NCBI GenBank assembly: GCA_015232245.1
Contig: JADGAB010000003.1
Location: forward strand, 1 to 40,672
From: Magnetococcales bacterium
GTDB lineage: Bacteria > Pseudomonadota > Magnetococcia > Magnetococcales > Magnetaquicoccaceae
Length of the DNA stretch: 40,672 nt
Direction: 5' to 3'
The notes under the pieces were generated by a model, which searched no databases, was not told the origin of the DNA, and was given only the letters and a program-made list of their open reading frames with translations. Shown piece after piece: positions 1 through 40,672 of this stretch; the first letter of the stretch is position 1, and the number at the start of each line of letters is the position of its first letter. The position numbers were made by a program, and so were the translations under genes.

Positions 1-108
1 CGGCGCCTTTTCAGCCGTGCGTCCCGCATTGCCGCCGGGCCTGAAATTCAACATCCCGAAATGGTTGCGGTTTAACGTGAAACTCCGTAGAACCACAGCT
101 TACACGAT

Positions 109-1002
109 TTACAGTCGCAGATCCAGTGCCGCCAGTTCGGTATAGAGGTGGGTGATCTCCCGTTCGGTAAGATGCTCCGACCAGAACATCCGTGGCTGGG
201 TATCGATGATTTCAAAAGCCCCCAGGGGGATTTCCGGAAGAAAACGGGAAGGCAGATGGGTGGTCATCACCCCGTGCCGACGCAACAGATGGCGGGAGAT
301 GGCGGGATGAAACCGGGAAAAGATCCGGCCATCGCACACATGCAGCACCTTGGCGGCAGGCAGTCGTTTCCAGACACCCAGTTTGTAGACCACATGACAG
401 TAGCCGAGGGCGTTGCCCAACGCCACTTGATGCAGCCAGGGAAAGGAGCGGTGATTGCGGCAATCTCGGGCGGCGTCCGGGGAGAGGAGTTCCAGGATCT
501 CCTGCCGGTCCGTGATCACCCGTCCTCCCAGCGCCCGGGGCAGGGGCAGATAGGGCACCACCGTCACCCGGTCGCTCAGCCGCTGGAAACGGCGGGTTTC
601 GTACACCCGGGTCACCACCGGATTGGGGGTGAGCATGGTGATGTTCCATCCCGGCTGGGCGAGCAAAGCGCGCAACAGCTCCATGCTGAGATGACGATAA
701 GGCTCCAGCACGATCCAACTGTTCTGGTTGCAGAACCGTTCCGGTTTTCCCCGGATCATCTGTTCGGAGTAGAGCGCGGCAAACACCCCGACCACCTGCT
801 CCTGATCCACGATCATGAAACCGTGATTGGGCGGGTGAGCGATCCAGTTGGGTTGCCATAAGGCGTGTTTCCAGGCCGCCGGAGAGATCTTTTTGTTCAG
901 TCGCTCATGCAGAAACTGACAGACGTCATCCAGATCATTCTCTCCGATGGGCTGAATCACCGGATTGACGGGTTTGGGCAAGGGGGGTTCCTCGGCACTC
1001 AT
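109..1002 (-). CDS. GNAT-like N-acyltransferase family protein (297 aa)
   Basis: ORF restarted at ATG (MSAEEPPLPK...). Its ATG overlaps the stop of the upstream FkbH-like gene (ATGA). The segment FMIVDQEQVVGVFAALYSEQ...WIVLEPYRHLSMELLRALL is GNAT-like. Confidence 0.6.
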   Translation of the reverse strand: MSAEEPPLPKPVNPVIQPIGENDLDDVCQFLHERLNKKISPAAWKHALWQPNWIAHPPNHGFMIVDQEQVVGVFAALYSEQMIRGKPERFCNQNSWIVLEPYRHLSMELLRALLAQPGWNITMLTPNPVVTRVYETRRFQRLSDRVTVVPYLPLPRALGGRVITDRQEILELLSPDAARDCRNHRSFPWLHQVALGNALGYCHVVYKLGVWKRLPAAKVLHVCDGRIFSRFHPAISRHLLRRHGVMTTHLPSRFLPEIPLGAFEIIDTQPRMFWSEHLTEREITHLYTELAALDLRL

Positions 1003-2660
1003 GCAAGCACCTCGCGTGGCCATTTCCGGAGGGTGAACAGGTCGGCATCCTGGGCGTGGGCGCTCCGGAAGGTGGATACGTCCAGGGTGATGAGGTTTTC
1101 CGGAGGACCATGGTGGAAGGCCGGATCCTCCAGAAACAGTCGCAACGGGGCGTTTCTCTCCGTAGGTTGAAACTCCAGCACCAGCGGCGGACCGTTCCAG
1201 AGATCGGTCAGGTGGTACAAAAAGGCGAATTCCACCCGGCGTTGCATCACCCGACAGGAGAGTACCAGAGAGCGGATCCGTCCCGAAGCATCCACCAGAC
1301 AAGCCAGAATCTCCCCGTGACTGCCGGTGCGGTCCTCCAGGGTGGCGGTCCAAAGGACTCCTCCGGCCTCCAGAATGGCGCGAATCTCCTCGTCTGAAAG
1401 CCGGATCCCGTTGAGATTGAACTGATTGGTCTTGTTGATGAGTTGATGGGCCCGGGACCATTGGCCATCCAGAGGCTCCCGGATGGTGAGGACCATCTTG
1501 AGTCCGCGCAGAAACGCCAGCAGGGCGGCTCCGCTCTCCTCCGGGGGGGGCAGGGAGGCCAGCAGCCGTTGATAGTTGGCGGTGCGCTGGGCATCCTCGG
1601 CGGTGAGTACGCGCCGGGCGGTCAGGCGGGCCAGACGATTCAAAAAAGGGGAGAGGGAGGCTTCGTCACCGGGAAACGCCAGACAGGTCACCATGGGCAG
1701 CGCGGTCTGGACTTCCGCCAGCTCCACCGGGTTGTCATCCACGAACACCAGGGCATCCAGACCCAGATTGAGGGTTGTCGCCAGGGAGCGAATCAAGGCG
1801 GATTTGGCTCCGTATCCGGCCTGAATGGTGACGAGATCCTCGATTTTCAAAGGCATGTCCGCCGACTGGAACGGCGCCTTCGCCAGATCCGCGTCGTTGC
1901 GGGTGGCCACGGCGATCAATACCCCCTGCATCTTCAGACGCTTCAACACGGATTGATAGATGAAATGCCGGTATCCCACCCCTTCCGGCGCGGCCAGCAC
2001 CCCTTCCGGACCCGCCTCGCCCACCACCCCGTGCCACAGGGTGTGATCCAGATCCGTCACGATTCCCTTGATCGACCCGGACGGCGGATCCATCCACCAG
2101 GTGAAAAGTTCGTCCGTCAACTCCCCGAGCAGGCTGCCCGCCAGGGGGTTGCCGCTGGCCAGATATCCGGCCAGGGAAAAATGGGCCGGATCGAGCAGCA
2201 GAGGGTTGTGTCCGGCCACCAGATCCAGCAGAAAAGCGGACAGGGCGTGATTCCGGCCCGGATCCGGCAAAAGCGGCGGCACGGGAGCGGGCAGATAGAC
2301 AAACCGGCTGCCGGGACGTCTGGCCAGTTGTTCCATACGGTGCGCGGCCTCTGCGCGGAGCGTCTCCTCCCGGGCCAAAGCCGGACCGGTTCCCACCCGC
2401 CAGTCCAACTCCGGCACCAGATCCCAGGGGAGAAGAAACAGCATCTCCCCACGCCCCGGCACAGCAGGCATGGCCAGGGACTGCATCAAGGTACCAAATG
2501 GCAGCAGATCCACCACCAGTCGCAACCCCCGTTTGGCCCCCTGGGCGCGCAGAAACAGGGCAGTCTGCTCCAGCATGCCGGATCCGGCCAGCAGCAGCGG
2601 CACCTCTTGGGCCTCCGGAGACAAGGCGGCCAACCGTTGCTTGACCTCCAGGTAGTTCAT
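999..2660 (-). CDS. FkbH-like HAD-IIIC family protein (553 aa)
   Basis: HAD motif IKGIVTDLDHTLWHGVVGEAG, LIAVATRNDADLAK and LDALVFVDDNPVELAEV, followed by a C-terminal GNAT-like region; typical of FkbH/HAD-IIIC. Starts MNYLEVKQ at 2660; ATGA overlap with the upstream gene. Confidence 0.85.
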   Translation of the reverse strand: MNYLEVKQRLAALSPEAQEVPLLLAGSGMLEQTALFLRAQGAKRGLRLVVDLLPFGTLMQSLAMPAVPGRGEMLFLLPWDLVPELDWRVGTGPALAREETLRAEAAHRMEQLARRPGSRFVYLPAPVPPLLPDPGRNHALSAFLLDLVAGHNPLLLDPAHFSLAGYLASGNPLAGSLLGELTDELFTWWMDPPSGSIKGIVTDLDHTLWHGVVGEAGPEGVLAAPEGVGYRHFIYQSVLKRLKMQGVLIAVATRNDADLAKAPFQSADMPLKIEDLVTIQAGYGAKSALIRSLATTLNLGLDALVFVDDNPVELAEVQTALPMVTCLAFPGDEASLSPFLNRLARLTARRVLTAEDAQRTANYQRLLASLPPPEESGAALLAFLRGLKMVLTIREPLDGQWSRAHQLINKTNQFNLNGIRLSDEEIRAILEAGGVLWTATLEDRTGSHGEILACLVDASGRIRSLVLSCRVMQRRVEFAFLYHLTDLWNGPPLVLEFQPTERNAPLRLFLEDPAFHHGPPENLITLDVSTFRSAHAQDADLFTLRKWPREVLA

Positions 2661-3730
2661 GGCGTCATTCCCCCGGAAAGGGTCAACATGGCCCCCGAGG
2701 TAAAAATCGAAGGATTGCCCAACAGCCACTGGAGCTGTTGGGCCGCCTCCCGAGTGGTGATCAGGCGACCATGGGGGGAGCGGTCCCCATGCCGGATGGC
2801 CAGTGATTTGTGCATGCCGGCGTTCATGCCGGGTCCGGCGATGATGTCGAAGGCCACCCCAAGACACTTCCGGCCCTGGGCGCCCAACTCCAGGGCGAGG
2901 ATGCCGGTCAGGGTTGGGATCAAGGATTTTCCCAGACTGTACAAAGGCATGCGGTAGTGATGCCAGCCCGGTTGCGCCATGGTGGAGCCCACCAGGATCA
3001 ATGGCGCGCCAGGCACTCCCTGACGGACCAGAGCCTGGGCCAGGGTGATCATCTGTTCCAGGGGAGCGGCCACATGATGGGCGATGGCGGTCCGGGTGGA
3101 GGTGGCCAGTTGGGTCACTCTCTGGTTGTCCGGAGTAGGCCAACCGCAATGGACAATCCCCGCGATGGGACGCTGGGGAAAAGCAAACAGGGTGTCCGGA
3201 TCCCGAGGCAAAGGTTGACCGGAGGTCCCGAGAAGCTCCAGCAGCGCGGAACCCAGTCCGCCTGAGCCACCAGTCACCAGAATGACCGGCCTGTCATCCG
3301 TCGGAACAAAGGAGGGCAGGGGGGTGACGTCGGGGAGCGGGGGGATGGTCTGCTGATGATGACCGTAGCGGTAGGAGCCTTCCACCAGACGCATGCCGGT
3401 GCTCTTGTCGTCGATGACCACCCGGACCTCGCCGACCTCCGGGCCGGTCTGCAGCGGAGTGCCCGTCACCCGCAGTTCGGCGGGGGGGTGAATCGGCGCG
3501 ATGAAGCTCAAACGCAGACCATGCAGCAGACAGCTTCTTCCCGGCAGATGCATTCCCGCCATGCGGGAGAGCAGCCCCGCGGCATAGGCCCCATGGAGAA
3601 TCGGTCGTCCGAAGGTGGTGCCCGCCGCATAGGCCGGATCCACGTGCAGGGGATTGTGATCCCCGGACAACTCCGCAAAGCGCCGGGCATCCTCCAGGGT
3701 GACCCGCACATCGAAAGAGACTGCGGTCAT
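2657..3730 (-). CDS. MaoC-like hydratase domain fused to an SDR oxidoreductase domain (357 aa)
   Basis: N-terminal MaoC hot-dog motif FAELSGDHNPLHVDPAYAAGTTFGRPILHGAYAAGLLS; C-terminal Rossmann motif VILVTGGSGGLGSALLELL with YSLGKS. Confidence 0.85.
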   Translation of the reverse strand: MTAVSFDVRVTLEDARRFAELSGDHNPLHVDPAYAAGTTFGRPILHGAYAAGLLSRMAGMHLPGRSCLLHGLRLSFIAPIHPPAELRVTGTPLQTGPEVGEVRVVIDDKSTGMRLVEGSYRYGHHQQTIPPLPDVTPLPSFVPTDDRPVILVTGGSGGLGSALLELLGTSGQPLPRDPDTLFAFPQRPIAGIVHCGWPTPDNQRVTQLATSTRTAIAHHVAAPLEQMITLAQALVRQGVPGAPLILVGSTMAQPGWHHYRMPLYSLGKSLIPTLTGILALELGAQGRKCLGVAFDIIAGPGMNAGMHKSLAIRHGDRSPHGRLITTREAAQQLQWLLGNPSIFTSGAMLTLSGGMTP

Positions 3731-3966
3731 AACCCCTTTTCTTCCAGCAGCAGACAGGCCGCGGCATAAGAGGTGATCCGATCCATCTCGCCGATGGAGA
3801 AACTCAAACCGTATTCGCTTTCCATGGCCGCAATCAGGGAGACATGGGCCAGGGAGTTCCAGCGCGGCTCGGTGAGATTGCGGATCGGCTCCACCGCTTC
3901 ATCCGCGTCCATCTCCAGAATGGCGCGGAAGATCTCCTGCAATTTCTTTTCGTTGTCGCTACGCAT
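3727..3966 (-). CDS. Acyl carrier protein (79 aa)
   Basis: MRSDNEKKLQEIFRAIL...EPRWNSLAHVSLIAAMESEYGLSFSIGEMDRITSYAAACLLLEEKGL. PPant-attachment Ser in WNSLAHV (Asn replaces the usual Asp before Ser). ATGA overlap with the MaoC-SDR gene. Confidence 0.8.
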   Translation of the reverse strand: MRSDNEKKLQEIFRAILEMDADEAVEPIRNLTEPRWNSLAHVSLIAAMESEYGLSFSIGEMDRITSYAAACLLLEEKGL

Positions 3967-3985
3967 GGTCGCGGGCTCCTTTTCT

Positions 3986-4957
3986 TCAGCTCGACGCGCT
4001 GCCATCCTGGGCCACACCCATGGACATGAACTTGTCGAAACGCTCCTTGATCAGGGTTTTGGGACTCTTTTTGCGCAGTTCCCGCAAATGGTGAATCAGA
4101 TGTCGTTTGAGCAGATTGGCCGCCTCCTGGGGATTGCGATGGGCGCCGCCGATGGGTTCGGGAATGATCTCGTCGATCACCTTCAATTCCAGAATGTCCG
4201 AGGCGGTGAGTCGCAGGGCTTCGGAGGCCAGTTCCGCCTTGGAGGAGTCTTTCCAGAGAATCGAGGCGCACCCCTCGGGGGAGATGACCGAATAGGTGGC
4301 GTACTGCATCATCAACACCCGGTTGCCCATGCCCAACGCCAATGCCCCTCCGGAGCCACCCTCGCCGATGATCACCGTGAGGATCGGCACCTTCAACGAG
4401 GCCATCTCCTTGAGATTGCGGGCAATGGCTTCCGCCTGGCCCCGCTCCTCCGCGCCCTTTCCCGGATAGGCGCCCGGGGTGTCGATGAGACAGATCACCG
4501 GCAGTTTGAATTTCTCCGCCAGCTTCATCAGCCGCAACGCCTTGCGATACCCCTCGGGTCTGGGCATGCCGAAGTTGCGACGCACCTTCTCCTTGGTGCC
4601 CCGGCCTTTTTCCTGGCCGATCACCATCACGTCGCCATCGTCGAGGATGGCCAGGCCGCCGATGATCGATTCGTCATCCCCGAAAACCCGGTCGCCGTGC
4701 AGCTCCTTGAACCCCTCGAAGACCTGTTCCAGGTAATCCGTGGTGAAGGGCCGGTCAGGATGGCGGGAGAGCAGGGTTTTCTGCCAGGGGGTGAGTTTGG
4801 CGAAAATCCGTTCCGTCAGATGGACGGTTTCCTGTTCCAGTCGGGCGATATCCTGGGAGATGTTGATGTCCGAACTGTTGGACAACAGTCGCAGATCATC
4901 GATTTTGGACATCAACTCCCCAATGGGGCGTTCGAATTCGAGAAAGGTTTGGGACAT
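3986..4957 (-). CDS. accA: Acetyl-CoA carboxylase carboxyltransferase subunit alpha
   Basis: MSQTFLEFERPIGELMSKIDDLR..., FGMPRPEGYRKALRLM, DTPGAYPGKGAEERGQAEAIA, IGEGGSGGALALGMGNRVLMM, ATYSVISPEGCASILWKD: canonical AccA. Confidence 0.97.
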   Translation of the reverse strand: MSQTFLEFERPIGELMSKIDDLRLLSNSSDINISQDIARLEQETVHLTERIFAKLTPWQKTLLSRHPDRPFTTDYLEQVFEGFKELHGDRVFGDDESIIGGLAILDDGDVMVIGQEKGRGTKEKVRRNFGMPRPEGYRKALRLMKLAEKFKLPVICLIDTPGAYPGKGAEERGQAEAIARNLKEMASLKVPILTVIIGEGGSGGALALGMGNRVLMMQYATYSVISPEGCASILWKDSSKAELASEALRLTASDILELKVIDEIIPEPIGGAHRNPQEAANLLKRHLIHHLRELRKKSPKTLIKERFDKFMSMGVAQDGSASS

Positions 4958-5088
4958 GATCGGCTTCCGTGCGGCGCTTGCGATTGGACGAAAGATCTTG
5001 GAACCAAGTATCAATCCGACGGATTATGCCACGAAACCCAACGGGTTGACCACGGTTGATGCTGCGCTGGAGGCTGGAGATGATCGTT

Positions 5089-6603
5089 TCATCGCGCCTC
5101 CGGCACCCGGTGGGGCAGGAAAAGCTGGCGCGCTTTTCCCAGCAGCACGGTCAGACCGAGCACCCCGGAGAGAATGAACAGAAAATCGAATGGCATGCGG
5201 TATTCGACAAACGGGGACTGGGAGATCAGAGAGACAAGAGAGACCGCCCCTCCGGGCACCAGCAGACACAACAGCAGGCGAAATTCCACGACCCGAACCA
5301 TGCCCAGCAGTGGCAGGGTGAGCAGCCAGAAGTAGCCCATTACATGAAGATCAAGGAGATAACGTTTCAGGAATTCCGCCGTTGCGCAGGATGGGGGAAC
5401 CGAACGCATCATCCGTGTGGTGGAATTTGCCAGATCATCCAGTTGTTTCACAACTTCGGGTGGGAGTGGGGATTGCTGGACATCGACAATGCTGTAGTGA
5501 TTGCCCGGCAATTTTTGCGGCGCGGGTTCGGGCGCGGATGTGGAGGCATCTCCCCTTGTCGGGGGGGGAGGCAGGCATTGGGCGTTCAATTCAGGGTTGT
5601 AGGTATGGGTCAAGCCCCATTCAGCCAGGTTGTAGACCACCCGGAGAAACGGTTTCGGATGACGCACAAACGACTCCCAATAGGCCTGTTCCAGCAGTCC
5701 CGGCGCGTATCGGCTGGTCAGGATGAACAGATCCTGACAGAATTTTTTATGTCTGGAAGCAAAGAATTTCTCCAGGGTGATCCCGTAATCCTTGTAGGCC
5801 GGCTGGGAAAGCAGATGCTGCTCGACCAGTTCAGCCAGCCGGGCCGAAGCCGGACCGTTGGATGGGGACATGGTTTTGTTGAAATAGAAAAAATTATAAA
5901 CAGGCAACCCCTTCAGGCTTGCCACTGAAAAAAAACCGAAATTGACATAATTGGAATACGAGTAAAGCAGAATGCCTAGTGCAAATACAGAAAAAACCAT
6001 CAGGGCGTGCCTGATCGTTCTGGATGAGAGACCAAAACAGACGATGAACAGGAGAGAAATGATGACAAACAGTTGATTGACTGGCCGGATCGTGGCCAGC
6101 ATGAAGGATGCCGCCCCCATGAGGGCACCGCTGAGATAAATATTGGGAAGGTGATACGCCCTGACCACAACGATAAGCCAGATGTTGAAACCGATGAAGG
6201 TAAACGGATCACTGCTCAGAAAATTCAGAAAGGTGGGGATCTGCAAATCCAGAACGGCGGTCAATGCGACAATTCTGGCAATGGTCCGCCCGAAAAGGCA
6301 CCCGACGTAATAGATTGCGAAAACAGAAAGCAAATATCCGCAACACATGAAGAACTCAATGAACCAATACCCCCCCTTGAGCAGCAGGCGCAACAGGAAG
6401 ATGGTAAACATTCCGTCATCGCTCATCCGGTCGAGAACCGTGCTGTTCATGTATCTGGAGAAATCTCTTCCTTCGCCAATCGGCCAACTGCTCGTGGCCA
6501 CCACAAAGGCAAGAGTCGCCAACACCATGAGCGCGATCAGAAATTTGGGATCCTCTCGGATGACGCGCCGCAGGGAATCCGGACGATCATACTGAATGAT
6601 CAT
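5089..6603 (-). CDS. Polytopic membrane protein, possible GT-C-type glycosyltransferase
   Basis: Multiple hydrophobic segments, a soluble loop and a Pro-rich linker. Start chosen at ATG 6603 (MIIQYDRPDS), preceded by AAGGA about 9 nt upstream; ATG 6621 is also possible. Confidence 0.55.
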   Translation of the reverse strand: MIIQYDRPDSLRRVIREDPKFLIALMVLATLAFVVATSSWPIGEGRDFSRYMNSTVLDRMSDDGMFTIFLLRLLLKGGYWFIEFFMCCGYLLSVFAIYYVGCLFGRTIARIVALTAVLDLQIPTFLNFLSSDPFTFIGFNIWLIVVVRAYHLPNIYLSGALMGAASFMLATIRPVNQLFVIISLLFIVCFGLSSRTIRHALMVFSVFALGILLYSYSNYVNFGFFSVASLKGLPVYNFFYFNKTMSPSNGPASARLAELVEQHLLSQPAYKDYGITLEKFFASRHKKFCQDLFILTSRYAPGLLEQAYWESFVRHPKPFLRVVYNLAEWGLTHTYNPELNAQCLPPPPTRGDASTSAPEPAPQKLPGNHYSIVDVQQSPLPPEVVKQLDDLANSTTRMMRSVPPSCATAEFLKRYLLDLHVMGYFWLLTLPLLGMVRVVEFRLLLCLLVPGGAVSLVSLISQSPFVEYRMPFDFLFILSGVLGLTVLLGKARQLFLPHRVPEAR

Positions 6604-6687
6604 AAAGTTGCATCCTTCCATCGACCCGACGGGCGGTGTTTGGCCAAATTCACGTTATTCGCAGGTTAGGCAATTTCAGCATGGAAA

Positions 6688-8187
6688 TCAACCTGGGTCG
6701 GGACCAACGCGCTTTTTGCTCTCTTCGATGGCCATGGTCAGATGATCCTCCAGTTTGGGGGTGGGGGTGGCCTCCATGTAGATCTGATAGGAGAACACTC
6801 CCCGGGAGAGCCGGATCAGGATCCGGTTGAGGGACAAAAGCGCTCTGCCGATCACTCCCGAGCCGAACACCATGGGAAACGGGGCAGGGATGCCGACCAC
6901 CTTTTGGACCGTGAATCCGCATTGTTCCAACAGGTTGCGCATGCTTTTGAAAGTGAAAAGCCTCTTGTGGTCCAGATCGAGAATGCCACGCTTCCCATAG
7001 TTGAAATGGCCCATCAACAACATGATGCGGATCACGAAAAAGGCCACGTTACCGGTGGTTACGATGATCCGCACCCCCGGAGCGTTGATGGCCGCATGGG
7101 AGAGCCGGTGCATGAACGCCTCGGGGTTGCCGAGGTGTTCGATGACATCCATCAACAACACCCGGTCGAAGCTCTCCAGGGAGAGAGGAAACGGGTCGGC
7201 CTCCAGGTCGGCCTGAATGAAAAGGTCCAATTGGCTTGCGTCCTCCGGTCGATTGCGGTCAATCCCCACCACATGTCCACCGCTTTCACGGATGGCCTGG
7301 GCGATATGTCCACCCGCGCACCCCACGTCAAGAACGCGGGCTCCGGGAGGAATGGCCTGCAACGACAGGGTGTGGGAACTGATGAAGGTGAGTTTGGCCG
7401 GATAATGGTCTTTGGGTCTGTTGAGGCACTGAATATCAAATTTTTGCTGATAAAGCAGATCGTACTGTTGAATCCTGGCAAGCAGGGTGCTCTTGCAGAC
7501 GTTCCAGGCATACTGCACACCGTTCACATGGCAGATTTCATCCCCATAGTAGGTGGGAATGGGGATCTCCTCGATGCGCATCCCTGCACGCATCAGTTGA
7601 ATGATGATCTCCGTGTCGAAGTGAAAGTCCGGAGTGTTGAGGTGAAACGGAATCGCCCGCAAGGCGTGAATCGAATAGAGCCGATAGCCCGAATGAAATT
7701 CGCTCAACGACGAGCCCAGCAGGCGGTTCTGCAATCCGGTCAGAACCTTGTTGCCCAGGAATTTGTAAAAGGGCATGCCCCCCTTTCTGGCTGCGCCGCG
7801 TTGCAGCATGCGTGAGCCGAAAACCGCGTCCGCCTGATCGGCCAGCAAAGGGAGCAACAGTTCCGGCAGCGCCTCGGGGGCATACTGACCGTCTCCGTGG
7901 ACCAGGGCGACGATATCGAAACCGTGCTGGATGGCGTAATAGAATCCCACCTTCTGGTTGCCGCCATACCCGAGATTGACAGGATTGTAGAGCACCGTGA
8001 TTCTGAAAGGGGATCGGGCCTGCTGCGCGTACTGTCTGGCCATTTCAAAGGTACGGTCCTGGGAGGAGTCGTCGATGATCAGGACTTCGGTATTGGCTTT
8101 GTCAAGGGTGTCGGGAATCCGGTTCAACACGGTCTGGATGGTCTTTTCCGCGTTGTAGGCCACGATAAAAATCAATATCTTTTTCAT
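6688..8187 (-). CDS. Glycosyltransferase family 2 (dolichyl-P-sugar synthase-like) fused to a class I SAM methyltransferase
   Basis: N-terminus MKKILIFIVAYNAEKTIQTVLNRIP...VLIIDDSSQDRTFEMA...ALVHGDGQYAPEALPELL; C-terminus ARVLDVGCAGGHIAQAIRESGGHVVGIDRNR...FDRVLLMDVIEHLGNPEAFM. Confidence 0.85.
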   Translation of the reverse strand: MKKILIFIVAYNAEKTIQTVLNRIPDTLDKANTEVLIIDDSSQDRTFEMARQYAQQARSPFRITVLYNPVNLGYGGNQKVGFYYAIQHGFDIVALVHGDGQYAPEALPELLLPLLADQADAVFGSRMLQRGAARKGGMPFYKFLGNKVLTGLQNRLLGSSLSEFHSGYRLYSIHALRAIPFHLNTPDFHFDTEIIIQLMRAGMRIEEIPIPTYYGDEICHVNGVQYAWNVCKSTLLARIQQYDLLYQQKFDIQCLNRPKDHYPAKLTFISSHTLSLQAIPPGARVLDVGCAGGHIAQAIRESGGHVVGIDRNRPEDASQLDLFIQADLEADPFPLSLESFDRVLLMDVIEHLGNPEAFMHRLSHAAINAPGVRIIVTTGNVAFFVIRIMLLMGHFNYGKRGILDLDHKRLFTFKSMRNLLEQCGFTVQKVVGIPAPFPMVFGSGVIGRALLSLNRILIRLSRGVFSYQIYMEATPTPKLEDHLTMAIEESKKRVGPDPG

Positions 8188-8219
8188 CAAATTATCGTTG
8201 ATCCTTGAAGGTTGTCGAT

Positions 8220-10448
8220 TCATCGCGCCGGTGGAAACACCCCGTCCCATCCGGGTCCGGGAGGACGCTGGGCAAGATGCCGGATGCGGGCCAGATAAAG
8301 CTCGTAAATCGATTGTTCAGGATCCCGTTCCAAAAGCAAACGAAAACGTTGCCGGGCCTCCTCCCAGTTCTGATCCCGATAGCAGGCCAGCGCCTGGTGA
8401 TAGGTGTCCAACGCGGTGCGGGCATCGGCGCCGACTTCGTTGACAAAACCCTCTGGAGAAAAGATCGTCACCGCCTCGGCCATGCCCCGGGGACGAATCC
8501 GGTCCAGATCCCGGAAGATCACCTCCGGCAGGGCCTGACAGGTGCCGCTCCCCACCACCAGGGAGAGACCATAGCGTTTGGTCAGGGTTTCCAGGCGTCG
8601 GGCCTGGTTGACCGCCTCTCCCGCCACGGTGAAGGCGGGACGAAAATCCGATCCCAGATCCCCCACCTGCATCTCACCGCTGTTCATGCCGATGGAAATT
8701 CTCAAGGAGGGCCACCCTTTGGTCTGAAACTCATCCTTGAGTTCATCCGCCACCCGCAGCATCTCCAAAGCGCAACGCAACGCCTCCCGGGCATGGTGGG
8801 GATTGTCTCCGGGAGCGCCCCAGAAGGCCATGATCGCATCCCCCATGTACCGGTCCAGCGTCCCTCGATGGTCGTGGATGATCCCGGTCATCCGGTTGAG
8901 ATAAACCCGGACCATCTGTTCCAGTTCTTCCGATGGCAACCGTTCCGCCATGAGACTGAACGCGCGAATATTGACCAATAGCACCGTCAACTCTTCTTTT
9001 CGCACCCGGGTGGTCAGCGGATCCCCCGACCGATGCAGTTGATTCAATCTTGCTGCGGGAAGATGCTGGGCAAACAGGCGCATCCGTTTAGAGTTGCGCC
9101 AGGAGATCCAGACCACCCCGAAGCTGGAATGGATAAAAAAAAGCACCAAGGTCAGAATGGTGGGAGAAGCCATGGGAATGACCATATCTCCGCGTCGCCA
9201 GAACAGGGCGTTGCTCCAGGCGATGACGATCCACAATCCGCAGGCGATGTAGAGTCCGTAGACCGGAGAGAGGCGGGGCGCCAGCAGCAGCATCAGCGCG
9301 CCGATGACCAGAAAACTCCCCACCTCCAGCCAGACATAATAGGGGGCGCGACGTTTGATGGTGCCATCCAGCATGCCGCTGATGATGTTGGCGTGAATCT
9401 CCACCCCCGGAAACACCGGATGCACCGGGGTCACCCGCAGATCCATCAATCCGGGAGCGGTGGAGCCCACCAGCACGATGGCGTCGTTCAACAGGGCGGG
9501 ATTGATCTTTTTGTCGAGAATGTCCACGGCGGAAAGATAAGGAAAACTGCCCGGCGGACCCCGGTACGGAATGAGGATAGCGGCCTGTTCATCCACCGGA
9601 ATGTGGTGGGGCCCCAGACCCAGCCACTCCAGACCGGAGGTGGCGCGGAGGGATCTCCGGGTGGTCGGGCCGATCCCCAGGGTCACGGGGGGATCGGCGA
9701 GAATGGTTCTGACCAGACTCAAGGTCAGGGATTGATAGATGCGCCCTTCGAACTCCTGCAGCAGGGGCAGGGAACGGTGTACCCCGTCCGGATCCACCAG
9801 GGGATTGTCCAGAAAACCGCCATTCTGGGCCGCGTTGCGCAATACCGGCAGATTGGCCCCGAAGCCCGACGCCTTGACCAGAGGCAGATTCACCTGTCCC
9901 AACTCTTCCAGGGTGATCACCGGATCGGGCAGGGCGCCGAATCGGGTGGGATTCTGCTCCCCGAGGGGCCGGAAATAGAACCCCAGCAGCACCGGACGCC
10001 CCCGCAGACTCCTGGCGAAGCGTTCATCCCGTTCCAGCGCGGGACGCATGCGGTTGTACTCCAGCAGAAAGGCTGGCTGGTTTTGCATGGCCCCCTGGGC
10101 AAGACGGTCGAGCACCTGCAGGCCGGAACTTTCGTCCCGTTCGGCGAAGATCAGGTCAAATCCGAGAGCCAATACCCGATAATGATTGAAAAGATTCTCC
10201 GTGATGACGGCCATCTGGTGTCGTCCCCAGGGCCAGCGTCCCACCCGGGCCAGACTTTTTTCATCAATGTCCACGATGACGATCCGGGTATCCTGGGTGC
10301 CCGGCATGGCGATCTTGACGCGTGAGTCGTAGGCGAGATGTTCGAGTTTTTCCAGAAAGGGCAGTTCGTAAATCCTGAGCGCATGCAACGTGAACAGCAC
10401 GATCACGGACAGGCCGGTCAAAAGACGCATCCAGTAAAGACGAGTCAC
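8220..10448 (-). CDS. CHASE2-domain class III nucleotide cyclase (742 aa)
   Basis: N-terminal TM and CHASE2 sensor (TRIVIVDIDEKSLARVGRWPWGRHQMAVITENLF), TM helices, C-terminal cyclase homology domain LTVLLVNIRAFSLMAERL...LDRYMGDAIMAFWGAP...FTVAGEAVNQARRLETL. GTG start at 10448; ATG 10430 is an alternative. Confidence 0.85.
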   Translation of the reverse strand: MTRLYWMRLLTGLSVIVLFTLHALRIYELPFLEKLEHLAYDSRVKIAMPGTQDTRIVIVDIDEKSLARVGRWPWGRHQMAVITENLFNHYRVLALGFDLIFAERDESSGLQVLDRLAQGAMQNQPAFLLEYNRMRPALERDERFARSLRGRPVLLGFYFRPLGEQNPTRFGALPDPVITLEELGQVNLPLVKASGFGANLPVLRNAAQNGGFLDNPLVDPDGVHRSLPLLQEFEGRIYQSLTLSLVRTILADPPVTLGIGPTTRRSLRATSGLEWLGLGPHHIPVDEQAAILIPYRGPPGSFPYLSAVDILDKKINPALLNDAIVLVGSTAPGLMDLRVTPVHPVFPGVEIHANIISGMLDGTIKRRAPYYVWLEVGSFLVIGALMLLLAPRLSPVYGLYIACGLWIVIAWSNALFWRRGDMVIPMASPTILTLVLFFIHSSFGVVWISWRNSKRMRLFAQHLPAARLNQLHRSGDPLTTRVRKEELTVLLVNIRAFSLMAERLPSEELEQMVRVYLNRMTGIIHDHRGTLDRYMGDAIMAFWGAPGDNPHHAREALRCALEMLRVADELKDEFQTKGWPSLRISIGMNSGEMQVGDLGSDFRPAFTVAGEAVNQARRLETLTKRYGLSLVVGSGTCQALPEVIFRDLDRIRPRGMAEAVTIFSPEGFVNEVGADARTALDTYHQALACYRDQNWEEARQRFRLLLERDPEQSIYELYLARIRHLAQRPPGPGWDGVFPPAR

Positions 10449-10484
10449 CGGCGCTGCCCCTGATTCATGCGTTGACGTGGATGG

Positions 10485-12140
10485 TTATGGCTTGTAGCCG
10501 GGGATTTTCTCCAGAACCACCTCGTCGATCTGTTCCGGCGCCAGGTACTCCTGGGCGTAGTCGAGATAGATCTTCTTGTCGATGAACAACTTGAAAAGAT
10601 CCGGATCGATATGTCCGTCTTTCATCATGAAACCCAGGATCTGCAACGAGGCGGAGAGAGTCTTGCCTTTCTTGTAGGGACGGTCCCGGGCCGTGAGGGC
10701 CTCGAACACATCGGCAATGGCCACCATGCGCGCCTGCACCGACATCTGATCTCCGGTGAGCCCCTTGGGATAGCCTTTGCCGTTCATCTGTTCGTGGTGT
10801 CCGCCCGCGATCTCCGGCACCCGTTTCAGGTGTCTGGGGAAGGGGATGGCATCCAGCATCCGGATGGTGGCCGAGACGTGATAGTTGATGATCTCCCGTT
10901 CCTCCGGGGTGATGGTCCCCTTGGGAATGTTGAGATTGTAGACCTCGTTATCCGACAAAAAGGCTCTTTCCCTCCCTGCGGTGTCCACCCAGCGGCGTTT
11001 GCCAATGGCCCGGATCCGGTCCTGACGCTGCTGGGACATGAACTCGCCGCCGATATTGGTCTCCCGAATGAACTCCCGGTCCGCGTCGAGGCTGGTCAAC
11101 TCCTGGCGCATCTCCTCTTCCATGAGGCGGATCTGATCCGCCGGAACCCCTTTTTCCATGGCGGCGATCTTTTCTTTCAGGAAGGCGAGCTCCACATCCC
11201 GTTTGAGCACCTCGAAACGGGTATCCACCAGATGCACACGGTCGAAAATGGTTTCGAGTTTGGTGCCCTTGTCCACCACTTCGGCGGGGGTGACCACCTT
11301 GCCGCAGTCGTGCAGCCAGGAAGCGATTTTCAGTTCGTACATCTCCTCGTCGGAGAAGCGCAGATTCTGGATGGGCCCATCTTCGCAGTCGTTGGCCGCC
11401 CGGCCAAGCATCTCCGCCAGAACCGGCACACGATGGCAGTGTCCGCCGGTGTAGGGGGATTTGTCGTCGATTGCCGTGGCGATGGCCTGAATGAACGATT
11501 CGAACAGCGCCTTGAGATCCGCGATGAGTTTCTGGTTGGTCAGGGCGATGGCGGCCTGAGATGCCAGGGATTCCGCCAGCTTCTGGAACTCCCGGGAAAA
11601 GGAAACGATCTCCTGGGTGCGGGTGTCCTTGGCGTTGATGAGCTGCAAAACCCCGATGATTTCGTTTTCGTGGTTTTTCAGCGGCACGGTCAGAAAGGAT
11701 TTGGAACGGTACTGGGTTCTTTGGTCAAAGGCCCGGGTGCCGGAAAAGTCGAATCCTTCCGCCTCGTAGGCGTCCGGAATGTTGACCGTGGTATGTTTGA
11801 GGGCTGAAAACGCGGCAATCATCTGCAAATTGGGCTCGCCGTTTTTGTAAAGGGGCAGTTCGGGAAAGTTGATCGGCACTCCCGTGGTGCCCCCCATGGC
11901 GATTCCCAGGGAGTCGGTACGCAGGATTTCAAACTTGAGGGTCTGACGGTCCGTGACGGAGTACATGGTCCCGGCATCGGCGTTGGTCAACTCCTTGGCC
12001 CCCAGGAGAATGATCTCCAGCAGACGGTTGACGTTGCGTTCCGCCGAAAGGGCGATGCCGATATCGTTCAGACGCTCGATTCGCTGGACAATATCCGTGC
12101 CCGGATCTTCATCGGTTGTCTGGACAGGCTGTTGCAACAT
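10485..12140 (-). CDS. GAF domain-containing HD-GYP phosphodiesterase
   Basis: GAF region (NRLLEIILLGAKELTNADAGTMYSV) then HD-GYP: LKIASWLHDCGKVVTPAEVVDKGTKLE...GGHHEQMNGKGYPKGLTGDQMSVQARMVAIADVFEALTARDRPYK. Start placed at MLQQPVQTTDEDPG. Confidence 0.9.
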   Translation of the reverse strand: MLQQPVQTTDEDPGTDIVQRIERLNDIGIALSAERNVNRLLEIILLGAKELTNADAGTMYSVTDRQTLKFEILRTDSLGIAMGGTTGVPINFPELPLYKNGEPNLQMIAAFSALKHTTVNIPDAYEAEGFDFSGTRAFDQRTQYRSKSFLTVPLKNHENEIIGVLQLINAKDTRTQEIVSFSREFQKLAESLASQAAIALTNQKLIADLKALFESFIQAIATAIDDKSPYTGGHCHRVPVLAEMLGRAANDCEDGPIQNLRFSDEEMYELKIASWLHDCGKVVTPAEVVDKGTKLETIFDRVHLVDTRFEVLKRDVELAFLKEKIAAMEKGVPADQIRLMEEEMRQELTSLDADREFIRETNIGGEFMSQQRQDRIRAIGKRRWVDTAGRERAFLSDNEVYNLNIPKGTITPEEREIINYHVSATIRMLDAIPFPRHLKRVPEIAGGHHEQMNGKGYPKGLTGDQMSVQARMVAIADVFEALTARDRPYKKGKTLSASLQILGFMMKDGHIDPDLFKLFIDKKIYLDYAQEYLAPEQIDEVVLEKIPGYKP

Positions 12141-12309
12141 GGCGGCTCCTTTTTTATGCGCGGACTCTTTGAAGCTTTCTGAAGTGAATCGACTGATTTT
12201 CCAAATGCAGGATATACCAGTCGAGAGGATTTTGCACATGCTTTGTGTGCAGAAACATCACCTGAGATAATGGCCGGGAGGGATTTTATGCAAGAGGCGG
12301 CGCGACCCT

Positions 12310-12798
12310 TCAAAACCAACTGGCGGGATGCCACAATCTTTGCCATCCCTTGGGCTTGCGTCGCTGCCATAAACTGCTGACCAGAAATTGAAAACGATTC
12401 TGGGGGGTGGTGATGTCGGTCAACTCCTCCAGAAACTGATCCTGACGTCGGAACCCTTCGGTCCAGCGGCGGATCTGCTCCTCGTAGGCCAGCATGCCAC
12501 CGTCCAGACTCAGCAGGGTGAAGGGTGAGCGGCGGTTTTTGCGATAGAAGAGTTGCACCCCCTCCAGGCTGGAATTGCCGGTATTGCACACCAGCAGCAC
12601 CGGCACGCCCGTCTGAAACTCGATCCCCAGCATGTCCTGCACCCAGTCGGCCTCCTCGTAGAAGATGTCCGGCAGGTGACGGGTGGGAATGGCGCCGGGA
12701 ATGGCACGCTGATAGTCGCCACGAAGATCGACGACACGCAGACGGGTGCCTTGGGCCAGATCCCGCAGATAGGCTTCCACACTCAGGGATTTTTTCAT
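12310..12798 (-). CDS. Rhodanese-like domain protein (162 aa)
   Basis: TRLRVVDLRGDYQRAIPGAIPTRHLP...GVPVLLVCNTGNSSLEGVQLFYR...LLSLDGGMLAYEEQIR: rhodanese fold with a Cys in the active-site loop. Confidence 0.7.
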   Translation of the reverse strand: MKKSLSVEAYLRDLAQGTRLRVVDLRGDYQRAIPGAIPTRHLPDIFYEEADWVQDMLGIEFQTGVPVLLVCNTGNSSLEGVQLFYRKNRRSPFTLLSLDGGMLAYEEQIRRWTEGFRRQDQFLEELTDITTPQNRFQFLVSSLWQRRKPKGWQRLWHPASWF

Positions 12799-13089
12799 GG
12801 CAAAGGCAAATGTCGCATAATGAATATTATGTCAAATTGCTGCAAGAGGCGTGTTGGCAATATTTAACGTAACCATGTGAGCATGTTTCATTATTTTAAC
12901 ATATGCCGGTCATGCGCCATTTTGCAACCAAATTATTTGTCGGCCAGGATGAGCGGATCCCTTGAAAAAAATCAAAAACGTCGCCATGATGAATCGGAAC
13001 GGAGGAATGGCTGCAAGGATTCCTGTCCAATGAATTGTCAGTTGTTCACCAAATTGGCCATTATTAACATCTTCACGAGGCTTGTTCAG

Positions 13090-13419
13090 ATGAAAAAATT
13101 AACCGTTATTGCCTTGCTGCTGTGCGCGTCCCAGTTTGTCGCCACTCCTGGCCATGCCCGCAAACAGAGTCAGGATCAAGCAATCGACTTTGGTTCCTAT
13201 ACCTGTCGTCAGTTCCTGGAAGAAGCCGCCAGCGGCAGCGAGGAAGATATCGGCGTGGTGCTGATGTGGATCGACGGCTATCTGAGCGGCGTATCCGGCG
13301 ATACGGTCTGGAAGCCCAATGAATTCGCCGAATTCTCCGGAAGACTGGCGGAATACTGTGCCAAGAACGGCAACAAGAAGCTCCTGGAAGCTGCCAAGCA
13401 CAAAGGGATTCAGCATTAA
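13090..13419 (+). CDS. HdeA/HdeB-like periplasmic protein (109 aa)
   Basis: Signal peptide [32 protein letters not shown]...[48 protein letters not shown] with the paired Cys typical of the HdeA family. Confidence 0.7.
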
Positions 13420-13439
13420 GGCCCGGCAGAACCTTCGCG

Positions 13440-13475
13440 TTTCCCGAGCAGTTCTTTCGGAACTGTTCGGGAAAG
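13440..13475 (+). terminator. Hairpin downstream of the HdeA-like gene
   Basis: TTTCCCGAGCAGTTC-TTTCG-GAACTGTTCGGGAAA is a near-perfect inverted repeat (one G/T wobble), 21 nt after the stop codon. Confidence 0.5.
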
Positions 13476-13517
13476 CGCTTTTCATCCTTCCCCGGTTTTG
13501 TCCCCCCTGTGACCCAA

Positions 13518-13550
13518 CAACGACAGTTGACGCAACCTGTCGTCGTTTTT
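13518..13550 (+). terminator. Rho-independent terminator-like hairpin
   Basis: ACGACAG-ttgacgcaac-CTGTCGT followed by cgTTTTT. Confidence 0.6.
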
Positions 13551-13595
13551 CTCCTCATGACCGGAAAATTAATTGTCATCCGGCATGCTCAAGTC

Positions 13596-13623
13596 TTGCC
13601 GGACGAATTGAAACTGCTAAAAT
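13596..13623 (+). promoter_or_regulatory. Putative sigma70-type promoter of metG
   Basis: TTGCCG (13596-13601), 16 nt spacer, TAAAAT (13618-13623), about 50 nt upstream of the metG ATG. Confidence 0.35.
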
Positions 13624-13673
13624 GTCCGTCAGAGGTGTCACTTTTACCTATACCTTCATCGGGTCGTTGCCTC

Positions 13674-15728
13674 ATGCGCCGCATTCTCGTCACCAGCGCC
13701 TTGCCGTATGCCAATGGACAAATCCATCTTGGCCACCTCGTCGAAACCATTCAAACCGATATCTGGGTGAGATTCCAGAAACTGCACGGCAATGAGTGTT
13801 TCTATTTTTGCGCCGATGACACCCATGGCACCCCGGTGATGATCCGCGCCCGCCAGGAGGGGATCACCCCCGAAACCCTGGTGGCCCGCATGCATGCCGA
13901 ACATCTGGGCGATTTCCAGGGGTTTCATATCGGTTTCGACAATTATTACACCACCAACAGTGAAGAGAACCGTCTGCTCTCCGAAGAGGTCTATCTGAAC
14001 AATCGCGCGGCGGGCAACATCCGCGTCAGCACGGTGCGTCAGGCCTTTTGCGCCCAGGACAACATGTTCCTGCCGGATCGGTTCATCCGTGGCATCTGTC
14101 CCACCTGCGGGGCCGAGGATCAATACGGCGACGCCTGCGAGGTCTGTTCCGGCAGCCATTCTCCTCTGGATCTGAAACAACCCCGTTGCGCCATCTGCGG
14201 CAATCCGCCGGTGGAGCGGGATTCGGAACATTTCTTCTTCCGTTTGACCGCCTTCGAGGCGTTTCTGAAAGGATGGATCCGCTCCGGGGCCTTGCAGCCG
14301 GAGATGGCCAACAAACTGGATGAGTGGTTCGAGGCGGGATTGCAGGATTGGGACATCTCCCGGGACGGACCCTATTTCGGTTTTGAGATTCCGGACGCTC
14401 CGGGGAAGTATTTCTATGTCTGGCTGGACGCCCCCATCGGCTACATGGCCTCCACCTGGGAGTGGTGCAAGCGGAATGGCCGGGATTTCGACGCCATCTG
14501 GCGTCGGGATGACCAGATGGAGGTCTACCATTTCATCGGCAAGGACATCCTCTATTTTCACACGCTGTTCTGGCCGGCCACCCTGAAAGGCGCTGGGTTC
14601 CGGGTGCCCACATCGGTGTTCACCCATGGGTTTCTGACGGTCAACGGGCAAAAGATGTCCAAATCCCGGGGCACCTTCATCACCGCACGGCAATACCTGG
14701 AACATCTGGATCCCGAATACCTTCGCTACTACTACGCCGCCAAACTCACCGCCCGGGTGGATGACCTGGACCTGAATCTGGATGACTTCATCCTGCGGGT
14801 CAACAGCGATCTGGTAGGCAAGGTGGTGAACATCGCCTCCCGCAGCGCCGGATTCATTCAGAAGCGGTTCGGAGGCAACCTGGCGGAACACTACCCGGAG
14901 GACGGAGGGCTGCATGCCCAGTTCGTGACCGCAGGAGAGGAGATCGCCCAGCTTTACGAAGCCCGGGAGTTCTCCAAGGCCATGCGGGCCATCATGACCC
15001 TGGCGGATCTGGCCAACCGGTTTGTGGAGGCCAAAGCGCCGTGGAATCTGGCCAAGGATCCGGACCGGGATCGGGAACTGGCCGACACCTGTACCGTGGC
15101 CATCAATCTGTTCCGCATTCTGATGATCTATCTGCAGCCGGTTCTGCCCCAACTGGCATTGAAGTGCCAGGAGTTTCTGCGACTGCCGCCCTTTACCTGG
15201 GAGTCCCGCCGGGAGCCCATGCACCATCAGGCCATCGGCGAGTTTACGCACCTTATGGCCCGGGTGGATCCCAAAAAGGTGGAAGCCCTGGTGCAGCTCG
15301 CAGCCCCGGCCACCCCTTCGGCTCCCGCCGTTCCCAAATCCAAAGCCGCGCCACCCCCCCCCGCGCCCACTCCCTCCCCTGCCCCAGCCGACAGCTCGCC
15401 TCCGCTGGACATCGACACCTTCTCCCAGGTGGATCTCCGGGTGGCCAGAATTCTGTCCGCCGCTCCGGTGGAAGGGGCGGACAAGCTGCTTCAGTTGACC
15501 CTGGACTTGGGAGATCTGGGTCAGAAGACCGTCTTTGCCGGCATCCGTTCCGCCTATGATCCCCAGACCCTCCCCGGTCGTCTGACGGTGGTGGTCGCCA
15601 ACCTCAAGCCGCGCAAGATGCGCTTCGGAGTTTCGGAAGGGATGGTCCTGGCAGCCGGTTCCGGAGGCAATGAGCTTTTTCTGCTTTCACCCGACCTGGG
15701 AGCCACCCCGGGCATGCGCATTCGTTAG
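13674..15728 (+). CDS. metG: Methionyl-tRNA synthetase with C-terminal tRNA-binding (EMAP/Trbp111-like) domain
   Basis: [45 protein letters not shown], Pro/Ala-rich linker, then [35 protein letters not shown]. Confidence 0.97.
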
Positions 15729-15755
15729 CATCTCAAAAGAAGGCAATCACGCGAC

Positions 15756-17495
15756 ATGGATATTCAGCCGAAAAAAGTGCTCCTCTTGACCGACTCGGGC
15801 ACGGTCAATCAAATGCTCAAAGGTACGCTGACCAGTCACGGTTATGACGTGACCCTGCTGCAGTCCAGCAATGCCCAGTTCTTTCAGGCCATCGTGGAGT
15901 CCCAGCCGGACATCATCTTTCTGCGCACCGAATTGAACCATGCCAATGGCCTGGAGGTGTGCGACCGGATCAAGAAGGAACCCTCCCTGAACAAAATCCG
16001 GGTGGTGTTCCTCTCCTCCAATCCCAAGGTGCGGGAACAGGCCATCGAACACCACGCGGACCGTTTTCTGACCATGCCTTTTTCTCCAGCCGATGTGGTG
16101 GAGACGGCGGCGGCGCTTGCGGTGGTCAAGCCGGTCATCCTGTACGTGGATGACAGCGACCTGATGCATCACACCGTGGTTCCTCCCCTCAAGGAGGAGG
16201 GCTACGAGGTGATCGAAGCCTGGGATGGCCGTGAGGCGACTGAAATCATCGATGAACGGGATGGTCGCCTGGATCTGATCCTTTCCGATGTGGAAATGCC
16301 GGTCATGGACGGGGTGACTCTGTGCAAGACCATCCGTTCCACCCGGACCGAAGACATTCCGTTCATGCTGCTCACCTCCCTGGATTCGGCGGAGGCCGTG
16401 GCCCGGGGATTCAACGCCGGCGCGGACGACTACATCACCAAGCCGGTGCTGATTCATGAACTCCTCTCCCGGGTCAAGCGTCTGCTCAAGGTGGGACGCC
16501 AGGAGTTGTTGCGTCCCGAACGGATCCTGCTGGTGGACGATTCGGCGGTGATTCGCGGCATGATGCTGACCGCCCTGCGTTCCCATGGTCTGAGCGCGGA
16601 CGCGGTGGAACATGGTGTCGCGGCTCTGGCCAAGCTCCAGGAGCGGCGTTATCACCTCATGGTCTCCGATTACGACATGCCCCAGATGAACGGACTGGAT
16701 CTGTGCATGAAGATCCGTCAGGAGCCTTCCCCCTGGCAGCAGATGCCGATCATCTTCGTCACCGCCCGGGATGCCAAAGCCGATGAGGTGCGGGTCAAAT
16801 CCCTCGGGATCCAGGCGTTCATCACCAAGCCTTTCAACGCCGACCGCTTTCTGGCCGAGACGGAACGGGTGCTCTCGGAGTTCCAACTTGCCCGGCAGAA
16901 CCGCATGATCTCTTATTATTTCGCCGATCTGGCCAAAGGCGGCCAGGAGGTGCTGGCCAGCGATCAATTCCGGACGATTCTGTGTGTGGGGCTTAACGAA
17001 TTTCGCGCCCTTTCCAAACGTCTGGATCCCAACACGCTGATTTCCGTGATGAATCATTATTATGCCGTCATCGGGAACGTGCTGGACCATTGCGATGTCC
17101 TGCTGGACAAGATCCAGGAGGACCGGTTGATCGTCTCCTTCGGCAATCAGGACAAGGGGGCCATGCAGGCCATCGAGTGCGCCCGGGCCATGCACAAGGC
17201 CCTGCCCGAACTGCAAAAGCGCGCCAATGACAACGAGATCCGACTGCAGACCGGGATTCACTCCGGACGTCTGGTGCTGGGCGCCATGGATCCCATCTCC
17301 ACCCGTGACCGAACCATCACCCTGATCGGCGAGAGCGTGGATCTGGCCCGTCGGGTACAGGATGTGGCTCCTCCCGGGGATATCGTGCTTTCCGAAACCA
17401 CCTTCGCCCTGGTGCAGTCTCTGGTGAAAACCCAACCCATGGGGTACGTCAAGACCCAGGAAGGGGCGATGCGGGCTTTTCAGGTCACGGGGTGA
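15756..17495 (+). CDS. REC-REC-REC-class III cyclase homology domain protein (579 aa)
   Basis: REC1 is degenerate (IIFLRTELNHANGLEV). REC2 (LILSDVEMPVMDG) and REC3 (LMVSDYDMPQMNG) are intact. C-terminal cyclase-like region ILCVGLNEFRALSKRL...LLDKIQEDRLIVSFGN...ITLIGESVDLARRVQDV. Confidence 0.85.
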   Translation: MDIQPKKVLLLTDSGTVNQMLKGTLTSHGYDVTLLQSSNAQFFQAIVESQPDIIFLRTELNHANGLEVCDRIKKEPSLNKIRVVFLSSNPKVREQAIEHHADRFLTMPFSPADVVETAAALAVVKPVILYVDDSDLMHHTVVPPLKEEGYEVIEAWDGREATEIIDERDGRLDLILSDVEMPVMDGVTLCKTIRSTRTEDIPFMLLTSLDSAEAVARGFNAGADDYITKPVLIHELLSRVKRLLKVGRQELLRPERILLVDDSAVIRGMMLTALRSHGLSADAVEHGVAALAKLQERRYHLMVSDYDMPQMNGLDLCMKIRQEPSPWQQMPIIFVTARDAKADEVRVKSLGIQAFITKPFNADRFLAETERVLSEFQLARQNRMISYYFADLAKGGQEVLASDQFRTILCVGLNEFRALSKRLDPNTLISVMNHYYAVIGNVLDHCDVLLDKIQEDRLIVSFGNQDKGAMQAIECARAMHKALPELQKRANDNEIRLQTGIHSGRLVLGAMDPISTRDRTITLIGESVDLARRVQDVAPPGDIVLSETTFALVQSLVKTQPMGYVKTQEGAMRAFQVTG

Positions 17496-17507
17496 GTCAT
17501 CCGAAAA

Positions 17508-18050
17508 ATGAAGACTGGAGAAATTTCCCGGACGCTCCGGAATCCTTCCGACGCGGGAACCTTGCAGGAAGTGGTGGCCATTGTCGAGCGGGTCGAAGCC
17601 TTGGCCTGGACCGAGGAGTGGCGTGACGCGGCCCGGGAGATGCGTGTCCTGCGGGAGCGGTGGCAGGTTCTGGAGGGTCAACTGCCGGACTGGGATCGGG
17701 AACTGACCACCCGTTTTCGCGCGGCCCAGCAGACCTTCATGGATCGGCGCGCCGATTATTACCAACGCGGGAATGTGCGCAAGGGGACGGGGTTGATGGA
17801 GCGGTTGGAGAAAAAACAGGCGGATGTGGTGCGCATCAAGGAGGAGTTGCAGGGGTATTACGACTCCCTGGCAGACTTCGAAACCCGCATGAACGCCACG
17901 CCCCTCGAAGGTCACGGAGTGGCCATTCGCGCCTTCATCGGCGAGTCGATTGCCGCGTTGCAGGAGGAGATTGGCCGCAAGGAAGGGGAACTCGACAGGC
18001 TGGAACGGACCATTCCCGAGATCTCCAGCCGTTATTATTGCGTGGAGTAG
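17508..18050 (+). CDS. Coiled-coil protein with DUF349-like pattern (180 aa)
   Basis: AAREMRVLRERWQVLEGQLPDWDRELTTRFRAAQQTFMDRRADYYQRG resembles DUF349 repeats; starts 12 nt after the REC3-cyclase gene. Confidence 0.45.
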   Translation: MKTGEISRTLRNPSDAGTLQEVVAIVERVEALAWTEEWRDAAREMRVLRERWQVLEGQLPDWDRELTTRFRAAQQTFMDRRADYYQRGNVRKGTGLMERLEKKQADVVRIKEELQGYYDSLADFETRMNATPLEGHGVAIRAFIGESIAALQEEIGRKEGELDRLERTIPEISSRYYCVE

Positions 18051-18060
18051 CGCCGGGCCT

Positions 18061-18222
18061 TCACAGACCGATGCGGCGCAGCAGCAGTTGAAACAGTCGT
18101 TCGATGGCCATCATCAGCACGTTGCGTCCTGTGGGGGTCAGATTGACCCGGACCTGTTTTTTGCGCAACAGAAAGTAGATCACGCCACCGATGACAGCCA
18201 GGATGAGCAGAACGCGGAACAT
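18061..18222 (-). CDS. Small single-TM membrane protein (53 aa), absent from the supplied ORF track
   Basis: My translation of the minus strand: MFRVLLILAVIGGVIYFLLRKKQVRVNLTPTGRNVLMMAIERLFQLLLRRIGL*. ATG start, N-terminal TM segment, amphipathic basic tail, and it fills the gap between two genes. Confidence 0.5.
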   Translation of the reverse strand: MFRVLLILAVIGGVIYFLLRKKQVRVNLTPTGRNVLMMAIERLFQLLLRRIGL

Positions 18223-18253
18223 GGGGCGGACTCCTAAAGGGTGGGTGGAGCGC

Positions 18254-18874
18254 TCATGAGAAGACTGTGGGATCCCCTGCCCCGGCGCGCAGCACCTCCG
18301 GGGATGGTCCGGTGAGATCCACCACCGTGGAGGGGGCGGCGGGCAACATCCCCGCGTCGATGACCAGATCCACCAGATGATCGGTACGGGTATGGATCAC
18401 GTAGGGATCGCTCAGGATCTCTTCGTTTTCGCCGGGAAAGCGCATCGAGGTGGAGAGCAGCGGTTCCCCGAGGCTTTTCAGGAGTTCCAGACAGATGGGA
18501 TGATCGGGAATTCTCAAGCCGATGGTTTTGCGTTTGGGCAGAATGGTTTTGGGAACCTCCCGGGTGGCCTCCAGAATGAAGGTGTAGGGTCCGGGGAGAA
18601 ACCGTTTCAGCAGTCGGTAGGTGGCGTTGTCCACCCGGGCATAGCGGGCGATATCCGACAGATCCGAAACCAGGATCGACAACTGATGAGAAGTGGGCAG
18701 ATGCTTGATGCGCAGGATCCGTTCCACCCCCTTGCGACTGGAGATGCCGCAACCCAGGCCGTAGGTGGTATCGGTGGGATAGACGATGACCCCTCCCTCC
18801 CGGAGTATTTCCGCCACCTGGGTGATGAGTCGGGGCTGGGGGTTTTTGGGGTGAATGTTGATGAATTGCGCCAT
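18254..18874 (-). CDS. Sua5/YciO/YrdC family protein (L-threonylcarbamoyladenylate synthase-like)
   Basis: VIVYPTDTTYGLGCGISSRKGVERILRIKHLPTSHQLSILVSDLSDIARYARV...FLPGPYTFILEATREVPK...KTIGLRIPDHPICLELLKSLGEPLLSTS. Confidence 0.9.
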   Translation of the reverse strand: MAQFINIHPKNPQPRLITQVAEILREGGVIVYPTDTTYGLGCGISSRKGVERILRIKHLPTSHQLSILVSDLSDIARYARVDNATYRLLKRFLPGPYTFILEATREVPKTILPKRKTIGLRIPDHPICLELLKSLGEPLLSTSMRFPGENEEILSDPYVIHTRTDHLVDLVIDAGMLPAAPSTVVDLTGPSPEVLRAGAGDPTVFS

Positions 18875-19012
18875 GGCCTGCAATACCCTTGATGTTCGAC
18901 CGTTTTTTCCTTGAACCGCCTGCACCGGATCGACACCATTATTCACCACATCTGAGCCAAAGACAATCCATCTTGGGTCAGCTTCCAATTTCTTGTATGT
19001 CAGGAGAGATGC

Positions 19013-20875
19013 ATGCCCGCCTATCGTTCCCGCGTTTCCACCCATGGCCGCAACATGGCCGGAGCCCGCGCCTTGTGGCGGGCCACCGGGATTGCCGAAG
19101 CCGAATTCGGTCGTCCGATCATCGCGGTGGTCAACTCCTACACCCAGTTTGTCCCCGGGCATGTCCATCTGAAAGATCTCGGGGATCTGGTCGCCGGAGA
19201 GATCCGGGCGGCTGGCGGCATTCCCCGGGAGTTCAACACCATCGCCATCGATGATGGCATTGCCATGGGACACGGAGGGATGCTCTACTCCCTGCCCTCC
19301 CGGGAGATCATCGCCGACAGCGTGGAATACATGGTCAACGCCCACGCCGCGGACGCCATGGTGTGCATCTCCAACTGCGACAAGATCACCCCGGGCATGT
19401 TCATGGCCGCGATGCGCTTGAACATTCCGGCGGTGTTCGTCTCCGGAGGCCCCATGGAGGCGGGCAAGGCCACCCTCGAAAATGGTACGGTGAGGAAGCT
19501 CGATCTCATCGACTCCATGATCGCGGCGGGGGACAAAGCGGTCTCCGATCAGGATCTGGAGACCATCGAACGCTCCGCCTGCCCAACCTGCGGCTCCTGC
19601 GCCGGGCTGTTCACCGCCAACTCCATGAACTGTCTGATGGAATCCCTGGGTCTGGCCCTGCCGGGCAATGGCACCCTGCTGGCCACCCACGGAGAACGCA
19701 AACAGTTGTTTCTGCAGGCGGGGCGTCTGATCGTCGAGTTGTGCAAGCGCTACTACGAACAGGAGGACCACACGGTTCTGCCCCGGTCGATCGCCACCTT
19801 CCAGGCCTTCGAGAACGCCATGTCCCTGGATATCGCCATGGGAGGCTCCACCAACACGGTGCTCCATCTGTTGGCCGCGGCCCGAGAGGGGGAGGTGCCC
19901 TTCACCATGGACGACATCGACCGCCTCTCCCGTCGGGTGCCCTGTCTGTGCAAGGTGGCCCCCTCCACGGACCGCTACCACATCGAGGATGTCCACCGGG
20001 CCGGCGGCATCCCCGCCATTCTGGGGGAGTTGCGGCGCGCCGGATTGTTGCACGACACCTGCGCCATGGTCCATGCCCCCACCCTGGCCGTGGCTCTGGA
20101 TCGGGAGGATATCGCCTCCCCCAACGCCACCGAAGCGGCGAAAACCCGCCATCTGGCCGCTCCGGGAGGACGGATCACCACCGAACCCTTCTCCCAGTTC
20201 GCCCGCTGGCCATCCCTGGATCTGGACCGGCAACAGGGGTGCATCCGGGACCTGCGGCACGCCTATTCCAAAGACGGCGGACTGGCGGTGCTCTTTGGCA
20301 ATCTGGCCCGGGAGGGGTGCATTGTCAAAACCGCCGGCGTGGATGAGTCGATCTGGAAATTCTCCGGACCGGCGCGGATCTTCCACAGTCAGGAGACCGC
20401 CTGCGACGCCATCCTTCAGGACCGCATCCACCCGGGTGATGTGGTGCTCATCCGCTACGAAGGGCCCCGGGGAGGACCGGGCATGCAGGAGATGCTCTAT
20501 CCCACCAGTTTTCTCAAATCCAAGGGTCTGGGCAAAGCCTGCGCCCTGATCACCGATGGCCGTTTTTCCGGGGGCACTTCGGGTCTGTCCATCGGTCACG
20601 TCTCCCCCGAGGCGGCGGAAGGGGGAGTGATCGCCCTGGTGGAAGAGGGGGACCGGATCGAAATCGACATCCCCAACCGCACCATCCAACTGGCGGTCTC
20701 CGAAGAGACCCTCCAGAAACGGCGCGCGGCCATCCGCCGCTATCTGCCCGAGGGGCGGGAGCGTCCGGTCTCCGCGGCGCTGCGCGCCTATGCCGCCTTG
20801 ACCACCTCGGCCTCCCGGGGCGCGGTGCGGGATTTGAGCCGGATTCCGCCGCTGCACGGCAACGGGGACGCCTGA
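19013..20875 (+). CDS. ilvD: Dihydroxy-acid dehydratase
   Basis: [26 protein letters not shown]...[32 protein letters not shown]...[35 protein letters not shown]...[27 protein letters not shown]. Confidence 0.97.
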
Positions 20876-20921
20876 CGATTTTCCATGAACCTTTAATCTT
20901 TAACAAGTTCGAGTCAAGACC

Positions 20922-22838
20922 ATGCTGCTGCATTTCCGTCTGTGGGCCAAGATCATGCTGGCGATGGGGTTGGCCATTGTTCTGGTGGGGGTGCTGCTGA
21001 CCGCGGTCAACCTCTCCAACATGAACGACCTGATCCGGGAATCGGAACTGGGCGCTCTCAACGCCCATCTGAAATCCGTGTACAACGACATCGACTCCCT
21101 GAGCCGGTCCGCCGAAGCCATGAGCGCTCTGGTGGCCAACATTCCTCTGGTCCAGGAGAAACTCGCCAGCGATGACCGCAAGGGAATGGGGGAGCTGTTC
21201 ATTCCCGGTTACGGCTTTCTGGCCCGGGAACACGGGGTGGAACAGTTCCAGTTTCACACCCCGCCAGCCACCTCCTGGCTGCGGGTCCACAAGCCGGAGA
21301 AGTTCGGAGATGATCTCTCCGGTTTCCGTCACACCGTGGTCGTCACCAACAAAAACCAGAAACCCACCCGGGGACTGGAAGGGGGCGTGGCGGGCATCGG
21401 CGTGCGGGGTGTGGTGCCGGTGCTGCATCAAGGCAGACATGTGGGTTCGGTGGAGTTTGGTCTCTCCCTGGGACAATCCTTTTTCGACATCTTCAAACAG
21501 ATGAACGGCGTGGATGTCGCCCTGCACCTGCGGGACAAGGATGGCTTCAAGACCCTCGCCTCCACTTTGGGTCCGAAACCTTTGCTGGATGCGGATCTGT
21601 TGAAGAAAGCCATGGGCGGCGAACCCCAACTGGATCACCGGGAAATGCATGGGGAGGTCCACGCCGTCCTGGTGGCCAAGGTGGACGATTTTTCCGGGCA
21701 GCCCATCGGCGTGTTTGAAATCGCCATGGAGAGCACGGTTTATCTGGAGTCCCTCAAGTCCGCCCGGATCGGATCCCTGGCGCTGGGAGGGTTGTCCATT
21801 CTGTTGGGATTGCTGTTGGCCATGCTCACGGCCCGGCATCTGGTGAAGCGGATCGATACCGTGGTGACACGGGTCAACCGGGTGGCCGCGGGAGATCTGA
21901 CCGCGGACATTCCCCTGGACGGCAGCGACGAGATCGCCGATCTGGCCCGGGCCACGGGCGAGATGCGGCTGAAACTCCATGAACTGGCCTCCCAGGTGGG
22001 GGCGCACGCCATTCAGGCCCATCGGGCCGCTCGGGAGATCGCCGATGCCGTGGCCGGGCAGGCCACCACCTCCACCCAGATGTCCTCTTCGGTGGCGGAG
22101 ATCACCTCCACCATGGAGGAGTTCTCCGCCTCCTCCACCCAGATCGCCGAACAGGCCCGTTCGGTGGTGGAGATCGCCAATCAGACCCTGGAGGGAAGTC
22201 GCAAAGGCTCGGAAGCCATGCAGATCGTTCTGGGCCGCATGAACGACATCCGGGACGACCGCCAGAACGGCTTGCGGGAGATTGTGGATCTGGGTACCAA
22301 GTCCAAGCAGATCAGCAAGGTGATGGAGATCATCAACACCCTGGCGGATCAGACCCGCCTGATCGCCTTCAATGCCGCCCTGGAGGCCTCCAGCGCCGGA
22401 GAGGCGGGCAAACGGTTTTCCGTGGTCGCCAACGAGATACGTCGTCTGGCCGACAGCGTGACCGACTCCACCCGGGAGATCGAAGGGAAAATCAACGAGA
22501 TCCAGGACTCCATCAGTCGCCTGGTGGTCAACTCGGAAAAGGGTTCCGCCGGCATCGCCGCCGGGACCGCCGCCACCACCAACACCGCCGAACGCTTGAA
22601 CGAAATCGTCAAGGCCGCCACCCAGACCTCCATGGCCGCCCAGCAGATCTCCCTGTCCACCCAGCAGCAGAAAATCGCCAGCAATCAGGTGGTGGTGGCC
22701 CTGCGGGAGATCGTCACCGCCAGCTCCCATACGGCCCAGTCCATCACCCGGGTCTCCCAGATCAGCCGGGAGATGCTGGGACTCTCGGAGCGACTGGAAG
22801 CTCTGGTCCGTCAATTCAAGCTCTCCGAAGCGGGCTGA
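20922..22838 (+). CDS. Methyl-accepting chemotaxis protein (638 aa)
   Basis: N-terminal TM, periplasmic sensor, second TM, HAMP, and signalling hairpin DQTRLIAFNAALEASSAGEAGKRFSVVANEIRRLADSV. Confidence 0.93.
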   Translation: MLLHFRLWAKIMLAMGLAIVLVGVLLTAVNLSNMNDLIRESELGALNAHLKSVYNDIDSLSRSAEAMSALVANIPLVQEKLASDDRKGMGELFIPGYGFLAREHGVEQFQFHTPPATSWLRVHKPEKFGDDLSGFRHTVVVTNKNQKPTRGLEGGVAGIGVRGVVPVLHQGRHVGSVEFGLSLGQSFFDIFKQMNGVDVALHLRDKDGFKTLASTLGPKPLLDADLLKKAMGGEPQLDHREMHGEVHAVLVAKVDDFSGQPIGVFEIAMESTVYLESLKSARIGSLALGGLSILLGLLLAMLTARHLVKRIDTVVTRVNRVAAGDLTADIPLDGSDEIADLARATGEMRLKLHELASQVGAHAIQAHRAAREIADAVAGQATTSTQMSSSVAEITSTMEEFSASSTQIAEQARSVVEIANQTLEGSRKGSEAMQIVLGRMNDIRDDRQNGLREIVDLGTKSKQISKVMEIINTLADQTRLIAFNAALEASSAGEAGKRFSVVANEIRRLADSVTDSTREIEGKINEIQDSISRLVVNSEKGSAGIAAGTAATTNTAERLNEIVKAATQTSMAAQQISLSTQQQKIASNQVVVALREIVTASSHTAQSITRVSQISREMLGLSERLEALVRQFKLSEAG

Positions 22839-22850
22839 GGCAGCACAGGC

Positions 22851-23906
22851 ATGATTCGCGTTCTCATTGTTGATGACAGCTTTTTCATTCGACAATTGCT
22901 GCGTCTGCTGCTGGAGGACGCGGGAGGGATCGAGGTGGTCGGCGAGGCTGCCAATGGGCGTCAGGCTGTGGACATGGCCCGATCCCTCAGGCCGGATCTG
23001 ATCACCATGGATCTGGAGATGCCGGTCATGGGGGGGATCGAAGCCATTGAACAGATCATGTGCGTCAAGGCCATCCCCATTCTGGTGGTCAGCAGCGTGG
23101 CCGATGCCCGGGTGGCCCTGGAGGCCATGCAAATGGGGGCGCTTGAGGTGGTGGAAAAACCGGTGGCCATTCCGGAATCGGCCTCCTGGTTCGTAGACAA
23201 GGTGCGTCTGTTGGCCGGGGTGCCGGTGGTGACCCGGATGCGGCAGACCAGAACCTCCAAACCGGCCTGGCCCCCTCCCGCCACCCACGATCTTTGGAGC
23301 GGGTTCGGTTCCCCCCGGGTCTTCGCCATCGCCTCCTCCACCGGCGGTCCCCAGGCTCTGGCCCGGATTCTGCCCGCCCTGCCCCTCGGTTTTTCCTGTC
23401 CGGTGGTGATCGCCCAGCACATCTCCGACGGCTTTGCCCGGGGCATCGTGGAGTGGCTGGGCAACATCTGCGCTCTGCCGGTTCGGCTGGCCGCCGACGG
23501 GGAGCCGTTGCAGGCGGGAGTTGTTTATGTCTCCCCTTCCGAGTCCCATCTGATCGTCACATCCGCCCGTCGCATGGCTCTGGCGCCCCGGGCTTCTGGC
23601 GACATCTACCGGCCCAGTTGCGACCAGTTGTTGCGTTCCGTGGGGGAGGTGTTCGGTCCACGGGCCATTGGCATCATTCTGACCGGCATGGGCAGCGACG
23701 GGGCTTCGGGCATCGTGCGCATCCACGAAAAAGGGGGCCTGACCATGGCCCAGGATGAAGGGAGTTCCCTGATTTTCGGCATGAATCAGGTGGCGATCCA
23801 AACCGGTACGGTCCATCGGATCCTGCCGGTGGATCTGATCTCTCTGGAGATGATCCGCCTGGCCAATGCCGAACAGGGTCCGGGGGAAATCGGAGGCCCG
23901 CCATGA
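22851..23906 (+). CDS. cheB: Chemotaxis protein-glutamate methylesterase
   Basis: REC domain (LITMDLEMPVMGG) plus methylesterase domain with catalytic Ser/His/Asp contexts AIASSTGGPQALA, VIAQHISDGFARG, LTGMGSDGASG. Confidence 0.95.
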   Translation: MIRVLIVDDSFFIRQLLRLLLEDAGGIEVVGEAANGRQAVDMARSLRPDLITMDLEMPVMGGIEAIEQIMCVKAIPILVVSSVADARVALEAMQMGALEVVEKPVAIPESASWFVDKVRLLAGVPVVTRMRQTRTSKPAWPPPATHDLWSGFGSPRVFAIASSTGGPQALARILPALPLGFSCPVVIAQHISDGFARGIVEWLGNICALPVRLAADGEPLQAGVVYVSPSESHLIVTSARRMALAPRASGDIYRPSCDQLLRSVGEVFGPRAIGIILTGMGSDGASGIVRIHEKGGLTMAQDEGSSLIFGMNQVAIQTGTVHRILPVDLISLEMIRLANAEQGPGEIGGPP

Positions 23907-25369
23907 ATCTGGATCCCGAACCCTTCAAGATCCTGATCAGGAACCGTTGCGGTCTTTGTTTCGAGACCGCCAACGAAGAGAATCTGCTCCACGCCCTGAA
24001 CGAACGCATGCAGAGTCTGGGGATGGGGCCGGACGGCTATTTTGTCCGGTTGAACGCCAGCGAGACCGAATTCCAGCAACTGGTCAACCGGCTCACCATC
24101 AACGAGACCTATTTCTTCCGGGAGCCGGAACAGATCCGTCTGCTGGTGGAACACCTGGTCCCCCGACTGCTGGCCAGGGGAAGTGGTTTGCAGCCGCTGC
24201 GCATCTTGAGTGTCGGTTGCTCCTCCGGGGAGGAGCCGTATTCCCTGGTCATGGCCCTGATGGAGCGGTATGGAGAGAGCGTCTCCCGCCTGTTCACCTT
24301 TGCCGCCTGCGACATCGACAGCGCGGTGCTCGACAAGGCCCGGCGCGGTTGCTATTCCGAATTCTCCTTCCGCAGCCTCAGTCCGGAGCTGCGCGCCAGG
24401 TATTTCCGGCAGGAAAACGGCGGCTGGTGTCTCGAAGAGCGGATCCGGAGGCTGGTGGATTTTCAGGAATGCAATCTGCTGTCCGAGGAACCCGCCCGGG
24501 TCATGCGGGGGGTGGATGTGCTGTTTTTCCGCAATGTCTCCATCTATTTCGATCCCCCCACCCGCCGGCTCGTCCTGGACAGGCTCGCGGCCATGCTGCA
24601 ACCCGAGGGGATCCTGATCGTGGGGGCATCGGAGACTCTGGCCAATGATCTGGGTGTGCTGCATCTGCTGGAAGAGGCGGGATTGTTCTATTTTGTCCGG
24701 AACCCTTTGGTCCGGGATCCTGTGGCGCCACTTCCCTGGCCCGGGAGAGATTGTTCCCTGCCGATGACAGAACCTGAGGCCCCCTCCCCGGCTTTGGTCT
24801 CTCCGGCCAGGTTGCCTGATGCGGATTTCGATGTGCAACAGGCGCAGCAACTGGTCCAGGAGAAACGTCATGACGAGGCCCTGCGGCTGCTGGACACCTA
24901 TCTGGCCATTGCCCCGGAGCATGCCGGGGCCATGCTGATCAAGGCCCATCTGCTGGTATGGCGCAAGGAGTTCGCTGCCGCCGAGGCGCTGGCCAGACGG
25001 GTATTGGAGAGCGATTCCCGTTCCATCGACGCCCTGGTGCTTCTCGGTCTGCTGGCCAAATGGCGTCAGCAGAACGATGTGGCCATCGACTGGTTCAAGC
25101 AGGCGGTCTACTGGTGTCACCACTGCTGGCCGGCGCACTATTATCTGGCGGACATCTACCGGTCCGGAAACGAAATCGAACGGGCGCTGCACAGCTACCG
25201 GGTGGTGATGCAACTGTTGAATGACGGGACCACGGAGACCGGTTTGCACCATCTGGCGTTGGGTCTGCCTGTGGCGGAGATCCGCTTTTTGTGCGAACAC
25301 CAGTTGAGCAGGCTTGGCATGCCCACGGGTCGCGGAGCGGCGGCGAGGCAGTCATGGCCATCGACCTGA
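23903..25369 (+). CDS. cheR: CheR-type methyltransferase with C-terminal TPR-like extension (488 aa)
   Basis: RLTINETYFFREPEQ, ILSVGCSSGEEPYSLVMAL, VLFFRNVSIYFDPPTRR; helical repeat tail VLESDSRSIDALVLLGLLAKWRQQNDVAIDWFKQAVYWCHHCWPAHYYLADIYR. ATGA overlap with cheB. Confidence 0.9.
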   Translation: MNLDPEPFKILIRNRCGLCFETANEENLLHALNERMQSLGMGPDGYFVRLNASETEFQQLVNRLTINETYFFREPEQIRLLVEHLVPRLLARGSGLQPLRILSVGCSSGEEPYSLVMALMERYGESVSRLFTFAACDIDSAVLDKARRGCYSEFSFRSLSPELRARYFRQENGGWCLEERIRRLVDFQECNLLSEEPARVMRGVDVLFFRNVSIYFDPPTRRLVLDRLAAMLQPEGILIVGASETLANDLGVLHLLEEAGLFYFVRNPLVRDPVAPLPWPGRDCSLPMTEPEAPSPALVSPARLPDADFDVQQAQQLVQEKRHDEALRLLDTYLAIAPEHAGAMLIKAHLLVWRKEFAAAEALARRVLESDSRSIDALVLLGLLAKWRQQNDVAIDWFKQAVYWCHHCWPAHYYLADIYRSGNEIERALHSYRVVMQLLNDGTTETGLHHLALGLPVAEIRFLCEHQLSRLGMPTGRGAAARQSWPST

Positions 25370-27549
25370 AAAAATTCATTGGCCGGTTCGTGGAGGAGGC
25401 CCGGGAACATCTGCGTCAGATTCAGGGGGGGCTGCCGATCCTGGAGGCTGGAGACCAGACGGCGCTGCACGCCATCTTCCGTTCCGCCCACACCATCAAG
25501 GGTTCCGCCCGTCTGCTCAAGCTGGAACCGGTCACCGCCATTGCCCATCGGGTCGAGGATGTGATGGCCCTGCTCCGGGACGGGACGCTTGGCTGCTCCC
25601 CGGAACTGGGAGCGTTGCTGCAACAGGCCATGGACGCCTTGTCCGGCATGGTGGACCGTCTGGCCGAAACCGGCGACGGGAGCGCGTTGTCTTCCCCGGA
25701 TCCCGCCCTGCTGGCGGCACTGGAAGCGGTGGTCACGCAACACTCCACAGAACTCACGAGTGCCGTGACCGCCCCGGCTCTTCCGTCTCCCTCCCCTGCC
25801 CCGTCTCTTGCGCCGCCAACGCCACCCCCCCGGGAGAATACCGGAAGCAACGCCCCGCGACTGCAACAAAGCGAAACCGTGCGGGTGCGACTGGGGAAAC
25901 TGGACGAATTGATCAAACTCATGGGAGAACTGGTCTCCAGTCATGCCCGCATGCGTCAACGACTGGTGGAGATCGATCTGATCGATCACCGGATGGCGAC
26001 AGACGCGGATCATCCGGCTGCCATGGATGTCCACCGGTTTGTGCAACAGTTGCGGGAGGATGTGCTGGATCAGGAAAGCCTCATGGCGGAGTTGCATGAC
26101 AAAACCCTCATGATGCGCATGCTGCCATTGGCCATCGTGTTCGAACCCGCCGAACGGCTGGTGCGGGATCTGGCCCGCTCCGTGGGCAAACAGGCCATCT
26201 GCGTGGTACACGGCGCCGAGATCGAACTGGATCGCCGGATCATCGACAAACTGGCCGATCCGATCATTCATCTGATCCGCAACGCCATCGATCACGGACT
26301 GGAGAGCGTCGATGCGCGCCAGACGGCGGGCAAACCGGCGCAGGGACGCCTCACCCTGGCGGCCCGGCAGGAGAGCGGCTGGGTGGTCATCGAAGTGAGC
26401 GACGATGGGGCGGGCATTCCCCTGGACGGGGTGCGCCGCCGGGGAGTCCAGATGGGCCTGATAGCCGAAGAGAAGGCCGCGACCCTGACGGAACGGGAAA
26501 CCCTGGATCTGATCTTTCTGCCGGGATTCTCCACCAACACCCTGGTCACGGATCTGTCGGGGCGCGGGGTGGGCATGGATGTGGTGCGCCAGACCATTGT
26601 TGAGGATCTTCGGGGGGGAATCGAGGTCTCCACCCGTTCCGGACACGGCTCCACCTTTGCTCTGCGCCTGCCCCTCTCCCTGGCGGTGATGCGGGTGTTG
26701 CTGGTGGAGACGACGGGCATGACCTTCGGTTTTACCGCCCAGTACGTCAGCGAACTCAAGCGCGTACCCGCCGAGGCGGCCTTGACCCTGGCCGGACGAG
26801 AGGTGATCATTGTCGGCAACGAGTTCGTGCCGCTGGTTGCTCTGTCAACGCTGCTGGATCTGCCGGGTCCACCGGCCCGTCCGTTTGGACGGGCGTCCAT
26901 CCTGGCCGCCGGCCTGCTGACGGTGATCGTGGTCGCCCGGAACGAAAAGCTCGCCCTGGTGGTCGATGCCCTGCTGGATGAACACGACATGGTGATCCAT
27001 CCCCTGCCGGAGTTGATCCGCAAAATGCCCCTGGTTGCCGGTCTGGTGGTGACCGGCAGCAACGCGCTGGTCAGCGTGCTCCACCCCCCTGCCCTGCTGG
27101 AACGGGCCAGGCGTCTGCGGGGTGAACCGGCACATCCGGCCATGTCGGATCCGGAACCGATGCGTCATGACCGGGTGCTGGTGGTGGACGACTCTCTCAA
27201 TACCCGGGAGATCGAAAAGGATGTTCTGGAGGCCTGCGGCTTTCGCGTCACCCTGGCCGAGGACGGACCCGACGGCTTGCGCCAGGCCATGGAAGGAGAG
27301 TTCGACGCGGTGCTGACCGATGTGGAAATGCCGGGCATGGATGGCTTCACACTGACCGAACGACTGCGCAGCGAAGAGAAATATCGCAACAAACCCATCG
27401 TGATTCTCACCTCCCGGGAACGGGAAGAGGACAAACGACGCGGCCTTAAGGTCGGCGCGGACGCCTATCTTGTCAAGGGGGATTTCAGTCAAGGCAACCT
27501 GGTGGATACCCTGCGTCAGCTTCTGGGCTGGCGTGGTCACACTCAATAA
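25354..27549 (+). CDS. cheA: CheA-type hybrid histidine kinase (Hpt-HATPase-CheW-REC)
   Basis: Hpt FRSAHTIKGSARLLKLEP; HATPase LIRNAIDHGLES...VSDDGAGIP...FSTNTLVTDLSGRGVGMDVVRQTI; CheW-like region; C-terminal REC VLVVDDSLNTREIEKDVL...AVLTDVEMPGMDG. Confidence 0.95.
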   Translation: MAIDLKKFIGRFVEEAREHLRQIQGGLPILEAGDQTALHAIFRSAHTIKGSARLLKLEPVTAIAHRVEDVMALLRDGTLGCSPELGALLQQAMDALSGMVDRLAETGDGSALSSPDPALLAALEAVVTQHSTELTSAVTAPALPSPSPAPSLAPPTPPPRENTGSNAPRLQQSETVRVRLGKLDELIKLMGELVSSHARMRQRLVEIDLIDHRMATDADHPAAMDVHRFVQQLREDVLDQESLMAELHDKTLMMRMLPLAIVFEPAERLVRDLARSVGKQAICVVHGAEIELDRRIIDKLADPIIHLIRNAIDHGLESVDARQTAGKPAQGRLTLAARQESGWVVIEVSDDGAGIPLDGVRRRGVQMGLIAEEKAATLTERETLDLIFLPGFSTNTLVTDLSGRGVGMDVVRQTIVEDLRGGIEVSTRSGHGSTFALRLPLSLAVMRVLLVETTGMTFGFTAQYVSELKRVPAEAALTLAGREVIIVGNEFVPLVALSTLLDLPGPPARPFGRASILAAGLLTVIVVARNEKLALVVDALLDEHDMVIHPLPELIRKMPLVAGLVVTGSNALVSVLHPPALLERARRLRGEPAHPAMSDPEPMRHDRVLVVDDSLNTREIEKDVLEACGFRVTLAEDGPDGLRQAMEGEFDAVLTDVEMPGMDGFTLTERLRSEEKYRNKPIVILTSREREEDKRRGLKVGADAYLVKGDFSQGNLVDTLRQLLGWRGHTQ

Positions 27550-27561
27550 GGAGGGGATGGC

Positions 27562-27930
27562 ATGCGCATTCTGGTGGTGGACGATGATCCTGTGGCCGGA
27601 GAGATGGTGCTGGCCGTGCTCGAAGGACTGGGGCACGAGGCCCAATTGGTGGAAAACGGTGTGGAAGCCCTGGCAGCGGTTGACAGCCAACCCGATTTCG
27701 GGATGATCATAAGTGACATGAATATGCCGTTATTGTCTGGCATCGATCTGTTCCGGGAACTGCGGGAACAGAAAAATGCCATTCCGTTCATTCTTCTCAC
27801 CGGTGACGAACCCGCCGGACCTCTGGCCCGGGAACCCCGTCTGGATGCCTGCCTGGTGAAGGATTTCACTCTTGACGAGAGTCTTCCGGCCATCATGTCG
27901 GAAGTTCTGGCACGCCCGGGTCACTCTTGA
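27562..27930 (+). CDS. Single-domain response regulator (122 aa)
   Basis: RILVVDDDPVAGEMVLAVLEGLGHEAQLVENG...MIISDMNMPLLSGIDL...FILLTGDEPAG...CLVKDF. Confidence 0.9.
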   Translation: MRILVVDDDPVAGEMVLAVLEGLGHEAQLVENGVEALAAVDSQPDFGMIISDMNMPLLSGIDLFRELREQKNAIPFILLTGDEPAGPLAREPRLDACLVKDFTLDESLPAIMSEVLARPGHS

Positions 27931-27957
27931 ACAAAGTTTCAATGGAAACTTCCGTCT

Positions 27958-29622
27958 ATGAACACTCCCACCCCTTCGGTCCAGGAAAGAATCGCCAAAC
28001 TGCGCGCCACGTTTGTCGAGCAGTTGCCGGAACGCATCACCCAGGCCCGCGTCCTGTTCGCCCGTCTTCGGGACAATCCCAAAGATGCCGTCCTGCTGGA
28101 GGAGATGCACCGCTTCTTCCATGGAATCAAGGGAACTGGCCGGTCGTTCGGTTTCCGGGATCTGGGAGTCGCCGCCGCCCAGGGAGAGACATGGACCATC
28201 ACCCCGACGGATGATCCGGGCGGCGCGGAATGGCTGGACAGACTGGAAGAGTACCTGGATCTGATCTCTTCCATCGCCGCTGAGGTTGCCGGACAAAACG
28301 GTGCTGTCGGCAGTCCGGACGCCTCGTGGAGTGTCCATGGCTCCTCGAATGAAGCGGATGGGTTGGATCGTCGGGGTCGTCTGGTCTATCTGTGCGACGA
28401 CGACCGGTTGATTTTGGATCAGCTCTCCACGCAACTCCGTTGTTTCGGATTCAAGATCTTGACCTTCACCGATCCCCTTTCGTTGCGGTCTGCGGTCATG
28501 GAACGTCGTCCGGATGTGTTGATCATGGACATCATGTTTCCCCTGGGGCATGACGCGGGTACGGAAATTGTGGATCGGTTGAAACTGGAGACCGGTCAGA
28601 CCATTCCGACGATCTTTCTTTCCGCCCGCACCGACTTCGCGGCACGCCTGGCCGCAGTACAAGCCGGGGGCGAAGCCTATTTTCACAAGCCTGTCCGGAT
28701 GCTGGAACTGGTCTCCATGGCAGACACCCTGACCGGACAGCAGTTGGTGGATCCCTTCCGCATTCTGGTGGTGGATGACGAACCGGAAGTGGCCGCCTTT
28801 CACGCCCTGATCCTGGAGGAGGCGGGCATGGTGACCAACACCCTCTCCGACCCCTCCCGCATTCTGGAGGAGTTGCGGGATTTCCGTTCCGATCTGGTGC
28901 TGATGGACATGTATATGCCCTCCTGTCACGGTCGGGACCTGGCCCGCATGGTCCGTCAGGTGCCGGATCATGTGGGATTGCCGATCGTGTTTCTTTCCGC
29001 CGAGACCGACCGGAAGAAACAGGACTCCGCCATGCGCATCGGCGCCGAAGGGTTTCTGACCAAGCCGGTCAATCCGGATGAACTGGTCAGCGCAGTGACC
29101 ATCCGGGCCGAACGGATGCGCGCCTTGCGTTCCCTGATGACCCGGGACAGCCTGACCGGATTGTTCAACCATACCACCACCACCCAACTGCTGGAAAATG
29201 CCATCGCCTCTTCCCGTCGGGGAGGCGGGACATTGTGTTTCTCCATGATCGATATCGATCGCTTCAAATCGGTGAACGATACCCATGGTCATCCGGTGGG
29301 AGATCAGGTGATTCTGGGGCTCTCCCGGATTCTGCATCAGCGTCTGCGCAACTCCGATGTGGTGGGACGTTACGGGGGCGAAGAGTTTGCCGTGATTCTT
29401 CAGGATGCCACCATCGAAAGGGCCGCCCGATTGATCAACGAATTGCGACTCGATTTTGCCCGGGTGGTGTTCCAGTCGTCCAAGGGAAATTTTTCCTGCA
29501 CTTTCAGCGCCGGGATTGCCAACATCTCCCGACACGGCTGTCTGGAATCCCTGCGGGAGGCGGCGGACCGGGCCCTGTATCTGGCCAAGGCCAATGGTCG
29601 CAATCGGGTGGTTCTGGATTGA
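27958..29622 (+). CDS. Hpt-REC-REC-GGDEF diguanylate cyclase (554 aa)
   Basis: Hpt MHRFFHGIKGTGRSFGFRDLG; REC VLIMDIMFPLGHD; REC LVLMDMYMPSCHG; GGDEF DRFKSVNDTHGHPVGDQVILGLSRIL...RYGGEEFAVIL. Confidence 0.93.
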   Translation: MNTPTPSVQERIAKLRATFVEQLPERITQARVLFARLRDNPKDAVLLEEMHRFFHGIKGTGRSFGFRDLGVAAAQGETWTITPTDDPGGAEWLDRLEEYLDLISSIAAEVAGQNGAVGSPDASWSVHGSSNEADGLDRRGRLVYLCDDDRLILDQLSTQLRCFGFKILTFTDPLSLRSAVMERRPDVLIMDIMFPLGHDAGTEIVDRLKLETGQTIPTIFLSARTDFAARLAAVQAGGEAYFHKPVRMLELVSMADTLTGQQLVDPFRILVVDDEPEVAAFHALILEEAGMVTNTLSDPSRILEELRDFRSDLVLMDMYMPSCHGRDLARMVRQVPDHVGLPIVFLSAETDRKKQDSAMRIGAEGFLTKPVNPDELVSAVTIRAERMRALRSLMTRDSLTGLFNHTTTTQLLENAIASSRRGGGTLCFSMIDIDRFKSVNDTHGHPVGDQVILGLSRILHQRLRNSDVVGRYGGEEFAVILQDATIERAARLINELRLDFARVVFQSSKGNFSCTFSAGIANISRHGCLESLREAADRALYLAKANGRNRVVLD

Positions 29623-29844
29623 CTCTCTGTGTTGGTTCGATTTTCTGGATCCATGGCTACATGGTCCCAATTGTCACCACATTCCTCCTTATCGGGGGTG
29701 CACTGTTCCTCTTTTTTGGAGCCTGCCCGCTCCATCCATGCCATCTCAAGTTTCATTCTTTCAATAACAGACGGATCAGAGTATGGTCATGTTAACTTAA
29801 GGCATCACCCGCAAGGCCACACCGGGCAATTCGAGGAATTGATG

Positions 29845-31803
29845 TCATGTGTCCGGCTCATTTCCGTCTAGCCAGCGAAAAAGCATTTCCGCCAGATCGT
29901 GGTTGCGGATAGGTTTGCAAAGAAAGTCGTCCATGCCGACGTCCAGGCAGCTTTGCCGGTCCTCCTCCATGGCAAAAGCGGTCATCGCGATCACCTTGAG
30001 CGGAGTTCGTCCGGTTTCCCGTTCCCTCTCCCGCAGGATCCTCACGGCAGTCAGACCGTCCATTTCGGGCATCTGGACATCCATCAGAATCAAGGCGTAC
30101 TCCTTGGCCATGATCATCTCCAGGGCCTCGCGACCGTTGGCGGCAAGATCGGGACTGCATCCGATTTTTTTGAGCATTTTCAGGATCACCAGTTGATTGA
30201 GCGGGTCATCCTCCACCATCAACACCGGTATTCCCGCAAGTCGCCTTTCCAGTCCGACGCCGGAAAAGGAGACCGATCCTGACAGCGCAACCGATACCGG
30301 AGCGATCTCCTGAACCGGCTCCAATCCATCCCGAGTCGGAGTGTTCTCCAGAGTTGGCGCGGGAATGGAAAAACAAAAAACACTGCCCTGGCCTGGCGTG
30401 CTTTCCGCCCAGAGGGTTCCCTGCATGACCTCCACCAGCCTCTTGCTGATGGCCAGTCCCAGTCCGGTGCCACCGTATTTGCTGTAAATGCTGGCATCCG
30501 CCTGCACGAAGACCCCGAAAATCGCCCCGAGCTTGTCCGCCGGAATGCCAATGCCGCTGTCAACGACAGAAAAAAGCAAACGGGACTCCTGAAAGGCGGG
30601 ATCCTGTTCCACGACGACCCGGATTCCACCCTGCTCGGTGAACTTGATGGCATTGCCCACCAGATTGATCAACACCTGACGGATACGCCGATAATCGGCC
30701 TGCACCGCTCTGGAAACCGATGGCATGACCTGGCAGGCAAGCCGCAAACCCTTCTGCCGTTCGGCGGGCACCCGCATGATGTTGTAAACGCTCTCCAACA
30801 GATCCTGCGGCGAAAACAGCTCTGCCTGCATGTGGACCTCGCCGGCTTCGATCTTGGCCAAATCCAGGATGTCATTGATCAGGGTCAGCAGCGCCTGACC
30901 CGAATCCTTGATGATGGTCATCGCCTGGGCATGATCTTCGGGCAGCCGTTCCTGGCTGATCAGGTCCGCCATGCCGATGATGGCGTTCATCGGGGTGCGA
31001 ATCTCGTGGCTCATCATGGCCAAAAACCGGCTTTTGGCCTGGTTGGCCTGCTCTGCGGCGATCTTGGCCCGGCGCAACTCCTCTTCCACCTTCTTGCGCT
31101 GGGTGATGTCCCGCAGGGATGCCAGATAGGCCGTCTCCCCCTCCCACTGGATCTGGGCGACCCGCATTTCCACCACGCGACGTTCCATGCGGCCCACCGG
31201 GACAATATCCAGTTCGGTGGTCTCGCCGGTCACCACCAGAAAGCCGAACTCATCCCCCACCCGCAAGGCGCGCCTGCCGAAGATTTCATCCACGGCGGGA
31301 TTGCAAAACCGCACCATCCCGGTCCTGTCCACCACCAGAATGCCGTCAACGACCTTTTCCACCAGATGACGAAAGCCCGACTGGCTCTCTTCCAGCTGTA
31401 CGTGGGTGCGGTGGCGTTCGATGGCGTACTGCACCGAACGGGAGAGAAAATCACCCGGATCCATCTGCAGTACGGTCTTGACCAGGAAATCCTGGGCGCC
31501 GCATCGCACCCCTTCCAACGCGAGCGCCTTGTCGTCCAGGTTGGTCAGAATAACGATGGGCAGGCGGGGGTGGGCAACCCGCACCGCATGCAGGGTTTCC
31601 AGTCCCTGGCTGTCGGGAAGATTCAAATCCAGCAACACCAATTGGAAGCACTCTTGGTCGAGTACCTGCAATCCATGACGCAGCGTGTCGGCATGAGCCA
31701 CCCGGAAGCTGTCCAACAGGCTGCCTTCAAGCAGTTCCCGAATCAGTTGCGCTTCTGCCGGGTGGTCCTCGATCAACAGGATGGCGATGGCGGAGGGTAA
31801 CAT
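29845..31803 (-). CDS. Hybrid sensor histidine kinase REC-PAS-HisKA-HATPase-REC (652 aa)
   Basis: [52 protein letters not shown]; His[21 protein letters not shown]; HATPase [15 protein letters not shown]...[35 protein letters not shown]. Confidence 0.95.
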
Positions 31804-31805
31804 GA

Positions 31806-33065
31806 TCAGACTGCCTGCTTCTTGGCCATTTTGATGCGATACATCTGGGCATCAGCCTCGCGGATCAACTGCTCCAGATCCTGGGACGAATCCTTGTTCA
31901 CCTCCACATGACCGATACTCAAGGACAAACGAAAAGCCCGTCCCGGACGAGCGTTGTTGCGCGCGATCTCCCCTTCCAGACGGGCGAGGATGTTGTCGGC
32001 GGGATTGTTCTTCTCCATGCACAACGAGAGCGCCAGAAACTCGTCGCCGCCCAACCGCGCCAGAATGTCCGACTTGCGGAACGCTCTGCGCATGATCGTC
32101 GCGGTCTCAATCAGGGCCTGATCGCCGAATTTGTGTCCCAGAGTGTCATTGATCGGCTTCATGCCGTCCAGATCGATGAAAAACAACAAAAACCGGGCGT
32201 TACTGCGCTGGGTGATGGTCAACTCCTGGGATGCGAGCAGAAAAAATCCGCGCCGGTTGTTGAGTCCGGTCAACTCGTCCTCCATGGAGAGTTGCCGCAA
32301 CTGCTCCCGGAGCCGGACATTTTCGGTCACATCCCGCAGGGAGACCAGCAGGGCGTCCTGCTCCTGCCATCGGGTGGCCACCGTGCGCATTTCGGCGATA
32401 CCCAACTCGCCGTTCTTGCGCATCACATCCAGTTCGGTGACGTTGCCGGAGACCACGGGAAATCCGAACGGCAAACCGATCATCTCCTCACTTTCCCGGC
32501 CAAGCAGCAGGGTGGCGGAGTGGTTGACAAACTCCACCCAACCCTCGTCCCCCAGAATCAGGATACCATCGACGCTCTTTTCGACAATCGACTGGAAGCT
32601 CTCCATGCTGGCGCGCAGCGCTTCCTGCAACCGCTGATGTTCGGAGATGTCCTGGGCGGCGCAGACGTAGCCGTCGATCTCGCCGTCGCGGGAGCGCAAC
32701 GCGGAAACCGAAACCAGCACGGGGATCTTCTGCCCCTGGCCAGACAGCAGCCAACTTTCCAGATTGCGGATCGCCCCCTGATGGGAGACCGTCAGCATGC
32801 AGGCGTCCATCCAGGGCGGACCTTCCACCAGAATCTCCCCCACGCCCATGTCGCACAGCGCGCGTCGGGTGTAACCCAGCAGATCGCAGGCCGCATCATT
32901 GACCCGGGTGATCCGGCCATGGCCGTTGATCACGAGGACCGAGTTGCCCATGACATCAAGGATCTCCTGCAAGGCATCCCTGTCGGCCATGGAGTTGGCC
33001 ATCGTGACCACGATCCGGTCCAACTGCCCGACCGGGATCGATACAAAATCTGCCTGAGTGTTCAT
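31806..33065 (-). CDS. PAS-PAS-GGDEF diguanylate cyclase (419 aa)
   Basis: Two PAS domains (NSVLVINGHGRITRVNDAACDLLGYTR; VEKSVDGILILGDEGWVEFVNHSATLLLG); DELTGLNNRRGFFLL, FIDLDGMKPINDTLGHKFGDQALIE, ARLGGDEFLALS. Confidence 0.93.
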   Translation of the reverse strand: MNTQADFVSIPVGQLDRIVVTMANSMADRDALQEILDVMGNSVLVINGHGRITRVNDAACDLLGYTRRALCDMGVGEILVEGPPWMDACMLTVSHQGAIRNLESWLLSGQGQKIPVLVSVSALRSRDGEIDGYVCAAQDISEHQRLQEALRASMESFQSIVEKSVDGILILGDEGWVEFVNHSATLLLGRESEEMIGLPFGFPVVSGNVTELDVMRKNGELGIAEMRTVATRWQEQDALLVSLRDVTENVRLREQLRQLSMEDELTGLNNRRGFFLLASQELTITQRSNARFLLFFIDLDGMKPINDTLGHKFGDQALIETATIMRRAFRKSDILARLGGDEFLALSLCMEKNNPADNILARLEGEIARNNARPGRAFRLSLSIGHVEVNKDSSQDLEQLIREADAQMYRIKMAKKQAV

Positions 33066-33164
33066 GCCGTTGCTATCAGAAAATCTTGTGGTTCATTGGG
33101 CCGAGAGGATGACGGGCGGGTGTGCCGAATCCAGGTGAACGGGTTTCAAGGAGATGCCCACCGT

Positions 33165-33476
33165 TCATGGCGCACATCCGGGCCTGTCTTTGCCCTCTTC
33201 GGCGATGGCGAAGAAGGTCCGCAGATGGGCGCTGTCGGAGAGGTCCCCGATGATCTTGAAGGTGGGTGGGGGGGAGACCCGCACCAGGGCCGGGACCGCA
33301 ATGATGCGATCCACCTCGGCCCGTTCCGGGGCTTGCAGGATGTCCACCACCTCCAGTTGCACATCATCCGGACGCAGATACTCCTGGATTTTCCTGAAAT
33401 TGTCCCTGGCCCGTTGGCCGGAGGGGGTGTCACCCACCACATAGAGCCTGAACTGGTACAAACCCGCATCGTTCAT
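33165..33476 (-). CDS. KaiB-like protein, divergent copy (103 aa)
   Basis: LYQFRLYVVGDTPSGQRARDNFRKIQEYLRPDDVQLEVVDILQAPERAEVDRIIAVPALVRVSPPPTFKIIGDLSDSAHLRTFF. Confidence 0.9.
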   Translation of the reverse strand: MNDAGLYQFRLYVVGDTPSGQRARDNFRKIQEYLRPDDVQLEVVDILQAPERAEVDRIIAVPALVRVSPPPTFKIIGDLSDSAHLRTFFAIAEEGKDRPGCAP

Positions 33477-33572
33477 GCCGACCGATTACGCCCCTGGGCG
33501 CACTCCCTATTCAGATTCAGTGGGATGCCCCTTCCATCCCCGCCACAACGTCTCACACTTCCGGCAGCCACA

Positions 33573-35090
33573 TCAATCCTGAAACATGCCTGAAATGCGA
33601 TCCATGCTCTCCACGTTCAGATACTCCGGCTTGCCGGTGAGAATCCCCACGATATTGCGGAACGGCTTGCCGATGTGCATCCCCTGATGGTCGATGGTGA
33701 ATTCACGGATCTCTTTTTCGTGCATGGAGCCACGCATCTTCAGCACCGTCACCCCGCGGCGCATCTCCCCCAGCATCTCCACATAACGCAGCAAAATGAT
33801 GGTGTCGGTGATGGAGGAAAAGTGCGACTCGGTCACGGACGGCCCACCCATGAGTGTGGCGGTGGTGGCCGTGAACAAGCCGGGAATCTCCCGGTGCTTG
33901 ACGAACGAGGCCAGGCTGATCATGAACTCCCGGAATCCCCGGTTGGTGCCCACCCGTTCCATGGCCGAAACGCTGTCCACCGCCACCCGGTCCGGTTTGA
34001 AAGAGTCGATCTCCTGTTTGATGGAGATGAGATGATCCTCCAGTCCGGCGCTTTCCGGATAGGCGCAGACCACCCGCAGTTGATTGTTGCGTTCCAACGC
34101 CTCGAAATCGATTCCCCAGCCGTTGGCGTTGCGCAGCAGTTGTTCCCGGCTCTCTTCGTAGGCGAACAGCAGGCACTTTTCCCCCTTCTTGGCACCGCCG
34201 TGGATGAATTCGGCGGTCATCAGGGTCTTGCCGCAACCGGTGGCGCCGGAGACCAGAATCAGGGAATCCCGAAAAAACCCCCCGCCGCACATCCGATCCA
34301 TCTCCGGGCTGCCGGAAGGCACCCGCATGCCCGAGGAGCGTTGTTTGAGTTCGATGGCCGACAACGGAATGATGATGATGCCCTGATCGGGCAGCACCGT
34401 GAATGGATATTCCCCTTTTTGATGGGTGGTGCCGCGAAATTTCAGGATCTCGATGGTCCGGCGGCGTTTTTCCGCCTCCAGCACGTTGCGCAGGATGATC
34501 ACGTTGTCGGCCACGAACTCCTCGACCCCGAAGCGGGCGATCTCGCCGAACTCCTGGGTGCGTTCGGCGGTCATCACCGCCGTGACCCCCATGCCCTTCA
34601 AGGCCGCGCTCAAACGTCGCAACTCCGCGCGGACCAGCGTGGCGTTGTTGAACAGGGTGAACACCGCACCCAGCGAATCGATGGAGATTCTTTTCGCGCC
34701 GATGGAACGCACGGCGTATTCGATGCGGGCCAACAATGCCCCCAAATCGAACTCGCCGGATTCGATGGTTTCGTGGCCCGGCTGGGGAGATGCGTCCACG
34801 AAACGCCATAGGTTCTGCTCCTCCCACTCCTGGATGTGCCAACTCATGGAGAGCAGATTCTTGCGAATCTCCGCAGGGTGCTCTTCGAAGGTCACGAAAA
34901 CCCCCGGTTCGTTGGATTTGCGGATCCCCTCGGCGAGAAACTGGGCTGCGAAGACCGTCTTGGCGCTGCCGGCGGTACCGGTGATCAGAGTGGTGCGCCC
35001 TTTGGGCAGCCCTCCCTGAGAAATGAGATCAAACCCCTCGATGCCGGTACCCAGTTTCTCGACGGGTATTTTGGAATTTTCCTTGGACAT
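33573..35090 (-). CDS. kaiC: KaiC, two-domain (CI-CII) clock ATPase/autokinase
   Basis: CI Walker A GTAGSAKT, FVTFEEHPAEIRKN. CII Walker A GATGCGKT, LLFAYEESREQLLRN, DRVAVDSVSAME. SHFSSITDTIILLRYVEMLGEMRRGVTVLKMRGSMHEKEIREF matches the KaiC phosphosite region. ATG at 35090 (TTG 35102 possible). Confidence 0.97.
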   Translation of the reverse strand: MSKENSKIPVEKLGTGIEGFDLISQGGLPKGRTTLITGTAGSAKTVFAAQFLAEGIRKSNEPGVFVTFEEHPAEIRKNLLSMSWHIQEWEEQNLWRFVDASPQPGHETIESGEFDLGALLARIEYAVRSIGAKRISIDSLGAVFTLFNNATLVRAELRRLSAALKGMGVTAVMTAERTQEFGEIARFGVEEFVADNVIILRNVLEAEKRRRTIEILKFRGTTHQKGEYPFTVLPDQGIIIIPLSAIELKQRSSGMRVPSGSPEMDRMCGGGFFRDSLILVSGATGCGKTLMTAEFIHGGAKKGEKCLLFAYEESREQLLRNANGWGIDFEALERNNQLRVVCAYPESAGLEDHLISIKQEIDSFKPDRVAVDSVSAMERVGTNRGFREFMISLASFVKHREIPGLFTATTATLMGGPSVTESHFSSITDTIILLRYVEMLGEMRRGVTVLKMRGSMHEKEIREFTIDHQGMHIGKPFRNIVGILTGKPEYLNVESMDRISGMFQD

Positions 35091-35133
35091 GATCTTGCTC
35101 AATCCTCGTGCGTGATGAATAAGCGATCTGTTG

Positions 35134-35430
35134 CTACAGTTTCAGTTCCATTGGAAGCAGATCCAGACCCAACAGCACCTTTTCGGTGTCCGTCAGATCG
35201 CCGATGATGCGTCGCAACGGCGGCGGCAACACCTTGATCAGAGTCGGGGTGGCCAGAATCTTTTCATCCTCGGCCAGTTGCGGCTGCTCCAGGATGTCGA
35301 TGACCCGCATCTCGTAGCGGCCATCCAGATCCTGCGCGCAGATGCGCCGCAGATTCTTGATGGCGCGTTCCGAACGGGGCGTATGACCAGTTATATACAG
35401 TTTCAATAAAAATTTTTCGTTTTCGCTCAT
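35134..35430 (-). CDS. kaiB: KaiB, canonical clock-type (98 aa)
   Basis: [86 protein letters not shown], very close to cyanobacterial KaiB. Confidence 0.97.
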
Positions 35431-35478
35431 GCCAAAAATTCCCCCTGATCCAGTAACCCCGCGACTCGCACAGGGAAT

Positions 35479-36351
35479 TCATCCATCGCCACCCATGGCG
35501 TAGGGACGATAAAACGATACCAGATGTCCCATCAACTCGAAGGCCAGATAACGGCAATCCTCATGGATCGCCTCGTTCTTGACAAGATTGACAGGTTCCT
35601 CCCTCTGTTCCAGGGTGGCCAGATAGATGTCCACCACATCCCTGGGTCCGCAGCGCAGGAAGCCGAGTTCGGCGGCGATCTGTTTGACTTCTTCGGAGAT
35701 GTTGTAGACCACCTTGTGGGTGCGCATCTGGATCTGTCGGTCGAGAACCGTGCCGAATCGGGAGACAAGATTCACAAAACGGTCCTGATAATCCCGCTTC
35801 AGCTCCTGGATGCCCAGCATCTGCGCCGCAACCCGGCTCAGATTCCTTTCGGACAGCCGATCCAGCGAGCCTTGTTCCCGCTGGCGCCGATCCTCCTCCC
35901 GAACCCGTTCCAGGGCCAGATTCAGGGCGTGACGTTCCAAGGCGTAGCGGATGGAGCGAAACAGCAGATTGCCATCGATGGTGTTCTTGACCAGGTAGTC
36001 CTGGGCACCGCTGCGTACCGCCTGAATGGCCAGGAATTCATCGTCCAAACCAGACAGGACGATCACCGGACAGGCGACAGCGTGGTGACGAATCCGCTCG
36101 AAGGTCTCCAGCCCCACGGAGTCGGGAAGGTTTAAATCAATGAGCAGGATGTCGAACGAACCTCCTTCCAGCTCCTGCAGAGCCTGGGAGAGTCGCGTCA
36201 CCTGGCTCATGATGATGCGGGCGGATGGGAAAGAGGAGTGTTGTCTTCCCATGTCCGCCAACCACTCGTTGAGCAGAGAAGCGAAACCGAGATCATCCTC
36301 GACCAGCAGCACCCGAACAGTCTGAGCCACCATGGAAATCATGTCCGTCAA
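35479..36351 (-). CDS. Response regulator with N-terminal REC and C-terminal helical KaiA/RsbU-like domain (candidate KaiA analogue)
   Basis: [12 protein letters not shown]...[17 protein letters not shown]...VIVLSG...GAQDYLVK. C-terminus [23 protein letters not shown]...[57 protein letters not shown] resembles the recalled KaiA C-terminal pattern. TTG start at 36351 overlaps the upstream TGA; ATG 36342 or 36333 are alternatives. Confidence 0.65.
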
Positions 36352-36806
36352 AAGCCGTCGCCGTTCTTGGGCGGCAGTTTCACCACGGAAAACCAGAAGT
36401 TCTCCACCGATTTGACCACCGCGAAGAATTGATTCAGATCCACCGGCTTGGTGATGTAGCAGTTGGCGTGGAGCTGATAGGTGCGCAGGATGTCCTCTTC
36501 GGCCTGGGAGGTGGTCAGCACCACCACCGGAATGGCTTTCAACTCCGGATCCGCCTTGATCTCCTCCAACACCTCCCGACCGTCCTTGCGGGGAAGGTTG
36601 AGATCCAGCAACACCACATCCGGACGGGTGGCATCGGCGTATTTGCCCTGCTGGCGCAGATAGGCCATGGCCTCCTCGCCATCCTCGACCACGTTCAACC
36701 GGTTGAGCAGCTTGCTGTCGGCCAGCGCCTCGCGGGTCAACTCCACGTCACCGGGGCTGTCCTCCACCAGGAGGATCTCCACGGCTTTGGCAATTGCTGG
36801 ATTCAT
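36348..36806 (-). CDS. Rcp1-like single-domain response regulator (152 aa)
   Basis: [118 protein letters not shown]: signature of Rcp1/CheY-like regulators paired with Cph1-type kinases. GGAGG about 10 nt upstream of ATG. Confidence 0.93.
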
Positions 36807-36896
36807 CTTGATTGTCCCTCCGGCATGGTTTCCAACAACCCGGATGTCGCCAAACCGCCACGGCCCCCAGGACACTCAACGCGAACGATCATTTAA

Positions 36897-36925
36897 AATA
36901 TACCTCTTTTGGAGTGTATTGTCCA
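36897..36925 (-). promoter_or_regulatory. Putative sigma70 promoter for the rcp1-like/kaiA-like/kaiBC operon
   Basis: Minus strand: TGGACA, exactly 17 nt (atacactccaaaagagg), TATATT. Each hexamer is 5/6 to consensus. Located about 90 nt upstream of the Rcp1-like ATG. Confidence 0.55.
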
Positions 36926-36934
36926 CACAATCAT

Positions 36935-39166
36935 TCATACGGACGGGCTGGAATCCAGGATGGAAAAGCTGAAGGTGCTGCCCTGGCCCGGTTGGGACTC
37001 CACCCAGATGCGGCCTCCATGACGCTCGACGATCCGTTTGCACATGGCCAGTCCGATGCCGGTACCTTCATAGCGTACTCTGGAATGAAGCTTCTCGAAA
37101 ATCAGAAAAATCCGTTCCTGGTGCTTCGGTTCGATGCCGATGCCGTTGTCCTTGATGGCAATCACCCAGGCCTTGTTTTCACGGGATGCGCACAGGTGAA
37201 TGCAAGGCGGGGAGTCACCGCGAAACTTCATGGCGTTGCCGATCAGGTTCTGCAACAACTGCCCCATCAACACCGGATTGGCCTGCAGCGTGGGAAGCGG
37301 ATCGTGCGTGACCACGGCACCCGTCTCCTGGATGGTCGGCTCCAGATGGGTCAGGGTCCGTTCCAGCACCGTGTTCAGGTCGATGGAGACCCGTTCGGAT
37401 TCGCTGTTGCCCACCCGCGCGTAACTCAACAGGTTATTGATCAGGCTCTGCATATGGTTGACGCCGTCGATGGCGTTGAAGATGTATTTGTCCGCCTGTT
37501 CGTCCAGGCGGCCCTGGTAACGTTTTTGCAACAACTGCACATAGCCGGTGATCAGCCGCAGCGGCTCCTGCAGGTCATGACTGGCCACATAGGCGAATTG
37601 CTGCAGATCCTGGTTGGATCGGGCCAGTTCCCGGGTGCGCTCCGCCACCCGCTGTTCCAGTTCCAGATTCAGCGCCTGCTGCCGTTCCTCCATGCGCCTG
37701 CGCTCGGTCACGTCCCGGAATATGCCCAGAATCACCTGGCGATCCCCCAGGTTCGTCACCCCGGCGCGGATCTCCACCGGCACCAGCGTCCCGTCCTTGC
37801 GCACCACATCGACTCCGGACAGCAGGCCGTTGCCCAGCAAGACTTGCTCTTTGAACAACTGCTGATAGCGTTCGATCTCCGTGGCGGGATGCAGTTGACT
37901 CTGGTGCATCCCGATCACCTCGGCGACCGTGCGTCCCAGCAGTTCCCCGGCCATGAGATTGGCGTCCACAATGAGGCCGCTGTCGGCGTCCGCGATGAGG
38001 ATGGCGTCGTTGGCCGACTCGATGAGCAGACGGTAACGCCGTTCGGAGCGCGCAATCATCTCCAGCGCCATGCGGGCGTCGGTCACGTCACGGGACATCA
38101 GGACATACCCGGTCAACCTCCCTTGACGGTCCAGAATGCCAGAGGCGCGCGCTTCGATCATCCGTTCCGAGCCATCTTCCAGAGTCTGTCTGATGTCAAA
38201 GGGGTGTTCGCCCTGCTCCTTGACCACCTGGATGCCGTGCGTGAAACGTTTCTGATCGACGCCAACCTCCTGATGGATCTCTGCAACGGTTCTGCCCAGC
38301 ATCTGCTCGGCGGCGCGACCATACAATCTTTCCGCCTCCGGGTTGAAATACTTGATGACAAAATCAAGATCCGTGGCAATGATCGCCAGGTCCGTGGATG
38401 TGCGCAGGATGTTGTCCAGATGCACCGCCTTTTCCTGCAAGGCGGCCTGGGCCTCGATCAGCGCCTCACGGCTCTCCCGCAGGGCGGCGGTTTCCATGAG
38501 TTGCTGCACCATGGGGTGACCGATCCGGTAAAACAGGAAGGTTCCAATGACGATCACCATCATGCCGATGCCCGCCACCTGCAAACCGGCGCGCAGGAAC
38601 GGGCGGCGCAACTCCTCCATATCGATCTTGGCCACCACCCCCAGATTCAGGATCGCCACCGGTTCGTGGGCGGCCAGCACCGTGACGCCCCGATAGTCCA
38701 GGCCGATCAGCACCCCCGATTCTCCCTGCAACGCCTGGCGCATCGGCGCGGCGCGAGGGGAGTTCATGGGTACCGGCAGGGGTTCGTCCTGATCGGCGTG
38801 ACGATGGCGCAGTACGAAGACGATGTTCTCCCCATCCATCTTCCCCATGGTGAACTCGCCGGTCTCTCCGAACCCCTTGAACCGGTGATGGGCCTCCCGT
38901 ACCTGGCGCATGACCGTCTCTTCCAGATCGGCGGGGTCGAACGCCACACCATGAGCGGACAAATGGGTCATTTCATTGCGGGTGATCGCCTCGATCATGC
39001 GGGCATGACTCTCCACGGTCTGCCGCAAACGCTGACCGGACTGCGTAAAGGAGGTGTCGTAGAGGATGACGATGGCGACGCCGCTCATGAGCAGCCCCAC
39101 CGCAGCCATGATCGCCATCATCAGCAGCATGCGCGCGGTTTCCGGGGATTTGCCGAACCGTATCAT
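36935..39166 (-). CDS. Membrane sensor histidine kinase: periplasmic sensor-PAS-PAS-HisKA-HATPase (743 aa)
   Basis: N-terminal TM, periplasmic region, second TM, PAS segments, LQQFAYVASHDLQEPLRLITGYVQLLQKRYQG (Cph1-type HisKA), HATPase IKDNGIGIEPKHQERIFLIFEKLHSRVRYEGTGIGLAMCKRIVERHGGRIWVESQPGQGS. Confidence 0.95.
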   Translation of the reverse strand: MIRFGKSPETARMLLMMAIMAAVGLLMSGVAIVILYDTSFTQSGQRLRQTVESHARMIEAITRNEMTHLSAHGVAFDPADLEETVMRQVREAHHRFKGFGETGEFTMGKMDGENIVFVLRHRHADQDEPLPVPMNSPRAAPMRQALQGESGVLIGLDYRGVTVLAAHEPVAILNLGVVAKIDMEELRRPFLRAGLQVAGIGMMVIVIGTFLFYRIGHPMVQQLMETAALRESREALIEAQAALQEKAVHLDNILRTSTDLAIIATDLDFVIKYFNPEAERLYGRAAEQMLGRTVAEIHQEVGVDQKRFTHGIQVVKEQGEHPFDIRQTLEDGSERMIEARASGILDRQGRLTGYVLMSRDVTDARMALEMIARSERRYRLLIESANDAILIADADSGLIVDANLMAGELLGRTVAEVIGMHQSQLHPATEIERYQQLFKEQVLLGNGLLSGVDVVRKDGTLVPVEIRAGVTNLGDRQVILGIFRDVTERRRMEERQQALNLELEQRVAERTRELARSNQDLQQFAYVASHDLQEPLRLITGYVQLLQKRYQGRLDEQADKYIFNAIDGVNHMQSLINNLLSYARVGNSESERVSIDLNTVLERTLTHLEPTIQETGAVVTHDPLPTLQANPVLMGQLLQNLIGNAMKFRGDSPPCIHLCASRENKAWVIAIKDNGIGIEPKHQERIFLIFEKLHSRVRYEGTGIGLAMCKRIVERHGGRIWVESQPGQGSTFSFSILDSSPSV

Positions 39167-39984
39167 GGCGGTCCCACCCCGACAGGAGGGTCGGGAAGCG
39201 CAAACCGCACCAAGGCGCCTGGTTCATGACACGGGTCCACCCAGATGCGGCCTCCATGACGCTCCACGATGCGCTTGCAAAAAGACAAGCCCATGCCGAT
39301 GCCGGGATACTCGGTACGCGGGTGGAGTTTCTGAAAGACGACAAAGACCCGTTCGGCAAATTTGGCCGGAATGCCAATGCCGTTGTCGCTCACCGAGACC
39401 ACCCACCCGGTCGCCTCCCGGCTGGCCAGCAGCCGGATTTCCGGCGGCTCTTCCCCTTTGAACCGGATGGCATTGCTGACCAGATGCCGAAACAGCATCG
39501 CCATTTGCGCCGCATCCGCCACCACCTCCGGCAGCTTGTCCCGAAGGATCCGCGCCCCGGACAGGCGCAACTCGGTCTGCAGGTGATGCAGAGCCTGATC
39601 CAGGGCGTCATCCAGGCAAGTCGAGACAAACGGGGCGCCGCGGGTTTCTATCCGGGACAAATCCATCAGACCATGCAGCATGATCTGCAATTGACGGACG
39701 CCGCCGGTGATGTAATCGATGTAACCGTCGGCTTTGTCGTCGATGGTGCCGCGATAGCGGTTTTGCAGAAGCTGGACATAGCCGGAGACCAGACGCAGAG
39801 GTTCCTGCAAGTCGTGGGATGCGGCATAGGCGAACTGCTGCAGATCGTGACGGGCCTGTTCCAGTTCCCGGGTGCGAAAGGCCAATTGTCGTTTCAATTC
39901 GTCGCATTCCTTGATAGTATGGAACATCACCTGCTTTTCCGCTGAAACCTGGTTGACGGTTTCCGGTTCCTGCAATCTGTTCAT
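39163..39984 (-). CDS. Soluble histidine kinase with Cph1-type HisKA-HATPase and no recognisable sensor domain (273 aa)
   Basis: LQQFAYAASHDLQEPLRLVSGYVQLLQNRYRG...VSDNGIGIPAKFAERVFVVFQKLHPRTEYPGIGMGLSFCKRIVERHGGRIWVD. ATGA overlap with the downstream kinase. ATG 39984 (GTG 39987 possible). Confidence 0.92.
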   Translation of the reverse strand: MNRLQEPETVNQVSAEKQVMFHTIKECDELKRQLAFRTRELEQARHDLQQFAYAASHDLQEPLRLVSGYVQLLQNRYRGTIDDKADGYIDYITGGVRQLQIMLHGLMDLSRIETRGAPFVSTCLDDALDQALHHLQTELRLSGARILRDKLPEVVADAAQMAMLFRHLVSNAIRFKGEEPPEIRLLASREATGWVVSVSDNGIGIPAKFAERVFVVFQKLHPRTEYPGIGMGLSFCKRIVERHGGRIWVDPCHEPGALVRFALPDPPVGVGPP

Positions 39985-40148
39985 CACGCTTCCCTAATTG
40001 TCCATCGGGTCTGAAAATGGATTTCGGTTCATTCTCTTCCGATTCCAGATTGCTGACAAGCCCAAGCTTGCGTTGACTGCCGAATTCTGCTATTAACCCT
40101 ACAGAAATTTTCATGTTTTATATCCAATTCTATAAGGCGAAACAAAAT

Positions 40149-40672
40149 ATGGGGGCAAACCGGACCAACGTGCTGCTGGTGGAAGACAACCCGGCGGAGG
40201 CCGAATTGATCCAGGAGATGTTCAATGATCTCGGTGCGCAACAGTTCCGTCTCAGTTGCGCACCGAAACTGGGCGTCGCCCTCGACCGGCTGAACGAGGA
40301 GAGGATCGATGTGGTTCTGTTGGATCTGAACCTGCCCGACAGCATGGGACTGGAGACCTTGAACCGGTTGCAGATGGTCTCCAGGGGGGTGCCGGTGGTG
40401 ATCCTGACCGGCATCTCCGATGAGGAGTTGGCCATGCGCGCCATCCAGGAGGGCGCCCAGGAGTACCTGGTCAAGGGGGAGGTGGTTGACGCGGGACAAC
40501 TGTTGATGCGCACCATTCGCTACGCCATCGAGCGGAGCCGAATCCAGAACGAGCTGCGCCTCAAGCATCAACAGTTGGAAACCAGCACCACGGCCTTCAA
40601 GAACGTGGTGGAACGCAACCGGGACGGCATTCTGGTGGTGGACCAGCATGGCCTGGTCCGCTTTGCCAATCA
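40149..40672 (+). CDS. REC-PAS signalling protein, truncated by the window end (likely hybrid kinase or GGDEF protein)
   Basis: My translation: MGANRTNVLLVEDNPAEAELIQEMFNDLG...[21 protein letters not shown]...GAQEYLVKGEVVDAGQLLMRTIRYAIERSRIQ...FKNVVERNRDGILVVDQHGLVRFAN; no stop before the end, so it is absent from the ORF track. Confidence 0.85.
   Translation, partial: MGANRTNVLLVEDNPAEAELIQEMFNDLGAQQFRLSCAPKLGVALDRLNEERIDVVLLDLNLPDSMGLETLNRLQMVSRGVPVVILTGISDEELAMRAIQEGAQEYLVKGEVVDAGQLLMRTIRYAIERSRIQNELRLKHQQLETSTTAFKNVVERNRDGILVVDQHGLVRFAN

Follow-up and report, generated by a model that had tools for sequence, protein, structure and literature searches.

A putative lactyl-ACP-forming gene cassette with an adjoining acyltransferase in a Magnetococcales bacterium

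Four genes in a 40,672-nucleotide stretch of DNA from a Magnetococcales bacterium (contig JADGAB010000003.1 of assembly GCA_015232245.1; the whole stretch is called the window below) probably form a stand-alone generator of lactyl-ACP, or at least of pyruvyl-ACP, that is coupled to an acyltransferase. This reading combines sequence evidence with analogy to known systems. The genes, their catalytic motifs, their conservation as a unit and a match of components with the starter set of lankacidin are all observed here.

We infer the reactions in this organism, their stereochemistry, the donor of the GNAT protein and its acceptor. FkbH would transfer a glyceryl group from 1,3-bisphosphoglycerate to the dedicated ACP, giving glyceryl-S-ACP, from which the MaoC domain would remove water across C2-C3 to yield enolpyruvyl- and then pyruvyl-S-ACP. 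The SDR domain would reduce the alpha-ketone of pyruvyl-S-ACP with NAD(P)H to lactyl-S-ACP, and the GNAT protein would pass the lactyl group to an acceptor, most likely a sugar amino group within a surface polysaccharide. In cassettes elsewhere, AAC(3)-like or MBOAT enzymes would take the place of the GNAT protein. The cassette is probably used for decorating cell-surface sugars.

Genes and catalytic motifs of the cassette

A preliminary description of the window had proposed a translationally coupled ACP / MaoC-SDR / FkbH / GNAT cassette. All four open reading frames are present on the minus strand, and all three ATGA overlaps between them are exact (Table 1). The coupling extends to other genomes: the overlap of the ACP and MaoC-SDR genes is 4 bp in 7/7 genomes measured, and that of MaoC-SDR and FkbH is 4 bp in seven of eight, the eighth (G002) having a disrupted MaoC-SDR gene.

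Table 1. Features of the cassette, with positions in the window.
Feature	Position	Strand	Remark
ACP, dedicated acyl carrier protein, 79 aa	3727..3966	-	carrier serine S38 in W-N-S-L
MaoC (single hot-dog)-SDR fusion, 357 aa	2657..3730	-	proposed glyceryl-ACP dehydratase and alpha-keto reductase
FkbH-family HAD enzyme, 553 aa	999..2660	-	proposed glyceryl-ACP synthase
Tandem-GNAT-fold protein, 297 aa	109..1002	-	proposed lactyl transferase
ATGA overlap, ACP / MaoC-SDR	3727..3730	-	exact
ATGA overlap, MaoC-SDR / FkbH	2657..2660	-	exact
ATGA overlap, FkbH / GNAT	999..1002	-	exact

The FkbH protein matches TIGR01686 over residues 197-515 (6.1e-66, 222.8 bits against a cut-off of 146.65), and its nearest solved structure is 3slr, the uncharacterised protein BF1531. 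The D-x-D-x-T, TNQFNL and SCR (C469) motifs are all present and are invariant or nearly so among 15 homologues, with D203, D205, N412-L416 and C469 invariant; the first motif reads DLDHT in the window and DLDNT in most homologues. The family match and the invariant motifs support the earlier suggestion that this enzyme would load a glyceryl unit onto a dedicated ACP. The ACP itself scores 19.3 bits against Pfam, slightly under the cut-off of 20.8, and its attachment serine is kept in all aligned relatives.

Both domains of the fusion protein are recognised by Pfam (MaoC PF01575, 3e-17; adh_short_C2, 9e-9) and resemble PhaJ-type (R)-hydratase and FabG folds. Across 13 aligned fusions, MaoC residues D24/H29 and SDR residues S249/Y264/K268 are invariant, and the SDR domain of the window retains TGGSGGLG. 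The Rossmann (nucleotide-binding) half of this domain is shortened in the window-type members and longer in other phyla. The shortened SDR could be weak or inactive, in which case the pathway would end at pyruvyl-ACP.

The GNAT protein gave no match in Pfam and NCBIfam searches or in a sequence search against the PDB. Its AlphaFold model (pLDDT 90) resembles the tandem-GNAT structures Eis2, 2ozg, 2hv2 and NMT (Foldseek, E about 1e-10 to 1e-9), and the GNAT-like transferase proposed previously is supported as a GNAT-fold protein. The canonical Q/RxxGxG/A pyrophosphate loop is missing: the corresponding loop in the window is YRHLSMEL, and GxG is absent from it in 13/13 aligned relatives.

Distribution and genomic neighbourhood

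ACP, MaoC-SDR and FkbH are conserved together as a block, which nine of the order's 48 genomes carry. Planctomycetes, Minicystis, an Actinomycetota and a Rhodospirillaceae MAG have a related FkbH-ACP-MaoC-SDR unit. Of the 22 MaoC-SDR fusion genes, 21 have an FkbH gene no more than 2.2 kb away, and the remaining one is truncated by a contig edge; the density of FkbH genes predicts such an association at about 0.35% per locus. The FkbH proteins of these cassettes form a single clade across phyla (support 100/99-100), separate from other FkbH proteins in the same genomes. In a second genus-level system, with the order MaoC-SDR / AAC(3) / FkbH / ACP, the FkbH, MaoC and SDR sequences all belong to different clades from these, and the set has therefore been assembled more than once.

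Most cassette loci include a transferase gene of the GNAT, AAC(3)-like or MBOAT type, and sugar-polymer genes adjoin many of them; in G001/G002 and in other phyla the cassette lies among glycan genes. The window starts at the first base of its contig, so that any glycan genes to its left would lie beyond the readable sequence. Among relatives that share the accA-side context G009 is the closest, and its left neighbours resemble dapB, dnaJ and dnaK. In the window the cassette's neighbour is accA, and the nearest Pfam-recognised sugar gene encodes a GT2-methyltransferase (6688-8187), which counts against a role in glycan decoration. A membrane protein encoded at 5089-6621 had zero matches in Pfam and NCBIfam.

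Precedents and alternative readings

The closest precedent is the lankacidin starter, which has been published as pyruvoyl- or lactoyl-ACP derived from 1,3-bisphosphoglycerate. The comparison was made with plasmid pSGRIFU1 of Streptomyces griseofuscus, in place of S. rochei pSLA2-L, and its lankacidin region was confirmed by an FAD amine oxidase that matches LkcE over its full length (1019 bits). Beside lkcA/lkcB, this region encodes a MaoC-SDR protein (499 aa), an ACP (84 aa) and an FkbH (540 aa). As in the cassette, a hot-dog dehydratase-SDR fusion, an ACP and an FkbH are three discrete proteins, and making the unit would require no dedicated ketosynthase. The two sets also differ: the lankacidin MaoC part is double-length, whereas that of the window is a single hot-dog; similarity between the fusions is low, at about 33% for the MaoC part and weak for the SDR; and the lankacidin set feeds an NRPS/PKS line, whereas the cassette has no PKS and is followed by the GNAT gene. 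Since the FkbH proteins of the two fall in separate clades, the cassette would work like the lankacidin set while lying outside that lineage.

The same domains open a trans-AT PKS of Streptomyces anulatus NBC 01759, which begins MaoC - KR/SDR - FkbH - ACP - KS; there they are part of one giant protein and lead into a KS, whereas the cassette consists of separate genes with no KS. The chemistry of trans-AT PKS loading modules with MaoC/DH-KR-FkbH was reportedly treated by He et al. in 2014 (listed in PMC6162330), and bryostatin may be a further precedent. The large FkbH proteins of G005 and G038, considered as MaoC-SDR-FkbH PKS modules, were rejected as such because their N-termini resemble NRPS and KS proteins. 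The lankacidin and PKS sets thus give the cassette, first envisaged as a possible novel pathway, a precedent, and they make lactyl-ACP its likely product, where the earlier proposal had left the acyl- or glyceryl-ACP undefined.

Other FkbH systems suggest other fates for the glyceryl unit. The tetronate glycerate-utilisation operon shares with the cassette an FkbH and a dedicated ACP that receives glyceryl from 1,3-bisphosphoglycerate, but its third component is a FabH-like ligase (PMC7489565, PMC4979870) where the cassette has MaoC-SDR. The methoxymalonyl-ACP pathway (FkbG-K) likewise has FkbH and an ACP, and the accepted next step there is oxidation of glyceryl-ACP by a dehydrogenase (PMC7489565). 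By that model the SDR would oxidise C3 to give tartronate-semialdehyde-ACP, an oxidised C3 unit; however, the FkbI/FkbK/FkbG-type partners for oxidation and methylation are missing, no dehydrogenase pair and O-methyltransferase stand beside FkbH in the cassette or its conserved neighbours, and the methoxymalonyl-ACP pathway has no MaoC dehydratase, all of which makes this route highly improbable. Glyceryl-ACP could instead be the final donor, with the GNAT protein moving unmodified glyceryl and MaoC-SDR acting on another thioester. Glyceryl-derived groups do occur on surface sugars: Campylobacter jejuni flagellin carries di-O-methylglyceroyl pseudaminic acid (PMC3068675) and its glycan locus includes the fkbH-domain gene cj1302 (PMC7099621), although these passages describe no MaoC-SDR there, unlike the cassette. 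Yet the MaoC-SDR gene is translationally coupled between those for ACP and FkbH in members of the order, its inheritance follows that of a single FkbH clade in different phyla, and the same set is found where the published starter is lactyl-ACP; we therefore regard unmodified glyceryl as an unlikely cargo. Nor do we expect MaoC-SDR to work as in fatty-acid synthesis, converting acetoacetyl to 3-hydroxybutyryl (or crotonyl) on the ACP with accA supplying malonyl-CoA and FkbH acting separately. The hydratase and reductase folds would suit this chemistry, and accA adjoins the cassette in the window and in G009, but most relatives' accA genes lack the cassette and in G001/G002 it lies elsewhere, so that membership of an accA operon was rejected. 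Motif and FabH-tblastn searches of the window and the other cassette loci for a ketosynthase or FabH homologue found none except in G154, where a FabH-like ketosynthase, which would suit the fatty-acid reading and weighs against the lactyl-ACP one, lies beside MaoC-SDR/FkbH/ACP; the general absence agrees with the earlier suggestion of a hydratase and reductase acting without a ketosynthase, and apart from G154 the loci have no ketosynthase or acyltransferase that would charge the ACP.

The weakest link of the lactyl-ACP proposal is the GNAT protein, since genomes that lack the cassette can have relatives of it too. Exclusivity to the cassette is rejected: of the 25 genomes of the order (out of 48) with a GNAT relative, 16 have no cassette, and in G008 the gene stands alone downstream of accA. 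Given such occurrences, its donor may differ from lactyl-ACP. The three-gene block might then make an acyl-ACP, lactyl-ACP included, next to an unrelated GNAT protein with a CoA donor. We think this somewhat unlikely, since the GNAT gene directly follows FkbH in 4/4 cassette-bearing members of the genus, at two distinct genomic places; relatives are present in 9/9 cassette genomes against 16/39 without it (Fisher p 0.001, a value that ignores relatedness); and other GNATs lie near three distant loci, L033, L036 and L037.

Possible lactyl transfer beyond antibiotic assembly lines

Lactyl-ACP chemistry appears so far to be known from antibiotic assembly lines, and here it would operate without a PKS. 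As a tentative but plausible extension, a PKS-free lactyl-ACP pathway scattered across several phyla may furnish bacterial surface polysaccharides with lactyl groups, N- or O-linked. FkbH, ACP, MaoC and SDR would then be the constant carrier module, while the transferase is swapped among the GNAT, AAC(3)-like and MBOAT families. N-lactyl amino sugars occur in bacterial polysaccharides, and we know of no well-established lactyl donor for them. If the proposal holds, the cassette would be a three-enzyme candidate source of that donor, and AAC(3)-like, GNAT and MBOAT enzymes beside such cassettes would be predicted to use lactyl-ACP. The starter chemistry of antibiotic assembly lines would then also be a general route to activated lactyl groups, derived from glycolysis, for glycans.

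Organisation and linkage of the cassette

The window is bases 1–40672 of contig C333 in an assembly of 481 contigs, and the cassette lies at its left end. Every adjacent pair of its genes overlaps by ATGA, at exactly the positions given in the preliminary description. Overlaps of this type are frequent in bacterial operons and alone indicate only co-translation. In this cassette they also recur among relatives: the ACP and MaoC-SDR genes overlap by 4 bp in all seven genomes measured, and the MaoC-SDR and FkbH genes do so in 7/8, the exception being genome G002, in which MaoC-SDR is frame-disrupted through either assembly error or decay; ACP, FkbH and GNAT are still present in that copy. Elsewhere in the window, a two-domain KaiC gene between two KaiB-domain genes is surrounded by response regulators and histidine kinases.

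Features of the window and of related loci (L, extracted loci; C, contigs; G, genomes; G000 is the window's own genome).
Feature	Sequence	Coordinates	Strand	Remark
ACP	window	3727–3966	minus	left end, downstream of accA
MaoC-SDR	window	2657–3730	minus	left end
FkbH	window	999–2660	minus	left end
GNAT	window	109–1002	minus	left end
accA	window	3986–4957		four cassette genes lie downstream
KaiC (PF06745) and KaiB-domain genes	window	33165–35430	minus	
Disrupted cassette copy	G002, L099	9962–12903		
Second-system part	G000:C449, L149	8483–9697		
Second-system part	G000:C210, L106	7724–9661		
431–434 aa protein	L144; L146	7227–8519; 7622–8923		second system
Patescibacteria operon	L038	7623–12018		
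Other FkbH-ACP locus	G000:C111:48000–65800, L107	13481–17642		
VVDTEE-FDW family	L153; L156; L157; L098	8963–10060; 6687–7700; 9233–10342; 12544–13581		beside GNAT or cassette

Nine of the 48 Magnetococcales genomes contain the ACP, MaoC-SDR and FkbH genes as a block, whose genomic site differs among them; tblastn detected no ACP in G025. The block adjoins accA in the window and in G009, where dapB, dnaJ and dnaK (named from sequence) and no glycan genes lie to the left of the cassette; in G001 and G002 it sits among glycan genes (PMT_2, GT2, carbamoyltransferase). Independently of the survey of the order, 84,980 species were scanned using only MaoC-SDR as query, which recovered Planctomycetes, Minicystis, an Actinomycetota and a Rhodospirillaceae MAG. 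All five full-length matches lie directly downstream of FkbH and an ACP-sized gene, and a Planctomycetes survey added a sixth such locus (G566). FkbH lies within 2.2 kb of MaoC-SDR in 21 of the 22 fusions found (at the 22nd, the contig ends 276 bp on), against approximately 0.35% per locus expected from FkbH density, a comparison not corrected for relatedness. The FkbHs of cassette loci form one clade in the tree (100/99–100), to which the remaining FkbHs encoded by those genomes do not belong. The set is rare: 399 sampled genomes of the phylum yielded a single locus outside the order, and 2/294 genomes of the Planctomycetes sample contained it, the best few candidates per genome being scored.

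Proposed chemistry and the lankacidin precedent

The lankacidin cluster on Streptomyces griseofuscus pSGRIFU1, in which the amine oxidase is LkcE, carries MaoC-SDR, ACP and FkbH beside lkcA/lkcB, and we infer that this MaoC-SDR is the published lankacidin dehydratase and ketoreductase. The starter published for lankacidin is pyruvoyl-/lactoyl-ACP derived from 1,3-bisphosphoglycerate. A trans-AT PKS of S. anulatus likewise starts with MaoC, SDR, FkbH, ACP (read from sequence) and KS. The cassette in the window amounts to this toolkit minus the PKS, which accounts for the missing ketosynthase noted in the preliminary description. By analogy, the cassette probably functions like the lankacidin lactyl-ACP starter set: FkbH would convert 1,3-bisphosphoglycerate to glyceryl-ACP, MaoC would convert this to pyruvyl-ACP, and the SDR would reduce it to lactyl-ACP. 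FkbH ancestry places the cassette outside the lankacidin lineage. The observation in the preliminary description is confirmed. Its reading as a possible novel acyl- or glyceryl-ACP pathway is right in part, and the product can be proposed more specifically as lactyl-ACP, with a named precedent. A FabH-like enzyme accompanies the set in G154, making extension products possible in some lineages.

The ACP carrier serine (S38, in W-N-S-L) is kept in all relatives, and FkbH (TIGR01686, 6e-66) retains the D-x-D-x-T, TNQFNL and SCR motifs. MaoC-SDR matches PF01575 (3e-17) and adh_short_C2 (9e-9), and its AlphaFold model (pLDDT 81.6) resembles PhaJ-type (R)-hydratases and FabG-type reductases. Comparison of 13 fusions from several phyla shows little or no variation in the hydratase pair D24/H29, the TGGSGGLG turn and S249/Y264/K268. 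A stretch of the nucleotide-binding half of the SDR is retained in other phyla and lost in the window's lineage, and an arginine after the second strand is present in most members. This shortened enzyme of the window could halt at pyruvyl-ACP.

Repeated assembly of the gene set

The window's genus carries a second system comprising MaoC-SDR, a 431-aa protein, an AAC(3)-type enzyme, FkbH and ACP, with its FkbH, MaoC and SDR in clades other than those of the window cassette. MaoC and SDR are separate genes in Patescibacteria (FkbH-ACP-MaoC-SDR-MBOAT, MBOAT assigned by Pfam), Omnitrophica (ACP-MaoC-SDR-MBOAT) and a Flavobacterium (ACP-MaoC-SDR-FkbH-MBOAT), the latter two MBOATs being read from sequence. 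Three actinobacterial loci, FkbH-ACP-MaoC-SDR, are related to the lankacidin protein. That MaoC and SDR have been joined to FkbH and ACP several times is best explained if both act on the FkbH product.

The conserved 431–434 aa protein of the second system, between MaoC-SDR and AAC(3), has no Pfam match and weakly matched a terpene-cyclase-like model. The C449 and C210 copies of the second system in the window's own genome probably belong to a single locus interrupted by contig ends, and the C210 FkbH falls in the second-system clade. In the Patescibacteria operon, from a genome of approximately 0.8 Mb, acpS (read from sequence) lies just upstream of FkbH. The other FkbH-ACP locus, on C111, continues with a 377-aa gene without clear family and an MBOAT (from sequence), and is a candidate O-acylation version without MaoC-SDR.

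Destination of the acyl group

The GNAT step is the weakest link of the proposed lactyl pathway. No sequence family was assigned to this protein; its confidently predicted structure (pLDDT 90) resembles tandem-GNAT proteins such as Eis2 and NMT, and its pyrophosphate loop is without the usual GxG, a feature compatible with a non-CoA donor. GNAT relatives are present in 25/48 genomes of the order, comprising all nine with the cassette (Fisher p 0.001, uncorrected) and 16 that lack it; in G008, GNAT alone follows accA. A family starting VVDTEE-FDW, found beside GNAT or the cassette, has no Pfam or NCBIfam match and resembles a divergent polysaccharide deacetylase.

In most cassette loci there is a gene for an acyltransferase, either GNAT, AAC(3)-type or MBOAT. 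GNAT directly follows FkbH in four genus members, an AAC(3)-type enzyme takes its place in G039 and G025, and one is encoded nearby in G041 and G037. Many cassette loci also contain polysaccharide genes, among them carbamoyltransferases, Polysacc_deac/DUF3473 in L036 and, as a borderline match, Polysacc_deac in L033. A deacetylase exposing an amine beside an N-acyltransferase would suit the replacement of an acetyl by a lactyl group.
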